In this document: piece by piece, positions 1 through 64,000 of the stretch | How positions within the stretch are numbered: the stretch's first letter is position 1 | How the letters are laid out: each line of letters begins with the position of its first letter | Source: a bacterium | Lineage (GTDB): Bacteria > Electryoneota > RPQS01 | Reading direction: 5' to 3' | Length of the DNA stretch: 64,000 nucleotides | Assembly: GCA_023382385.1 (NCBI GenBank) | Contig: JAHDVH010000001.1 | Location: 124,001-188,000 of the forward strand | Position numbers and translations under genes: made by a program | Notes under the pieces: model-generated | Told to the model about the DNA's origin: nothing | The model's input: the letters and a program-made list of their open reading frames with translations, nothing else | Database searches by the model: none

Positions 1-1013
1 TCAATACTGAGTTTTGGAAAGGCATAAAAGGCACCGCGCGGAGTCACGCATGAAATCCCGGGAATATCATTTAACATCTTAACCGTGAGATCTCGCCGGC
101 GCGACAGCTTTGCCTTGATCTCAGACAAATGCGACTGGTCACCGTCGAGTGCTGGCGCAATGGCATACTGTTCAGGATGATTAGCGGAAAGTCTGGCACG
201 AAGAAGTTTATTAAGTGCCTCTACATAGTCATTCAAGACTGAGGAACTGCCAGATACAACACCCCAACCAATGCGAAAGCCCGGCGCAACATATGCTTTT
301 GACATCCCATTGAACGTGACGATAGGATGCTCATGATCCAAAGATGCGATGGAGATATGCTCACCGCCATCGAGAATCAGCTTATCGTAAATTTCATCTG
401 CGAAAATGACAAGATTATGACGTCGTGCGAGTTCGAGAATCCCTTCCAGAGTCCTGCGCTCACATACCGATCCTGTCGGGTTGTTCGGGTTGATTAGGAC
501 AATAGCACGAGTCTTGGGAGTAATCTTCGCAGCGATGTCTTCGAGATCCGGCTGCCAACTGTTCTCTTCGTCAAGATAGTAGGGAATTTCCTTTGCTTCG
601 AGCTTGGCGAGAACTGCAGTGTAAAGCGGATAGCCGGGAGTTGGTGTCAAGACATGTTCACCCGCATTTACCAGTGCCGAAAAGCAGACTTCAATTGCCT
701 CGCTTGCACCAGTCGTCACAAAAACATCGCGAATATTTTTTATACCATTGCGGTCAGCCTGACGGCGGATGGACTCCGTAGCTTCTCTAATTCCGCTTGA
801 AGGTGCATATCCATTGTGATTGTCTCGCATCGCGCGAAGTGTCGCCTCAATGATATGTGGTGGTGTAACAAAATCAAAGAGGTTCGGATCGCCAATGTTC
901 AAATAGAGCATCTCGCGCCCACTTGCGGCAACCTGCTGTGCTACAACGACAACGTCACGAACGGCATATGTTACTTGCTCTGTACGTTTCGCCGGTATTA
1001 CGTGAGTAAGCAT
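1..1013 (-). CDS. Class I/II PLP-dependent aminotransferase, AlaA/AlaT-like (3' end outside the window)
   Basis: The frame opens at an ATG (1013-1011) and stays open to the window edge, giving 337 residues and a truncated C-terminus. It reads as a fold-type I aminotransferase. An N-terminal GDPN segment is followed by the substrate-loop NPNNPTG, then ADEIYDKL, and then NGMSKAY, in which the lysine at about residue 239 should form the Schiff base with PLP. The combination resembles glutamate-pyruvate (alanine) aminotransferases of the AlaA/AlaT group. The exact amino-acid specificity is inferred. It lies 30 bases downstream of the POT transporter gene on the same strand, so it is probably the third gene of a glgB operon. 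I see no clear Shine-Dalgarno sequence before this ATG. Confidence 0.88.
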   Translation of the reverse strand, partial: MLTHVIPAKRTEQVTYAVRDVVVVAQQVAASGREMLYLNIGDPNLFDFVTPPHIIEATLRAMRDNHNGYAPSSGIREATESIRRQADRNGIKNIRDVFVTTGASEAIEVCFSALVNAGEHVLTPTPGYPLYTAVLAKLEAKEIPYYLDEENSWQPDLEDIAAKITPKTRAIVLINPNNPTGSVCERRTLEGILELARRHNLVIFADEIYDKLILDGGEHISIASLDHEHPIVTFNGMSKAYVAPGFRIGWGVVSGSSSVLNDYVEALNKLLRARLSANHPEQYAIAPALDGDQSHLSEIKAKLSRRRDLTVKMLNDIPGISCVTPRGAFYAFPKLSI

Positions 1014-1043
1014 ATTCTAAACTCATTAGTCTGATGATAACTT

Positions 1044-2702
1044 TCAAACATCCTTGGCGTTCCACTTATTTGCAAAGTGAGCGTAAATTGCAACACCGAT
1101 TGCGGAGAAAATGCCGATTGCAGCAAACTGGTACCATAGTTTGTACGGGTGATATGCATTCCATAGTGTTTGCATGACCTGCATTGCATCCATACCTGAG
1201 ACGGACTGCAGAAACTCAGTGGCCTTAGTTCGGGCAATTCCCTCGCCTTCGACGAAAGCTTCCGACACAAGCCTGACGGCTCTTGAGGAATCTACACCTG
1301 CGGCCTGCACCTTAGCAACAATATCTTCTGGCGATTGACCATTTGTTATGCCGAACTTCGTTGCAAGATAGTTTAGCGACAAGTTTGCCTTGTCACCCAT
1401 TCGATCATAGACTTGGCCACCCATCAGCGATCCGTAGCTCCAGCCAATTGCAAGCGGAATGTTTGCATAGCCCATGTAAAGGGCCTTCTGGCCTTCAGGC
1501 GCGATAACTCCGAGATAGTCGTTCATCTTAGGACTTGCGAGCATCTCGCCAACGCTGAAACAGAGTATACCCAGAATGCAAAGATAACCCGACATCGTAA
1601 AGCCCGCTGCTACCAGACCGATCGCGGAAATCGTCATCCCCAGGAGAATCGATGTCAAGCGACGCATTCTTGCCACAAGGTACGATACAAACACAACGCA
1701 AACGACGATGAGTCCGGCATTAGCATTAATCATCCACTCCTGAGTGATCATCGTTCCGCGTGCGGTTTCAGTAGTCATCCAGGAGGGCAATCCAAGTGCC
1801 TTGACAATCATCGAGCTGTCAACCCAATCGACAATGAAGTTCGGCAGCATATCAAAGAGCTGCATAAACATCAGCCAGAATCCGGACATCAACCAGATAA
1901 AGGCGCCGACACGTGTTGTGCGGATGATCAGAAGTCCAAGCGACACTGCGACGGCTACCATCCGCACTTCTTTCGGAAACGGAATCAAAAAGACAATGAG
2001 AATAACCAGCATGCCGGCAGGAACTAACCACCAAGGACGGGCCATGTTGACACATGTTGTCTTGAAGATTGTCCACGGAGTGCCTGTCTGGTCACCGCCT
2101 GCGGGGACTTCCTTGTAAGTCAATAGCATCACGAAGTTCAAACTGACAATCACCGCACAACCGTAGAACACAGTCGGCCATGAGAATCCGTAAAGGAAGT
2201 GAGCCAGAGGCGGTCCAAGGAATCCTCCAATGTTGACCACCATGTAGAAAGTGCCCCAACCGACTGACGATGTCGCTCGCGTGATAGTTTGAACAAGAGT
2301 TCCTTGTATTCCTGGCTTAAAGACCGCTGTTCCAAACGCAAGGACGCAGCAACCGAACAAGAAAGGATAGAACTCGCGCTGCGTTGCCATCAAGAGATAG
2401 CCCGCAACCTTTAGCGCAATGCTCCACGCGATTGTTCGTTTGTACCCGTAACGATCGGCAAATCCGCCTGAAAACATAGGTACAAGCGACTGGACAAGAG
2501 CCCAGTAGAAAAAAATGATCCCCTTCTGGGTCTGCGTAAAATGAAGACCTGCAACTTCATCTGCCTGAGCAATGTAGATTGGAATAACTACGCGAACGCC
2601 ATAATAGGCGAGTCGCTCAATCATCTCCATGATGTTCAGCATCCAGAATGGACGTCCGAACTGGGCAAGTTGCCCAAACAGGTTTTGTCGCGGAATACTC
2701 AA
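1044..2702 (-). CDS. POT/PTR-family (MFS) proton-coupled peptide transporter-like protein
   Basis: This 552-residue polytopic inner-membrane protein carries the POT family hallmark ExxERxxYYG, seen as EMIERLAYYG near residue 25. It also has the MFS loop GGFADRYGYKRT near residue 80 and the FKPGIQGT and GxFYxxVNIGG motifs of the N-terminal six-helix bundle. POT proteins import di- and tripeptides with protons; some members carry other small solutes, so the substrate is uncertain. The start is a TTG (2702-2700). The first ATG in frame lies 20 residues in and would remove the segment leading into helix 1, so I kept the TTG. It sits 12 bases after glgB and 30 bases before the aminotransferase gene. 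Confidence 0.85.
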   Translation of the reverse strand: MSIPRQNLFGQLAQFGRPFWMLNIMEMIERLAYYGVRVVIPIYIAQADEVAGLHFTQTQKGIIFFYWALVQSLVPMFSGGFADRYGYKRTIAWSIALKVAGYLLMATQREFYPFLFGCCVLAFGTAVFKPGIQGTLVQTITRATSSVGWGTFYMVVNIGGFLGPPLAHFLYGFSWPTVFYGCAVIVSLNFVMLLTYKEVPAGGDQTGTPWTIFKTTCVNMARPWWLVPAGMLVILIVFLIPFPKEVRMVAVAVSLGLLIIRTTRVGAFIWLMSGFWLMFMQLFDMLPNFIVDWVDSSMIVKALGLPSWMTTETARGTMITQEWMINANAGLIVVCVVFVSYLVARMRRLTSILLGMTISAIGLVAAGFTMSGYLCILGILCFSVGEMLASPKMNDYLGVIAPEGQKALYMGYANIPLAIGWSYGSLMGGQVYDRMGDKANLSLNYLATKFGITNGQSPEDIVAKVQAAGVDSSRAVRLVSEAFVEGEGIARTKATEFLQSVSGMDAMQVMQTLWNAYHPYKLWYQFAAIGIFSAIGVAIYAHFANKWNAKDV

Positions 2703-2714
2703 ATTGATACTGAG

Positions 2715-4613
<1,899 letters not shown>

Positions 4614-4643
4614 TCGGTACTTGGAAATTATGAAATCACGTAC

Positions 4644-4672
4644 AATATAGAGCTTATCATCGGGAACTTCAA
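4644..4672 (-). promoter_or_regulatory. Sigma-70-type promoter for the glgB operon
   Basis: On the minus strand TTGAAG (4672-4667) and TATATT (4649-4644) are separated by exactly 17 bases, which gives a predicted transcript start about 25 bases before the glgB ATG. The remaining sequence between glgB and the tRNA (4673-4874) shows no gene that I would support. Confidence 0.6.
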
Positions 4673-4874
4673 GCGAACACCCGCTAAGTCAGCTGATCCT
4701 CACCTTGTTCCAAGTGGGGACGAGCGGTGACGCAAAGCCTTCATCTTTGGCGCGAAGCTCGAAAATCCGTGGTATGGGGGAAGGCACTTCGGCGCAATAG
4801 AAGGCTCGTTCTGCCATCCAGGAGTCAGGTCACGGCGAATGAACTATCTCCCAGAGTCCAGCCTGCGGAGAATC

Positions 4875-4901
4875 AAAAAAGGTCACCGCATGACGGTGAC
4901 C
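4875..4901 (-). terminator. Intrinsic terminator downstream of tRNA-Asn
   Basis: Read on the minus strand, a perfect 8-base-pair stem (GGTCACCG / CGGTGACC) with a 5-base loop is followed at once by six T residues. It begins seven bases after the tRNA 3' end. Confidence 0.85.
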
Positions 4902-4907
4902 TAAATG

Positions 4908-4979
4908 CTCCGGAGGAGGGATTCGAACCCCCGACCTAGTGGTTAACAGCCACCCGCTCTACCGCTGAGCTACTCCGGA
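4908..4979 (-). tRNA. tRNA-Asn (anticodon GTT)
   Basis: The minus strand folds as a 72-base tRNA. The acceptor stem TCCGGAG pairs with CTCCGGA, the D arm contains AGCTCAGCGGTAGAGC, the anticodon loop is CTGTTAA with anticodon GTT, and the T loop is GGTTCGAATCC. The discriminator is G (4908) and CCA is not encoded. A promoter and a terminator bracket it, so it is a single-gene transcript. Confidence 0.96.
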
Positions 4980-4989
4980 AATAAGCCGG

Positions 4990-5018
4990 AATCTACAGAA
5001 AATCCTTGAACTTGTCAA
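4990..5018 (-). promoter_or_regulatory. Promoter of tRNA-Asn
   Basis: On the minus strand a consensus TTGACA (5018-5013) is followed after 17 bases by TAGATT (4995-4990), placing the start a few bases before the tRNA 5' end. Confidence 0.75.
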
Positions 5019-5060
5019 GGGATTAGGAACATGGAAGAGTGCAAAAAACTGACGCAAAGC

Positions 5061-5089
5061 TTGAAAATGTGGCTCGCAAGATATATATT
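5061..5089 (+). promoter_or_regulatory. Promoter for the small basic protein / HIT operon
   Basis: TTGAAA (5061-5066) and TATATT (5084-5089) are spaced by 17 bases. The predicted transcript start near 5096 lies after any farther-upstream in-frame start and so supports the ATG at 5129. It is divergent from the tRNA promoter. Confidence 0.65.
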
Positions 5090-5128
5090 GAACTATTTAA
5101 GGCAAAATCAAGGCTAAAAGAGGACAAC

Positions 5129-5224
5129 ATGAGCCGCAACAAGACGATCATGAAGATGGTGCACCGTCGGAAACTCCGTCGAAAGAAGTTGAAAGTCAGA
5201 GCCATGAGGGATGCGAAGGCCTGA
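5129..5224 (+). CDS. 31-residue highly basic protein, possibly ribosome-associated (COX24/bS22-like)
   Basis: An ATG at 5129 with the Shine-Dalgarno-like AAAGAGGA 6 bases upstream opens a 31-residue frame. About half of its residues are Lys, Arg or His, and the core is HRRKLRRKKLKVR. Size, charge and the HRxxLRRK pattern recall the tiny AURKAIP1/COX24-domain proteins, including the mycobacterial ribosomal protein bS22. That link is inference from pattern only. The gene is preceded by a good promoter and ends 5 bases before the HIT gene, so the two are likely co-transcribed. A longer reading from 5039 would begin upstream of the -10 box and is unlikely. Confidence 0.6.
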   Translation: MSRNKTIMKMVHRRKLRRKKLKVRAMRDAKA

Positions 5225-5229
5225 GGCAA

Positions 5230-5574
5230 ATGGGACAGACCGTTTTTGGCCGAATGATTTCGGGCGAGATTCCTGTGGATAAGATTCTGGAAACAGAAGA
5301 CTTAATAGCTATTAGAGATATTAACCCGCAGGCACCAGTACACGTCCTGATCATTCCAAAGAAACCGTTGGCAGCGCTTTCAGATTCTACAACAAACGAC
5401 AGTGAGTTGTTAGGCAGACTTCTAAGTGCGGCACGTGATGTTGCAGCGATGCAAGGGTTATCGGAACGAGGCTATAGAGTTGTGATAAATGACGGAGAGT
5501 CCGCAGGGCAGTCGGTCCCGCATCTCCATCTGCATTTACTTGGGGGAAGGGACTTTCGCTGGCCACCTGGATAG
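5230..5574 (+). CDS. HIT-family nucleotide hydrolase (HinT-like)
   Basis: This 114-residue protein is a histidine-triad hydrolase. HinT-type enzymes cleave AMP-lysine and other phosphoramidates of purine nucleotides. The C-terminal catalytic triad PHLHLHLL gives His98, His100 and His102. The N-terminal half has the conserved AIRDINPQAPVHVLIIPKK strand-turn-strand segment. The size equals the usual bacterial HinT. It starts 5 bases after the small basic gene and is followed by a lipoprotein gene. The cellular substrate cannot be read from the sequence. Confidence 0.93.
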   Translation: MGQTVFGRMISGEIPVDKILETEDLIAIRDINPQAPVHVLIIPKKPLAALSDSTTNDSELLGRLLSAARDVAAMQGLSERGYRVVINDGESAGQSVPHLHLHLLGGRDFRWPPG

Positions 5575-5608
5575 TCTTAAGATTTTAGAAATAAAGAGGT
5601 TAATTGAG

Positions 5609-6025
5609 ATGAGACAAGTAACGCTTGCGCTTTGCCTAGTTGCAGGTTTGCTGGCCGTTGGTTCGTTTTCAGGCTGCCAATCCGGACCTACTGAGCAAGA
5701 ATTGTTCGACAAAGCTACTGCGGCTCAGGAACAAAGCGACTTCCCCACTGCGATCAAGGCATACGAGGAACTTGTCCAAAAGTACCCAAAGTCATCGTAT
5801 GCACCTAAATGCCAGTTTATGATTGGCTATTTGTACGCCAACCACATAAAGAATGTGGCCATGGCGAAAGAAGCCTATCAGTCCTTCATCAAGAGCTATC
5901 CAAACGATCAATTGGTAAAGGACGCTCAGTGGGAATTGGACCACCTGGGAATGGATGTGAATGAGATAGACGAGCTCAACAAGATCCTTGCTGCGCCGGA
6001 TTCGGCATCAGCACCTCAAGGTTAG
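5609..6025 (+). CDS. TPR lipoprotein, BamD/YbgF-like tetratricopeptide
   Basis: The product of 138 residues begins with a lipoprotein signal peptide ending in SFSGC, with the lipidated cysteine at residue 23. The rest is helical, with TPR-like repeats (ELFDKATAAQEQSDFPTAIKAYEELVQKYP and a second unit ending in FIKSYPND). The spacing resembles BamD and CpoB/YbgF outer-membrane proteins, but it is much shorter than BamD. It is probably periplasmic and membrane-anchored, with an unknown partner. I chose the ATG at 5609 because AAAGAGG lies 9 bases upstream and a signal peptide follows at once; the frame is open further upstream inside the HIT gene. Confidence 0.82.
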   Translation: MRQVTLALCLVAGLLAVGSFSGCQSGPTEQELFDKATAAQEQSDFPTAIKAYEELVQKYPKSSYAPKCQFMIGYLYANHIKNVAMAKEAYQSFIKSYPNDQLVKDAQWELDHLGMDVNEIDELNKILAAPDSASAPQG

Positions 6026-6056
6026 TCAAGAAGATTTCTTGCTGATCATGCCACTT

Positions 6057-6084
6057 AGATCCCCGAGAGGGGGTCTAATTTTTT
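6057..6084 (+). terminator. Intrinsic terminator after the TPR lipoprotein gene
   Basis: AGATCCCC and GGGGGTCT form an 8-base-pair stem with a GAGA loop (one T-G pair), followed by AATTTTTT. It separates the HIT group from the Bat operon. Confidence 0.82.
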
Positions 6085-6175
6085 GTCGGATTGCCGGAAC
6101 TCGTAGAGCGGTTTGCGAGTTACTTTCAGAGAACAGGTATTTTGAATTGTAACAAATTGGAAAGTAGCAACTTGT

Positions 6176-7165
6176 ATGGACGCGGATATTCGAGAACTCA
6201 CCCTCCGGATTGAGCGGGAAGCAGAACTCGCGGATCGCATTCTCACAGAGGCAGGGAAGTTAGTAGTCGGTCAGAAACCAATGCTCGAACGGCTTCTGAT
6301 TGGATTGTTCAGCAATGGCCACGTCCTGTTGGAAGGTGTACCCGGGTTGGCAAAGACACTGACTATCAAGACGCTTGCGTCTACCGTTTCTGCACACTTC
6401 CAGCGGATTCAGTTCACTCCAGACTTGCTTCCTGCAGACCTTGTTGGCACGCTTGTCTACAATCAGAAAGATGGGAACTTTACGACCAAGAAGGGGCCGG
6501 TATTCTCGAATTTCGTGCTCGCAGATGAAATTAACCGTGCACCTGCAAAAGTGCAGTCCGCTCTCTTAGAGGCAATGCAAGAGCAACAGGTTACCATCGG
6601 CGAACACACATATCCGCTTCCACAGCCATTTCTGGTTCTCGCGACACAGAACCCGATTGAGCAGGAAGGTACCTACCCCTTGCCTGAGGCGCAGGTCGAT
6701 CGATTCATGCTGAAGGTAAAAGTTGACTATCCACGCCGTGATGAAGAAGCGCGCATCATGCGCACATTCTCGCGCAGTGAGCTGCAGGCCATCAACCCAG
6801 TCGCCACGCCAGAAGAACTGCTTCGCATACGTGGACTTGTAGAGTCAATTTACGTGGATCCTAAGATAGAAGACTACGTGCTTGACATAGTTTTCACGAG
6901 TCGGCAACCGGAGCACCACAAGTTGCCTGAGCTCAAACCGCTGATCCAGTACGGAGCCTCTCCGCGTGCCTCAATCTTTCTTTTGAAAGCTGCGCGAGCG
7001 CACGCTTTCTTAAGGCATCGCGGCTATGTAGTGCCTGAAGATATTAGGGCGATCGGCATGGACGTTCTGCGCCACAGGATTGGGGTTACGTATGAAGCGG
7101 AGGCGGAGGAAGTCTCGAGCGAGGCCATTGTTGAAAAGATTTTTGGCGCTGTAGAGGTCCCGTAA
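6176..7165 (+). CDS. moxR: MoxR-family AAA+ ATPase
   Basis: This cytoplasmic AAA+ ATPase of 329 residues has Walker A GVPGLAKT (54-61), Walker B VLADEINRA (Asp117, Glu118) and the sensor segment LATQNPIEQEGTYPLPEAQVDRF that typifies MoxR. MoxR proteins act as chaperones for VWA-domain partners. It opens an operon whose next members are DUF58, BatA and BatB, which is the standard arrangement. The ATG at 6176 lies about 90 bases after the terminator at 6057-6084. In that gap I see only weak promoter-like elements (TATTTT at about 6138). Confidence 0.95.
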   Translation: MDADIRELTLRIEREAELADRILTEAGKLVVGQKPMLERLLIGLFSNGHVLLEGVPGLAKTLTIKTLASTVSAHFQRIQFTPDLLPADLVGTLVYNQKDGNFTTKKGPVFSNFVLADEINRAPAKVQSALLEAMQEQQVTIGEHTYPLPQPFLVLATQNPIEQEGTYPLPEAQVDRFMLKVKVDYPRRDEEARIMRTFSRSELQAINPVATPEELLRIRGLVESIYVDPKIEDYVLDIVFTSRQPEHHKLPELKPLIQYGASPRASIFLLKAARAHAFLRHRGYVVPEDIRAIGMDVLRHRIGVTYEAEAEEVSSEAIVEKIFGAVEVP

Positions 7166-7168
7166 CCC

Positions 7169-8047
7169 GTGCTTGAGACTCGTGAGATAGTACGCAAAGT
7201 CCGCCAGATCGAGATTAAGACTCGAGGCTTGGTGAATGAAGTCATGTCTGGAGAGTACCATGCCGTGTTCAAAGGGCGCGGCATGAATTTCTCTGAGGTA
7301 AGAGAGTATCAAATCGGTGACGATGTCCGAACGATTGATTGGAACGTCTCTGCGCGAACGGGAAGGCCCCACGTCAAGCTTTTTGAAGAAGAGAGAGAAC
7401 TTGTCGTGATGCTTCTTTGTGACGTGTCAAGCTCTTCACTCTTTGGTTCGGGGCGTGCGCTGAAAATGGACATCGCGGCCGAACTCGCAGCCGTGCTCGC
7501 TTTCTCCGCAATTAAGAACAATGACAAGGTTGGATTACTGCTGTTCACAGATCATGTTGAGAAGTTCATTGCGCCACGCAAAGGTCGTTCGCATATATTG
7601 CGAATTCTTCGCGAACTCATAACTTTTGAACCGAAGCGGAGCGGCACAAGCCTCAACGTCGCTCTTGAGTACATGCTGAACGTTCTGAAGAAGCGAGCGA
7701 TCGTCTTTCTGATATCTGACTTCATTGATCAGGATTATGTCCGGCCCTTGAGAGTCTGTGCGCGTAAACATGACTTAATGGCTTTGCACCTCACAGATCC
7801 TCGCGAAACCTCATGGCCCAAATCAGGATTAGTGAAACTTCATGATGCAGAGTCAGGGGCTTCTCTGTGGATAGATACGTCGTCGACAAGTGGACGAAAG
7901 ATCTTACAAACGGAATTCAGACTCTGGCAGGAAAGTGTAAAGCAGTTGATGCAACGGTCCGGTGCGGACTATGCAAGTCTAAATGTTGCTGAGGACTACG
8001 TGCGGAGCCTTGTCACAATGTTTAAGAGGCGCGAGCAGCGAAGATGA
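7169..8047 (+). CDS. DUF58 domain protein of the Bat operon
   Basis: This 292-residue protein contains the DUF58 signature (YQIGDDVRTIDWNVSARTGR near residues 48-67) followed by a VWA-like fold with CDVSSSS at about residue 88. DUF58 proteins accompany MoxR ATPases in almost all known cases and are thought to be their adaptor or client. The start is GTG (7169), 3 bases after moxR stops. The gene ends in an ATGA overlap with the next one. No membrane segment is visible, so it is likely cytoplasmic or peripheral. Confidence 0.93.
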   Translation: MLETREIVRKVRQIEIKTRGLVNEVMSGEYHAVFKGRGMNFSEVREYQIGDDVRTIDWNVSARTGRPHVKLFEEERELVVMLLCDVSSSSLFGSGRALKMDIAAELAAVLAFSAIKNNDKVGLLLFTDHVEKFIAPRKGRSHILRILRELITFEPKRSGTSLNVALEYMLNVLKKRAIVFLISDFIDQDYVRPLRVCARKHDLMALHLTDPRETSWPKSGLVKLHDAESGASLWIDTSSTSGRKILQTEFRLWQESVKQLMQRSGADYASLNVAEDYVRSLVTMFKRREQRR

Positions 8048-8946
8048 AGCTGCATGGTATCGAGCGAACATTGTTGGTTCTGGAATTCATGTTTTTGGGT
8101 GCAGCAATCGCCTCCGCTCAAATCCATGTTGGCGATCCAATTGAGTATAGAGTGAAGATCACCCCATGTGACAGCGTGGAAATCCTTGAACCGAAGGGCG
8201 TCCCGTTGCGCGTCCTTCCCGGCAAGCGTCAGATCGCGCCAGAAAGCGGCGGTGAAATTGTGTTTCACGCAGCACTCTTTGATACAGGTGCGTTCGATGT
8301 GCCGGCACTGCGTGTGGTAGCATATGGCTCAGGACAGCCGCTGGACACATTTCTCTCGGATGAGAGGCACATTCAAGTTGTGTCACTCCTTGACGACACT
8401 GCGGCTACACCCAGGCCAATAAAGCCGTATGTTGAGCATCCACTTCGATTTGCCGATTTATGGCGGGAATACGCACATTGGGTGGCCATCGCGCTCGGAG
8501 CGGCTGCCTTACTGTTTGCCTTCATTTGGTGGCGTAGGCGGACTAAGCAAGGAATCAAGGAGCAAGTCCTTCCGCAGCTACCTCCTGCGGAACTTGCTTT
8601 GAGGGAGCTAATTTCGTTGCGGGACAAGAAGTATCCGGATAGAGGAATGGTCAAAGAGCATTACAGTGAATTCTCTGAAATCATGCGGCGATACTTAGAA
8701 GGCAACTATTCATTTCCCGCACTTGAGATGACTACTCATGAATTATCCCTTGAATTCAAGCGGGAAGAATTGCCCACGTGCTGGCGGCAGGAACTCTTGC
8801 CAATCCTTTTTGAGGCGGACTTGGTAAAATTCGCAAAGGAAGTGCCTTCACTTTCTGATTGTGCGAAGATTTTGGACACAGGATTTCGTCTTGTAGAACT
8901 CACTCGTCCACACGAAGAAGATGCGACGGAGAAACAAGCAGCATGA
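8044..8946 (+). CDS. Single-pass membrane protein between DUF58 and BatA in the Bat operon
   Basis: The 300-residue product has an N-terminal signal sequence (to about Ala25), a periplasmic beta-rich region resembling the short BatD-like segment of such operons, one transmembrane helix (about 146-163, ending WWRRR) and a cytoplasmic helical tail of about 135 residues. Proteins of this layout occupy the same slot in other moxR-bat operons; no biochemical role is known to me. It overlaps both neighbours by ATGA, which implies translational coupling and a fixed stoichiometry with BatA. Confidence 0.85.
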   Translation: MKLHGIERTLLVLEFMFLGAAIASAQIHVGDPIEYRVKITPCDSVEILEPKGVPLRVLPGKRQIAPESGGEIVFHAALFDTGAFDVPALRVVAYGSGQPLDTFLSDERHIQVVSLLDDTAATPRPIKPYVEHPLRFADLWREYAHWVAIALGAAALLFAFIWWRRRTKQGIKEQVLPQLPPAELALRELISLRDKKYPDRGMVKEHYSEFSEIMRRYLEGNYSFPALEMTTHELSLEFKREELPTCWRQELLPILFEADLVKFAKEVPSLSDCAKILDTGFRLVELTRPHEEDATEKQAA

Positions 8947-9926
8947 AATTCGCGAATCCCGAATTCTTCTGGCTGTTTCTGCTGATTCCCTTGGTTACGT
9001 ATGTGTATCTCTTTCGGGAACAGTATCTTCGCACTGACATTAGGTTTCCGACACTTTCGCACATTGGGGGAATGTCGCGCACGGTGCGCGTCCGGTTAAG
9101 GCACGCTCCGTTTGTCTTACGAGTTGCAGGCATGTCACTGCTTATTGTTGCACTTGCTAGGCCACAGGCGTTCGATACGGAGAGCAAACGCTCGATCGAG
9201 GGAATTGATATTGTCCTGTGTATCGATATTTCGACTTCGATGGCCGCCGAGGATCTGAAGCCCGATCGTCTCGAGGCGGCTAAACGTGTCGCGGCAAGCT
9301 TTGTTCAGCTACGGACTCACGATCGTATCGGAGTAGTCCCATTTGCTGCTGAAAGTTTCACGCAAGTGCCCCTCACGACGGACCACAAGGTCTTGCTCAG
9401 CCTTTTAGGGCAGATTCAAATGCGAATGGTCGAGGATGGCACTGCGATCGGTACGGCTTTGGCGACCTCAATCAACAGACTCCGCGACTCAGATGCAAAG
9501 TCGAAAGTGATCATATTATTGACAGACGGGCAGAATAACCGTGGCGAAATTGACCCGTTGACCGCTGCTCAGGCTGCACGAGCTTTGGGCGTTCGTATCT
9601 ATACAATAGGTGTCGGCACGCGCGGTGTGGCGCCTTATCCGGTCGAAACGGTTTTCGGGAAGCGCTACCAGAATGTGCAGGTTAACATTGATGAAGAGAT
9701 GTTAACGGAGATCGCGAATCAGACTGGTGGACGCTATTATCGAGCGACGGATGACAAAAGTCTGGCAGAGATCTATGAAGTGATCGATCAACTCGAGCGC
9801 ACAAAGATTCAGGTTGAAGAGTATAAGGAAGTCGCCGAGCTATTTGGGCCATGGTTGACGTCGGCCATACTTTGTCTTGCGTTAGAAGCTCTTCTTGGCC
9901 TGACGTGGTTCCGAAAACTGCCATGA
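8943..9926 (+). CDS. batA: BatA, VWA-domain inner-membrane protein
   Basis: BatA has 327 residues, with N-terminal membrane helices (residues 9-24 and 58-73), a VWA domain and a C-terminal helix. The metal-ion-dependent adhesion site is intact: Asp95-x-Ser97-x-Ser99 within CIDISTSM, with TDGQNN further on. Bat proteins were named from Bacteroides aerotolerance and are thought to form a membrane complex with MoxR. The start ATG at 8943 overlaps the preceding stop (ATGA) and is followed at once by the family-typical FANPEFFWLFLLIP; the frame is open further upstream but that part is not BatA-like. Confidence 0.94.
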   Translation: MKFANPEFFWLFLLIPLVTYVYLFREQYLRTDIRFPTLSHIGGMSRTVRVRLRHAPFVLRVAGMSLLIVALARPQAFDTESKRSIEGIDIVLCIDISTSMAAEDLKPDRLEAAKRVAASFVQLRTHDRIGVVPFAAESFTQVPLTTDHKVLLSLLGQIQMRMVEDGTAIGTALATSINRLRDSDAKSKVIILLTDGQNNRGEIDPLTAAQAARALGVRIYTIGVGTRGVAPYPVETVFGKRYQNVQVNIDEEMLTEIANQTGGRYYRATDDKSLAEIYEVIDQLERTKIQVEEYKEVAELFGPWLTSAILCLALEALLGLTWFRKLP

Positions 9927-10966
9927 TACGCTTCGCTGCACCGCACTTTCTCTGGCTGCTATTGTTTGTTCCGGTTCTTGGCGCTTTCTGGTCCTTCGTA
10001 CTTCTTCGCGCTCGATCAAAGATGCATTCAATCATCCCTGAACCCCTGCTTTCCCGAGTAGCATATGGCCGGAGTAGCGCGCGAAAGTGGATGAGAATGG
10101 GCCTATGGTTGACTGCAGCGATTCTACTCTTGCTGGCTCTTGCACGCCCGCAAATCGGAACAAAACTCGAGGAAGTAAAACGCGAGGGCGTGGATGTCAT
10201 GATTGCTATTGACCTTTCCAACAGCATGCTCTGCGAGGATTATGCTCCATCGAGGTTAGAGAGTGCAAAGTACTCAATCCAGAAGTTCATTAACGGTCTG
10301 AAAGGCGACCGCGTCGGCTTAATTGCGTTCGCAGGGGCTGCAATCTATCATTGCCCACTAACGACGGACTATGGAGCTGCTAAACTCCTGACTCGGATTC
10401 TGAACACAGCAATCGTTCCCGAGCAGGGAACTGCACTTGCAGAAGCTATTCAAATGGCAATTCAGTCGTTCCAGAATGACGAGAAGTCGAAGAGCAGGGT
10501 TCTTGTGATCATAACCGACGGTGAAGACCATGAACCTGCAGCGATTGAAGCTGCGCAGGAGGCTCGCAATCAAGGCATCATTCTATACGCAATTGGAATG
10601 GGAACTCCGCAGGGAGCGCCAATCCCCTTGAAAGACACCACTGGCCGAAATGCCGGCTATAAGAAAGACGCACAAGGGCAAGTGATTATAACCCGTCTGA
10701 ATGAACAGCATTTGATGGAGCTAACCGACATTGGTGGCGGAGAGTATGTGAGGGCCACTCCTGGCGGGAAGGAGCTTGATCGGATTTGGGATGATCTTAG
10801 CAGGATGGAGAAGACTGAGTTTGGCCAAATGCAGTTCACAGCTTATGAGGATCGTTATGCATTCTTCGTGTTTCCTGCATTTCTCTTATTGCTGCTTGAA
10901 CTCCTGATTGGTGAGCGCGCGGGTCAGTTTGCAGGTTTTGGCAGTCTAAGGAGGGCAAGATCGTGA
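9923..10966 (+). CDS. batB: BatB, VWA-domain inner-membrane protein
   Basis: BatB (347 residues) is a paralogue of BatA. It has two N-terminal membrane helices, a VWA domain with intact MIDAS Asp97-x-Ser99-x-Ser101 (AIDLSNSM), ITDGEDHE in the second metal loop, and a C-terminal helix near residues 315-330. It should face the periplasm or membrane beside BatA. The ATG at 9923 overlaps the batA stop (ATGA). The gene ends in a GTGA overlap with batC. Confidence 0.94.
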   Translation: MIRFAAPHFLWLLLFVPVLGAFWSFVLLRARSKMHSIIPEPLLSRVAYGRSSARKWMRMGLWLTAAILLLLALARPQIGTKLEEVKREGVDVMIAIDLSNSMLCEDYAPSRLESAKYSIQKFINGLKGDRVGLIAFAGAAIYHCPLTTDYGAAKLLTRILNTAIVPEQGTALAEAIQMAIQSFQNDEKSKSRVLVIITDGEDHEPAAIEAAQEARNQGIILYAIGMGTPQGAPIPLKDTTGRNAGYKKDAQGQVIITRLNEQHLMELTDIGGGEYVRATPGGKELDRIWDDLSRMEKTEFGQMQFTAYEDRYAFFVFPAFLLLLLELLIGERAGQFAGFGSLRRARS

Positions 10967-11721
10967 AAGCACTCATCGTCTTGATATGGGCTGCTACTGC
11001 GTTCGGGGCGCTACCGTCAACAGAGGTCAAAAAAGGAAATGATGCGGCGAAGGCTAGAATGTTGGATGAGGCGCAGTATCACTATGTGAAAGCGCTTGAG
11101 AACGAGGCCGACACCGCCGTGGTCATGTACAATCTTGGTAACGCATTGTTTGATGCAGGCGAATTCGAGCGCGCGCAACAACTCTACAGCGCCGCAATTG
11201 ATACAATTAAAGGGCGCAGCATGCTCTCGAGCACCCTTTATAACATGGGAACCGCGAGTATTCTTGCACAAGACTATGATAAGGCGATAGGCGCTTTAGT
11301 TGAAACACTTCGTCAGAATCCGGCCGATCAGGACGCGAAGGTAAATCTCGAACTTGCACTACGTTTGAAACGAGAACAAGAGCAGCAGCAAGACCAGAAC
11401 CAGCAGGAAGAGAATCAACAACGAGATCAGAGTCAGGACAAAAATCAGGAGCAGAAACAAGACCAGAATGGGCAGCAACAAGAGCAGTCCGAAAAGCAAG
11501 AGGATAGTCAACAAGAACAGCAGCAGCAACAACCAGGTTCGCAAGAGAACCAGCAAGGCGATTCAACAGAAGCACAGCAAAGCCGGCCACAGCCACAGCA
11601 GATGACTAAGGAAGAGGCCGAGCAGCTTCTCAATGCGCTGCTGCAGAGCGAACAAAAGACGTTGGAAGAGGTTCGCAAGGCGAAAGCTGTCTCGAAGAAG
11701 AAGAAAGAGCGAGATTGGTGA
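10963..11721 (+). CDS. batC: BatC, TPR protein with a long Gln/Glu-rich low-complexity region
   Basis: This 252-residue protein has a signal peptide (about 1-16), TPR repeats to about residue 125, then roughly 80 residues dominated by Gln, Glu, Asn and Asp (encoded by about 11380-11605), and a short conserved tail with KEEAEQLLNALLQSE. BatC proteins are periplasmic TPR partners of BatA and BatB, and an acidic or Gln-rich tail before the C-terminal helix is common among them; here it is unusually pure. The GTG start overlaps the batB stop. Confidence 0.9.
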   Translation: MKALIVLIWAATAFGALPSTEVKKGNDAAKARMLDEAQYHYVKALENEADTAVVMYNLGNALFDAGEFERAQQLYSAAIDTIKGRSMLSSTLYNMGTASILAQDYDKAIGALVETLRQNPADQDAKVNLELALRLKREQEQQQDQNQQEENQQRDQSQDKNQEQKQDQNGQQQEQSEKQEDSQQEQQQQQPGSQENQQGDSTEAQQSRPQPQQMTKEEAEQLLNALLQSEQKTLEEVRKAKAVSKKKKERDW

Positions 11722-13487
11722 TGATCCGATTTCTTATCTTTGTGCTTTTGGCTTCACAGTCTGCCATGGCTCAGTACAGCTTCCAGGCAAAACCGAGTCG
11801 AACGTCTGTGCCCGTTAATGAACCATTTGAAGTGACATTCACCTTCGAAGGCGCAGCATCTGGTCTGCCGACACCTCAGCCCAAACAATTGACAAACTTA
11901 AGTCTTATTGGGGGGCCGTCCACATCAACCCAAACGAGCATAATCAACGGCCGTGTGTCATCGTCAAAGAGTTTCACCTATATATTGCAAGGAACTGCAC
12001 CTGGTCCTGCGGTTCTTGGAGCTGTAGAAATCGTCTACCAGGGCAAGAGGTATTCCACCTCGCCGTTGACCATATCGATAGTGGCAGCTGGGGAGCGCAC
12101 GGGAAATGAGCGCCAGGAGGTGTTCATTCAAGTGATACCAGACAAGAGAGATGCTTACATAGGGGAACAGATCGTCCTGACTTACAAGATGTACTTCTCT
12201 ACAAGCATCTTTGCGCCCGAGATCAAAGAGCTGCCCAAAGCCACTGGCTTCTGGACCGAGGAGTTTGAGTTGCCTAATCAACTCGTTCCTCGAGATGAAA
12301 TTGTGGATGGTATGAGTTACAAGTCGATCGTCTTTCGCAAAGTCGCATTGTTTGCAACAACGGCCGGTGAGTTGACGGTTGATCCGCTCACCGCAGTCGT
12401 ACAGGTAGAGAGGCGACAGGCATCACGACGAGGGCGCGATCCCTTTATGGATGATCCATTCTTTAGCCTTGGGCGACGACGAGAATCAGTGCAAGTCTCA
12501 TCACGTGCTTTGAAGCTCAATATCAAGCCACTGCCGGATGGAAGGCCGCTCGGCGAAGTCGCAGTAGGCAGGTTCACTGCGACGGCACGGGTCGACAAAC
12601 AACGAGTCGCGTCAAATGATGCAATAACGCTGACCGTGCAGATACGCGGAACTGGCAATATCCGAACACTTCCAGTGCCTAAGATCAGTTTCCCGCCTGA
12701 TTTTGAAACATTTGAACCCAGATCAACGGACCAGATAAAGCGTGGTCCGGACCGGATCTCCGGAACCAAGACTCTGGAGTACGTACTGATCCCAAGGGCT
12801 GCCGGTGTGCAAACAATTCCGTCTTTAAGTTATACTTTCTTTGATCCGCAGACCAAACAGTTTGAGATAGCCGAAACTGAACCACTGTCTATCGAAGTTG
12901 AGCGAGGTCGCAGTAGTGATGGCTCAATGCCATTCGAGACGAAGCGTGAAGTGCGTTCCATTGGGCAGGATATTGCCTTTGCGAAGTCTGATCAGGGGAA
13001 GCTTGTTAAGACTGGAGCACTTCCGCATCAGAGTGCGGGATTTTGGATTGCGATTTCCATTCCGTGGTTCGCTTTGGCCGGATTTGCCGTATTTACGCGC
13101 CGTAGTGCTGTGCTAAGTCGGACCATTCCTGTTCGCCGCAGACGCGTGCTTCGTAACTCAAGACGCATGATAGACCAGGCTGAAAAGCTGGTGGGTGCCG
13201 GCAATGTTGAAGATGCGACTCGTCTGTTGATTCAGAGTGTGCAGATAATCCTCACGGAATGGACTGGTCTTGCTGCGTCGACTCACACTACAAGCGACTG
13301 GGAAGAGCAGTGGTTGTCGAAAGGGCAGAGCTTCGATCAATGGCAATCCTTGCGTAGCGCTTTGGATATCAGCGAGCGTGCGCGTTATGCAGGAGGGAGG
13401 CCTTCCACAGCAGATGTTTCTGCGTCGCTTAAGAGTGTGGAGAGTGTTATTGCTCAACTTGGCAACGAAGTCGAGGTCAGGTCGTGA
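11721..13487 (+). CDS. batD: BatD, large periplasmic beta-domain protein with C-terminal membrane anchor
   Basis: The 588-residue product has a signal peptide cut near AMA-QY (residue 17), repeated immunoglobulin-like beta domains over about 400 residues (the BatD / oxygen tolerance family), a transmembrane helix at about 438-458, and a cytoplasmic C-terminal tail of about 130 residues. BatD is the large scaffold of the Bat complex in the periplasm. The ATG at 11721 overlaps the batC stop by one base (TGATG); TTG and GTG codons just upstream in frame are less likely. Confidence 0.92.
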   Translation: MIRFLIFVLLASQSAMAQYSFQAKPSRTSVPVNEPFEVTFTFEGAASGLPTPQPKQLTNLSLIGGPSTSTQTSIINGRVSSSKSFTYILQGTAPGPAVLGAVEIVYQGKRYSTSPLTISIVAAGERTGNERQEVFIQVIPDKRDAYIGEQIVLTYKMYFSTSIFAPEIKELPKATGFWTEEFELPNQLVPRDEIVDGMSYKSIVFRKVALFATTAGELTVDPLTAVVQVERRQASRRGRDPFMDDPFFSLGRRRESVQVSSRALKLNIKPLPDGRPLGEVAVGRFTATARVDKQRVASNDAITLTVQIRGTGNIRTLPVPKISFPPDFETFEPRSTDQIKRGPDRISGTKTLEYVLIPRAAGVQTIPSLSYTFFDPQTKQFEIAETEPLSIEVERGRSSDGSMPFETKREVRSIGQDIAFAKSDQGKLVKTGALPHQSAGFWIAISIPWFALAGFAVFTRRSAVLSRTIPVRRRRVLRNSRRMIDQAEKLVGAGNVEDATRLLIQSVQIILTEWTGLAASTHTTSDWEEQWLSKGQSFDQWQSLRSALDISERARYAGGRPSTADVSASLKSVESVIAQLGNEVEVRS

Positions 13488-14227
13488 GGAGTGTCATTGT
13501 ACTTCTATTCAATCTGTTCACGGCATTCGGTGTGGCGCTTGGAAATGCGTCTTTCGATGCGGGACTTGCCGCGTACCAAGACGGCAAGTGGGAAGCAGCC
13601 ATTCAGCATTGGCAGAGAATTGTGGATAGTGGTGAGAGCAGCGGTGCGCTCGAATACAATTTGGGGAACGCCCACTTTCGATTGGGGAACTTGCCACAGG
13701 CAATATTGCATTACGAACGCGCATTGAGATATCAACCGTTCGATCGCGACACGCAACATAACCTAATACTCGCCAACCGTGGGATAATCGATCAGATCAC
13801 GCCCTTGCCTCGCCTCGGAATTTGGCACTATGCGGACCGCATCCGTGATGCACTATCACCGGGTTGGCTGCTAAACGCGTTGTTGATTCTGAATCTGGTA
13901 ACTGCGGTCTTGTTTGGTGGCTACTTACTGGGGTCTGGATCCTTGCGCGCGTGGTCTCTGCGTGGAGCGATTACGGTGCTGGTTTTGCTTGGAGTAGGTG
14001 GCGCATGGTACGTGTGGAGGAGTAGCGCAGTGACGGTTGCGCAGGCGATAGTGATGGCCGAGAAAGTCGATATCTATTCTAGCCCTTCGGAAGTGTCGAC
14101 GCCATTGTTTGCGTTGCACGAGGGCACAAAAGTTACACTTGGCGAAGAACTTTCGAGTTGGGTTGAAGTCGTCCTTGCTGACGGCCGCAAAGGCTGGATG
14201 CCTCGCGAATATGCAGAAAAGATTTAG
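13484..14227 (+). CDS. batE: BatE, TPR plus SH3-like membrane protein
   Basis: BatE has 247 residues: a signal-like N-terminus, two or three TPR units (about 20-100), two transmembrane helices (about 130-150 and 160-178) and a C-terminal bacterial SH3 domain (about 185-245, ending GRKGWMPREYAEKI). This TPR-TM-SH3 order is typical of BatE. The GTG start overlaps the batD stop. Its last 17 bases overlap the following lipoprotein gene. Confidence 0.9.
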   Translation: MRSVIVLLFNLFTAFGVALGNASFDAGLAAYQDGKWEAAIQHWQRIVDSGESSGALEYNLGNAHFRLGNLPQAILHYERALRYQPFDRDTQHNLILANRGIIDQITPLPRLGIWHYADRIRDALSPGWLLNALLILNLVTAVLFGGYLLGSGSLRAWSLRGAITVLVLLGVGGAWYVWRSSAVTVAQAIVMAEKVDIYSSPSEVSTPLFALHEGTKVTLGEELSSWVEVVLADGRKGWMPREYAEKI

Positions 14228-14780
14228 ATACGCAATAGTTCTCGCAATCATGCCTGGAGTCTTGTCTTCGTGTGCTGGATTCAGTCCTTTCGCTTCCCGA
14301 AAGGGAGTTGCAGAACAGGACACAGACAGTGTTGCTAAAGACTCATTGCTGGTTGACCCATGGTCACTTGGTCCCGACGTATTCAAATCAAATGCGGACT
14401 CGGCGGAGGTGAACGAATCGCTCCCTACAAAAGCCGAAGTCATGGATCCGAATGGCCAAGCTCCATTGTCGGTCAACGACTCACTTTCAGCGTTTCAAGA
14501 GACGCCGGAGATTGAGCTACTGGTGCAGCCAGTTCAATCCGCTGTTGTCTTCGGCTATGCACTCGAGATTGGTGCGTACCTTGATCGAGCCAAAGCAACG
14601 ACTACGGCAGCGCGAGCCTCTACGTCAATAGGCTTGCCCGGCACACTAAAATTTGAGAACCCTTATTATAGAGTACGTTTGGGGGAAGTGGCAACCCGCG
14701 CCGAAGCAGATTCTCTCTATCGAGTCGCTATGACGAGAGGCTACCACGATGCGTCCATAGTGGTGATTGAATTACGATAG
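14211..14780 (+). CDS. Lipoprotein with C-terminal SPOR-like domain
   Basis: From the ATG at 14211 the product has 189 residues, with a lipoprotein signal peptide ending LSSC (Cys21). A low-complexity acidic linker follows. The last about 75 residues (YALEIGAYLDRAKATTT to the end, with PYYRVRLGEVATRAEADSLYR) match the shape of a SPOR domain, which binds denuded septal peptidoglycan. The start lies inside batE; a longer reading from 14109 lacks a signal peptide. It is the last gene of the Bat transcript and could tie the complex to the cell wall, which is inference. Confidence 0.8.
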   Translation: MQKRFRYAIVLAIMPGVLSSCAGFSPFASRKGVAEQDTDSVAKDSLLVDPWSLGPDVFKSNADSAEVNESLPTKAEVMDPNGQAPLSVNDSLSAFQETPEIELLVQPVQSAVVFGYALEIGAYLDRAKATTTAARASTSIGLPGTLKFENPYYRVRLGEVATRAEADSLYRVAMTRGYHDASIVVIELR

Positions 14781-14808
14781 ATCACGTGATTGACATTCGG
14801 GGATAAGC

Positions 14809-14837
14809 TTGACAATTCCTCGGATATTCCTTATTTT
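14809..14837 (+). promoter_or_regulatory. Promoter of the glycosylation cluster
   Basis: A consensus TTGACA (14809-14814) is followed after 17 bases by TATTTT (14832-14837), about 28 bases before the glycosyltransferase ATG. It sits in the only gap between the Bat operon and the next genes. Confidence 0.6.
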
Positions 14838-14864
14838 CTTATATTTCCCGCCTAACGGGGGCCG

Positions 14865-15908
14865 ATGCCGCCTCGCCCACTGGTCAGCATCATTATTCTA
14901 AATTACAATGGTTTAGAGTTTCTTCCAAGGTGCTTGGACTCTCTGTCGCGCACGGAATACCACCCTTTTGAGATTATTGTGGCCGACAACGGCTCTACTG
15001 ATGGAAGCCTTGACCTCTTGCGCGGCAGCTATCCAGATGTTCAGATCCTAGAGTTGGAAGAGAATTGGGGTTATAGTGGGGCGTATAATCGAACAGTCCC
15101 GCAGTCTAATGGTAAGTATTGTGTTCTTTTGAACTTTGATGTTGAGGTCGAGCCAGATTGGCTGAGTCCAGCAGTCGACCTCATGGAGTCTGATCCGCGC
15201 ATTGGAGCTGTTCAGCCGAAACTGAAGGCCTATCAAGATCACTCAAAGTTCGAGTATTCAGGCGGCTCGGGTGGATTCATTGACGCGTACGGTTTTCCTT
15301 TCGTTCGAGGACGTTTGTTCCACACGACCGAGGAAGACCATGGCCAGTACGACGATATCCATGAAGTCTTCTGGGCCACTGGAGCTGCCCTTATCGTTCG
15401 GCGAGATTGCTTCGTTGAAGCAGGAGGATTGGACGAGGACTTCTTCATGCACATGGAGGAGTTGGACTTTTGTTGGCGATTGTGGTTGACCGGATTCAAA
15501 GTTGCAGTGGCTCCGGCAGGGACTGTCTATCATTGGGCGGGTGCTGCCTTGTCAGCGAATAGAATTCGGAAGATGTATTTGAACCACCGCAATAGCCTTG
15601 CGATGATGATAAAGAATTATGGGACCGCCCGATTGCTGAAACGCCTGCCTGTTCGGATCCTGCTCGACTGGCTTGCAGTATTGACTTCCCCCTTCCAGGG
15701 CGAGGCAAAAAGGGCAGTCGCGGTTTTGTGGGCGCACGCCTACATCCTTGTGAATACGCCGGCGATTTGGTCAAAGCGTCGCGCAGTGCAGCGAATGCGG
15801 CGACTCCGTGACGCACAGCTTGACCACGTGATTATTCCGATTAGCATAGTATATCGTTACTTTGTTAAGAAACAAACGACCTACAGTAAACTGAACCTGA
15901 GCCTGTGA
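14865..15908 (+). CDS. Glycosyltransferase family 2
   Basis: This 347-residue enzyme has the GT-A opening VSIIILNYNGLEFL, the nucleotide-binding ADNGSTDGS, a metal-site region LLNFDVEVEPDW near residue 95 and the acceptor-side MEELDFCWR near 195. The pattern is that of rhamnosyl- or related transferases (WcaA/RfbF type) acting on nucleotide sugars at the inner face of the membrane. Donor and acceptor are unknown. The stop codon overlaps the GTG start of the large DUF2723 gene, so the two are coupled. Confidence 0.9.
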   Translation: MPPRPLVSIIILNYNGLEFLPRCLDSLSRTEYHPFEIIVADNGSTDGSLDLLRGSYPDVQILELEENWGYSGAYNRTVPQSNGKYCVLLNFDVEVEPDWLSPAVDLMESDPRIGAVQPKLKAYQDHSKFEYSGGSGGFIDAYGFPFVRGRLFHTTEEDHGQYDDIHEVFWATGAALIVRRDCFVEAGGLDEDFFMHMEELDFCWRLWLTGFKVAVAPAGTVYHWAGAALSANRIRKMYLNHRNSLAMMIKNYGTARLLKRLPVRILLDWLAVLTSPFQGEAKRAVAVLWAHAYILVNTPAIWSKRRAVQRMRRLRDAQLDHVIIPISIVYRYFVKKQTTYSKLNLSL

Positions 15909-18832
15909 AATTTAGCATTAAATGGTGGTGTGCTGCCGCGGTTTTCTCGGTTTCCCTCATTGTCTACTCTTTGACGATGGCAGATACCGTATCATTTTGG
16001 GATTGTGGTGAGTTTGCTGCCTGTTCGTATACACTTTCAGTCCCCCACCCGCCAGGCTCGCCGCTATTCTTGCTCGTCGGCCGCGTCTTTTCAATTCTTC
16101 CTGTATCGCCTGACATAGCTGTCCGAGTGACGTGGATGTCGGTGCTATCGAGCGCGATCGCTGTGCTCTTGCTCTTCTTGATCATTGTTCGACTTCTGCG
16201 CCATTTGCGCGGGATGGAAGAGACTGTAACCGACAAGATAATAGTTTACGGTTCGGCTGCAGTAGGTGCGCTCACTCTGTCTTTTTCGTATTCGATGTGG
16301 TTTAACGCCGTCGAGTCGGAAGTTTATGCTATGAGCCAGCTTCTGACACATTTGGTTGTATGGCTAATACTGGTCTGGCACGAAAAGGCTGATGAGCCAG
16401 GTAACGAACGCTGGCTGCTTCTCATTGCGTATGTTATCGGATTGGCGACCGGCGTGCACTTGTTGATGATTCTGGCCATTCCTGCGATTGCCTTGGTCAT
16501 CTACTTCCGTCGCCGGACTTTTGAGATGAAGAGCTTCGTCGGCATGATTGCCTCGACGGGCGTATTGTTTATCTTGGTGTATCCGGGCGTGGTGAAGTGG
16601 CTGCCAACTCTTGCAAGCAAGTTTGAGAGCCTCTTAGCGCCTTTTGCGGTCTTTGTTTTGCTTGCAGGAGCTTTCTGGTGGGCTGCAAAGAATAGACATG
16701 GCATCATCGGCACTGCCGTCGCAGGCCTACTGCTTGTGATTATAGGATACTCGAGCTATGCCATGATCTACATTCGCTCGGGACTTAATCCACCGATTGA
16801 TGAGAACGATCCTGAGACTCCTGCAGCCTTCCTGAGCTACCTAAACCGTGAGCAGTACGGTGACAGGGCAATGTTTCCTCGAGTGTGGAAGGGTAACCCG
16901 AATTACAAGAGCGAGTGGAACTTCTTCTGGGACTATCAGATCAATAAGATGTTCAACCGCTATTTACTGTGGCAGTTCGTTGGCAGGGAAGGTGCGCCGA
17001 AACACGAGTTTCAGGATGCTGGTGTTGAACCAGTCTACTCTCCGCTGACAGTCTTGTTCGGCCAGTCCAGCGGGATGGTTCGTTGGCTAGCCATACTGAC
17101 TTGTGCACCACTGTTGTTGGGACTCTTAGGCTTTTTCCATCAGTATGCTCGTGACAAGTCCGGTTGGCTGGTAGTAGCAACTCTCTTCTTTATGACGGGA
17201 TATGCCGTGATTCTTTACCTGAATCAGGATGACCCGCAACCGCGTGAACGTGACTATTCATACGTCGGTGCGTTCTTTGCGTTCTCGATTTGGATTGGCG
17301 TGGGTGCTATGGCGGCATTGGACTGGGTGGCGAAGAGGTTGAAAAATTCTAAGCAGGCTCTTGCCGGCGTGGTCGCTCTCCTTATTGTCCTCGCTCCGGG
17401 CATTTTGCTCGCACGCAACTATTCCATGAATGACCGCAGCGGTAGTTATGTCGCTTTCGACTACAGCTATAACATGCTTATGTCGTGCGAACCGAATGGC
17501 ATTATATTCACGAACGGTGACAACGACACATTTCCCGTATGGTATCTTCAGGAAGTAGAGGGAATTCGCAAGGATGTCCGGCTGGTCAACTTAAGTTTGT
17601 TGAATACAGGGTGGTACATTAAGCAGTTGCGGGACAGGGAGCCAAAGGTCCCGATCTCGTTTAACAACGCATATATTGACCGCTACATTGATGGGACGGA
17701 TGCGCAGGCACTGCTTTCTCGCTATTGGCCGACAGATAAGCGCCGCGTCGAGCTGAATACCCCACAGGGGCGCATGAGCTGGGATGTACCGGGCGCGATG
17801 TACATTCCCTATAAGCAAGGGGAACCTCGCGACCCAAATTTCTTGCGTGTACAGGATCAGATGATTCTGGATATCATGCGCACGAACTATGACCCGTCCA
17901 AGACTCCAACCCCCAAGTCGATCTACTTTGCCGTCACAGTGGCAAATTCGAATATGATCGGCTTGCGGGATTTTCTGACGATGGAGGGTCTCGTCTTCAG
18001 AGTTACTCCGGCCGGGACTCGAGGCATTGATGCAGAGCGGATAAAAACACATCTTCTGGAAACCTTCAAGGGGCGTTTCAGGGGTATTGCGGATCCTGGC
18101 GTTCATTTTGATGACAATGTCTCAAAACTGCTTCAGAATTACCGTTCTGCCTTCCTGCAGCTTGCATATTACTATCGTTCTCAGCCGGACCCGGTAGGTT
18201 TTGAACCGAGGAAGTTTGGGACGTTGGATGAGCAGATAGCCAACTTCGACCAGATGTCAAATCGTGATAAGGCACTCGCGATTATGAAGTATATGGATCG
18301 TGAGATCCCGGAGGAAGTTCGTCCGATCAGCAATATTGAATTGTCGCTGCAGATTGGGAGAATGTTCAGCGAGGTTGGCGATGACAATGAATTGCGACTT
18401 CGCCTCGATTGGGCTGAAGAACGCCGAGACCTTGATTTTGAATCGCGCATGCGGATCGCTGGAATGTACGCTGGCGCGATCGGAGATACGGCAAGGGCCG
18501 CTCAAATTGCCCGCGCAGCACTTGGGGAAACCCCGACTTCGGAACAGCTGTATCAGGCGGGCACGACACTCTATACGTCAGATGCACCTGGAATGGCGGT
18601 TGAGTTTTTCGAGCGGATGTTACAGCTTGATCCTCGGAACGGCCAGGCCATCGGCGGCTTGCTTCAGGCATACGACCGCTTGGGAAGGCTTGAGGATGCT
18701 GTGAAGCTGCTGGAGAGCTGGTTAGTCACAACCCCGAACGACGCGGGCGCACGTCGCAGATTGGAAGACTTGCGCGGCAAGTTAGCCGCTCGAGATAGCA
18801 AAGCCGCAGAAGCGGCAGAAACGCAAAATTAA
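15905..18832 (+). CDS. DUF2723 membrane glycosyltransferase-like protein (TMEM260-type) with C-terminal TPR
   Basis: This 975-residue polytopic protein begins with the DUF2723 signature: Trp32-Asp33-x-Gly35-Glu36 and later HPPGSPLF (48-55) in the first luminal loop. About a dozen hydrophobic helices fill the first 520 residues. A soluble region and TPR-like repeats (about 830-960) follow. Human TMEM260 of the same family is a GT-C protein O-mannosyltransferase, so a polyprenol-phosphate sugar-dependent transfer is a fair expectation, though untested for bacterial members. The GTG start overlaps the preceding GT2 gene, and a polyprenol-phosphate mannose synthase lies 1.3 kb downstream. Confidence 0.88.
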   Translation: MKFSIKWWCAAAVFSVSLIVYSLTMADTVSFWDCGEFAACSYTLSVPHPPGSPLFLLVGRVFSILPVSPDIAVRVTWMSVLSSAIAVLLLFLIIVRLLRHLRGMEETVTDKIIVYGSAAVGALTLSFSYSMWFNAVESEVYAMSQLLTHLVVWLILVWHEKADEPGNERWLLLIAYVIGLATGVHLLMILAIPAIALVIYFRRRTFEMKSFVGMIASTGVLFILVYPGVVKWLPTLASKFESLLAPFAVFVLLAGAFWWAAKNRHGIIGTAVAGLLLVIIGYSSYAMIYIRSGLNPPIDENDPETPAAFLSYLNREQYGDRAMFPRVWKGNPNYKSEWNFFWDYQINKMFNRYLLWQFVGREGAPKHEFQDAGVEPVYSPLTVLFGQSSGMVRWLAILTCAPLLLGLLGFFHQYARDKSGWLVVATLFFMTGYAVILYLNQDDPQPRERDYSYVGAFFAFSIWIGVGAMAALDWVAKRLKNSKQALAGVVALLIVLAPGILLARNYSMNDRSGSYVAFDYSYNMLMSCEPNGIIFTNGDNDTFPVWYLQEVEGIRKDVRLVNLSLLNTGWYIKQLRDREPKVPISFNNAYIDRYIDGTDAQALLSRYWPTDKRRVELNTPQGRMSWDVPGAMYIPYKQGEPRDPNFLRVQDQMILDIMRTNYDPSKTPTPKSIYFAVTVANSNMIGLRDFLTMEGLVFRVTPAGTRGIDAERIKTHLLETFKGRFRGIADPGVHFDDNVSKLLQNYRSAFLQLAYYYRSQPDPVGFEPRKFGTLDEQIANFDQMSNRDKALAIMKYMDREIPEEVRPISNIELSLQIGRMFSEVGDDNELRLRLDWAEERRDLDFESRMRIAGMYAGAIGDTARAAQIARAALGETPTSEQLYQAGTTLYTSDAPGMAVEFFERMLQLDPRNGQAIGGLLQAYDRLGRLEDAVKLLESWLVTTPNDAGARRRLEDLRGKLAARDSKAAEAAETQN

Positions 18833-18861
18833 CGCAATCTTTCGAACTTCGGAGGCAGAGT

Positions 18862-19611
18862 ATGTACCGACTTCTGGGAACCCTTTGTATTGCATCCTTG
18901 CTGACACTGTCGGTGACAACGACCAGTTTTGCCTATGAAAGCCCGCGCAAGTATGGCATTCAGATGGGCGGTGGTTTCGGAATCTATGACATGGGGGACA
19001 TTACCCTGGCAACGGACTATCTTTCTGCCCGTCGAGCGGGCAATACGACTACAACTGCCGATGCAGGGTTTATGGGCAACTTGGCGCTCATTTATCGACC
19101 GGCAAGACACCAAATGTGGGAGATTGGATTCAACCCACTGTTCGATGTTGAGAATCTTGTCGAGAATAGTGCAGGTGATTCGCTTACAACTGGGCAAATC
19201 CTCATGCACGCAAACGAGTTCTATGCGAAAGCCACAGTTGTCACTTATCCTTCAGAGCGCCTGAATTTGAACTTTGGAGTCGGACTTGCCTACTATAATT
19301 GTGAGATGCAGGTGCAAGACGAATTCTCGAGCAGATTCTACTATGATGCCGTTGGACGCGCATTCGGGCTGATCGGATCAGTCGGCTTAGAGCTTGGGTT
19401 GGCAGAGCGAGTCGGTCTCTATCTTGGTGCTGGCGGACGTTGGGCCAACGTGACAAACTTCTCGCATGAGTCTTCCGCAGGAGTCCGAAGCAGCGTACCC
19501 GTTCTGGGCGGCAGTCGCCCCTGGGAGGTGAATCTCTCAGGCGGATACGGACAACTCGGCCTCCGCTTCTATTTCGATAAGGTGACGCCGCCAATCGATT
19601 TCTCACGATAG
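18862..19611 (+). CDS. Outer-membrane beta-barrel protein
   Basis: The 249-residue product has a signal peptide (cleavage near SFA-YE, about residue 24) followed by alternating hydrophobic and polar strands with many Gly, Tyr and aromatic pairs, and it ends in a strand-like FSR tail. This is the look of a small OmpA/OmpW-like barrel. A strong GGAGG lies 6 bases before the ATG. It follows the DUF2723 gene by 29 bases and precedes a hairpin. I cannot name a specific function. Confidence 0.75.
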   Translation: MYRLLGTLCIASLLTLSVTTTSFAYESPRKYGIQMGGGFGIYDMGDITLATDYLSARRAGNTTTTADAGFMGNLALIYRPARHQMWEIGFNPLFDVENLVENSAGDSLTTGQILMHANEFYAKATVVTYPSERLNLNFGVGLAYYNCEMQVQDEFSSRFYYDAVGRAFGLIGSVGLELGLAERVGLYLGAGGRWANVTNFSHESSAGVRSSVPVLGGSRPWEVNLSGGYGQLGLRFYFDKVTPPIDFSR

Positions 19612-19636
19612 CTTTAAGCTTTTTCTTGGATACGAG

Positions 19637-19671
19637 TGACCATCTTGACTGTTTCGTCAGGATGGTCATTT
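19637..19671 (+). terminator. Hairpin after the beta-barrel gene, likely terminator
   Basis: TGACCATC (19637-19644) pairs with GATGGTCA (19661-19668), with an inner GAC/GTC pair that shortens the loop, followed by TTT. The T run is short, so termination may be partial and purE may receive read-through. Confidence 0.55.
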
Positions 19672-19699
19672 CCTAAGTAGACTTGCCAGAGGATTATTC

Positions 19700-20164
19700 A
19701 TGTCTGGGACAAATATCCTAATCTTACTTGGTTCAGAGAGTGACCGAGATCAGTTTGCTGAAACCGCAAAGTATGCGGACTATTTCGGAATATCGTGGTC
19801 CATAGAGGTGATTTCTGCGCACCGAGATCCTGAACGCTTGCGAAGCCGCCTTCACCAGGCAGAGCAAGAGGGAACAGACGTGCTTATAGCGTGCGCTGGA
19901 ATGGCAGCGCACTTGGCAGGCGCGTGTGCGGCTCACTCCGTGCTTCCCGTAATCGGAGTGCCCGGCGCAGGTTCGACACTTGGAGGACTAGATGCCCTGC
20001 TTTCGACCGTGCAGATGCCAACGGGTGTTCCCGTTGCGACTGTGGCAATAGGCAAGGCGGGGGCCCGCAATGCCGTTATACTTGCAGCTCAGATGATTTC
20101 GATTAAGAGGCAGGAGATTAGAGACAAGCTGCGTGCTTTCAAGCTGGCGGGCTCTAAGATTTGA
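19700..20164 (+). CDS. purE: PurE, N5-carboxyaminoimidazole ribonucleotide mutase (class I type)
   Basis: PurE catalyses a carboxylation/mutase step to carboxyaminoimidazole ribonucleotide in purine synthesis. The 154 residues keep GSESD near the start, SAHRDP (usually SAHRTP), AAHLAG (usually AAHLPG), the loop ending STVQMPTGVPVAT and IGKAGARNA. These fit class I PurE with a few substitutions in the active-site loops. No purK is adjacent. The stop overlaps the TTG start of the next gene. Confidence 0.88.
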   Translation: MSGTNILILLGSESDRDQFAETAKYADYFGISWSIEVISAHRDPERLRSRLHQAEQEGTDVLIACAGMAAHLAGACAAHSVLPVIGVPGAGSTLGGLDALLSTVQMPTGVPVATVAIGKAGARNAVILAAQMISIKRQEIRDKLRAFKLAGSKI

Positions 20165-20874
20165 AGTCGCTGGTGATCATCCCGACTTACAATGAGCGGG
20201 AAGGTATCGAAGCGATCATCCGAGCCGTCCTTGCGCAAGAAGGTGGCGTTGACATATTGGTCGTTGATGACAACTCGCCGGATGGGACGGCAAGTATTGT
20301 CAAGTCTTTGCAGGCCGATGAACCGAGGTTGCATTTGCTCACAAGATCAGGCAAACTTGGCCTGGGGACGGCCTATGTCGCTGGCTTCAAGTATGCAATT
20401 GATCTCGGATACGAAGCAGTGTTTGAAATGGATGCCGATTTCTCGCATGATCCAGCCATGATTCCGCAGTTTCTTGAGAAGATTCAGGAATTTGACTTTG
20501 TGTTGGGGTCTCGATACGTGAATGGTATTTCGGTCGTGAATTGGCCTCTGTCACGCCTGATGCTAAGCTACTTCGCCTCTTACTACACCAGGATCATAAC
20601 AGGCATGCCGATCAAAGATCCGACAGGAGGCTTTAAGTGCTTTCGAACGAGTGTTCTGAAGTCGATTGATCTTGACAACATCAGATCGAATGGGTACAGT
20701 TTCCAAATAGAAATGAACTTCAAGGCGTGGAAGAAGCGATTTCGATACATTGAGATTCCGATAATATTTGTGGATCGGCGTTACGGCAAATCGAAAATGT
20801 CTAAGGCAATTATTCGAGAAGCGGTTTGGATGGTCTGGAAACTTAGAATGAAGTCAATTCTTGGCAAGCTGTAG
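20161..20874 (+). CDS. Polyprenol-phosphate mannosyltransferase (Dol-P-Man synthase / Ppm1 type)
   Basis: This 237-residue GT2 enzyme carries the DPM1 fingerprint: IIPTYNEREGI, VVDDNSPDGTA (27-60 region), GLGTAYVAGF, and EMDADFSHDP with its DxD metal site near residue 92. The acceptor region DPTGGFKCF and the late RRYGKSKMS segment also fit. There is no C-terminal membrane domain, so it is the soluble DPM1 type. It would make polyprenyl-phosphate mannose from GDP-mannose for periplasmic GT-C enzymes such as the DUF2723 protein nearby. The start is TTG, overlapping purE. Confidence 0.9.
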   Translation: MKSLVIIPTYNEREGIEAIIRAVLAQEGGVDILVVDDNSPDGTASIVKSLQADEPRLHLLTRSGKLGLGTAYVAGFKYAIDLGYEAVFEMDADFSHDPAMIPQFLEKIQEFDFVLGSRYVNGISVVNWPLSRLMLSYFASYYTRIITGMPIKDPTGGFKCFRTSVLKSIDLDNIRSNGYSFQIEMNFKAWKKRFRYIEIPIIFVDRRYGKSKMSKAIIREAVWMVWKLRMKSILGKL

Positions 20875-21735
20875 ATGGATGCGCGACCGTGCGTATCTGT
20901 TGTTATTGTCAGCTACAATTCCTCAGAGACGATAGGATATTGCCTTGCTGCACTTAACGAGACTTCAGCTCGATGGATTGAAAACGTTGTCGTAGTCGAC
21001 AACCTCTCATCAGACGGCTCAATTAGGCTGCTTGAAGAACACCATCCGGATGTATGCCTTGTTCAGAATCCAGCAAACCTTGGATTTGGCAAAGCCTGCA
21101 ACATCGGGGCATCACTTGCGCGTGGATCGTACCTTCTTTTTTTGAATCCCGACGCTTTTGTCGACTGTGGAACCATTCCCGAACTCATCAGTATTCTTGA
21201 TGCGCGCTCCAGTGCCGGTTGTTGTGGGCCGGTAATCTACAATAAGAGTGACACTCCAGACCCTGCGTGCAGAAGGGGTTTTCCTACGCCATGGAATGCA
21301 CTTGGTCGGCTGTTCTATCTCGATCGCCTGTTTCCAGCAAGCCGCACTTTCTCGAGTTACTCATTGCATTGGCTGGGATTTGACCGGGAAGCGATAGTGG
21401 ATTGTGTCTCAGGCGCTTGCCTTTGTATTCGAAAAGATGACTTTGAGGCACTTCGAGGTTTCGACGAAGACTTCTTTCTCTTTGGTGAAGATATCGACCT
21501 CTGCAAAAGGCTGGCCAATCTTGGACGCGAAACTTGGTTTGTGCCCTCCTCGCGAGTGCGCCACATCGGTGGCCACAGCATGAAGCAAGACACGTCGCGT
21601 GCGAATCGAGAATTTTATCACGCGATGCATCTTTACATGAATAAGCATTTGACGACGCTACCGCGATGGATGTTCGGAGTAGTTCACATGGGGATTCGCT
21701 TTCGCGAGTGGCTGGAGAAATTTGTTGGACATTAA
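20875..21735 (+). CDS. Glycosyltransferase family 2, rhamnosyltransferase-like
   Basis: The 286-residue product starts directly after the previous stop codon. It shows VSVVIVSYNSSETI, VVDNLSSDGS, NLGFGKACNIG, FLNPDAFVD (metal site) and the later GEDIDLCKRL, matching WbbL-like rhamnosyl/galactofuranosyl transferases. It is cytoplasmic or membrane-peripheral and probably acts on a lipid-linked or surface glycan. Donor and acceptor are not determined. Confidence 0.88.
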   Translation: MDARPCVSVVIVSYNSSETIGYCLAALNETSARWIENVVVVDNLSSDGSIRLLEEHHPDVCLVQNPANLGFGKACNIGASLARGSYLLFLNPDAFVDCGTIPELISILDARSSAGCCGPVIYNKSDTPDPACRRGFPTPWNALGRLFYLDRLFPASRTFSSYSLHWLGFDREAIVDCVSGACLCIRKDDFEALRGFDEDFFLFGEDIDLCKRLANLGRETWFVPSSRVRHIGGHSMKQDTSRANREFYHAMHLYMNKHLTTLPRWMFGVVHMGIRFREWLEKFVGH

Positions 21736-21774
21736 GTTAGGGACGGCCAAGTCCTCTTTGGATGAGGGTATTTT

Positions 21775-22821
21775 ATGAGCAGCACAAACGTTCAAGATAA
21801 AGCCAAGGTAACGGGCACCGTGATGCCGAACGGCACATCAGGGGCGGCGAAGTCCTTTGCCAGTACTTTCGTACTTGAGTTTGAGAAGCCGATTGTCGAG
21901 CTGGAGCATAAGATCGAAGAAATGCGTGCTCTTGCTGCTAGCTCTGGCATGTCAAATTTCGCAGTTGAAATTGAGCGCATGCAGAAGAAGGCTACTCGCA
22001 TGCGCGAAGAGGTCTTTTCAAAGCTCACGCGCTGGCAGAAGGTCCAGCTTGCCCGCCACCCTCGGAGACCATATACTTTGGACTACATCGAACGCATTTG
22101 TTCAAGTTTTCTCGAACTTCACGGCGATCGATGTTTTGCTGACGATCATGCGATTGTATCCGGAATTGCCGAAATGGAAGGCTTTCAACTCGTCATTATG
22201 GGTCATCAAAAGGGACGAGGCACTAAAGAGAACATTTATCGAAATTTTGGTATGGCGAATCCGGAAGGCTACCGCAAGGCAATTCGCCTTCTATCGCTGG
22301 CTCAAAAGTTTCGCCTCCCAGTCGTGACGTTCATAGATACTCCTGGTGCGTATCCCGGATTAGGTGCTGAGGAGCGTGGCCAGGCAGAAGCCATTGCCCG
22401 TAGTCTATATGAGATGGCACGTCTTGAAGTTCCGATTATGACTTTTGTAATTGGTGAAGGGGGATCAGGGGGTGCACTCGCAATTTCTGTTGCCGACCGC
22501 ATTTTCATGCTGGAGTACTCTATTTACTCGGTCATCTCCCCAGAGGGTTGCGCGTCTATCCTCTATCGTGATGCAGGTCAGGCTGCACAGGCGGCAGAAG
22601 CGCTTAAGCTTACTGCAGACGATTTGCTTGAGCTTGGCATCATTGATGGCATTATACCTGAACCTGCCGGCGGTGCACACGAAAACTATGATGAGATCGC
22701 GAAGAGGATCAAGGATAGAATATTGAGCACGTTGCCAGAACTGATTGGCGAATCCCGGCAAAAACTGCTTGAAGCCCGACACCGAAAGTATGAGCGAATC
22801 GGATACTTCCTCGAGTCATAA
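21775..22821 (+). CDS. accA: Acetyl-CoA carboxylase carboxyltransferase subunit alpha (AccA)
   Basis: AccA forms half of the carboxyltransferase that moves CO2 from biotin to acetyl-CoA at the start of fatty-acid synthesis. The 348 residues include a helical N-terminus (EFEKPIVELEHKIEEM), ARHPRRPYTLDYIE, GHQKGRGTKENI, FGMANPEGYRKA, DTPGAYPG and GEGGSGGALAI, all diagnostic. About 30 residues precede the usual E. coli-like start; ATG at 21775 is the first candidate after the preceding gene. accD is not in the window. Confidence 0.95.
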   Translation: MSSTNVQDKAKVTGTVMPNGTSGAAKSFASTFVLEFEKPIVELEHKIEEMRALAASSGMSNFAVEIERMQKKATRMREEVFSKLTRWQKVQLARHPRRPYTLDYIERICSSFLELHGDRCFADDHAIVSGIAEMEGFQLVIMGHQKGRGTKENIYRNFGMANPEGYRKAIRLLSLAQKFRLPVVTFIDTPGAYPGLGAEERGQAEAIARSLYEMARLEVPIMTFVIGEGGSGGALAISVADRIFMLEYSIYSVISPEGCASILYRDAGQAAQAAEALKLTADDLLELGIIDGIIPEPAGGAHENYDEIAKRIKDRILSTLPELIGESRQKLLEARHRKYERIGYFLES

Positions 22822-23227
22822 TTCGAATGTGCTGCGGTTTGTCAGCAGAGTTCGCGTGCGATACGCGGAAACCGACGCGATGGGATGGGTTTACTATGCG
22901 TGCTATTTCCATTACTTTGAGGTGGCAAGATCAGAACTGATCCGTGAAGTCTGGAAATCTTACAGGCGGATCGAGGACGAAGAGGGCATGAGGCTACCTG
23001 TAATAGAGACGGGTTGTTCCTATGTAAGTGGCGCGAAGTATGAAGATGAACTGGAAATTGACACGGAGTTACGAACCTACGGTGCAAGGGTTCGCTTTGA
23101 CTATCTTGTCCGACAGTCCTCGAACAATGCGCTTGTTGCACGAGGATATACCGAACATTGCTTTGCCGATCATAACGGAAGACCCAAACGCATGCCACCG
23201 GCATTTCTGAGACTCTTTCTCACTTGA
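22790..23227 (+). CDS. Acyl-CoA thioesterase, YbgC/4-hydroxybenzoyl-CoA thioesterase type
   Basis: This 145-residue hot-dog-fold protein has the catalytic motif YAETDAMGWVYYACYFHYFEVAR (Asp near residue 24), as in YbgC and 4HBT thioesterases, followed by the dimer strand region. The frame overlaps accA by 32 bases. I chose the ATG at 22790 because the family motif then sits about 20 residues in, as in YbgC. YbgC proteins hydrolyse short-chain acyl-CoAs and associate with phospholipid synthesis. A Tol-Pal context is not present. Confidence 0.88.
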   Translation: MSESDTSSSHNSNVLRFVSRVRVRYAETDAMGWVYYACYFHYFEVARSELIREVWKSYRRIEDEEGMRLPVIETGCSYVSGAKYEDELEIDTELRTYGARVRFDYLVRQSSNNALVARGYTEHCFADHNGRPKRMPPAFLRLFLT

Positions 23228-24207
23228 AGCCAAGAGCATTAATCACGGGAGCAACAGGTTTCGTAGGCAGCCATGTTGCAGAGCAAATGCTTCAGGCGGA
23301 CTTCCAAGTCCGCTTACTTGTTAGAGACCCGAGTCGAATTCGCTGGCTGAAGTCGGCGCAATTCGAGATTTGCGTTGGGGACATCACGGATAGTGACTCA
23401 GTACGCAGTGCCGTTCACTCGGTCGACTGTGTAATTCACTGTGCGGGACTGACGAAAGCTGTAAGAGAGAGCGATTACCATGCCGCGAATGGCGAGGCAA
23501 CAGCAACAATTGCCCGCGCCAGCGAAAGTGCAGGTGTACGTCGCTTCGTCTATTGCTCTTCGCTTGCCGCGTGTGGACCGTCAAAAGAGGGCCGTGCACT
23601 AACAGAACTTGATCCGCCGCAGCCGATTACTGCGTACGGGCGGAGCAAACTTGCTGGTGAAATAGCAGTTCGCGAGGAATTGTCGGCAGCAGAGTGGATC
23701 ATTATTAGACCCCCGGCTGTCATGGGACCTCGCGATGAACAATTTGTTCCGCTATTCAAGATGATGCATTCGTGGCACCTATATACACAAGCTGGTTTTC
23801 GTTCAAGACAGTATAGCCTTATAGGTGTTGAGGACCTCGCGCAGTTCATCGTCACAGCGTCCACAACAATGGTAGGCGTTCGCGAAACCTATTTCGCAAC
23901 GATGCCTGAACCCGTTGCGTGGTGTGAAGTGGCTCGCGCTTTTCATGCTAATACGGGCAGGAAGTGCACTCGTGTGATCGTGCCTGAAATGATAGCAAGA
24001 GCGATTGGATGCTTGGGTGAAATTCAAATGAAAGTGAGCGGCAAACCCGTTCTCTTGGGTGCGGACAAAGTACGTGAGATAGTCGCCGACGGCTGGACAT
24101 GCAGTGACGAGAAGATGTTTCGCACGTGGGGTATGCGTTGCAGGGATGACATTGAGACTGTCGTGGACAAGACATACAGGTTTTATATTGACAATAAGTG
24201 GATTTAA
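23224..24207 (+). CDS. NAD(P)-dependent epimerase/dehydratase (extended SDR)
   Basis: The 327-residue product has the extended SDR signature TGATGFVGSHV at the N-terminus, a DxxD-like VGDITDS at about residue 55, VIHCAGLT, and the catalytic YGRSK at about residue 138 with a preceding YCSSLAACG serine. The C-terminal half is less conserved, so the substrate (a sugar nucleotide, a dihydroflavonol-like compound or a sterol-like one) is open. TTG start overlaps the thioesterase stop. Confidence 0.87.
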   Translation: MKPRALITGATGFVGSHVAEQMLQADFQVRLLVRDPSRIRWLKSAQFEICVGDITDSDSVRSAVHSVDCVIHCAGLTKAVRESDYHAANGEATATIARASESAGVRRFVYCSSLAACGPSKEGRALTELDPPQPITAYGRSKLAGEIAVREELSAAEWIIIRPPAVMGPRDEQFVPLFKMMHSWHLYTQAGFRSRQYSLIGVEDLAQFIVTASTTMVGVRETYFATMPEPVAWCEVARAFHANTGRKCTRVIVPEMIARAIGCLGEIQMKVSGKPVLLGADKVREIVADGWTCSDEKMFRTWGMRCRDDIETVVDKTYRFYIDNKWI

Positions 24208-24209
24208 GG

Positions 24210-24386
24210 GTGTTAGTGGGCGCAGCTTCCGCTAAGAAGAACCAGGTTCCCAAGAAGAGAATTCCTCTGCCTACGAAACCGCCCAAAGTGGAACCGAAGC
24301 CAAACGCGTACAAGCGTAAGGTCAAGCATCCCGGAAAATGGCTGGATCCAGACGATGCAACTAGAGCGGTTGACGACAAGACTTGA
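24210..24386 (+). CDS. Possible small Lys/Pro-rich protein
   Basis: A GTG-initiated frame (24210, or 24216) encodes about 58 residues rich in Lys and Pro (KKNQVPKKRIPLPTKPPK, then KRKVKHPGKWLDPDDATR). It fills the gap of 147 bases between the epimerase and the helicase and overlaps the helicase start by 32 bases, as neighbouring genes here do. No family is recognised. The composition is coherent and protein-like, but there is no clear Shine-Dalgarno sequence, so it may be non-coding. Confidence 0.35.
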   Translation: MLVGAASAKKNQVPKKRIPLPTKPPKVEPKPNAYKRKVKHPGKWLDPDDATRAVDDKT

Positions 24387-27282
24387 GCACGACTCACTGC
24401 TAAGGACAGCAATCGTTCACACTCAGGTGCTGCCCGGACGTGCTGCTGTCTATCAGAAACCAAAAGAGCGTTTAGCAGAACCAATAGAAAAGGCACTCAA
24501 AGCGTTCGACGTTTCGCAGTTGTATGCTCACCAGGCGGTCGCTATCGACATTGCGCGCCACGGCAAAGACTTTGTGGTGGTAACACCAACCGCAAGTGGC
24601 AAGTCGCTGACATACATTCTGCCGATCCTTGACCACTTGACAGCCGACCCCCATGCAACTACGTTGCTTTTGTTTCCATTAAAAGCGCTTGAACAGGATC
24701 AAGCAGCAAAGCTCCGTAAGTGGCAGGAAGAGCTTCGGGGCAAGATAGACTTTTCCCTCGGAGTCTTCGACGGGGACACTTCGCCCGTTGAACGGCAACG
24801 AATCAAGAAGCATCCGCCGAACATCTTGATCACGAATCCAGACATGCTGCATCAGGGCATTCTGGCTTACCATCATAGTTGGGAGAAGTATCTTCGACAA
24901 CTGAAGTATATTGTGATCGACGAACTGCATGCCTATCGAGGCGTCTTCGGATCACACATTCTTCAAGTGCTAAGAAGACTTCGACGTCTTTTGCACTATT
25001 ATGGTGCAAAGCCTCAGTTCATTTGCCTTTCGGCAACCATCGCGAATCCTTTGGAGTTTGCAAGTATTCTGACTGGAAAGCAGATGGACATCATTGAGGA
25101 TTCAGGTGCCCCAAGCCCTCCCCGTGAGTTCTGGTTGGTGAATGCTACGGATACCTCGCTCACAAATGCAGTTACAAAGTTGCTGACACACTCGTTAGAC
25201 GCGGGATTGAAGACTATTGCATTCACGAAATCGAGAGTGGCAACAGAGATCATATATAGATCACTAAAAGAGTCAAGACCTGAGCTCGCCAAGCGTGTGA
25301 GTTCCTACAGAGCTGGATTTCTTCCGGAGGAGCGTAGAAGGATTGAAAAAGGTCTCGCGTCAGGCGACCTTGATGGTGTTGTCTCGACAAGTGCATTGGA
25401 GTTAGGGATCGATATCGGCGGCCTGGATGTGTGTATTCTCGCGGGATTTCCCGGCAGCATGATGTCATTATGGCAGCGTGCTGGTCGAGTTGGGAGGAGA
25501 GAAAATCGAGCAGCAGTTATTCTTGTCGCGGGAAGCGACCAACTCGACCAGTACTTCGCCCGTAAAGCTGAAAGCCTTCTCACTCGTCCGTTGGAGCGGG
25601 CTCTTATCAATCGCGACAATGAGCACATTTTACGTCAGCATTTGCCTGCGGCTGCTGCTGAGATCCCTTTAATGGCTGATGATCCTTACATCGAAGTCGC
25701 TGAGTATTCAACAATTCTTGCTGAGCTTGAGCATGAACGAGCGTTACTCAAGAGCGCTTCCGGAAAGCAATGGTTCCCTGGGCGGCCGAGACCGCACGCA
25801 GCTGTGGACTTGCGAAATGTTGGTGGGGTTTTCGGAATTATTGACACGAGTATTTTAAAGCATGCTCAGATCGGCACCATTTCCGGTAATTCCGTATTCA
25901 GGGAGTGTCATGACGGCGCGGTATATCTGCATCGAGGTGAACCCTATTGCGTTACATCTTTGGACATTGTCAGGAGAGAGGTGCATGTAACGCCTCACCA
26001 AAGTCCAACGTACACAATGGTCAGGACTCAAAAGGAAACTGAAATTCTTGATGTGCGTGAAACGCGGACACTTGGCTCTTTTGTCGCTCGTCTTGGTGTG
26101 CTTAAGGTAACTGAGCACTATGTTGCATACGAGCGTCGAAGACTCTATTCCCAGGAACTGTTATCCGTCGAACCGCTGACTTTGCCGCCACAGAGCTTTA
26201 CGACTATTGGCTGTTGGATAGAGCTGCCTGCTTCCATGCAGGAAGTGCTTGCAGAAACTGAAAATCACTTCATGGGTTCCATCCATGCTATTGAGCATGC
26301 CGCAATTTCCTTGACGCCCCTTCTTGCGTTGTGCGATCGAAACGACCTTGGCGGAATTAGCTTCACGAAGCATCCTCAGCTTCCAAACGGTGCAGTGTTC
26401 TTTTACGATGGTTATCCGGGCGGCGTCGGTATATCGGAATGCATGTATGATGCGCTTGAAGATCTTCTTGCAAAGACAGGTGATCTAATTTCCCGTTGCA
26501 CATGTTTGGAGGGCTGTCCGTCATGCGTGCAGTCGCCGAAGTGCGGTTCGGGAAATCGTCCGCTTGACAAGGTAGGTGCAACACGAGCAATCCAAATGCT
26601 GTTGTGTGAAACGCAGAATGCCGCAGAGCCTGTTCAGCTCGACCTGAATCACACGAGAGACAGAGTCACAGATTCTCCTGTCTGGGCACCTCAAGACATT
26701 CCTGCAGACAAACGCGTTCTAGTGTTTGACCTTGAAACACAACTTTCTGCAGACGATGTCGGGGGATGGAAGCAGGCCAGGCAGATGCGTCTTGCCGTTG
26801 CTGCAGTGTGGGACAGCGTGACTGGCGAAACGACGGCTTATCTGGAGCACGAAGTGGAGGAACTGCTGGCACACTTGAAACGAGCTGACCTTGTCTGTGG
26901 TTACAATGTCAAGAAGTTTGACTATGAGGTTTTGCGAGGGTACACTTTTGAATCTCTCCACCTGTTGCCAACACTGGATTTGCTTGAGGTGATTGTTATG
27001 CATCGTGGTGGCCGTCTGAAGCTGGATTCCATCGCAAACGCGACGCTTGGTGTCAGAAAGAGCGCGGATGGTCTACAGTCCTTGACGTGGTTTAAGAGTG
27101 GCGAGATTGAGCGCGTATCCGATTATTGTAAAAAGGATGTGGAGCTGACGCGTGACATTCTCCGCTACATTCTTGCGCATGGATGCGTCTTTTTTCATGA
27201 TAAGTCGGGAGAATCAATTAGACTTCCGATAAACATAAGTATCGAAAGATACTTGGGACAAAATAGTTCAGCAGTTTCATGA
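24355..27282 (+). CDS. DEAD/H helicase with DUF1998 zinc region fused to a DEDDy exonuclease (MrfA-MrfB-like fusion)
   Basis: This 975-residue protein has helicase lobe 1 with Walker A TPTASGKS (77-84) and box II DELH (189-192), then lobe 2 with LELGIDIGGLD and QRAGRVGRR. A DUF1998 (MrfA/YprA) C-terminal region carries a cysteine cluster at about 715-730 (CTCLEGCPSCVQSPKC). From about residue 785 an RNase H-like exonuclease follows with Asp792-x-Glu794, Asp856 and Tyr924-x3-Asp928, the DEDDy set of MrfB/YprB. In Bacillus subtilis MrfA and MrfB are separate proteins for mitomycin C lesion repair. The upstream frame overlap and ATGA overlap with accC are typical here. Confidence 0.9.
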   Translation: MQLERLTTRLEHDSLLRTAIVHTQVLPGRAAVYQKPKERLAEPIEKALKAFDVSQLYAHQAVAIDIARHGKDFVVVTPTASGKSLTYILPILDHLTADPHATTLLLFPLKALEQDQAAKLRKWQEELRGKIDFSLGVFDGDTSPVERQRIKKHPPNILITNPDMLHQGILAYHHSWEKYLRQLKYIVIDELHAYRGVFGSHILQVLRRLRRLLHYYGAKPQFICLSATIANPLEFASILTGKQMDIIEDSGAPSPPREFWLVNATDTSLTNAVTKLLTHSLDAGLKTIAFTKSRVATEIIYRSLKESRPELAKRVSSYRAGFLPEERRRIEKGLASGDLDGVVSTSALELGIDIGGLDVCILAGFPGSMMSLWQRAGRVGRRENRAAVILVAGSDQLDQYFARKAESLLTRPLERALINRDNEHILRQHLPAAAAEIPLMADDPYIEVAEYSTILAELEHERALLKSASGKQWFPGRPRPHAAVDLRNVGGVFGIIDTSILKHAQIGTISGNSVFRECHDGAVYLHRGEPYCVTSLDIVRREVHVTPHQSPTYTMVRTQKETEILDVRETRTLGSFVARLGVLKVTEHYVAYERRRLYSQELLSVEPLTLPPQSFTTIGCWIELPASMQEVLAETENHFMGSIHAIEHAAISLTPLLALCDRNDLGGISFTKHPQLPNGAVFFYDGYPGGVGISECMYDALEDLLAKTGDLISRCTCLEGCPSCVQSPKCGSGNRPLDKVGATRAIQMLLCETQNAAEPVQLDLNHTRDRVTDSPVWAPQDIPADKRVLVFDLETQLSADDVGGWKQARQMRLAVAAVWDSVTGETTAYLEHEVEELLAHLKRADLVCGYNVKKFDYEVLRGYTFESLHLLPTLDLLEVIVMHRGGRLKLDSIANATLGVRKSADGLQSLTWFKSGEIERVSDYCKKDVELTRDILRYILAHGCVFFHDKSGESIRLPINISIERYLGQNSSAVS

Positions 27283-28796
27283 AGTCAGTCTTGATCGCTA
27301 ACAGAGGCGAAATCGCGGTACGTATCGCGCGCACTTGCCGTGAAATGGGACTCAACACAATTGCTGTGTACTCGGATGCAGACCGTGAAGCTTTGCATGT
27401 ACGAGAAGCAGATCAATTTGTCTCACTCGGTGGATCAACTCCCGCGGAGAGCTACCTCGCGCAGGATAAGATCATTTGCGCGGCACTTGAGTCGGGGGCC
27501 GATGCAATTCACCCGGGCTATGGATTCCTTTCAGAGAACTCCGTATTTGCAGAGAAAGTCGAGAGAGCGAATCTTACATGGATTGGACCTCCACCTGCTG
27601 CGATACGCGCAATGGGATCAAAGACAGAGGCTCGTGCATTGATGCTGAACGCAGGCGTTCCCGTCGTTCCGGGCACGAGGGGAGCGGTTTCGGATGCCGG
27701 CGAAGCGATCCAGTTCGCTCGTTCAGTTGGCTATCCGTTACTGCTAAAGGCTGCCGCTGGAGGCGGGGGCAAGGGAATGCGTGTGGTTCGCGAGGATCAT
27801 GAATTGGAAGGTGCTCTTGCTGCTGCACAAAGGGAAGCGCAAGCTGCATTCGGAGACGCAGCAGTATACATAGAAAAGTATCTTGAAGCGCCAAAGCATA
27901 TAGAGGTTCAGATTTTTGCTGACAGTTTTGGGAATGTTGTGTATCTTGGCGAGCGCGAGTGTTCGATGCAGAGACGTCATCAAAAGATAATTGAAGAGGC
28001 TCCTTCTCCTGCTGTATCGCCGGAATTAAGAGCAAGAATTGGGGAAACCGCAGTACTTGCCGCTAAGGCTTGTGGCTACATAAACGCAGGTACCTGCGAG
28101 TTTCTTCTTGACAAGGGTGGAGACTTCTATTTCTTGGAAATGAACACACGACTTCAGGTAGAGCACCCTGTTACTGAAGCTGTAACTGGCCTTGATCTCG
28201 TTCGATTGCAGATCGAGATTGCGCGAGGCAAGAAGATTCCTTTCACCCAGAATGAGATTCAGGCTCGTGGGCACGCTATAGAAGTCCGAGTGTATGCCGA
28301 GGAGGTTCTTGAGGGCTTCTTGCCCTCAACAGGCACGCTGTCCCTGTGGCGTCCACCTGTGGGCCCGGGTCTTCGTGAGGATACATGCATGTACGAGGGA
28401 GCAGAGATCAGCAGATTCTATGACCCGATGATCTCGAAGTTGATAGCATATGGTGAGAACCGAGAGGCGGCAATCGAACGGATGTCACGTGCGCTCTCGG
28501 ACTATCGCATTGCAGGAGTAATGACCAATATCGGTTTCTGCAGGTTTGTACTCAACCGTGACGAGTTTCGATCCGGAAACTTTGACACAGGAACTGTCGA
28601 GCGTGTATTGCTGCCAGCATATCGAGACTACATTTCGCAGGAGGAAGCTGTGCCAACGTGGCTGCCCGGGGTCATTGCAGCTGCGAACAGGGAGTTTAAG
28701 ATGGAGTTGAACTTCAGCGAAGCCAGAAGTCAGACAGTTCCAAGCAAGTGGAAGACCATAGGGCGTGGCATGGCGATGAATGGACGGAAGAGTTAA
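27279..28796 (+). CDS. accC: Biotin carboxylase subunit of an acyl-CoA carboxylase
   Basis: This 505-residue ATP-grasp enzyme carboxylates biotin using bicarbonate and ATP. It has IANRGEIAVRIARTCREMG at the N-terminus, HPGYGFLSEN, the glycine-rich lid KAAAGGGGKGMRVV and the active-site FLEMNTRLQVEHPVTE. It is about 50 residues longer than E. coli AccC, resembling the biotin-carboxylase half of propionyl-CoA carboxylase alpha chains. The next gene supplies the biotin carrier, so the alpha chain is split in two here. It could also serve acetyl-CoA carboxylase. Confidence 0.93.
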   Translation: MKSVLIANRGEIAVRIARTCREMGLNTIAVYSDADREALHVREADQFVSLGGSTPAESYLAQDKIICAALESGADAIHPGYGFLSENSVFAEKVERANLTWIGPPPAAIRAMGSKTEARALMLNAGVPVVPGTRGAVSDAGEAIQFARSVGYPLLLKAAAGGGGKGMRVVREDHELEGALAAAQREAQAAFGDAAVYIEKYLEAPKHIEVQIFADSFGNVVYLGERECSMQRRHQKIIEEAPSPAVSPELRARIGETAVLAAKACGYINAGTCEFLLDKGGDFYFLEMNTRLQVEHPVTEAVTGLDLVRLQIEIARGKKIPFTQNEIQARGHAIEVRVYAEEVLEGFLPSTGTLSLWRPPVGPGLREDTCMYEGAEISRFYDPMISKLIAYGENREAAIERMSRALSDYRIAGVMTNIGFCRFVLNRDEFRSGNFDTGTVERVLLPAYRDYISQEEAVPTWLPGVIAAANREFKMELNFSEARSQTVPSKWKTIGRGMAMNGRKS

Positions 28797-28798
28797 TC

Positions 28799-29296
28799 GT
28801 GTTTGACCGATCACTTATCAAGATTGGAAGTACAACATACAGCGTCCAACAGACCGAGTCGGAACTCGTTGTGGATGGTGACATGTTTATAATACCAGAA
28901 TTCACGCTCATTGACCGCCTTGTACGCGTGAGAATTAACGATCGCTACGAGGAGTTTGTTGTCAACCGAAATGGTGATGAACTGTGGCTCCATTATCGCG
29001 GACGCACTTTCCCTTTAGAAATCGAGACTGAACGGGAGAGGTTACTAAAAGTGGCTTCCTCGCACACTGATGTCGGGCATAGCGGCGCGTTAGTCAAGGC
29101 GCAAATGCCGGGCTTGGTTGCACGTGTTTCGGTATCGGTTGGGGATAAGGTCAAGCGTAGCGATCCAGTGGTAGTCCTGGAAGCGATGAAAATGGAGAAT
29201 GAGATTCGTGTACCTGTTGATGGAGTTGTCAAAGAGATACGCGTAAAAGAGCGCGACTCTGTGGAAAAGGGAGCCGTATTGCTTGTTCTGGAGTAA
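28799..29296 (+). CDS. Biotin carboxyl carrier protein of an acyl-CoA carboxylase
   Basis: The 165-residue product ends in a biotinyl domain with the acceptor motif EAMKMEN (Lys131) and the matching AQMPGLVARVSVSVGDKV half-barrel. The N-terminal about 85 residues form a beta-rich region like the BT or linker domain of propionyl-CoA carboxylase alpha chains. I chose the GTG at 28799, two bases after the accC stop; a GTG at 28748 would overlap accC by 49 bases. Biotinylation would be by BirA, encoded 1.7 kb downstream. Confidence 0.88.
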   Translation: MFDRSLIKIGSTTYSVQQTESELVVDGDMFIIPEFTLIDRLVRVRINDRYEEFVVNRNGDELWLHYRGRTFPLEIETERERLLKVASSHTDVGHSGALVKAQMPGLVARVSVSVGDKVKRSDPVVVLEAMKMENEIRVPVDGVVKEIRVKERDSVEKGAVLLVLE

Positions 29297-29304
29297 TTTA
29301 AGTC

Positions 29305-30951
29305 GTGCATGACGATTCCTTATCAAATCGAGAATCGTGGCTGAAAGCCCTGCAAGAGTTGACAAGTAAGAGTCCGGAGCGACGTAAGAGATTTGTCACT
29401 GAAAGTGGACTTGAAGTCGACACCCTGTATGAGCTGAATCCGAAGTTCGACGCATCTAAGGAACTCGGTTATCCTGGTCAATATCCCTTTACGCGTGGCG
29501 TCCAGCCCAACATGTATCGAGGACGACTATGGACTATGCGACAATACGCAGGTTTTGGAACAGCGGAAGAGTCCAATGTTCGTTATCGGTATTTGCTTGG
29601 ACAAGGTACAACTGGCATTTCAGTTGCCTTTGACCTTCCAACGCAAATCGGGTACGACAGCGATTCGCCGCATGCAGTAGGTGAGGTCGGGCGGGTCGGC
29701 GTAGCAGTATGTAGCCTTGAAGACATGCACATCTTGTTCGAGGGTATTCCACTCGATGAGATCAGCACGTCCATGACGATCAACTCTACGGCTGCAGTAT
29801 TGATGGCATTATATATCGCAGAGGCACGCTCGCGCGGTATCCCCGAGTCAAATCTTTCGGGCACTGTGCAGAATGACATCCTAAAGGAGTTCATCGCACG
29901 TGGAACATACATATTCCCACCTGAACAATCCTTGAGACTAGTGACAGATGTCATTGAGTATTGCCGGAGCCATTTGCCGAAATGGAACACGATTTCGATT
30001 TCTGGCTATCATATTCGGGAGGCAGGATCAACTGCAATTCAAGAGCTTGCCTTCACGTTTGCCAATGCAATAGCGTACGTGGATTCCGCGCTTGCAAGGG
30101 GTTTGGCAGTAGACGACTTTGGAAAGCGACTGGCATTCTTCTGGGGATGTCACAACAATTTCTTTGAGGAAGTCGCGAAGTTTCGTGCCGCGCGCAAGAT
30201 CTGGGCACGTATCATGCGCGAAAGATTCGGCGCGACAGAGGTTGACTCATGGAAACTTCGATTCCATACGCAGACAGCAGGCTGTACGCTTACCGCGCAG
30301 CAGCCAGACAACAACTCGGTGCGTGTGACTATTCAGGCACTCGCGGCAGTGCTGGGAGGCACCCAAAGCCTGCACACAAATGCTCTTGACGAAGCCTTAG
30401 GGCTGCCCACAGAGCGAACGGCGCAGCTTGCACTGAGGACACAGCAGATCATTGCATACGAGTCAGGTGTTACAGATACGGTGGACCCGCTGGGTGGAAG
30501 CTACTTTGTCGAATCGCTAACAAACGAGATCGAGAGGTCTGTTTGGAAGGAAATTGATCATATTGATCGGATGGGTGGAGCAGTTAAAGCTATCGAGGCG
30601 CAGTACTTCCAGGACGCCATCGCGAGGGAGGCGTATAAGTATCAGAAGGAAGTGGAGCAGGGCGAGAGGACCATTGTTGGCGTGAACAAGTTCGTAGCGG
30701 AGGCTGACTCGGAAATGACTACCGTTCATATTGACCCAGTATTGGAGGAGAAGCAGCGGCAAAGGGTGGCGAATCTGCGTTCGTCAAGAGACAATACCAG
30801 AGTAGGAAGCGTATTAGAATCAGTTAGGATGTGCGCACGCTCAGAGAAGAATTTGATGCCAGTCTTGATTGATGCCGTGGAGCAGCGAGCTACGCTCGGA
30901 GAAATCACAGACTGTCTTCGAGAAACGTGGGGAGTGTACCGAGAGTCATAA
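29305..30951 (+). CDS. Methylmalonyl-CoA mutase, large-subunit catalytic domain (separate B12-binding chain)
   Basis: This 548-residue protein is the TIM-barrel part of an adenosylcobalamin acyl-CoA mutase; it interconverts methylmalonyl-CoA and succinyl-CoA. It has [45 protein letters not shown] and [14 protein letters not shown]. Tyr81 in QYAGF and Arg199 in FIARGTY match the residues that select methylmalonyl-CoA over isobutyryl-CoA. No cobalamin-binding DxHxxG domain follows, so a separate small chain is expected outside the window. The start is GTG, 8 bases after the biotin carrier gene. Confidence 0.92.
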
Positions 30952-31733
30952 TGGAATGGGACAACAGAGTTTTTTGTTGGAACTTAGTTACTCGTCGCTT
31001 TGGCAGGGAAGTTTACTATGTTGAGGTAACTGACTCGACGAATCGTTGGATGCGCGGAAAGTTGGAATCCATAAGGCTAAGCGGGGCTGTCGTGGTAGCC
31101 GGCCATCAGACGATGGGGAGAGGTAGACACGATCGGAAATGGTACGACAGCCCGGGATCTTCTCTGCTTTGCTCAGTGTTTTTGAGGCTTGCGGATAGTG
31201 CAATACGTACTGGATACTTAACATTGCTTCCAGCAATTGCACTGGCAAGAGTCCTTAGAAAGCATGATCAGCTTGCAGAAGTCTCTCTCAAGTGGCCCAA
31301 TGACGTCTTAATCGGTGGCCGCAAAGTTGCAGGCGTTCTCGCGGAAATGGTGGAACGTGACAGGCAATTGGCGGCGATCGTGGGTTTGGGTGTCAATGTC
31401 CAGCTTGTGCCTCGCATGAGTGTTGATGGGTCAACCGCACCAACATGCATCTTCGATTCTACTATGTGGCGCCCGCAACGAGAACTCCTACTGGCCAGCA
31501 TTCTGTCGGAGTGGGAGCTGCTTTTCGATATGCTGCTCGGCAAGGAGTATGAGTTGATTCAAGCCGCTTGGGGCGAATTCGGTCCAATCCAAGGCACTCG
31601 GATGAAAAGAATCGAGTCCAATTCAATTATTGAGGGTACATTTGCTGGACTTGGGGAGTGCGGACAGCTGTTGCTTCGCGATGGGAATGGGGTACTACGT
31701 GAGATTCATAGCGGAGACGTTTCGTACGCATGA
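30951..31733 (+). CDS. birA: Biotin-[acetyl-CoA-carboxylase] ligase BirA (no DNA-binding domain)
   Basis: The 260-residue enzyme attaches biotin to carrier proteins through biotinyl-AMP. It has TDSTNRW, the adenylate loop GRGRHDRKWYDSPGSSLL and KWPNDVLIGGRKVAGVL. There is no N-terminal helix-turn-helix, so it is a monofunctional ligase rather than a repressor. The ATG at 30951 overlaps the mutase stop by one base (TAATG). It is followed with an ATGA overlap by coaX, a common bacterial pairing. Confidence 0.93.
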   Translation: MEWDNRVFCWNLVTRRFGREVYYVEVTDSTNRWMRGKLESIRLSGAVVVAGHQTMGRGRHDRKWYDSPGSSLLCSVFLRLADSAIRTGYLTLLPAIALARVLRKHDQLAEVSLKWPNDVLIGGRKVAGVLAEMVERDRQLAAIVGLGVNVQLVPRMSVDGSTAPTCIFDSTMWRPQRELLLASILSEWELLFDMLLGKEYELIQAAWGEFGPIQGTRMKRIESNSIIEGTFAGLGECGQLLLRDGNGVLREIHSGDVSYA

Positions 31734-32497
31734 ATAGCTTTCTTGCCATCGATATTGGCAATACCCATACCACAGTCGGGTTGTGGGAGAGTGGCGAATG
31801 GATGCACGAGTGGCGTTTTTCATCTCGAGCAATTCGGACCCAAGACGAGTGGACTGTCTTTCTGAGTAACACGCTTTCGCGTGCGGGCTTCCCTGATAGA
31901 AGAATCGAGAGCTGCGGCATCGCGTCAGTCGTCCCTGCATTGACCGGAGTGATTACAGGCGCATTACAAAACGTTGGCTTGGCGCCCACACTGGTAACGC
32001 ACAGATTCTTGGGCGGTGTACGGATAGCCTATGATCCCCCGGAAGCCGTCGGTGCAGACAGAGTTTGTGGTGTGGCCGCGGCTCTGCATAAGTTCGGTCC
32101 GCCTGTGGTCGTAGTTGACTTGGGGACGGCGACGGTCCTGGATGTGGTCAGCCGTGAGCGAGTTTACCTTGGTGGTTTGATAGCCCCTGGTGTTGCAACT
32201 GCGGCGGAGAGTTTGGGGCATAAGGCAGCCCTGCTCCCAAGCGTCGAACTCGCTTTCCCTCCAAAGGTTATTGGCGAGACTTCAATTCATGCTATTCAGA
32301 GTGGAGTCCTCTATGGGACACTTGCGATGATCGATGGCCTTGTGCGCAGGATTCAAGAAGAGATTGGCGAATCGCCGGTCATCGCAACTGGTGGTTTCGC
32401 TGAGCTTATTCAAAGTAAGAGCCTTACAATAACCACAGTTGACCGACACTTAGTCTTGGAGGGTATTCGTCTACTTTGTTCCGGTGAGTTTAGATGA
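31730..32497 (+). CDS. coaX: Type III pantothenate kinase CoaX
   Basis: CoaX phosphorylates pantothenate in the first step of coenzyme A synthesis. The 255-residue protein opens with the ASKHA phosphate motif AIDIGNTHTTVG, has GADRVCGVAAA and VVVDLGTATVLDVV in the second half, and TGGFAE near the C-terminus. The length is usual for type III enzymes, which are K+-dependent and not feedback-inhibited by CoA. Overlaps both neighbours by four bases. Confidence 0.94.
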   Translation: MNSFLAIDIGNTHTTVGLWESGEWMHEWRFSSRAIRTQDEWTVFLSNTLSRAGFPDRRIESCGIASVVPALTGVITGALQNVGLAPTLVTHRFLGGVRIAYDPPEAVGADRVCGVAAALHKFGPPVVVVDLGTATVLDVVSRERVYLGGLIAPGVATAAESLGHKAALLPSVELAFPPKVIGETSIHAIQSGVLYGTLAMIDGLVRRIQEEIGESPVIATGGFAELIQSKSLTITTVDRHLVLEGIRLLCSGEFR

Positions 32498-33960
32498 GGC
32501 TCTTTTTTGCCGCATTTCTCCTTGTTGCAGAATTTGCAATGGCGGTCGAAGTAGTTCTGGTTTATCCTCGTCTTGAACTGGGTCAGGACACTTTTCGCTA
32601 TTCGCCTTCCCTGGACTCAACTTTTGTGCTTGGACGGGTAGATGGGGCAAGTCCGGGCGATGCATTCCTTTGCAATGGGAATCCGGTCAGTTTGACGCAA
32701 GATGGCGCGTTTTTGGCCTTTTTGCCACTGCAAAAGGCACCTGAAACATCCAGCTGGAACTTCGCTCTAATACAAGGGGGAACAGATACTTTGAAATTGG
32801 AGTTCCCCTATGGCTGGGCAGAAGCACGCGCTGTTTCGGATTGGGAGTTGTTCGACGCCCCATCGTGGTATACCATTGCGGATCGAAACGCTCATACACG
32901 TACTACCGTAGGCGGGAGCTATCACCTCTTTCCTTTCGCAGGTACAGAATTGAAAATTCTTGGCACTTCTGGCGATTGGGCCTTGTTCGAAATACGCCCC
33001 GGTTTCCATGGCGTTGTTGAAAAAAGATTCCTAAAGCAAGAGTCTACAACCCAGGAGAATACAAGTGGGCAAACGCGTCTCCAGAACGGTACTGCAGTAA
33101 CAGAGGATTTGAATGTTAAGCTGTCATTTGGCATCAGCCGACTTCCGCTCTGGGAAGTCAGCATGCCGTCTCCACAAGCTTATTGTGTAACCCTTCACAA
33201 TACAGTAGCTTGCATAGACCGCTTTCACTTTTGGGGCAGGTCGCGGGAGTTCATTGAAGACGTATCGTGGACGCAAGGCCCCGGAAGCGTGGAGCTGAGA
33301 ATCAGCACATCGACAAAAGGTTGGCGGGGAATCAGTATTACGGCCACCGACACAACCCTTAGCCTTGAGTTGATGCGATCGCGAAACACAGATCCCGGTT
33401 TGCGTGGGAAGCGCATCATGATTGATCCTGGTCACGGAGGAAGTGCAGACGGAGCGATTGGGCCGCGCGGGACTAAAGAAAAGGACGTGGTTTTGCAATG
33501 GTCACGCATTCTTGGTGAAGAGCTACGTCGGAGGGGTGCGAAGGTCGCCTACACTCGAATAAGTGACATCGATTTGGGACTTTATGAACGCATTGCTGTT
33601 GCACGAGAATTTGAGTGCGATGCGTTTCTAAGCCTCCATGCGAACGCACTACCAGATGGCGAGAATCCTGCGCTGCGTCGAGGCTGTGGAACTTACTACT
33701 ATCAGAGCATGTCTCGGCCACTTGCAGAATTCATCCAGGATGGAATACTGGAACAAACAGGTCTGAATGACGATGGCATTTTTGATGCAAATTTCGCGGT
33801 TATTAGACCAACTGACTTTCCTGCGGTTTTGATAGAATCCGCCTACTTGATACATCCAGAAGAGGAGCTTCTGCTTCTCGACGAGAAGTTTTTGAAACGT
33901 ATTTCCGCCGGCATAATGCACGGCCTTGAAGAGTTCTTCAGCGAAGCAGACGCGAGGTAA
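32494..33960 (+). CDS. N-acetylmuramoyl-L-alanine amidase (Amidase_3) with N-terminal extension
   Basis: The 488-residue exported protein has a signal peptide (about 1-17), a 290-residue N-terminal region with beta-rich, AMIN- or SH3-like character, and a C-terminal zinc amidase domain starting KRIMIDPGHGG (His314). The later SLHANA histidine and the catalytic glutamate in VLIESAYL complete the site. It cuts the peptide side chain from MurNAc in cell-wall turnover or cell separation. Overlaps coaX by ATGA and is followed 3 bases later by greA. Confidence 0.9.
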   Translation: MRLFFAAFLLVAEFAMAVEVVLVYPRLELGQDTFRYSPSLDSTFVLGRVDGASPGDAFLCNGNPVSLTQDGAFLAFLPLQKAPETSSWNFALIQGGTDTLKLEFPYGWAEARAVSDWELFDAPSWYTIADRNAHTRTTVGGSYHLFPFAGTELKILGTSGDWALFEIRPGFHGVVEKRFLKQESTTQENTSGQTRLQNGTAVTEDLNVKLSFGISRLPLWEVSMPSPQAYCVTLHNTVACIDRFHFWGRSREFIEDVSWTQGPGSVELRISTSTKGWRGISITATDTTLSLELMRSRNTDPGLRGKRIMIDPGHGGSADGAIGPRGTKEKDVVLQWSRILGEELRRRGAKVAYTRISDIDLGLYERIAVAREFECDAFLSLHANALPDGENPALRRGCGTYYYQSMSRPLAEFIQDGILEQTGLNDDGIFDANFAVIRPTDFPAVLIESAYLIHPEEELLLLDEKFLKRISAGIMHGLEEFFSEADAR

Positions 33961-33963
33961 AGA

Positions 33964-34440
33964 TTGGAGAAGCACTATCTGTCAAAACCGGGAATGGAAA
34001 AATTGCAGGCCGAGCTCAATGATTGGAAATACGTAAAACGGCCAGCAATGGTCAAGCAGCTTCAAACTGCTCGCGAGCATGGTGACCTGTCCGAGAATGC
34101 TGAGTATCATGCGGCAAAGGAAGAGCTCGCAAGAATTGATGCAAAGATTCACCGGCTTGAGGCAACGATGCATTCCGCCGTGATGATAGACTCGAGTATG
34201 GTAGTCACTGACCAAGTTCGCTTGCTGACGCGTGTTAGAGTCCGCGACGAAAAGAAGAATACTGAGCGTGAATTCACAATCGTTTCCCCTGCAGAGGCTA
34301 ATCCCGCCGAGGGCAGAATCAGCCATCAATCGCCGATCGGCCAGGGCCTGATGGGAGGGAAGGTTGGAGACAAAGTTGAGATTTCGATTCCAGCTGGTGT
34401 CGTGGAATGGACTATATTGGACATCTTCCCACTCGACTAA
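33964..34440 (+). CDS. greA: Transcription elongation factor GreA
   Basis: GreA rescues backtracked RNA polymerase by stimulating transcript cleavage. The 158-residue protein has the N-terminal coiled coil YLSKPGMEKLQAELNDW to GDLSENAEYHAAKEE, with the acidic tip residues of that loop intact, and a C-terminal FKBP-like domain with ISHQSPIGQGLMGGKVGD. Length is standard. The start is TTG (33964), 3 bases after the amidase stop, with no better ATG at the N-terminus. Confidence 0.96.
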   Translation: MEKHYLSKPGMEKLQAELNDWKYVKRPAMVKQLQTAREHGDLSENAEYHAAKEELARIDAKIHRLEATMHSAVMIDSSMVVTDQVRLLTRVRVRDEKKNTEREFTIVSPAEANPAEGRISHQSPIGQGLMGGKVGDKVEISIPAGVVEWTILDIFPLD

Positions 34441-34459
34441 GAGAGAAAGGTAGTTGATC

Positions 34460-35125
34460 ATGGAATCCACAGTCAAACGCCTGACACGATCTGCCCGGGA
34501 AAGAATTTTCGGCGGTGTTTGCGGAGGCATGGCAGAGTACTTGGGCATTGATCCTGCTCTTGCCCGAATCCTCTACGTTGCTGTGACTTTGATAACAGGC
34601 GTAGGACCGGGCATTGTCCTGTATCTTGCTACTTGGCTCCTTGTTCCCGTTTCAGACCGTTCCTCGACGCCACCGATGCCCGGATCAAGTACAGGAAACC
34701 GACGGATAGTCGGCCTAATGTTGCTTGCAATAGCCTTCCTCGGCTTAGGAATTGGATTGATTATGAGCGAAGGTGAAGTTAATGGAATGACCTATGCAGG
34801 CCCTGTAATTGTCTTAGGTCTCGCAATCTACCTATTGTTAAAGGATAGAGACGCGGCCGCAAATGCAGATACGTATTTAGTCGAAGGAGGTTCAATGGGC
34901 GAACAAAGTGGGACGGTCAAACGATTGAGAAGGTCTTCGAGCGACAAGAAAATCGCAGGAATCTGCGGCGGCTTCGGGGATTACTTCAAGGTGGATTCTA
35001 CTCTGATTCGAGTGTTGTGGATACTGGCAGTACTATTTTTCGGGACGGGCCTGTTGCTGTACTTAATCCTCTGGATCGTAGTGCCACTTGATGGTGATCC
35101 TGACTTGTTGAGTACGCGAAGCTAA
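34460..35125 (+). CDS. Membrane protein with two PspC domains
   Basis: This 221-residue protein contains two PspC units. The first is at about residues 5-65 ([25 protein letters not shown], then a helix ending ATWLLVPV) and the second at about 152-212 ([24 protein letters not shown], helix ending LWIVVPL). Two further helices lie between them. PspC proteins help sense envelope stress in phage-shock systems; pspA or pspF is not adjacent. ATG at 34460 has a GAAAGG site upstream; a TTG two codons earlier is less likely. Confidence 0.88.
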
Positions 35126-35136
35126 CATATAATTTC

Positions 35137-36933
35137 ATGCAACCTGACGTTCGGAACTTCTGCATAATCGCACACATTGACCACGGCAAGTCCACTTTGG
35201 CGGATCGATTGCTCGAGGAAACACATACCCTTGATCAACGAAAGATGACGACACAGGTCCTGGATAACATGGACCTGGAGAAGGAACGCGGCATAACCAT
35301 CAAGATGCATCCAATAACGATGCAGTACGTGCACCGCGACGGTAAGACTTACACATTAAATCTGATTGACACGCCGGGACATGTCGACTTTACGTATGAA
35401 GTTTCTCGAAGTTTGAAAGCCTGCGAAGGCGCGGTTTTGGTCGTCGATGCGACACAAGGAATTGAAGCTCAAACTCTTTCGAATCTCTATCTTGCACTGG
35501 ATTCAGATCTCGAGATTCTTCCCGTGCTCAATAAAGTGGATTTAGCTGTTGCGAGGCCAGACGAAGTTGCCCATCAGATTGGTGATTTGCTTGGAGTTGA
35601 TCCGGATTCAGTGCTTAGAGTAAGCGGCAAAACAGGCCTTGGGGTCCCCGCACTGCTTGAAGCAATCGTCGATCGAATACCGGCACCGAGGGGAAAATCG
35701 ACAGAACCTTTGCGTGCCCTGATATTTGACTCACAGTACGATACATATCGTGGTGCAATTGCACATATCAGAGTTGTGGACGGAGTTATGCGTCCGGGTC
35801 AAAGAATTCTCTTCGCCGCAACGCAGAAGCAATTCGATGTCCAAGAGGTGGGAATTTTGCGCATGGCGCAAATTCAAAAGGCGGAGCTGATAGCAGGTGA
35901 CGTGGGCTATATAGTAAGCGGCTGCCGAGATGTTCGCGACATTCGCGTTGGCGATACAATATTCGATGCGGATAGCGTGGCTACATCGGCACTTGAGGGA
36001 TATCGCGATGTAAAACCTATGGTGTTCGCGGGAATTTATCCTGCTGATAATGCCGACTATGAGCTTTTGCGCGATTCGCTTGGAAAACTGAGCTTGAATG
36101 ATTCAGCATTAATCTATGAGCCGGAAACTTCAGTCGCATTAGGATTCGGCTTTAGAGTTGGGTTTCTCGGACTTCTCCATTTTGAAGTAGTCCAGGAGCG
36201 ACTTGAACGAGAATACAATTTGGACTTAGTCTGCACGGTTCCCTCTGTGGAGTACCGTGCACTTATGTTGGACAAATCGGTTCTTTTAGTTGACAATCCT
36301 GTGCAGTTACCTTCTGCTGGTGACTTGGACTATATGGAGGAACCGTTTGTCCGGTCGTCGATTATCACACCTGAGGAGTACATTGGCTCCATAATGCAGC
36401 TTTGCATTGAAGCTCGCGGGACGTACATTAATACAGAGTATCTCGACGGTACAAGAGTGAACCTTCACTACGAATTACCACTGGCAGAGATAATTTTCGA
36501 TTTTTATGACAGATTGAAGAGTATTTCGCGGGGATATGCGTCATTTGATTACGAGATTCTTGACTATCGTCGAAGCGAACTCACCAGACTCGACATCCTG
36601 GTGAATGGAGAAATTGTTGATGCGCTGTCCGTTATAGTTCATAAGGATAAGGCTTATGACTGGGGAAGACGCGTCTGTGACCGGCTCGTAGACCTTATAC
36701 CGAGACAGATGTTTGAAGTTGCGATTCAGGCTGCAATCGGTTCAAGAGTGATTGCCCGTTCAACAGTGCGCGCAATGCGTAAGAACGTTCTTGCGAAATG
36801 TTACGGTGGGGACATTACGCGAAAGCGAAAACTGCTCGAAAAGCAGAAAGCTGGGAAAAAGAGAATGAAGGCGGTAGGCAATGTGGAGATTCCGCAGGAA
36901 GCTTTTCTTGCCATTCTAAAGGCTGGAGAGTGA
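35137..36933 (+). CDS. lepA: Elongation factor 4 (LepA)
   Basis: LepA is a ribosome-bound translational GTPase thought to act in back-translocation or ribosome assembly. The 598 residues show the G1 motif [14 protein letters not shown], the G3 DTPGHVDF, the G4 NKVDL, two beta/EF-G-like domains and the LepA-specific C-terminal domain ([25 protein letters not shown]). Length is standard. lepB follows after 57 bases, the classical lepA-lepB order. Confidence 0.97.
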
Positions 36934-36990
36934 CGAGGAGACTATCAGATCGGAGTATCACTTGGTAATGAAGAAAGCAAGGCAGCACTA

Positions 36991-37743
36991 ATGGTTTCTA
37001 CGTTAGAGTCGTCACAGAAGTCCCCCGTAAGTAGGCCACGAAAACCTAAGAGTACCGTTCGCGAATGGACGGAGTTTCTTTTTACTTTGGTTCTCATGGT
37101 GTTTTTCATCCGAGTTACTACAGTAGAAGCTTTCAGAATTCCAACGGGCTCAATGGAGAATACGTTATTGGTCGGAGACTTCTTGCTGGTTAATAAATTC
37201 GTATACGGGATTAGGACTCCAGACTGGGTTGGTATCCCTTTTACGGACATCGGTTTCAGTCTTCCTTCAACTCGTCTACCTGCGCCAGGTAAGGTGGAGT
37301 CTGGGGATATTGTTGTCTTCAAGTATCCTCTGGATCGTTCTTTGAACTACATCAAGCGCTGTATCGCCGGTCCCGGCCAAACAATTGAAATTCGCGATCG
37401 TCAAGTCTACGTGGATGGAACGGTGTTTGAGAATCCTCCTCACTCGAAGTTCACGAGTCCGTCGCCTCTGCGGGCAGGGCTTGCTGAACGGGGAATTTTT
37501 AACCCGCGTGGTGAACCCTGGAATCATGACAATTTCGGACCACTCACCGTTCCGGATGGCCATTATTTTGTGATGGGGGACAATCGAGACAATTCGGCGG
37601 ATTCAAGGTACTGGGGATTCTTGCCAGAGAATGACATCGTCGGGAAGGCGCTGATAATTTACTTCAGTTGGGACAAGAATAGATCACTTTCGGAATTCTA
37701 CAGGTCCATTAGATACTCAAGAATCGGTGACTGGATTCACTAA
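36991..37743 (+). CDS. lepB: Signal peptidase I (LepB)
   Basis: LepB removes signal peptides from secreted proteins at the outer face of the inner membrane. The 250-residue protein has one N-terminal transmembrane helix (about 28-42), catalytic Ser54 in PTGSMENTL and the general-base Lys122 in YIKRC, then GDNRDNSADSRYWG. An insert of about 60 residues between the Ser and Lys boxes is moderate in size. It ends 27 bases before a hairpin shared with the convergent unknown operon. Confidence 0.96.
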   Translation: MVSTLESSQKSPVSRPRKPKSTVREWTEFLFTLVLMVFFIRVTTVEAFRIPTGSMENTLLVGDFLLVNKFVYGIRTPDWVGIPFTDIGFSLPSTRLPAPGKVESGDIVVFKYPLDRSLNYIKRCIAGPGQTIEIRDRQVYVDGTVFENPPHSKFTSPSPLRAGLAERGIFNPRGEPWNHDNFGPLTVPDGHYFVMGDNRDNSADSRYWGFLPENDIVGKALIIYFSWDKNRSLSEFYRSIRYSRIGDWIH

Positions 37744-37770
37744 GCCAGCATCCTAATTCAGATTTACAAG

Positions 37771-37796
37771 AAGGCCGACTCATTCAAGTCGGCCTT
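37771..37796. terminator. Bidirectional hairpin between lepB and the four-gene membrane operon
   Basis: AAGGCCGACT pairs perfectly with AGTCGGCCTT over 10 base pairs with a 6-base loop. It lies between convergent genes and has short T-rich ends on both strands, so it probably stops transcripts from both sides. Confidence 0.7.
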
Positions 37797-37828
37797 ATCT
37801 CATTATTGGTTCGAGCAAGTACGCGGGG

Positions 37829-38485
37829 TTACGCGGCGACTTTAAGCCATTCTACAAACAGGAAATAGAAGCGGTCGAAGAGAAGCGCGATGCGCGTCAT
37901 GACAGTATAGCCATATCCGGCGCCAAATCCAATCATCAGCAATGTTGTGCCGGTCGTGGCAACGTGTTTGAGGGCACCCTTCTGTTCAATCGAAAAGAAG
38001 AAGTAGAAAAGAACCGATATAAGGCCCAAAGTAAAGAGCGGATTCCGGAAGATCTGCAAGAAGTTCAGCAGTGACGGTTGACCCGAAAACTTTGACACGG
38101 TTACGGGCTCGAAAACGGGAATCAGACTGGCTTGAACCTGCAGCACCATGTCTCCTGAGGCAAATCCAATAACCGCAAGCCCAGCATAGGTGCCAATAAT
38201 CACGGACATGGGCCACCTCGAAATCCAACCGAGATTGTCAGAGAATCGAGTGAAAAGTGCAATACCAAGTATCAAAGGAATGATCAGCCAATAGTCCGTC
38301 CCCGAGGTAAGGGGGCGCCAAAGGTTCGGCAGGAACACGTTGTAAAACTCTGCGCACACGACATAGCCTGCGGCGATTCCCACAAAGAAATGCTCAGCAA
38401 CTTTGTATAGTGGATTATCACTATACAGGAAGCTCAAAATGGCGATCGTGCAGAGACCGGCAATTGAAAGCCAAAAGAATTCCAT
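37829..38485 (-). CDS. Uncharacterised six-helix membrane protein, fourth gene of the unknown operon
   Basis: The 218-residue product is almost entirely membrane-embedded. I count about six hydrophobic segments (near residues 3-20, 30-52, 66-84, 92-110, 145-170 and 178-198). It has no signal peptide and no recognisable catalytic motif. Polar motifs between helices include YSDNPLYKVAEHFFVG and TRFSDNLGWISRWP. It starts 3 bases after the upstream gene of the same operon, so it is likely translated together with it. I do not recognise the family, and transporter or scaffold roles are both possible. Confidence 0.8.
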   Translation of the reverse strand: MEFFWLSIAGLCTIAILSFLYSDNPLYKVAEHFFVGIAAGYVVCAEFYNVFLPNLWRPLTSGTDYWLIIPLILGIALFTRFSDNLGWISRWPMSVIIGTYAGLAVIGFASGDMVLQVQASLIPVFEPVTVSKFSGQPSLLNFLQIFRNPLFTLGLISVLFYFFFSIEQKGALKHVATTGTTLLMIGFGAGYGYTVMTRIALLFDRFYFLFVEWLKVAA

Positions 38486-38488
38486 AGT

Positions 38489-39328
38489 CTATGCCCTCAA
38501 CTTGCCGCGGCGGTTAATAAAGAACAGCAAATTCCCGAAGAGGATAAAGAAGATTATGACGAAGTGGCCCATTGTCTGACCATCCATTGATGTGAGTGCA
38601 AGACCGGGCTTGTTGATCAACGTTTCATACTCTGCGGCCCCTGTTATTCCTGTCAATAATCCCTTCAGCTGTCCGCTCTGGAAATATGCTGAGTACTCTG
38701 GGACAGACACTGCAGAAGAACCACTGAGCATTGGAATTGCAAACCTTGACGTCACATATTGCACGTACTCTTTGGTTCCCGGATATCCGGCCGAGACGTT
38801 TACCAGCAAGGCAAAGCTTGCATAGTTTTCGACGCCGTTCAATAAAGGTATCTGATCGACAGGAGTTCCATAGAAGTCATTTGGAAACGTTGCACGAATT
38901 GACTTGCCCATCGCAACCATCACGGCTTCTCGACCCTCTTTTAGTCCGAGGTAGACATAGTCCACGCCATATTGCTTGCCAAATTCATCGCGGCAGACTT
39001 GGTTCATGTTGCGTTCAATCAAAGCAGGAGCGGTTGCCCAAAGCGTCATGATAACCGGCCTGTGTCCTTTTTCCATTAGGTGACGGAGTATCGCCACGCA
39101 CATTGGGTTAAGCTCGGCCTTTGAACCGGGGTCGTAGTCAAATGAGCACAAAACTCGAGAGCCGGGAGGCAGCTTCTCAATGTAGTCATAAAACGCCTTG
39201 ATTGGCGGGGTTGTCTTGGGAGCGAGACCCAGTTTAAAGAACAAAGGTGCGGCAACGGCGATGGCCATTGCCAGGAACACCCAGCGACGGTCAAGCTTCT
39301 CAAGTTTCTGCAAAGTTGTAGATGCCAT
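38489..39328 (-). CDS. Uncharacterised protein with membrane helices at both ends and an exported alpha/beta domain, third gene of the unknown operon
   Basis: The 279 residues comprise an N-terminal helix (about 15-33), a soluble alpha/beta region of about 210 residues and a C-terminal helix (about 251-272) followed by RRGK. The soluble part includes GSRVLCSFDYDPGSKAELNP, RHLMEKGHRPVIMTLW and YGVDYVYLGLKEGREAVM, suggesting a Rossmann-like core. With both termini cytoplasmic this domain would face the periplasm. It sits 9 bases after the second gene and 3 bases before the fourth. No function can be stated. Confidence 0.82.
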   Translation of the reverse strand: MASTTLQKLEKLDRRWVFLAMAIAVAAPLFFKLGLAPKTTPPIKAFYDYIEKLPPGSRVLCSFDYDPGSKAELNPMCVAILRHLMEKGHRPVIMTLWATAPALIERNMNQVCRDEFGKQYGVDYVYLGLKEGREAVMVAMGKSIRATFPNDFYGTPVDQIPLLNGVENYASFALLVNVSAGYPGTKEYVQYVTSRFAIPMLSGSSAVSVPEYSAYFQSGQLKGLLTGITGAAEYETLINKPGLALTSMDGQTMGHFVIIFFILFGNLLFFINRRGKLRA

Positions 39329-39337
39329 TCTCTAAGA

Positions 39338-39961
39338 TTACTCCCGGCCAAGGTAGCTTCGTTCGATGCCAAGGATTACCTTTAGACCGGTCGCGATCGC
39401 ACCGAGAGCCGCACCGATCATTATGCCCCGCTGAGCAACTGCATTTGGAACACCCATAATCCAATCCACTAATGCAGGGAGATCATACCAGATATAGTGG
39501 CTTATTGGAATGCGGCCCAGCATCACGATCAGAGCCGTGATTGCGAGTACCGAAGCTTGCCAAGTGCGTACACGGAAGGCGCGAAACGCAGCTGACGCGA
39601 TGTAGAATGCCAACGAGGCATACATTGTTGAAGCCAGTGGCACATAAGAAAAAGTGAACAGTCTGTCGTTCGTCCAGCTGCCTTCTGCAATTCCTAGCGT
39701 CATGCCAGGAATCAACATGATAAAGAACGCTATGACCAGCACGAGCTTGTAGGGCCAGCCAGGCACACGCCTATAGACGAGTTCGCCGTTTATGCGCAGA
39801 ATGTTCGCGGAACCTAGCACGTAAGAGAAGGCAATGACAATAATCGCCCAATTCTGCAGCCTGTTCGCGATATCGTTGACGGTAGGATGCGGAATGAAGA
39901 ATTGTATGATCATGAACACGCCGAATACCAGCGTGATCAGAATTGGAATTTCGCGTTTCAT
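39338..39961 (-). CDS. Uncharacterised six-helix membrane protein, second gene of the unknown operon
   Basis: From the ATG at 39961 the product has 207 residues with about six hydrophobic helices (near 5-23, 36-55, 72-92, 105-126, 133-149 and 176-195). A conserved-looking loop has NGELVYRRVPGWPYK and another has SHYIWYDLPALVDWIMGVPNA. The frame is open 12 codons further upstream, but that stretch would overlap the first gene and lacks a start signal. No family is recognised. Confidence 0.8.
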   Translation of the reverse strand: MKREIPILITLVFGVFMIIQFFIPHPTVNDIANRLQNWAIIVIAFSYVLGSANILRINGELVYRRVPGWPYKLVLVIAFFIMLIPGMTLGIAEGSWTNDRLFTFSYVPLASTMYASLAFYIASAAFRAFRVRTWQASVLAITALIVMLGRIPISHYIWYDLPALVDWIMGVPNAVAQRGIMIGAALGAIATGLKVILGIERSYLGRE

Positions 39962-39978
39962 TGTAGTGGTATTCCTGT

Positions 39979-41220
39979 TTAGATGACTTGGAACCACGAC
40001 CGAAGGAACTGCACGCCGAACATCTCAAGAACAAGGGAAGCCGTGAGACAGACTATGATGAATGCCTTCATATAGTCCGTCGCCTTCAGAGTGCCCATCA
40101 TTTCGACATCGTGGGTTACAAGTGCGCTGGTCGCGAAATATTCTTCACCAATCAGCGTATAGTCGCATGCGACCACGAAGAAAGGCAGCTGATGCGTATT
40201 CGCAGTGCCGGCAATCTGAATAGCGCCAGCAACAAATCCGGTCTCGGAAAGTATCAGAGACTCCGCGAAGAAGGCACCAAGATAGAAATGGGCTGCAGTT
40301 TTCTCACGCATCATGATTCCAGTAGTGCCGCTTGTGAAGGCAAACTGCTCGTCTGAAAGATAACGGATGTTGTCCCGAACATAGGCATCAGGTCGTCCCG
40401 CATTCAGGAATCCCTGTTTTACTGCTTCTTCGGCAACTGTTACCATGAATGCACGGTTGAGCGGCACGATGATTGGTATGTCGTAATTAGCAGCTTTTGA
40501 AGCAACAGATGTTAGAAGCTGAATGGACGCTATGGTTTGGATATTCTCAATATTCTGTGTACCGGGAACATACAGAACAGGTTTCCCAAGTTCAGTGGCA
40601 CGACCAATGGCCTCATCAATCGCGTCGATCCCCGCGATTCTCCTGAAATGCAAAGACGCACCTCCTTTGGCGCGCCGCACCATGACCATCACGGCAACGT
40701 AAAATGCAAACACCATTAGGAGAATATTCACGCGATTCCAGTTGAACCATGCTGCATGGGGCACTACTGGCCCAAAAATAGACGATTCGCTGCGCCTCAA
40801 ACGCTTTTCGAACTTGACAACCACTGAATCGGGATTGGACGAGTCTGGAACAGCAATCGTGGTCGAGTCAAGTGCAACGACCTTTACATAGTAACCGCGG
40901 CTATGTTCAAGACGTAGCCCTTCGCCCGACGTAATGATGGCTTCAGTCTTTTTGGCATCGGTCTCGGCCAGGACCTTAAAGGGACCATTCGCGGTCTCGG
41001 CTGCGAGGACCTCATACTTTAGAATCTCAAAGCCAATCTGTGATGTCGGTGCCCAGAGAACGCGCAGTTTCTCACCGCCATCATTGGGAGGATCCTCTAT
41101 CACAACATTGGTCGGTGCTGCGCCCTGACCCAGCACAATAATAGCGGAGTCAGCTTGTGCAAGGGCTGTCAGGCACGAGAACAAAGCTGTTAGGCAAATC
41201 AAACCGGACTTAAGGAGCAT
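39979..41220 (-). CDS. Exported FN3 plus membrane-anchored unknown domain protein, first gene of the unknown operon
   Basis: From the ATG at 41220, preceded by GGATGGAGG, the product has 413 residues: a signal peptide (to about Ala22), a fibronectin type III-like domain (about 36-137), one helix (163-182, ending VRRAK) and a soluble alpha/beta domain of about 190 residues containing IDEAIGRATELGKPVLYVPG and AGTANTHQLPFFVVACDY. A second helix lies at about 383-404. The soluble domain looks like the family I recall as DUF6754, but I cannot confirm that. It heads a four-gene operon of membrane proteins. A GTG 30 bases upstream is an alternative start. Confidence 0.82.
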   Translation of the reverse strand: MLLKSGLICLTALFSCLTALAQADSAIIVLGQGAAPTNVVIEDPPNDGGEKLRVLWAPTSQIGFEILKYEVLAAETANGPFKVLAETDAKKTEAIITSGEGLRLEHSRGYYVKVVALDSTTIAVPDSSNPDSVVVKFEKRLRRSESSIFGPVVPHAAWFNWNRVNILLMVFAFYVAVMVMVRRAKGGASLHFRRIAGIDAIDEAIGRATELGKPVLYVPGTQNIENIQTIASIQLLTSVASKAANYDIPIIVPLNRAFMVTVAEEAVKQGFLNAGRPDAYVRDNIRYLSDEQFAFTSGTTGIMMREKTAAHFYLGAFFAESLILSETGFVAGAIQIAGTANTHQLPFFVVACDYTLIGEEYFATSALVTHDVEMMGTLKATDYMKAFIIVCLTASLVLEMFGVQFLRSWFQVI

Positions 41221-41420
41221 ACTCCTCCATCCAAAGAGTGAAAAGGTCACGTTGAATCTTAGTGGAAGTAAAAGGGAGGGACAGTCTGAGGAATCCCAAT
41301 TCCGCGAGCAAACCCTGACGCGAAATATGACGGGAAATTAACCATTTGGGAGCAGTTAGTCAAGGAGCCATGCTCAGATTTTTCAAAAAGTTCAAATTTT
41401 CAGGCCACCTCTTCGATATC

Positions 41421-41440
41421 ATATTTACAAGTGTAAATAT
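41421..41440. promoter_or_regulatory. Perfect AT-rich 20-base palindrome, possible operator
   Basis: ATATTTACA and TGTAAATAT flank a 2-base centre. It lies in the 235-base gap between the DUF3108 gene and the four-gene membrane operon, with more AT-rich sequence around it. The TACAnnTGTA core is like the operators bound by CopY/BlaI-type repressors, but no such regulator is adjacent. It is about 200 bases upstream of the first gene of the operon on the minus strand. Confidence 0.4.
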
Positions 41441-41455
41441 ATATTAATGATATAT

Positions 41456-42355
41456 TTAAGGCGCATAGATGCCGAGATCTGGACGACCACTTGTTCGCGC
41501 CTTCATGCTTTCAATCTCGCTAATGCCAAGCTTGCCAATCCCCGGTCGGAACTCTTCAAGTTCAACTGTGAAGGATCCGAATGAGACTCTGGAACTCATC
41601 ACGACAGGGATCCGCCTCGCATCAGCTGTCACCCAGACGAAGACACGCGCCTTGCCCTCCTTTTTAAACAATCCGCCGCTCTTCAGCACAGGCTCGCAGA
41701 CAAAACAATCAAATTCTCCCGCCAATGTCTGAACTGTGTCACGTGCGTGTACGATCACGAACAGATCGTAAGTCTTATTCACATCATGAGTCCTGATTGA
41801 CACGGTATCACCAACATCAAAATCGAGACATCGTGTTCGATAGCCCGCCGAAAGGACATCTTGAACATAAGGATCGACCTTCTGCATATCCTTCTCCTTG
41901 CCCTCATCCCACCATCGCACAGAACTATCATGTGGTGAGAACTTCACGAGCTTCTCGTCCTGGTAGAATCCTTCCATCAGCTTTTTGTGGAAACGATGAC
42001 TATACACTGAGTCCATATCCACCCAGGTGGTAATAGTATCGCGCACTTTGAAGACCCAATCAAAGGCCTTGGCAGACCTCGCACTGGATTGCACCACCCA
42101 CGACCATTGGTCGTTTACCATCGCAGTGTCAATGACTCGAAGCTGTGCTTTCCCGGCAGGTACAGCTCCAAAAGAGACATGATAGATCATCTCTTCGCCC
42201 AGCGCGAATGGCAGCGGAAGTGGCGGTTGTCCTATTGAGTCAACTCGTATAGACAAAGCGGGCGCGCCGTGCAATTCATCCGAAGCTCCTGCGAGCGGCA
42301 CCATGCTCACGCAGAGGAACAATAGTAGTATCAGCTGAAACTGAGAAACTTTCAA
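41456..42355 (-). CDS. DUF3108 exported protein
   Basis: The 299-residue product has a signal peptide (about 1-24) and a beta-rich domain with the DUF3108 signature (FALGEEMIYHVSFGAVPAGKAQLRV and, later, TLAGEFDCFVCEP and VWVTADARRIPV). DUF3108 proteins are periplasmic or outer-membrane-facing and have no established role. It sits 13 bases after tsaC and is the last gene of the uvrB-to-DUF3108 run, before the gap with the palindrome. Confidence 0.85.
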   Translation of the reverse strand: MKVSQFQLILLLFLCVSMVPLAGASDELHGAPALSIRVDSIGQPPLPLPFALGEEMIYHVSFGAVPAGKAQLRVIDTAMVNDQWSWVVQSSARSAKAFDWVFKVRDTITTWVDMDSVYSHRFHKKLMEGFYQDEKLVKFSPHDSSVRWWDEGKEKDMQKVDPYVQDVLSAGYRTRCLDFDVGDTVSIRTHDVNKTYDLFVIVHARDTVQTLAGEFDCFVCEPVLKSGGLFKKEGKARVFVWVTADARRIPVVMSSRVSFGSFTVELEEFRPGIGKLGISEIESMKARTSGRPDLGIYAP

Positions 42356-42368
42356 GAGAAATTTGTCC

Positions 42369-43004
42369 TTAGCCTTTCTTCCATACCTTCATGATATCCT
42401 CGAAGCTAATGGAACCTTCACGCAGCACGATGGGATTCCTTTGTCGCACATCAACCACGGTTGATGCCCTCCCGGTTAACAAACCACTGGATTTAAACAC
42501 TAAGTCGCATGATTCAAGTACCCTTGAGTCAATCTCTGAGTAGAGTCTTGGAGCAAGATGCCCCGGCAAGTTGGCGCTCGTCGCCCAAAGCGGACGCTCG
42601 GTCCTGCGCATCACTTCCAACAGAAAGTCTGAACTGGGAATCCTATAGCCCAACGTCCTGTCTTTGCCCAGGAACTCTTCGGCAATGGAAGGCGCCGCAT
42701 GCCACACCATGGTCAATGCGCCAGGCCAGTATGCTTCCGCAAGTTTCACGATCCGGGGTCCTGGAACCTCACCACCGAACTGGCTTAATCGAATCAAACA
42801 GTCAATCAATATCGCTGTCGGTTTGGAGTTTCTCTCCGGCTTTACCACAAGCAGTTTCTCAAGGACCTTGCGGCTGAAAGCCGCGCCACCAAGTCCATAG
42901 ACCGTGTCGGTCGGAAAAGCAATGAGCTCGCCGTCCAGAAGAGCTTTTTCCATGCGATCGGCACAACGGTCAATTGTCATGTCTGTCAGCTCAAGGAGTT
43001 CCAT
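42369..43004 (-). CDS. tsaC: L-threonylcarbamoyladenylate synthase (TsaC/Sua5/YrdC)
   Basis: TsaC makes threonylcarbamoyl-AMP for t6A37 modification of tRNAs that read ANN codons. The 211-residue product has GELIAFPTDTVYGLGG, KPERNSKPTAILI, RTLGYRIPSSDF and ATSANLPG, all from the YrdC domain. There is no Sua5 C-terminal domain. I chose the ATG at 43004, which overlaps the lptE stop (TGATG); TTG and GTG codons one and two codons upstream are alternatives. TsaD, its pathway partner, is encoded at 56438. Confidence 0.92.
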   Translation of the reverse strand: MELLELTDMTIDRCADRMEKALLDGELIAFPTDTVYGLGGAAFSRKVLEKLLVVKPERNSKPTAILIDCLIRLSQFGGEVPGPRIVKLAEAYWPGALTMVWHAAPSIAEEFLGKDRTLGYRIPSSDFLLEVMRRTERPLWATSANLPGHLAPRLYSEIDSRVLESCDLVFKSSGLLTGRASTVVDVRQRNPIVLREGSISFEDIMKVWKKG

Positions 43005-43486
43005 CACCAATTACCCACAATCTTGTTCAATAGGTCTTCCACCAGTTTCGCCGTTGCTTCGGACACCGCCCGTTCACGGTTGGAGAAGTCGCCTGTATAG
43101 GGATAGATTGAATAGACCGCAAAGTTTTGGACCCACTTGGATTCACCCGTGTCTCGAAGAATCAATTCGACTCGGCAAGTCATGGAGAATCGATACTCAT
43201 CTACTACTATCCCCTCGTTGCTGCGGGCTGTATTGGGGTCATCTCGCACTTCAACAAGAGCCCCCACCAGCAGAGCGTCCGCCTGACTCTCCGGCAGGAT
43301 TCGGAGAGTGCCGTCACGTTGAAAACCGCGTATGAGCTCATCCGTGACGGTTTCTGACAAGCCGAACTCTGCGGATTCATTCTCGAATGTCGGGATCGCT
43401 AAGGTGCGAATGTCGCCCGCAACCTGCCCCCTGAATGAATAGCACCCGGAAAAGATGACCAACAGACCCAGCGCAAGCTTAACCAA
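43004..43486 (-). CDS. lptE: LptE-type LPS-assembly lipoprotein
   Basis: LptE plugs the LptD barrel that inserts lipopolysaccharide into the outer membrane. The 160-residue product has a lipoprotein signal ending IFSGC (Cys15), GCYSFRGQVAGDIRTLAIPTF, ETVTDELIRGFQRDGTLRI and a C-terminal RAVSEATAKLVEDLL helix, the usual FCB-group LptE pattern. The start is TTG with GGAG 7 bases upstream. It overlaps the sigma-54 activator gene by 8 bases. lptD is not in the window. Confidence 0.86.
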   Translation of the reverse strand: MVKLALGLLVIFSGCYSFRGQVAGDIRTLAIPTFENESAEFGLSETVTDELIRGFQRDGTLRILPESQADALLVGALVEVRDDPNTARSNEGIVVDEYRFSMTCRVELILRDTGESKWVQNFAVYSIYPYTGDFSNRERAVSEATAKLVEDLLNKIVGNW

Positions 43487-44555
43487 GGTTATACTCCTTC
43501 AGCTTTCGATAGAGTGTTCGTTCCCCGATTCCAAGCTCTTGCGCTGTCTTACGGCGATTCCCACCGTTGCGGGCGAGAATGCGCTCTATTTGCTCACGCT
43601 CGACATCTGTTAAACGATTTGATGGCAACGGCTCCTGCGTCACAGTCTGGGAGGCAGCAATTGCAGCCTCGAGAACCTCTCGCATCTCTTTGACTTCCCT
43701 TCGAACTTCAAGCATCGTTGCAAGCAACATTTCCTGACTTACCGAAGCCTGCGCATCACGCGATGCAAGAACCGGTAAGAGCGCTCGCGGCGAACTGAGA
43801 TGCGGACGAAAATGTTCGTCTTGAAGGACGCGCACGCCACGATTCAAGGTCAGAACCGACTCAACGGTATTCTTCAGCTCGCGAACATTTCCGGGCCAGT
43901 ACTGCCTCGATAAGAGCTGTAGTGCGTCTTCAGAGATGACGGGCATTGTTAAACGGTTACGCACCGAAAACTCCTTTGCGAACTGTTCTGCAAGAAGAGG
44001 AATATCGCCAGACCGCTCGCGCAGGGGCGGAATGTGAATGGTGACTGCTTTTAGTCTGAAGTATAGGTCGTGACGAAACTCACCTCGCGCGACTGCATCA
44101 GCAAGGTCAACATTAGTTGCGGCCAACACACGCACGTCTACCGTGAATGCTTTGCTTGAACCGACTCGCATGACTTCGCGAGACTCGAGAATTCGAAGGA
44201 GCTTGACCTGAGATTCAAACGGCATTTCGACAATCTCATCCAGGACGAGCGTGCCTCCTTGGGCCTGCTCAAAGTATCCCATTCGTTGCTTTTCGGCGCC
44301 AGTAAAACTGCCTCGTTCGTGCCCAAATACTTCACTTTCAAAGATGCCTTGTGGGATCGCGCCGCAATTGACAAACAGGAGAGGTTTAGCACGTCGAGGA
44401 GAATTCTCATGAATTGATCGCGCAACAAGCTCCTTGCCAGTTCCGCTTTCGCCAATTATGAGCACAGAAATATCAGTTGGTGCAGCCTGTAGCACAAGTG
44501 ACTTCACGGCGCGTAAAGAGGCACTTTGCCCAACGAGCTGGTCGAGTGCACTCAT
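43479..44555 (-). CDS. Sigma-54-dependent activator without a receiver domain
   Basis: This 358-residue protein starts directly with the AAA+ domain: Walker A GESGTGKE (35-42), the sigma-54 contact loop GSFTGA (82-87, usually GAFTGA) and Walker B GGTLVLDEI (100-108). A Fis-type helix-turn-helix lies at the C-terminus (about 315-357, NRRKTAQELGIGERTLYRKL). There is no sensory domain, as in PspF, so it may be controlled by protein contact or by level. It is embedded in a housekeeping operon with ATGA overlap to purD. No clear -24/-12 promoter was identified in the window. Confidence 0.92.
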   Translation of the reverse strand: MSALDQLVGQSASLRAVKSLVLQAAPTDISVLIIGESGTGKELVARSIHENSPRRAKPLLFVNCGAIPQGIFESEVFGHERGSFTGAEKQRMGYFEQAQGGTLVLDEIVEMPFESQVKLLRILESREVMRVGSSKAFTVDVRVLAATNVDLADAVARGEFRHDLYFRLKAVTIHIPPLRERSGDIPLLAEQFAKEFSVRNRLTMPVISEDALQLLSRQYWPGNVRELKNTVESVLTLNRGVRVLQDEHFRPHLSSPRALLPVLASRDAQASVSQEMLLATMLEVRREVKEMREVLEAAIAASQTVTQEPLPSNRLTDVEREQIERILARNGGNRRKTAQELGIGERTLYRKLKEYNLG

Positions 44556-45817
44556 ACTGCCTCCACAAGTGCGATGTCGCGCCTATAGCGAAGTCCGGGA
44601 ACGCAGGCACGCTCGGCAAGCTCATAAGCATTAAACCGCGCGTCCGCTATTGTTGCGCCCGTTCCTAAGGCATTTAAAACACGGCCGCCGCTGGAAATCC
44701 AACGCCCATCGTCCAATGCCGTACCTGCAGAAAGTAAGACTTGACCTTCGTTCAGTACGGGTCTCTTCAAAGGTATTTTCCGCGAGTACTCGCCCGGATA
44801 ACCATTCGCGCAAATCACAACACATACAGCCGCATTCTTTGCCACGTGTGTATAATCCTGCGGCCGCAAGGTTCCATCAACACATGACACAATCGCGCTA
44901 ACGAGGTCAAACTCCAAGCAGGGTAATAGAACTTGAGTTTCAGGATCGCCGAACCTGCAATTGAACTCTATCACCTGGGCACCAAGTTCCGTAAGCATAA
45001 GTCCAACGTACAAGAGGCCCCGATACGGCGTTCCCTGAGCGGCCATCGCACGGAGAACAGGACTGACAACACGCCGTTCTACATCATAAAGGATCTCCTC
45101 TGTTATGTGTGTCGCAGGGCAGAACGTTCCCATTCCACCGGTATTGGGACCTTCATCATTGTCGAAGGCGCGCTTGTAATCCTGCACAGGAGGTAGGGCA
45201 ACAAACCTTTCGCCGTCGCATAGGAACTGAAGAGATGCCTCGCGCCCGTACAGTTTCTCCTCTACAACAACCCTTAACCCCGGCTCCCCAAGCACTTTGT
45301 CAACCAAAAGCTGGTGGGCGATCTCCAAAGCTTCTTGATCGGAAGCGCAAACGAAGGCACCTTTGCCTGCCGCAAGTCCGTCCGCTTTGACGACGCGGCC
45401 ATCCGACTTCGGATGCGCTTGAATGTAATCTGAAAGTTCATAAAAGTCGTCAAAAACCTCAAAGTCGGCGGTAGGAATGTTCTGAGAACGCATCAGGCGC
45501 TTGGCAAAGATCTTCGACGACTCCAGCCGTGCAGCACTTGCAGAGGGTCCAAAACAACGGAAACCGAGGCTCTCAACCCGATCCGTAAGCCCCATAGCAA
45601 GCGGCTGTTCGGGGCCAACTACCACGAGATCTGGACCTATTTCGGCAATTCGGGAGATCAGATCGTCAACCTCCATGCTTGTAGGAACAAGCTCGCAGAG
45701 CCCTGCCATTCCTGCGTTCCCGGGTAAAGCAAACAATTTTGGAGCAATCGGGCTCTGTTGAAACTTCCAAAGCAATGCGTGCTCGCGACCACCACTTCCA
45801 ATGACGACAATTCTCAT
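44552..45817 (-). CDS. purD: Phosphoribosylamine-glycine ligase (PurD)
   Basis: PurD ligates glycine to phosphoribosylamine in purine synthesis. The 421-residue ATP-grasp protein has VIGSGGREHALLWKF at the start, GPEQPLAMGLTDRVE, VKADGLAAGKGAFV, GPNTGGMGTFCP and EFNCRFGDPETQVLLP. The ATG at 45817 puts this motif at the N-terminus; the frame is open 13 codons upstream but that stretch is not PurD-like. It ends in an ATGA overlap with the sigma-54 activator and follows the lipoprotein by one base. Confidence 0.96.
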   Translation of the reverse strand: MRIVVIGSGGREHALLWKFQQSPIAPKLFALPGNAGMAGLCELVPTSMEVDDLISRIAEIGPDLVVVGPEQPLAMGLTDRVESLGFRCFGPSASAARLESSKIFAKRLMRSQNIPTADFEVFDDFYELSDYIQAHPKSDGRVVKADGLAAGKGAFVCASDQEALEIAHQLLVDKVLGEPGLRVVVEEKLYGREASLQFLCDGERFVALPPVQDYKRAFDNDEGPNTGGMGTFCPATHITEEILYDVERRVVSPVLRAMAAQGTPYRGLLYVGLMLTELGAQVIEFNCRFGDPETQVLLPCLEFDLVSAIVSCVDGTLRPQDYTHVAKNAAVCVVICANGYPGEYSRKIPLKRPVLNEGQVLLSAGTALDDGRWISSGGRVLNALGTGATIADARFNAYELAERACVPGLRYRRDIALVEAV

Positions 45818-45818
45818 T

Positions 45819-46541
45819 TTAGAATCTCCGCCGGAACAGAAAAGTTCCCGAACCAAAGATATTATTACCCGATACTTGCCACGACCCTGCCATGCTATCA
45901 GGATTCACAAATTGCCCGTCAAATCGAAAGGGGAATCCACTCTGCGACCCGTCTGTATTGCCACCAAAAAAGAAACTTGATCCCAGAATGCCTCCCTCAT
46001 CGATTCTGCCTGACAAGGTGCTGAATGGGAAGGTGGCTCGAATGTCGCCGTCGAACAACACCCCTTGCTGATCCAAGTAAAGCATTGACTCGGCATCATC
46101 CTGAAGCAGGTCACTGAATAACATACCTCTCCACTCACCGCTCAGATTGAATCCGTTAATTACGCGATTCAAGGTATAAGTGGGTTGTCCCTGAGGTTCA
46201 AGCACATTCAACCTGATTGCTACATCGGCCACCAGGCCAAGCATCCTATAAGTGTTAAACCTCGAAAACTCGAACATCACACTGTCACTTTCCATAGAGA
46301 CATAAGTCACGGTGACTGGAAGGGTGGTGCCGTCATATCGAATGCTTCCCTGCCACAATCCCGAGTCACTTTCTATGAATGTCAATCGCACGTTTTGTCC
46401 GATGCTTTCAGGCCTCCCCCAGCCGACATACGTGCCTTCAACTTCAGCGATCGCAATAGGAGTAGAATTGGTCGGCGACTTCTTGCAACTGACGGTTGTA
46501 ATCAGCAAAACAGATAAGATGAGAACTGTCGACTTTTTCAT
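45819..46541 (-). CDS. Predicted lipoprotein, beta-rich, function unknown
   Basis: The 240-residue product starts [21 protein letters not shown], a lipoprotein signal with Cys19. The mature part is rich in short beta strands, Gly and aromatic residues, and may be a small calycin-like or beta-barrel domain. No family is recognised. It overlaps the uvrB stop by ATGA and lies one base before purD, so it belongs to the uvrB-purD operon. The sequence gives no link to repair or purine synthesis. Confidence 0.78.
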
Positions 46542-48523
46542 CCCCTAATCTGCTCTCTGAGTCTCATTATCTCATCGCGCAATTCAGCTGCCTTTTCGTA
46601 ATTCTGTTCGCGCGCAAACCTCTTCATTTCTTTTTCCAGCCGAGCGATAAGGTCTTCCAGATCAAAAGTCGAAAGAAAGTCATCCTTCGCGTGGCTGACA
46701 ATTTCATGAATCTTTGCATCAGCGACAGTTGTCGAAATCAGGACTTCCTCAATGGACTTCACGATTGACGCAGGTGTTATTCCATGAGCTTCGTTAAACT
46801 CGCGCTGCAGAGTGCGTCTACGCTCAGTCTCGTCAATGACCTTCTTCATGGATTCAGTGATCTTGTCAGCGTAAAAGAGTACCCGCCCGTTGACATTCCG
46901 GGCTGCTCGACCCGCAATTTGCAGAAGACTCCTCTCGCTCCGCAAGAAACCCTCCTTGTCAGCATCAAGTATGGCCACTAAAGAAACTTCGGGGAGATCA
47001 AGGCCTTCGCGCAAGAGGTTGATTCCGACGAGCACATCGAAACGCTTTAGCCGAAGATCGCGAAGAATTTCTACACGCTCGAGGGACTCGATTTCGCTGT
47101 GCAGGTATTTGACTCGCAACGACATTTGTTCGAGGTACTCCGCAAGGTGCTCTGACATCCGCTTCGTCAATGTGAGCACGAGAACTCGTTCGCCGCGAGC
47201 CACCGTCTCCCTGATTTCGCCGAGCAAATCATCGACTTGGCCCTTTGAAGCACGTACTTCGATCTCGGGATCCAGCAGACCGGTGGGTCTGATAATCTGC
47301 TCCACGAGCACACCCTTGCTGCGCTCGATTTCGTAATCGCTGGGTGTAGCGCTCACGAAGATACACTGGTCAATCGTAGACTCCCATTCTTCAAAATACA
47401 TTGGCCGGTTGTCAAATGCGGAAGGCAGGCGAAATCCGAACTCGACGAGGTTCACTTTTCGCGCTCGGTCTCCCCGATACATGCCTCTGATTTGGGGGAC
47501 TGTGACATGCGATTCATCGACAAACAACAGGAAGTCGCTCGGGAAATAGTCAAACAGCGTATCGGGACGCTCTCCCGGTTTTCGGTCTGAAAGATGCCGA
47601 GAGTAGTTCTCGATACCGGAACAGAAACCGACTTCACGAAGCATCTCGAGGTCATAGCGCGTCCGCTGTTCAATTCGCTGGGCTTCAATCAGCTTATTCA
47701 TGCTCCGCAGCTCTTCAATTCGCTCTTCAAGCTCTTGCTGAATGCTTTTCATCGCGCGGGCGAGGTTCGGGGAGGAAGTGACGAAGTGCTTGGCCGGGTA
47801 AATTGCAAGAGCTTCCTGCTGACCTAACTTCTCGCCGGTCAGTATCTTGAAATGAGTGATGGATTCCAGCGTATCCCCGAAAAAGTCCAGACGGAATGCA
47901 GTCTCCTCATAGGCTGGATGAATCTCAATCACGTCACCTTTGACGCGAAAAGTACCTCGTGGAAACTCCACGTCATTACGTGTGTAGTGCATTTCTACCA
48001 AGTGCGCAAGAATGCTTCGACGGTCATAGTCCGTGCCAATCTTGAGAAGCAGCAAAAGGTCTTTGTAATCCTTCGGCGAGCCAAGCCCATAAATACTTGA
48101 GACAGATGCGACAATAATGACGTCACGGCGTTCGAGCAGGGAGGACGTTGCACGCAGGCGCAGGCGGTCGATCTCCTCGTTTATCTGTGTATCTTTTTCG
48201 ATGTACGTGTCAGAGCTGGGAATATAGGCTTCCGGTTGATAGTAGTCGTAGTAGGAAATGAAGAACTCAACTGCGTTATTTGGGAAGAACGACTTGAATT
48301 CACCGTAAAGCTGGGCTGCCAATGTCTTGTTGTGACTCATGATCAGAGTTGGACGCTGGGCAGCTTGTATCACATTCGCCATGGTGAATGTCTTGCCCGA
48401 GCCTGTTACACCCAGTAGAGTCTGGTACTTCTCCCCTCGACGAAGTCCGTCAACAAGCTGACGAATGGCTTCGCCCTGATCACCTTGAGGTCTGAGGTCT
48501 GATATGATTTCAAACGGCCGCAT
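46538..48523 (-). CDS. uvrB: UvrABC system protein B (UvrB)
   Basis: UvrB is the damage-verifying helicase of nucleotide excision repair. From the ATG at 48523 the product has 661 residues, with the N-terminal [17 protein letters not shown], Walker A GVTGSGKT, the beta hairpin region [21 protein letters not shown], helicase motif [29 protein letters not shown], and a C-terminal UVR domain ([18 protein letters not shown]). The length matches UvrB. The frame is open 27 codons further upstream, but those residues are not part of the family. Confidence 0.96.
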
Positions 48524-48529
48524 GGTTGG

Positions 48530-48558
48530 AAGATATGGACAATCTGCCAAAATTGCAA
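48530..48558 (-). promoter_or_regulatory. Candidate uvrB promoter very close to the start codon
   Basis: On the minus strand TTGCAA (48558-48553) and TATCTT (48535-48530) are 17 bases apart. Both match only four of six consensus positions. If used, transcription would start at about the ATG itself. Confidence 0.3.
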
Positions 48559-48657
48559 TAGGAATGGCAGAGTTTTGCGATGATAAATTATTGTTTATAT
48601 GCATCTTATTAAAAAGTCCGAAATTCTATTGCCTCATTCGGGTTGCAGGTGCAGGAC

Positions 48658-48686
48658 TTGCGAATAAAAGGAGAGCTTCGTATATT
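48658..48686 (+). promoter_or_regulatory. Promoter of the ppiD-to-lipoprotein gene run
   Basis: TTGCGA (48658-48663) and TATATT (48681-48686) are separated by 17 bases, with the ATG of the PpiD-like gene 43 bases farther on. It is divergent from uvrB. Confidence 0.55.
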
Positions 48687-48729
48687 TTAGTTTCTAAAAA
48701 CCAACATGATGAAACGGTAAGGCGAGTCA

Positions 48730-50559
48730 ATGCTTCAGTCGATGCGTGATAACATGCCCCTGGTAATGTGGATTTTGGTCGGCGCGTTCGTGGCCACCAT
48801 TATCTTTAGCTGGGGTATGGGAGGATTTGAGGGTACTTCAGGCGCTTTGGATGGCGTCGTTGGAAAAGTTGGCAGCACAGAGATCCTGTATGATCGTTAT
48901 AACAGAGCGGTTCAGGATCGCTTGGCACAGCAGCGAGGTGATCGACCGGATCAAGAGATTACCGAGGCGCAGATTAAGCAGGCTCGCCAGCAGGTGTGGG
49001 ATGACATCGTACGGTTTGAGTTAATGAAATCCTACCAGAAGAAGTGGGGAATCGTTACTTCAGACGATGAAGTCGCGTATGCAGTTCGGAACAGCCCACC
49101 GGAATATGTTCGAAACAGCCAGAGCTTTCAGACAAACGGGCAGTTCGATCCCGCATTGTATCAACAATTCCTTCGCGACCCCGCCCAAACACAAACGATC
49201 ATCGCAATCGAGCAGGACTACCGCGAGAGCATTGGCAATCAGAAAGTAATTGATCGCATCATCTCTCCAGTGTTTGTATCTCCACAGGAAGCTTGGGAGG
49301 ACTTTGTTGCGACCAATAAGAAGTTCAAGGGCATCGTCGCATCATTCCCCACGACGAACTTCGCCGTCGATAGCTCGAGCATAACGCTTGCCGAAATTGA
49401 GAAGTACTATAAAGAGCACGCACAGGACTTTCGACAGGAAGAACGCCGGACCTTGTCGTACGTTTCGTTTCCGCTGGTGATGACGGAAGCCGATACCACT
49501 CGTGTTGCCGAAACGATTGAAGATATCATGGCCATGCTCAAGCAAGGTGACAGTTTTGAGCAGGTTGCTAAAGAGTATTCTGAAGACCCCGGTTCGGCTC
49601 AGAATGGTGGAAACCTTGGCTGGTTCGGTCGCGGTCGAATGGTTGCAGAGTTTGATTCCACGGTTTTCGCTGCTGAAATCGGTCAAGTCGTTGGGCCGGT
49701 CATGACGCGATTTGGGGCACATTTAATCCGAGTAGACGAGCGTAGCTTGAATGGCACAGCAGATTCCGTGAAAGCGAGTCACATTCTCGTCAAGTATGAA
49801 ATAGGACCCGAAACAGAAGCGCGCGTAGCTCAGAAGGCAAAAGACTTTGCAGATGCAGCTACAGCCGAAGGATTCGCCGCCGTAGCCGGACAATTCGGCA
49901 TGACAATCGAGACGACTGCATTATTCCCTTATACTGAAGCCGGTTCTATACCAGGGCTTGGCAGCTTGAAGCCTGTTGCTGATTTTGCGTTCAAATCGCC
50001 CATTGGCAAAGTGAGCTACCCTCAGAAAGCGAAGATAAAAGGTCAGGATGTCTACGCAGTATTTTCTGTAGCTAGCAAAGCGCCGGCCGGAGTGAACCCG
50101 CTGTCGGAAGTTGAGTCAACAATCAGGGCGCTTCTGGTGCGTGAGAAGCAGGAAGAAATGGCCTTGCAGGCGGCTCAGCAGTTCCGAAATCGTGTAGGAA
50201 CCGCCGAGCTTCTTGTTCCGGTTGCACAGGCAGAAAACGTCAAGATCGATACCACAGGTCTCCACGGTCAACGTGACTTCATCCGTGGCATCGGTCAAGA
50301 CGAAGAAAATGCGAAAATGCTGCTAACCCTATCGCCCGGCCAGTTGTCTCCTGCATTCTCTAACGCACGTGGCGGCTATGTTGTGTCCATTTTGGAAAAC
50401 ATTCCAGCAGACTCCACGCAGTTTGTGGCGCAGAAGGCGCAACTGTTGCAGAATTTGGAACGCACGAAGCAGAACAGGGTCTACGGAGACTGGTTGAAGT
50501 TGGCAAAAGAAGAAATTGGGGTTGTGGACAACCGATTCTTGTACTACACTGACTTTTAA
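48730..50559 (+). CDS. ppiD: PpiD-like periplasmic peptidyl-prolyl isomerase/chaperone
   Basis: The 609-residue product has a short cytoplasmic start, one membrane helix (about 12-32), a SurA/PpiD-type N-terminal chaperone domain, a parvulin domain at about 235-340 (YSEDPGSAQNGGNLGWFGRGRMVAEFD) and a second, degenerate repeat starting KASHILVKY. PpiD assists folding of proteins emerging from the Sec translocon. It is a single-pass inner-membrane protein facing the periplasm. It heads the plus-strand run that continues with surface polysaccharide genes. Confidence 0.9.
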   Translation: MLQSMRDNMPLVMWILVGAFVATIIFSWGMGGFEGTSGALDGVVGKVGSTEILYDRYNRAVQDRLAQQRGDRPDQEITEAQIKQARQQVWDDIVRFELMKSYQKKWGIVTSDDEVAYAVRNSPPEYVRNSQSFQTNGQFDPALYQQFLRDPAQTQTIIAIEQDYRESIGNQKVIDRIISPVFVSPQEAWEDFVATNKKFKGIVASFPTTNFAVDSSSITLAEIEKYYKEHAQDFRQEERRTLSYVSFPLVMTEADTTRVAETIEDIMAMLKQGDSFEQVAKEYSEDPGSAQNGGNLGWFGRGRMVAEFDSTVFAAEIGQVVGPVMTRFGAHLIRVDERSLNGTADSVKASHILVKYEIGPETEARVAQKAKDFADAATAEGFAAVAGQFGMTIETTALFPYTEAGSIPGLGSLKPVADFAFKSPIGKVSYPQKAKIKGQDVYAVFSVASKAPAGVNPLSEVESTIRALLVREKQEEMALQAAQQFRNRVGTAELLVPVAQAENVKIDTTGLHGQRDFIRGIGQDEENAKMLLTLSPGQLSPAFSNARGGYVVSILENIPADSTQFVAQKAQLLQNLERTKQNRVYGDWLKLAKEEIGVVDNRFLYYTDF

Positions 50560-50579
50560 TCTCTGCGGAAGGCGCTCTT

Positions 50580-51773
50580 TTGGAGAACAATCAGACCGGA
50601 AGAATTAGTATTCTTGATATTCTCGCGTTCTTGGCGCGTTGGCGGCGGGTTTGGATTCCCTCAACGATAATCTGTGCGGTCGCTTTAACCATTTACGCCT
50701 TCACAGCGCAGGAAAAGTATAGGTCTGTCGCTGTAGTCAGAGGAGTTGAAGCGCAGTCCTCGGGACTGGGTAGCATACTCGCGTCAAAGTTGTCAGGTCT
50801 CGGCAATCTGGGCGGTTTCACTGCATCGCTTGGAGAGGTCAGAGGAGACTACTACCTCCTGATTCTCAAGGGACGTGCGATGTCCGAGGCTTTGATTGAA
50901 AAGTTTGGGTTCCGAAAGGAATGGAAGATGGAAAAGGCGCCGCTCGAGGACGTCATAGAAGTCTTGAATTCCCGGACCTACTTCAAATTTGATGCCGGAA
51001 CCAATACCGTACGGATTCAGGCAGATGATAAGGATCCCGAGAGGGCGCGAGAGATTTGCAAGTTCTATGTAGAGGAACTCGATAAACGCAATCAAACGCT
51101 TGAGTCAAATCGAGGACGTCGTGAGCGTGAGTTTATGGAACAGCGACTCACCGATGCACGTTCAACGCTCTTTGCACTCGAAGACAGCATGGCCGAGTTT
51201 CAGAAGCGATCGGGGATCTTTGATCTTGAAGAGCAAGCGAAAGCAACAGTTCAAGCAGTTGCGGTTGTTCAAGCGCAACGCACTTTGGCGCAAGCCGAGT
51301 ATCAGATAAAGTCGCAACTCTTCGAGAGCACAAATCCTGAATTGCAATTGGCAAGAGTGAAGTTAGAGAGTTTCAACTCGAGCTTGGAGAAGATGTTGAG
51401 TGGGGAATCGGACATCGAGAAGGACTTCCTCCTGCGCCTTGACAGGGCAACCGAGGATGGCAAAGTCTATCTGCGACTTTACAGGGACATAGAAATCAAC
51501 TCGCTGCTTACAGCAGTCTTGACGCAACAGTATGAACAGGCACGCTTGTCCGAAGCCCGCAACACTCCGACAATGTCAGTTGTTGAGCCTCCCGCTCTTG
51601 CTTCTAAACGCGTGTGGCCCAAGCGGGGGATGCTCGTTGGATTAGGTGCCATTATAGGATTCTTCTTGGGTGTCATGTTCTGCGCAGTAATAGACTATCT
51701 GCACGCGGTTTCACAGAACACGCATCCGGCTTATGAGAGCGTTCGCAGACTGAAACAGTCTTGGCGTTCATGA
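50580..51773 (+). CDS. Wzz-type chain-length / polysaccharide co-polymerase protein
   Basis: This 397-residue inner-membrane protein has a helix near each end (about 23-43 and 342-366) with a mainly coiled-coil periplasmic region between, including GRREREFMEQRLTDARSTLFALEDSMAEFQKR. That layout is the Wzz/PCP family, which controls the length of surface polysaccharides. It lacks the cytoplasmic kinase domain. TTG is the best start, with GGAAGG upstream. It overlaps the next gene by ATGA. Confidence 0.88.
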   Translation: MENNQTGRISILDILAFLARWRRVWIPSTIICAVALTIYAFTAQEKYRSVAVVRGVEAQSSGLGSILASKLSGLGNLGGFTASLGEVRGDYYLLILKGRAMSEALIEKFGFRKEWKMEKAPLEDVIEVLNSRTYFKFDAGTNTVRIQADDKDPERAREICKFYVEELDKRNQTLESNRGRREREFMEQRLTDARSTLFALEDSMAEFQKRSGIFDLEEQAKATVQAVAVVQAQRTLAQAEYQIKSQLFESTNPELQLARVKLESFNSSLEKMLSGESDIEKDFLLRLDRATEDGKVYLRLYRDIEINSLLTAVLTQQYEQARLSEARNTPTMSVVEPPALASKRVWPKRGMLVGLGAIIGFFLGVMFCAVIDYLHAVSQNTHPAYESVRRLKQSWRS

Positions 51774-53176
51774 TTTTGCAGTCTTTGCCTCGGCTGGACC
51801 ATCGTCGGCAAGTGATGATAGGACTTATTGCCGGGTTGAGTTCCGTTGCAATTTGGCTCTTGTGGACTTTCTGGGGACGTGCGCCTTTGCTGGCAGTTGC
51901 ACTCATTGGCGCGATTGCAGGTTTGTCAGTATTGCGATATCCGATAATAGGGACTACGCTTATCGGGTTTGTGCTGCTTTCCAATCTTGCCGCTTACATC
52001 CCGGGTTCCACATCTCTGCTCTTTGGAGCTATGCTCCTTGTGGTGATCGTCCGTAAGTTGCTCGCGTATGACACGCATTGGACGACGACGCCTTTTCTCG
52101 CAGCTGCGATCGTCTTCGCCGTCTGGTTTCAGGCCTCGCTCCTGTGGGCCGATTCTCATCTTTTCCATAACTTCCATCTTTTCTATCGAGTTCTCCTTGC
52201 CATAATTGTGCTGCACGAGCTGATTAACAAGGAATCGGACTTGATTGCGTTTTATGTCGGCTCTGCCTTCGGTATGATCTTTACCGCCGTGATCACCATC
52301 AAGACGGCCTATGAGTTTTATACTTCCGGTGTCGCCGATCAAATCGCCACGACCGTCACAGAGATAGAGTCATCGCGGTTCTTTGGTCACTGGGTCGATC
52401 CGAACATCATGTCCATTACGCTAGTCGCGTTTCTTGGTGGGACGATTGCTTTATGGCGCAGCGCTTTGCCACGCAGTGCGCGCAGTCTGATGATGATTGC
52501 GTCCATCATGGCGCTCGTTGCGATTGCTGTTTCTTTGTCTCGTGCCGGCATGATAGGTGCGATCATTGTTATTCTCCTGATGCTGGCGGTAGAGAAACAT
52601 CGGGTTCAGCTGTTCATTGTTCTGGGCGGACTGGTTGCCCTTCTTCTTAGCGTCGTGCCGATAGACATTGTCGGCAGACTCGCGTCACTGATGTCGGGAG
52701 ACGCATCGACGAGCGAAAGAGCAAGTTTGCTCCTTGCCGGGTGGAAGCTGTTTCCCGAGAGTCCAATCTGGGGACTCGGAATGGGAAGCTTTGAGCATCG
52801 TGTGACGTATATCCTGCCGCATCTTTCCGCCGGTGTCTTTTCCCATAACACATTCGTTGACGTCGCTGTCGACAGCGGTGTGATTGGTCTTGCACTCTAT
52901 TTGACATGCTGGTGGTACGCCGCGGGATCCCTGTCGTGGCGGGACTGGAGCACAGAGCGAAGCAACTTAAGCCGGGTGCTGAACAGCGGCATGCGAGCCA
53001 GTTTTGTTGCTGGCTTCTTCTGTGTCATGACAATCACCTCGACTACGTATGTGCCATACTGGACGTTTCTTGCCGTTGTCGCGTTGTTTGGATGCATAAG
53101 TTTGCGTAGGCTGTCTGAAACCGGTGCAGTTGGACCAACAAGCGGCTCCCCCGGCATTTCACTTAGCCAAAGTTAG
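51770..53176 (+). CDS. O-antigen ligase/polymerase-like membrane protein (Wzy_C)
   Basis: The 468-residue polytopic protein has about ten to twelve hydrophobic helices and one large periplasmic loop with HNTFVDVAVDSGVIGLALYL near residue 365, the Wzy_C/WaaL hallmark. It could polymerise a polysaccharide or ligate it to a lipid carrier or protein. Neighbouring Wzz-like and polyprenyl sugar transferase genes fit a surface polysaccharide pathway. Flippase and most transferases are not here, so the cluster is incomplete in this window. Confidence 0.85.
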   Translation: MILQSLPRLDHRRQVMIGLIAGLSSVAIWLLWTFWGRAPLLAVALIGAIAGLSVLRYPIIGTTLIGFVLLSNLAAYIPGSTSLLFGAMLLVVIVRKLLAYDTHWTTTPFLAAAIVFAVWFQASLLWADSHLFHNFHLFYRVLLAIIVLHELINKESDLIAFYVGSAFGMIFTAVITIKTAYEFYTSGVADQIATTVTEIESSRFFGHWVDPNIMSITLVAFLGGTIALWRSALPRSARSLMMIASIMALVAIAVSLSRAGMIGAIIVILLMLAVEKHRVQLFIVLGGLVALLLSVVPIDIVGRLASLMSGDASTSERASLLLAGWKLFPESPIWGLGMGSFEHRVTYILPHLSAGVFSHNTFVDVAVDSGVIGLALYLTCWWYAAGSLSWRDWSTERSNLSRVLNSGMRASFVAGFFCVMTITSTTYVPYWTFLAVVALFGCISLRRLSETGAVGPTSGSPGISLSQS

Positions 53177-53191
53177 CAGATCAAGTAGCGA

Positions 53192-54574
53192 ATGCGACGA
53201 TTCTGGCTTCGAGCGCTGCAATTGTTCATGGACTTCATGCTGCTCGAAGCTGCTTTCTTTGGTGTCTATTACTGGCGATTCGAGACTGGGCAATTTGCAA
53301 ATCCAGTCACATTCACGGTGGACGAGCTGATTGTCCCGAGCTTGATCGTAAGTGCCTTCTGGCACTTGTTCTTTTCAGTGTTTGGCATGTACCGGATTGA
53401 CCCATTGCAGTCGCGGGCTCTCGTGCTCGCACGTTGCGTGCAGGCGTCCGCCTACGGATGCCTCCTGATATTCATCCTCACTTTTGATCCGTCAAATCCT
53501 TTCCCAACAACACGGATCGTCCTGTTGACATACGGGATAGGAGTCATGACCGGTTCCGCCGCAACGAGACTTGCGTTGCTCACTCTGCTTCAGGAATTGC
53601 GGATTAGGGGTATTGGAAGGCTTCGGACCCTGGTGATCGGATCAGGAAATCAACTGCTAAACACGTTACGTTATTTGGAGCAACGGAAGGATATTGGCGC
53701 CAGAATCCTCGGCGTACTTACTCAAGACGGGTCTACAGTCACTAATTACCCACTGCACGGAACACCCGCACAAGTACGTGCGGAGCTTGCGCGGCATGAC
53801 TATGAGCTGGTTTACATCGCGCTCGATGACGGACGCGAGCAGTTGCTGAAGCGAGTTGTGCGCCTGCTATCCGATTTTCCAGTTCGACAGTTCCTTCCCG
53901 CGCATCAGTACCAGATCCTTTTAGGTTTCGTTCGTCCTCTCGGGAAGCGCGGGCAGCCCATGATCGAAATTCGTGCGGAACTGTTGACACCAATTGAGCG
54001 ATTCCTGAAGCGTACCTTTGATATCATTGCGTCCATAGTTCTCCTGATCTTCAGCTTGCCCCTATGGTTGCTTACCGTTCTGGTGATTCTTGTCGATACC
54101 GGGCGGCCGGTCTTCTATACTCAACGAAGAGTCGGTGAACGGGGTCGGGAGTTTTCGATTCTGAAGTTTCGCACGATGGTGCCGAACGCCGAGGCGGACA
54201 GTGGTCCAGCACTGGCTGTGCCAAGCGATCCAAGGATAACCCGATCGGGGAGATTTCTGCGGGCGATGCGGATTGACGAGTTGCCGCAGTTGATTAATGT
54301 CCTGCGTGGGCAGATGAGCCTCGTGGGACCAAGGCCTGAACGTCCCGAGTTTGTCTCCGAATTTGAGCGACGTACGCCTCTTTATGTTCGTCGACTCAAT
54401 GTTAAGCCGGGGGTGACAGGTTGGGCACAAGTGCAATTGCGCTATGATGCGACGCAGGTTGCTCCGGAACTTAAACTGCAAATGGACATGTACTACATTG
54501 AGAATATGTCGCTGCTTATGGATTTGAAAATCCTCTTCATGACAATGTTCGTCGTGTTACGCGGTGAAGGCTAG
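53192..54574 (+). CDS. Polyprenyl glycosylphosphotransferase (WbaP/WcaJ-type sugar transferase)
   Basis: This 460-residue enzyme transfers a sugar-phosphate to undecaprenyl-phosphate, starting a polysaccharide chain. An N-terminal membrane domain of about four helices (10-135) and a CoA-binding-like region (145-250) are followed by the catalytic domain from about 265, with KRTFDIIASIVLLI, KFRTM, RITRSGRFLRAMRIDELPQL, and MSLVGPRPERPEFV. KPGVTGWAQV follows. Length is usual for the WcaJ type. It starts 15 bases after the ligase-like gene. Confidence 0.93.
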   Translation: MRRFWLRALQLFMDFMLLEAAFFGVYYWRFETGQFANPVTFTVDELIVPSLIVSAFWHLFFSVFGMYRIDPLQSRALVLARCVQASAYGCLLIFILTFDPSNPFPTTRIVLLTYGIGVMTGSAATRLALLTLLQELRIRGIGRLRTLVIGSGNQLLNTLRYLEQRKDIGARILGVLTQDGSTVTNYPLHGTPAQVRAELARHDYELVYIALDDGREQLLKRVVRLLSDFPVRQFLPAHQYQILLGFVRPLGKRGQPMIEIRAELLTPIERFLKRTFDIIASIVLLIFSLPLWLLTVLVILVDTGRPVFYTQRRVGERGREFSILKFRTMVPNAEADSGPALAVPSDPRITRSGRFLRAMRIDELPQLINVLRGQMSLVGPRPERPEFVSEFERRTPLYVRRLNVKPGVTGWAQVQLRYDATQVAPELKLQMDMYYIENMSLLMDLKILFMTMFVVLRGEG

Positions 54575-54586
54575 TCAGTAACGATC

Positions 54587-55870
54587 ATGATTGACATACG
54601 CCAGATAAGAGAAAATGAACAAGAGGTGCGCCGCCTCTTGGAACTGCGCGGCCAATCTGAGTTATTAGACGGATTGGTGGCTCTTGATCGAAAGCGTCGC
54701 GAGCTTATCGAGAGAACCGACGCATTGAAGGCACGCCGCAACGAGTTGAGCCGGAACATCGCAGAAGCCTCAAAGAGGGGCGAGATTGTAACAGCTTTGA
54801 AAGACGAAAGTCGCCGAGTTGGAGCTGAAATCGCGGTCGGAGATGAGGAGTTAAAAGCGGCATTGGCGGACATAGAGTCTCGATTGCTTCAAATTCCGAA
54901 CCTGCCCCACGCATCAGTTCCACCCGGTAAGACGCCTGACGAAAATGTTGTGGTTCGTCAATGGGGCAAGAAGCCGGAATTCGAGTTTACTCCGAAGGAT
55001 CACCTCCAGCTTGGTCGGGAACTTGGACTGTTTGATTTTGAGCGGGGGACCAAAGTCACCGGAAGTGGTTTCCCGGTGTACAAGGCCGCGGGAGCAACGC
55101 TTGAGCGGGCACTGATCAACTACTTCTTGGATTTTCATCGCGAGCGCGGAACTTATACTGAAGTTTCTGTTCCGTTTCTGGTCAATTCGGAAAGCATGAC
55201 GGGAACGGGACAGTTACCGAAGTTTGAGGAAGACTTGTATCGTTGCAAGAACGACGAACTCTATCTGATTCCAACCGCTGAAGTCCCGATTACGAATCTG
55301 CACCGCAATGAGCTGCTTCAGGAAGCTGATTTGCCAATTTGCTACTGCGGATACACCCCGTGTTTCCGTCGCGAAGCCGGTTCCTACGGCAAGGACACTC
55401 GAGGATTTCTTAGACTTCACCAATTTGACAAAGTTGAAATGGTGAAATTTTGTCGACCTGAAGATTCCTACGCTGAGCACGAGAAGTTGACGAAGGATGC
55501 GACAGACATCCTTGAGCAGCTGGGAATACATTATCGAGTCGTCCTTCTGTGCGCGGGCGATATGGGATTTGCCGCAGCCAAATGCTACGACATCGAAATC
55601 TGGTCACCGGTAGAGGAAAAGTGGCTGGAAGTCTCCTCCTGCTCGAACTTTGAATCTTATCAAGCGCGTCGTGCAAATATCCGATATCGCAGATCAGATA
55701 CCGGTAAACCGGACTTCGTCCACACACTTAACGGCTCAGGCTTAGCCACCCCGCGCCTCTTGGTGGTCTTGTTGGAAACCTACCAAAACGACGACGGAAC
55801 CGTTAGCGTGCCAGATGTGTTGAAGAGGTATACAGGCTACGGTCTGATTAGTCCAGCGCAAGGAAGGTAG
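54587..55870 (+). CDS. serS: Seryl-tRNA synthetase
   Basis: SerRS charges tRNA-Ser. The 427-residue class II enzyme has the N-terminal long antiparallel coiled coil (about 25-105) that grips the tRNA, then TGTGQLPKFEEDLYRC, TAEVPITNLHRNELL, motif 2 CFRREAGSYGKDTRGFLRLHQFDKVEM, and motif 3 NGSGLATPRLLVVLLET. Length is standard. It follows the sugar transferase by 12 bases and precedes an aldolase gene by 4. Confidence 0.97.
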   Translation: MIDIRQIRENEQEVRRLLELRGQSELLDGLVALDRKRRELIERTDALKARRNELSRNIAEASKRGEIVTALKDESRRVGAEIAVGDEELKAALADIESRLLQIPNLPHASVPPGKTPDENVVVRQWGKKPEFEFTPKDHLQLGRELGLFDFERGTKVTGSGFPVYKAAGATLERALINYFLDFHRERGTYTEVSVPFLVNSESMTGTGQLPKFEEDLYRCKNDELYLIPTAEVPITNLHRNELLQEADLPICYCGYTPCFRREAGSYGKDTRGFLRLHQFDKVEMVKFCRPEDSYAEHEKLTKDATDILEQLGIHYRVVLLCAGDMGFAAAKCYDIEIWSPVEEKWLEVSSCSNFESYQARRANIRYRRSDTGKPDFVHTLNGSGLATPRLLVVLLETYQNDDGTVSVPDVLKRYTGYGLISPAQGR

Positions 55871-55874
55871 AACT

Positions 55875-56441
55875 TTGTCCGATATCCTGAAACAGGAGCT
55901 GCTGCATGCTGCGAAGGTCCTTGCAGCAAGTGGATGCCTGCCTGCAACTGACGGGAACTTCTCCGTTAGGGTGAACGAGTCTCAAGTGCTTGTCACCAAA
56001 CGCGGAATCGAGAAAAGGAATCTTCAACCATCCGATCTCATTCTCGTTGAGATTGCCGATCCAAAACCGCATGGCGCCTCCAGTGAATGGCAACTCCATC
56101 GCGCGCTTTATCTTAGTCGGCCGGAAGTCCACGCCATTTTGCACGTACATGCCCCCCATTTAGGTTCATTTGCCGCTGTAGGAAAACTGCCGAACAAGCA
56201 CCTGTTGATCGAAGCAGAAGCAACTCTCGGTGGACTCGCCCTAATACCTTTCATTGAACCTGGTACCGCAGAGCTTGGTGAGGCAGCAGTTTCGCATGGC
56301 AAGAACGCCGGAGTTCTTCTACTGGAGAGGCACGGTGTGGTTGCCGTCGGAGTGACCATTCGGGAAGCCCTTTATCGACTCGAAAGAGCCGAACTACTTG
56401 CAAAGATTGAGCTTGGGGCAAGATTACTCTTAGATTCATGA
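55875..56441 (+). CDS. Class II aldolase/adducin-family protein (FucA-like)
   Basis: The 188-residue protein aligns with L-fuculose-1-phosphate aldolases. It has ATDGNFSVR near residue 24, SSEWQLHRALY with the catalytic Glu71, the zinc histidines His90 and His92 in ILHVHAPH and the third His153 in LLLERHG. These enzymes act on phosphorylated sugars; some family members are methylthioribulose-phosphate dehydratases, so the substrate is open. The start is TTG with GGAAGG 9 bases upstream. It overlaps tsaD by ATGA. Confidence 0.9.
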   Translation: MSDILKQELLHAAKVLAASGCLPATDGNFSVRVNESQVLVTKRGIEKRNLQPSDLILVEIADPKPHGASSEWQLHRALYLSRPEVHAILHVHAPHLGSFAAVGKLPNKHLLIEAEATLGGLALIPFIEPGTAELGEAAVSHGKNAGVLLLERHGVVAVGVTIREALYRLERAELLAKIELGARLLLDS

Positions 56442-57460
56442 CGATTCTTGCTCTCGAATCGAGTTGCGACGAAAACTCGGCTGCAATACTCGTCGATGGG
56501 CGAGTGAAGTCGCTCGAGACGGTCACCCAAAAAGTGCACGTTGAGTGGGGGGGAGTAGTCCCGGAGCTTGCGGGGCGGTCCCACCTTAGATTGCAGGATG
56601 AAATCGTGTGCCGGGCGCTTGATAGTGCCGGAATCCACCTTGGAGAGGTTGATTACGTGGCGTCGACCAGCGGACCCGGTTTAGTCGGGTCGTTGTTGGT
56701 CGGATACTACTATGGTACGGCACTCGCGTTATCTATGGGTGTTCCGTTCATTCCAGTGCATCATATGGAAGCACATTTATGGTCCATCGAACTGGACCGT
56801 GACCCGCTTCCCTTGCCGGCTCTCGTCTTGCTCGTCAGCGGTGGACACACTCTGTTGCTGCTTGTCAGGGGATTTCGGAACTACGAATTGCTTGGACACA
56901 CTCGCGACGACGCCTTAGGCGAGGCCTATGACAAGGTTGGTAAGCTGCTGGGCCTGAGTTTCCCAGCAGGAGCGGAAATCGATAGACTTGCACAATTAGG
57001 CAGCGAAAGTGCGATCACCTTTCCAATTGCATTGCGCGACCACAGCTTGGATTTTAGCTATTCAGGACTCAAAACAGCGGTTGCGAACTGCGTGAAGCAG
57101 AACCCGGAATGGGCAAACTCAGAAAACCGTCCCGATTTGCTTGCTTCCTTTCAGCTTGCCGCAATTCAATCCGCTCTCGAAAAAGTGGCGCTTGCCATGC
57201 ATCGGTTTCCTGTCAGATCTATCGCAGCGGCAGGTGGGGTGGCGGCCAACAGTAAACTGAGGAGTGGATTAGCGGCGCTGTCCGAGAAGTTTGATGTCCA
57301 GCTGTCGGTACCCCCTATGAGATATTGTGCTGATAACGCTGCGATGGTTGGTTATGTCGCGCACAAGATGTTGGAACACGAGTTCGAAATTGAGTCGTTG
57401 CCCGTCCGGCCGCGTTGGCCGATCACAGAATTAGGAAACGTACAGACGAGCCCATATTGA
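56438..57460 (+). CDS. tsaD: tRNA N6-adenosine threonylcarbamoyltransferase (TsaD)
   Basis: TsaD transfers the threonylcarbamoyl group to A37 of tRNA, with TsaB and TsaE as helpers. The 340-residue product has ALESSCDENSAAIL, VVPELAGRSHLR, the metal-binding HMEAH (His109, His113), GGHTLL, GHTRDDALGEAYDKVGKLLGL and a C-terminal APP-type MRYCADNAAMVGYVA. Length is normal. It overlaps the aldolase by ATGA and is followed by a VWA membrane protein. Confidence 0.96.
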   Translation: MTILALESSCDENSAAILVDGRVKSLETVTQKVHVEWGGVVPELAGRSHLRLQDEIVCRALDSAGIHLGEVDYVASTSGPGLVGSLLVGYYYGTALALSMGVPFIPVHHMEAHLWSIELDRDPLPLPALVLLVSGGHTLLLLVRGFRNYELLGHTRDDALGEAYDKVGKLLGLSFPAGAEIDRLAQLGSESAITFPIALRDHSLDFSYSGLKTAVANCVKQNPEWANSENRPDLLASFQLAAIQSALEKVALAMHRFPVRSIAAAGGVAANSKLRSGLAALSEKFDVQLSVPPMRYCADNAAMVGYVAHKMLEHEFEIESLPVRPRWPITELGNVQTSPY

Positions 57461-57480
57461 GTTCATTGTTCGGTTTGTTA

Positions 57481-59625
57481 ATGATACGTGGGATTACGTT
57501 TGGAACACCAGTACTGTATTTCGTGCTGGGTGGTCTGCTGCTGATTGGTCTGGCGTTTGTAGTCTACAGACAGACTCTTCCTCCTACCACAGTCGTTCGG
57601 CGTCGGCTGCTTGCCATCCTACGAGCGCTGGCGCTTGTCACTATTCTCTTTCTCTTGTTCGAGCCGGTACTGGGCTGGATAGACCAGCGGGAAGATCGTG
57701 CAAAAGTTCTGCTGCTGGTTGACCGCTCCGCTTCTATCGCACTTGCAGATCAGGGTGTGGTCCGTGACTCCATGGTTAATGAGTTTCTGAGTCGTTCGGA
57801 ACTGCGTACTCTTACTGAATCGAATCAGCTCCGCGTCTACGCTTTCGGTGACACAGTCGTCCCCACAACCTTGGACTCGGTTCGCCTCATTGCACCCGCA
57901 TTCGTAGGTACTGACCCTGCCTCGGCATGGGCGGCGGCAGTCTCTGAGTCGAGCGGTGAGGATATCGGCGCAATTATTGTTGTCACAGACGGCGCCCAAA
58001 ATACAGGTCCGTCTCCAGAACGCGCGTCGAGCGTGTCCGATATCCCGATATTCACAGTAGGGGTCGGAGATACGACTCAGCATCGTGACGCATTGATCGC
58101 CGAACTGTTCACAAATGACATTGCCTATGAAGGCTCAACGGTTCCGGTGAAGGTTCGCGTGCGAGGCAACAGCGTATCTGGACAAAGGTCTCGCCTGCGC
58201 ATCGTCGACTCGAAGTCAAGAACATTGCTGGATCAAGAAGTTAGTTTTCAGGGCGCTACCTATGAGCAGTCATTTGACGCTCAATTCCTTGCCGATAAGT
58301 CTGGGGACTTCCGGATTAGGGCGATCCTCGATTCTGTCTCGGGCGAATTGACCCTTGACAACAATCAGCGGTCACGGGTTATCCGGGTATTGGACTCTCG
58401 GTTCAAGGTAGTGGTGCTTGCCGGATCTCCTTCTGCCGATGTTACATTCACGTTGCAGTCGTTAGGACTCGACACTACACTGGCAATCATTCCGCTGGTC
58501 GAGAGCAAAACCGGATTTGTCGGCGGCGGAAAAAGCACCGAGGAATCTATTGCCGACGCGGATGCGTTCGTGCTGATCAACTATCCGACAGCCGGTTCGA
58601 ATGCGGCAGTCTGGGACGCAGTTGCCAAGCGTATCACAGATCAAGGCATACCTTTTCTCTTTCACCACGGTCCGTCAGTCTCATTAGGTCGACTGAATAG
58701 GATTGCCGCACGGCTTCCGGTGGAGTTTCAACCTCAGGCGGCTTTTGATAAGGTGCTCTTACGTAGTGGTTCGTCACACAGTGCGATCAACGCCAGAGGA
58801 GATCTGCGAGCTAACTGGACGGACCTTCCACCAGTGCTGGGCGCAATCGGCAGGACGACGTCCAAACCCTTTGCCGTGGTCGTTGCGAATTTTGTTCCAG
58901 AGTCCACGCCTGAACTATCCGGCGGACCTGCAGTAGTCTTGGCAGATGTCAATCGACGGCGCAGTGCTGCGATCGCGGTGTATGAGACCTTCCGCTGGCA
59001 GCTCGGATTGGCAAAGAATGAGAGGGGGCGTCAGTTCTATGCGGATTTGCTGTCGAGAATTAGCTCTTGGTTGTTGGCACCAACAGACGAGCAACGCATC
59101 AAGATTACAGCGGACAAGAAGATCTATAGTGAAGGCGAGACTGTCAGATTTCAAGGACAGGTCTACGGCGAGGATCTTGCTCCGACCAACGATGCGACAG
59201 TGCTTGTCGAGATAACTTCGGGTGAACGTAAAGAGAGAGTCTCTCTCGTTGGCCGAGGTAACGGGCTGTATGAGGGTGAATTCGTTCCCTGGGAAACAGG
59301 GGACTACAATTTTAGCGGAGTTGCAATTGCCGCGGAGGATACTCTTGGCAAGGATGGCGGAACTTTTGTGGTCGAAGCCTTCAATTTGGAGTGGATCGAG
59401 TCGCGCTCGAGATTTGACGTTCTACAGACTGTAGCACGAAATTCGGGCGGTGTGTTCGTAACAGCGAGCCAGCCGGACTCACTCTTCTCAAGACTGCGTT
59501 TGCAAGAACGGATTATTGAGAATGTGCGCGAAATTCCACTATGGAATCGGCCGCTGCTGCTTTGGATATTGATTGGATTTCTGGCTATTGAGTGGTTGCT
59601 TCGTAAGCGGAGCGGCATGCTGTAA
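57481..59625 (+). CDS. Membrane protein with VWA-like domain and C-terminal exported domains
   Basis: From the ATG at 57481 the product has 714 residues. Two membrane helices (about 10-29 and 44-63) are followed by a VWA-like domain with a MIDAS-type Asp81-x-Ser83-x-Ser85 (LVDRSAS), then a beta sandwich, a glutamine-amidotransferase-like region at about 300-480, another beta domain, and a C-terminal helix near 695-710. This architecture occurs in the large membrane proteins of Bacteroidetes-type VWA systems. It is separate from the Bat operon and may serve a related complex. Confidence 0.82.
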
Positions 59626-59633
59626 TCTATAAT

Positions 59634-61175
59634 ATGAAGAACAAGTTTGATGAACTGAAGAACCGGCGCACGCTTTCAAAGCAGGGCGGAGGCGAGAGCC
59701 GCATTGAAGCGCAGCACAAGAAAGGCAAGTTGACGGCGCGCGAGCGTCTCGACATCCTACTTGACCCCGGGACATTCAATGAGATAGACGCGCTCGTCAC
59801 GCACCGCTCCACTCAATTCGGTCTTGATAAGCAAACCGTTTACGGTGACGGTGTTGTCACGGGCTATGGCAAGATTGCCGGGCGGCTGGTGTACGTCTTT
59901 GCACAGGATTTCACCGCGTTTGGCGGTTCACTTTCTGAGGCTCACGGCAGGAAGATCTGCAAGATCATGGATCTTGCAATGAAGGTCGGCGTTCCCATTA
60001 TTGGGCTGAATGATTCGGGTGGAGCTCGCGTGCAGGAAGGCGTTGTGTCTCTGGGCGCGTACGCGGACATCTTTCTGCGGAATACTTTGGCCTCGGGCGT
60101 AATCCCGCAAATCTCTGCAATCATGGGACCGTGCGCCGGCGGCGCAGTCTACAGTCCCGCGATCACCGACTTCACGCTGATGGTCGAAGGCACAAGCAAC
60201 ATGTTCGTGACCGGGCCGAAGGTTGTCAAGACCGTGACTCACGAAGATATTACGAGCGAGGAATTGGGCGGAGCCAACACCCATGCGACGAAATCCGGCG
60301 TTGCACACTTTGCCTGCCCCAACGAGGCGCACTGTCTGCTCACAATTCGCAAGCTGATGAGCTACATTCCCCAGAACAACATGGAGGATCCTCCACGACG
60401 TTCGGCTCCTCAGCAACCTTTGTTGGACGAAACTCTGGACACTTTCATTCCGGCTGAAGCGACCAAGCCGTACGACATCAAGCATGTGATAACCCGAGTC
60501 GTTGACACGGATTCATTTCTCGAGGTGCATGCGGATTGGGCGCAGAACATAGTTGTCGGATTTGGCACATTCGCTGGCCGCTCTGTTGGAATTGTGGCTA
60601 ACCAGCCTGAAGTTCTTGCCGGAGTCCTGGATATAGACTCGTCCCGCAAAGGTGCGCGCTTCGTGAGATTCTGCGACGCTTTCAACATTCCGCTCGTGAC
60701 ATTCGTGGATGTTCCGGGATTTCTCCCGGGGGTTGAACAAGAGTGGGGTGGAATCATCATGAATGGGGCAAAGCTTCTGTACGCATACTGTGAAGCTACC
60801 GTCCCAAAGATCACGGTGATCACTCGCAAGGCCTATGGCGGCGCGTATGACGTTATGAGTTCTAAGCATATTAGGGGGGATCTGAACTTCGCTTGGCCCA
60901 CCGCCGAGATTGCGGTCATGGGCGCTCCCGGTGCTGTTGAGATCATATTTGCAAAGGAAATTCAGTCTGCAGAGAATCCGGAGGCTGCGAAGGCAAAGTT
61001 CGTCGAAGAGTACACAAATCTCTTTGCCAATCCTTTTGAAGCCGCTGCTTACGGCTACATTGATGAAGTTATCGACCCGCGTGAGACGCGCGCGCGGATC
61101 ATCAGCGGACTGGAACTGCTGGAGAACAAGGTGGACAGCAACCCGCGCAAAAAGCACGGCAATATTCCACTTTAG
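59634..61175 (+). CDS. pccB: Acyl-CoA carboxylase carboxyltransferase subunit (propionyl-CoA carboxylase beta)
   Basis: The 513-residue protein is a biotin-dependent carboxyltransferase with fused N- and C-lobes, as in PccB/MmdA. It has [44 protein letters not shown], and in the C-lobe DVPGFLPG and [15 protein letters not shown]. It fits the biotin carboxylase and carrier encoded near 27-29 kb, which together would form propionyl-CoA carboxylase feeding the mutase. Methylmalonyl-CoA decarboxylase alpha is an alternative reading. Confidence 0.93.
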
Positions 61176-61202
61176 GCGTGTCAAGCAAATTGGGAGGAGC
61201 AC

Positions 61203-61673
61203 ATGGCCCGCATTCTGCTAATTGATGATGATCAGGACTACCGCGCCGTGCTGCGGGAGTTTATTGAGGCGCGCGGGCATACTGTTCTGGAAGCGGAGTC
61301 CGCCCGAGACGGTGCCGACATTTTCTTGAAGGAAAAGATTGACCTCGTGGTATCGGACTTCATTATGCCGGAGAAGTCTGGCATGGAGCTGCTTTCAGAG
61401 TTAAGGGCGATCCACCCGAAGGTTCTCTTTATCATGGTAACCGGCTTTGCGACGTTGGACACCGCAAAGGAAGCCATCCGGTTGGGAGCCTATGACATCC
61501 TCCCGAAGCCGGTTGAAATGGACCAATTGGCCGCGGTGATGCATCGGGCGCTCTCGACGATTGAACTGCAGACGCATCTTTCCACTGTGCGCGGTGTGAA
61601 TTATGCGCTTCTGTTGTCCATTCCGCTTTGGCTTGGAGTCGGATATCTGCTGTTTCGCTTCATTGGACGGTGA
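61203..61673 (+). CDS. Response-regulator receiver domain with C-terminal transmembrane tail
   Basis: This 156-residue protein is a CheY-like receiver with the phosphoacceptor Asp52 (VVSDFIMP), the acidic pair Asp8-Asp9, Thr80 and Lys102. A hydrophobic stretch at about 133-153 (YALLLSIPLWLGVGYLLF) forms a likely C-terminal membrane anchor, ending in FRFIGR. Receivers with a membrane tail are unusual; no DNA-binding or enzyme output domain is present. A strong GGAGG lies 6 bases before the ATG. No histidine kinase gene is visible in the window. Confidence 0.9.
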   Translation: MARILLIDDDQDYRAVLREFIEARGHTVLEAESARDGADIFLKEKIDLVVSDFIMPEKSGMELLSELRAIHPKVLFIMVTGFATLDTAKEAIRLGAYDILPKPVEMDQLAAVMHRALSTIELQTHLSTVRGVNYALLLSIPLWLGVGYLLFRFIGR

Positions 61674-61696
61674 ACTTTGTCAGGCAGGAGGGCAGC

Positions 61697-62143
61697 ATGT
61701 TCTCACGAGTTTTGAAATTTGTCGGCAGCCTTTGCGTAATTGGTGTGATATTGCTGTCGGCAGCGTGCCGCAACAAGACCAGCACGGGACCGGATAATCC
61801 CAATCCACCGGGAGACGAGACTTTTCGTCTCGTATTTGATGCCCCGGACACCATTCGCTACGGCACATACACAACCATTGTGGTTCGGCTATTCAAGGGC
61901 ACGGGCATGGCGGTCAACGACACCCTGCTTCTGGCTGTAGATTCTGCTCCCGGCTATCTGCACGACTATCTGGTGATACCTCAGTCGGATACCATAAACG
62001 TGAATGGCGGGTGCGGCGCGAATCCATGTGTGCGCTATCGCTGTGATGACACCACACAGGCCAAAGACTTCGTCATGGGGTACGCAATCTCGAATGGCGA
62101 CACAGTAGCCACCCAGAGTATCGGCTTCTTTCTCGGGCACTAA
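61697..62143 (+). CDS. Predicted lipoprotein, function unknown
   Basis: The 148-residue product has a lipoprotein signal ending SAAC (Cys24) and a mature part of about 125 residues of beta character, with Cys residues in the GGCGANPCVRYRCDD segment that could form disulphides. No family is recognised. ATG at 61697 is chosen for its GGAGGG site and because the signal peptide follows at once. It is 23 bases after the receiver gene and is followed by a terminator. Confidence 0.75.
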   Translation: MFSRVLKFVGSLCVIGVILLSAACRNKTSTGPDNPNPPGDETFRLVFDAPDTIRYGTYTTIVVRLFKGTGMAVNDTLLLAVDSAPGYLHDYLVIPQSDTINVNGGCGANPCVRYRCDDTTQAKDFVMGYAISNGDTVATQSIGFFLGH

Positions 62144-62162
62144 CGTGCGCAAGAAACTCCAC

Positions 62163-62192
62163 AAGGCCGCTTTGATCTAAAGCGGCCTTTTT
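62163..62192 (+). terminator. Intrinsic terminator of the ppiD-to-lipoprotein run
   Basis: AAGGCCGCTTT and AAAGCGGCCTT pair over 11 bases with a 5-base loop, followed by a T run. It closes the long plus-strand run. Confidence 0.9.
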
Positions 62193-62271
62193 CCTGCCAA
62201 ATGTTTGAAAGTGGAGAAATCCGGACAGATTCCGTATCATTCACCAGCTCACTCAATTCCAACCAATTCCC

Positions 62272-63810
62272 ATGCCCCCGATCGTCCGCCTTGCCGGTTA
62301 CAATGTAGATGCCGAACTACTGTCTGAGACATTGGACATTCTTCACCAGTTGGATGACCTGTCCAAGTCGGTAGGAGCGGGGTCTTCTGCTTCGGACCTT
62401 CGGGCAGCCATTGAACGGCTGGGCGAAGATCTCCGTAGCAGGATTGATTTCGAAGCGTTCACCCCGGAGACGATTTCGGCCGCTTATGCTCGAATCAGCC
62501 GTGATCCTTCCCATGTCACAGAGCTTCGCCGCTCCGCAAGATTTGCCGTCGCGCGAGCACGAAAGTCCAACGAGAATATTATCTTCGGACTTGGACACGC
62601 GTCAGTAGCTGAGCATGCCGTCTTTAACTTTGACGTATCCCACTTATCCCGGCTTGCCGCAGAGGAACTTCAGTACCACCGGTTGCAGAGTTTCACTGAG
62701 AAGTCACAGCGTTACATCACTATTGGCGAGGAGTTCGTTGTACCACAGGAACTGCATGGCTCTGGTCTGGAGGAGAAATTCCGCGCTGTAGTTCAGGATC
62801 TATTTGCTGCCTATGGCGAGATTCTGAAGAGCCTTCATGAACATCATCAACCGGAAGACACTGCCGGACTCTCTAAGACAGAACTCAGGGATATCGAGAA
62901 TCGCGCCAAAGAGGATGCACGCTATCTCCTCCCGCTCGCGTGTCTGACACAAATGGGGATGACTGTAAACGCGCGGAATCTGGAGCATCTACTCTGGGAG
63001 CTTTCCGATCACCCGCTTTCCGAATTACGCGACCTTGGGCAGGCTTTTCACAAGGCTGTCGGAGGTCTCACACCGTCGTTGGTGAAGTACACGACACGCG
63101 GCAGGTTTCCACGTGAAACGCGGGTCAGGCTCGTTCCTAAGCGTAGCGAGAAACCAAATAAAGACAATAGGATAGAGTTCTGGAGTGCGCCGAAAGTAAG
63201 CCTTATAGACTTCGACAAGTCCGCCGAAGAGCAGGTGTGGCGTGCGATGGCGTATGCGGCAGGCTATGAGTCAGATGCCACCGATTTTCCAAAAGATAAA
63301 GCATTCTGGAGAATACTTTTTGACGGTTTGGGTCCGCATGACCCCATGTTCAGGGAATTTGAAGTAGCTCGGGCAGTCTTTGACATCGAGATGAGCGCGA
63401 CGTGCTACGCCCAGTTTAAACGGCACCGTCTCATGACCCAACTTGTGCGCGAGTATGACGCGGGCTATGCGGCAATAGTCCCGCCAGCCATCGAGCATAC
63501 GGGACAAGGCACTGCTTTCAGAAACGGCGTGTTGCAGGCAGCGGAAGCCGCCTCGGAGCTTCAAGAGAGGAACCCGTTACTTGCACCGTACTTGCTGACA
63601 AATGCTCAGGTCAAGCAAGTGCGGGCGGCTCTCAATGCACGCGAGTTGTATCACCTGGCCCGTTTGAGATGTGATGCTCACGCGCAGTGGGAGATTCAGG
63701 AAGTTGCTAATAAAATGCTCGAACTTATGCACGATAAATGGCCGAACCTTCTCGCCTTAGCATGCGGAAAGGATCGCTTTGATGAGACATACCGAAGGTA
63801 CTTCTCATAG
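62272..63810 (+). CDS. Tandem ThyX-like protein (two flavin-dependent thymidylate synthase domains)
   Basis: The 512-residue protein is about twice the ThyX length. The first half has GHASVAEH (108-115) and YHRLQSFTEKSQRY (135-148), which keep the His, Ser, Ser and Arg of the ThyX motif but replace its first Arg with Tyr135 and the Asn with Thr142. NARNLEHLLWELSDHPLSELR follows. The second half has a degenerate RHRLMTQLVREY and a C-terminal NARELYHLARLRCDAHAQWEI, as in ThyX. It may make dTMP from dUMP, or have a different role. Transcription ends at the following hairpin. Confidence 0.86.
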   Translation: MPPIVRLAGYNVDAELLSETLDILHQLDDLSKSVGAGSSASDLRAAIERLGEDLRSRIDFEAFTPETISAAYARISRDPSHVTELRRSARFAVARARKSNENIIFGLGHASVAEHAVFNFDVSHLSRLAAEELQYHRLQSFTEKSQRYITIGEEFVVPQELHGSGLEEKFRAVVQDLFAAYGEILKSLHEHHQPEDTAGLSKTELRDIENRAKEDARYLLPLACLTQMGMTVNARNLEHLLWELSDHPLSELRDLGQAFHKAVGGLTPSLVKYTTRGRFPRETRVRLVPKRSEKPNKDNRIEFWSAPKVSLIDFDKSAEEQVWRAMAYAAGYESDATDFPKDKAFWRILFDGLGPHDPMFREFEVARAVFDIEMSATCYAQFKRHRLMTQLVREYDAGYAAIVPPAIEHTGQGTAFRNGVLQAAEAASELQERNPLLAPYLLTNAQVKQVRAALNARELYHLARLRCDAHAQWEIQEVANKMLELMHDKWPNLLALACGKDRFDETYRRYFS

Positions 63811-63833
63811 TGAAGACGGCTCTCGATGCAAAC

Positions 63834-63858
63834 AAAGCCCGGCCATTGGCCGGGCTTT
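63834..63858. terminator. GC-rich hairpin after the ThyX-like gene
   Basis: AAAGCCCGGCC pairs perfectly with GGCCGGGCTTT over 11 base pairs with a 3-base loop. It lies 23 bases after the stop codon. The T run on the plus strand is short, so it is probably a terminator, possibly working from both sides. Confidence 0.8.
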
Positions 63859-64000
63859 GAAATTTCTGAACGTCGGAGTGGTGTCAGCCACGATCTTGGT
63901 GGGTCCCGGGGTATAAATGCGTAAACCTCGACCATCTCCGACGCTCATATCTGCAAGTTCTGCAAGAGAGTCTGCAATCTCTGTATTCCTCAAATGCAGA

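Follow-up and report, generated by a model that had tools for sequence, protein, structure and literature searches.

Four adjacent genes in a genome of Candidatus Electryoneota, referred to here as A, B, C, and D, form a cassette that is passed on intact in more than ten phyla and has a near-constant ATP-binding pair of partners, F and E, which is why the cassette and the pair together probably represent an undescribed core machine of the cell envelope. The genes lie in the window, i.e., the whole 64,000-nucleotide stretch of DNA analyzed in this work. A preliminary description of this region had proposed an undescribed four-gene complex; our data favor the complex but indicate that four genes are an incomplete set, as F, E, and often a third protein, g, accompany them. 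The system comprises seven gene families, most of them without a characterized relative, which occur in numerous phyla both within and outside the FCB group. The alpha/beta domain of A is a clear member of the DUF6754 family; the cassette with its partners is undescribed in the open-access literature searched and is new as a whole within that scope, with F falling into the broad known MutL family. Strict retention in draft genomes, often in about five copies, indicates that the system should serve a basic role in these largely uncultured bacteria. Knowing this role would supply a missing piece of their cell biology and might reveal a new way of coupling an actin-fold ATPase to the envelope.

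The four-gene unit and its products

The unit was described as four minus-strand genes separated by gaps of 17, 9, and 3 bases and encoding only membrane proteins; the ORF coordinates (A to D, from 41220 down to 37829) and the analysis of all four products bear this out (Table 1).

Table 1. Coordinates of the cassette genes, the downstream hairpin, and the fused F-E genes
Feature	Position	Strand	Description
Gene A	39979..41220	-	413 aa; signal peptide, FN3 domain, TM, DUF6754 domain (Rossmann-like, predicted cytosolic), TM
Gene B	39338..39961	-	207 aa; six-helix membrane protein, predicted N-in/C-in
Gene C	38489..39328	-	279 aa; TM, Rossmann-like domain (predicted periplasmic), TM
Gene D	37829..38485	-	218 aa; polytopic, with five to six membrane helices
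Hairpin 3' of D, between converging genes	37771..37796	-	10-bp perfect inverted repeat; probable transcription terminator
F-E fusion	L150:4957-7863	-	
F-E fusion	L151:7047-9953	-	
F-E fusion	L152:6196-9009	+	
F-E fusion	L153:7803-10724	-	
F-E fusion	L155:11844-14825	-	

Protein A had been presented as an exported protein with an FN3-like domain, a helix, an alpha/beta domain, and a second helix, and the same architecture was obtained from the FN3 profile, the AlphaFold2 model, and the topology analysis. Its N-terminal domain matches titin FN3 (E = 2e-16, profile search against solved structures in the PDB), while residues 155-409 match the Pfam profile DUF6754 (PF20539; E = 1.2e-103; 346 bits against a gathering cut-off of 27), the family to which the alpha/beta domain had been likened. 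DUF6754 is a named yet uncharacterized domain; neither this name nor PF20539 is mentioned in the open-access literature searched, and a description elsewhere is possible. The AlphaFold2 model (pLDDT 90.2, built on an alignment of 71 sequences) contains one six-strand alpha/beta domain between two membrane helices (TM 164-182 and TM 386-404). With an alignment average of 4.5 K/R within the 15 residues after the first helix, the positive-inside rule predicts a cytosolic location of this domain. It is conserved throughout, without concentration at strand ends in a circular-shift test. In structure searches, the neighbors of A were mostly FN3 domains, both in the PDB and among viral structures, and the latter also gave two weak NYN/LabA-like matches.

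Protein C, as suggested before, has a helix at each end and a single alpha/beta domain, of six strands, between them (AlphaFold2, pLDDT 95.6, alignment of 84 sequences). On average over the alignment, 4.0 K/R precede its first helix and 4.1 follow its second, placing the domain, by prediction, in the periplasm. Thus, the claim that soluble domains are held at the membrane is retained with one correction: the domains of A and C would lie on opposite membrane faces. Conservation in C occurs mainly just after the strands, to a degree matched or exceeded in only 1.5% of circular shifts; this edge is the usual ligand-binding side of Rossmann-like folds. The structural neighbors of C are generic Rossmann/GT-B proteins only. 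It shares a generic alpha/beta fold with OtsA (trehalose-6-phosphate synthase; E = 3.5e-4, with a poor superposition, rmsd 15) and with MT0777 (TM-score 0.63 by target length), but differs from both in being membrane-anchored, predicted periplasmic, and devoid of sequence similarity to them. In the AlphaFold2 models, the A and C domains have an identical order of helices and strands; homology between them was rejected, as profile-profile comparison was not significant for either whole proteins or domains only, and we regard this as a resemblance.

Proteins B and D, each a conserved family, had both been described as six-helix proteins. This holds for B (six TM, N-in/C-in, according to the TM profile and the positive-inside rule averaged over the alignment), whereas hydropathy gives five helices for D, which probably has six. 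Their comparison led us to reject the idea that they are paralogues. For B, C, and D, neither Pfam nor NCBIfam gave a significant match, nor did the PDB yield sequence relatives.

Clear similarity of at least two members to a known transporter or secretion system had been named as evidence that would speak against a new complex; none was found for A-D in Pfam and NCBIfam, nor for B-D in the PDB. Specifically, Pfam gave no match to ABC ATPase, EcfT, or permease families in A-D, F, E, or g, while Pfam and NCBIfam gave none to secretion, pilus, or Tol/Ton/Exb systems in A-D. A phage, mobile, or defense origin of the cassette was also considered and received no support from the searches, including PADLOC, which returned no anti-phage defense match for A-D, F, E, or g.

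Conservation of the cassette and its partners

Relatives of DUF6754 were sought in 84,980 species genomes, which gave at least 79 loci, mostly from MAGs and with mechanical gene calls in genomes other than that of the window. According to record titles, these loci include Zixibacteria, WOR-3/Stahlbacteria, Eisenbacteria, Latescibacterota, Coatesbacteria, Cloacimonadota, Edwardsbacteria, Fermentibacteria, Planctomycetota, Acidobacteria, Gemmatimonadota, Nitrospirae, Deltaproteobacteria, and others. Among the loci listed, a six-frame profile search found contiguous A-B-C-D in 62 of the 70 that are not cut by a contig end, in more than 10 phyla. The preliminary description had asked whether the genes stay together in the same order across phyla, and in these loci the homologues are indeed adjacent and ordered alike. 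Since loci were selected through A, this count demonstrates that B, C, and D follow A and not the reverse, which is covered by the whole-genome counts below. Median gaps over all loci are 12.5 (A-B), 0 (B-C), and 2 bases (C-D). Flanking genes differ between phyla while the A-B-C-D order stays, and a unit so kept across phyla is far beyond chance. Two or three head-to-tail cassettes occur in 20 of the loci listed, a count that varies with how far the contigs extend.

Of the 39 genomes of the window's phylum, an identical set of 16 has A, B, and C, and 15 of these also have D; in the remaining one, G004, the contig stops inside C. All 99 sampled Zixibacteria genomes carry DUF6754, mostly in 4-6 copies. 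In multi-cassette loci, the nearest relative lies in the same locus for only 1 of 53 cassettes (two more comparisons were undefined), so the tandem copies are distinct paralogues of long standing; in the tree, cassettes at different tandem positions belong to separate clades. Inter-cassette distances of A, B, C, and D correlate with r of 0.69-0.80, compared with at most 0.12 in permutations, a correlation to which shared species history contributes; correlated divergence of this kind is expected of four genes encoding one complex. A, B, C, and D, with their partners, almost certainly constitute one functional system, and the data support the view that the four proteins form a single undescribed envelope complex, from which we infer physical association.

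The commonest neighbors of the cassette are F (an ATPase of the MutL/GlmL type, PF13941), E (about 375 aa), and g (about 130 aa). In many lineages and phyla they are located directly upstream of A in the order g-F-E-A-B-C-D, with g often present. F matches the MutL family over the whole model (E = 1.7e-126; 423 bits against a gathering score of 27), but it is longer (about 600 aa) and falls below the curated NCBIfam cut-offs: 221.9 of 475 bits for NF040745 (GlmL), 208.6 of 600 for NF040744 (Or-4), and 161.2 of 204 for TIGR01319. GlmL-type proteins are thought to be activases for B12-dependent mutases, not transport motors. F differs from them in its linkage to, or fusion with, E and in its synteny with a membrane complex instead of a mutase. 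Mean column identity across phyla reaches 66% in F, whose DCGSTTTK and DIGGATTD motifs (ASKHA) are invariant, and 59% in E. For E, Pfam gave no barrel-sandwich or lipoyl match, only a sub-threshold KOW (E = 0.07), and PDB profiles gave only weak SPT5 KOW matches. A likeness to RnfC/NqrA-type barrel-sandwich proteins was noted by eye only, and inspection by eye revealed no lipoylation-type modified-lysine motif.

In the window's genome, E (C2:496553-497671) and F (C2:505058-506863) are encoded about 7.4 kb apart on another contig, where g was not found adjoining F. Among the 16 cassette genomes of this phylum, E occurs in 15, as well as in one genome without the cassette (Fisher p = 1e-8), and F in 13 (p = 9e-7). 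Because several cassette genomes, including the nearly complete G029 (97%), are without detectable F (three of the 16) or E (one), the pair may be replaceable, or may have been missed. Outside this phylum, E was found in 46 of 48 cassette genomes, with only a divergent relative in G051. In the phylum of the Phycisphaerales genome G073 (n = 119), across which the system is patchily distributed, 27 genomes have both E and DUF6754, 4 have DUF6754 alone, 2 have E alone, one of these being a fragment, and 86 have neither (p = 3e-20). The tie of F to ABCD is a genomic one. F-E fusions of about 940-990 aa, encoded in Cloacimonadota, Fermentibacteria, and one genome labelled Armatimonadetes (Table 1), support a direct partnership of the two proteins; in locus L155, the fusion is a paralogue, as a g-F-E operon exists there besides. 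In Zixibacteria, F is present in 96 of the 99 sampled genomes, single in most; the presence of a single F-E pair with several cassettes suggests that many complexes are acted on by the same partner. In a Stahlbacteria genome with the cassette but without an ordinary E, divergent F and E genes overlap each other (L154:2960-5537, minus strand).

Proposed mechanism and alternative explanations

A mechanism can be outlined from the observed gene order, the predicted folds and topologies, and a presumed coupling between them; as a whole it is tentative, and we hold it with clearly less than even confidence. A, B, C, and D would form one inner-membrane complex, in which about 12 helices of B and D would build the membrane core. 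A and C would each contribute a membrane-held Rossmann-like domain, on the cytosolic and the periplasmic side, respectively, with A adding its FN3 domain in the periplasm. The soluble F-E pair may dock on the nearly invariant cytosolic domain of A; conservation throughout this domain would fit contact with the highly conserved F-E. The ASKHA fold opens and closes with ATP, and F-E might spend ATP on switching ABCD between states, the change travelling via B and D to C, where a cleft on the periplasmic side would bind a ligand. One F-E pair would serve several paralogous ABCD complexes, so that the paralogues would provide different specificities.

The shared F-E pair and the conservation patterns of A and C lead us to propose an ATP-coupled trans-envelope machine, most probably a transporter, although another kind of machine might be meant. 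Counting against the mechanism are the absence of any identified catalytic, ion-path, or substrate motif, the activase role ascribed to GlmL-type proteins, and the cassette genomes of the window's phylum in which F or E was not detected. In broader terms, g-F-E-(ABCD)n may represent an undescribed class of ATP-using envelope machines in which an actin-fold ATPase pair drives several paralogous four-subunit membrane complexes that carry Rossmann-like domains on either side of the membrane, a class that would be core to entire phyla such as Zixibacteria; this is a proposal whose chance we put only somewhat below even. A single ATPase serving several membrane modules is known from ECF transporters, among others, and the outline is similar: one ATP-using module and several paralogous membrane modules. 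Here, in contrast, an ABC ATPase, EcfT, and an S component are all absent, F has the actin fold of ASKHA proteins, and the membrane proteins show no relationship.

The main rival holds that ABCD is a membrane enzyme complex whose Rossmann-like domains bind a cofactor or substrate, while F-E loads or repairs it as an ATP-dependent activase or reactivase. Such a role would suit the position of F in the Pfam MutL family, near GlmL, a single F for several paralogous complexes, the weak GT-B/Rossmann likeness of C, and the glycine-cleavage and lipoate ligase genes that adjoin the cluster in some lineages. These neighbors are, however, limited to those lineages, F scores under the curated GlmL cut-offs, and the helices of B and D exceed the needs of an anchor. 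Moreover, no catalytic motif or cofactor signature was found; the earlier remark that no catalytic motif is visible thus stands, and ion-path or substrate motifs were likewise not identified. We consider an enzyme with its activase unlikely, if still worth weighing.

With soluble domains on both faces, ABCD could also be sensory or regulatory: C would sense a periplasmic signal and A relay it to F-E, which would act on cytosolic targets, the partners in WOR-3 being the downstream DUF4388, roadblock-like, and ExbB/ExbD genes. Several paralogues would suit several signals, and the DUF4388 neighborhood in WOR-3 fits as well, but A-F contain no output domain, so many membrane helices are unusual in sensors, and the WOR-3 neighbors are not kept elsewhere, so that a signaling role appears quite improbable. 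Finally, conserved operons can hold independently acting genes, and A-D might be co-transcribed neighbors working separately without a complex. The constancy of their order while flanks vary, duplication in four-gene units, correlated divergence, and near-exact co-occurrence make this very improbable.

Flanking elements and lineage-specific neighbors

The hairpin reported at the end of the unit is real. The sister species L046 has it too, its stem altered by compensatory changes (GACT/AGTC to GGTT/AACC). In the window the hairpin has no T-run; a transcription terminator is its probable role. The palindrome reported upstream of the unit exists, with A+T-rich arms of 9 nt, but is not conserved in the sister species; we rejected it as an operator and regard it as a chance occurrence. 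No structured RNA was found in the region.

In some lineages, g-F-E-A-B-C-D is flanked by glycine-cleavage genes (gcvT, gcvH, and two gcvP subunits) and a lipoate-protein-ligase-like gene (L053:1831-14081; likewise L055 and L058), and a metabolic link, confined to these lineages, is possible. In WOR-3 (L070:6792-12285; similarly L076, L086, L113, and L116), the genes after ABCD encode a DUF4388 protein and two roadblock-like proteins (a likeness seen by eye; no Pfam family matched), then two small membrane proteins, and include ExbB/ExbD/TonB-like genes. The genome G003, from the same phylum as the window, carries the same cluster as the Candidatus Hatepunaea locus L052. In the Hatepunaea-like family, the cassette is interrupted by insertions that vary between genomes (L030:7814-9930, L147:5627-7237, L149:4036-7185), including an AAA ATPase whose neighbor is HNH-like and an apparent DNA methyltransferase. 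In locus L081, a DUF6134 protein is encoded between F and E. A DUF3108 gene (window 41456-42355, minus strand; PF11306, E = 4.5e-37) is located 206 bases upstream of the unit, and such a gene is found near the cassette in nine loci.
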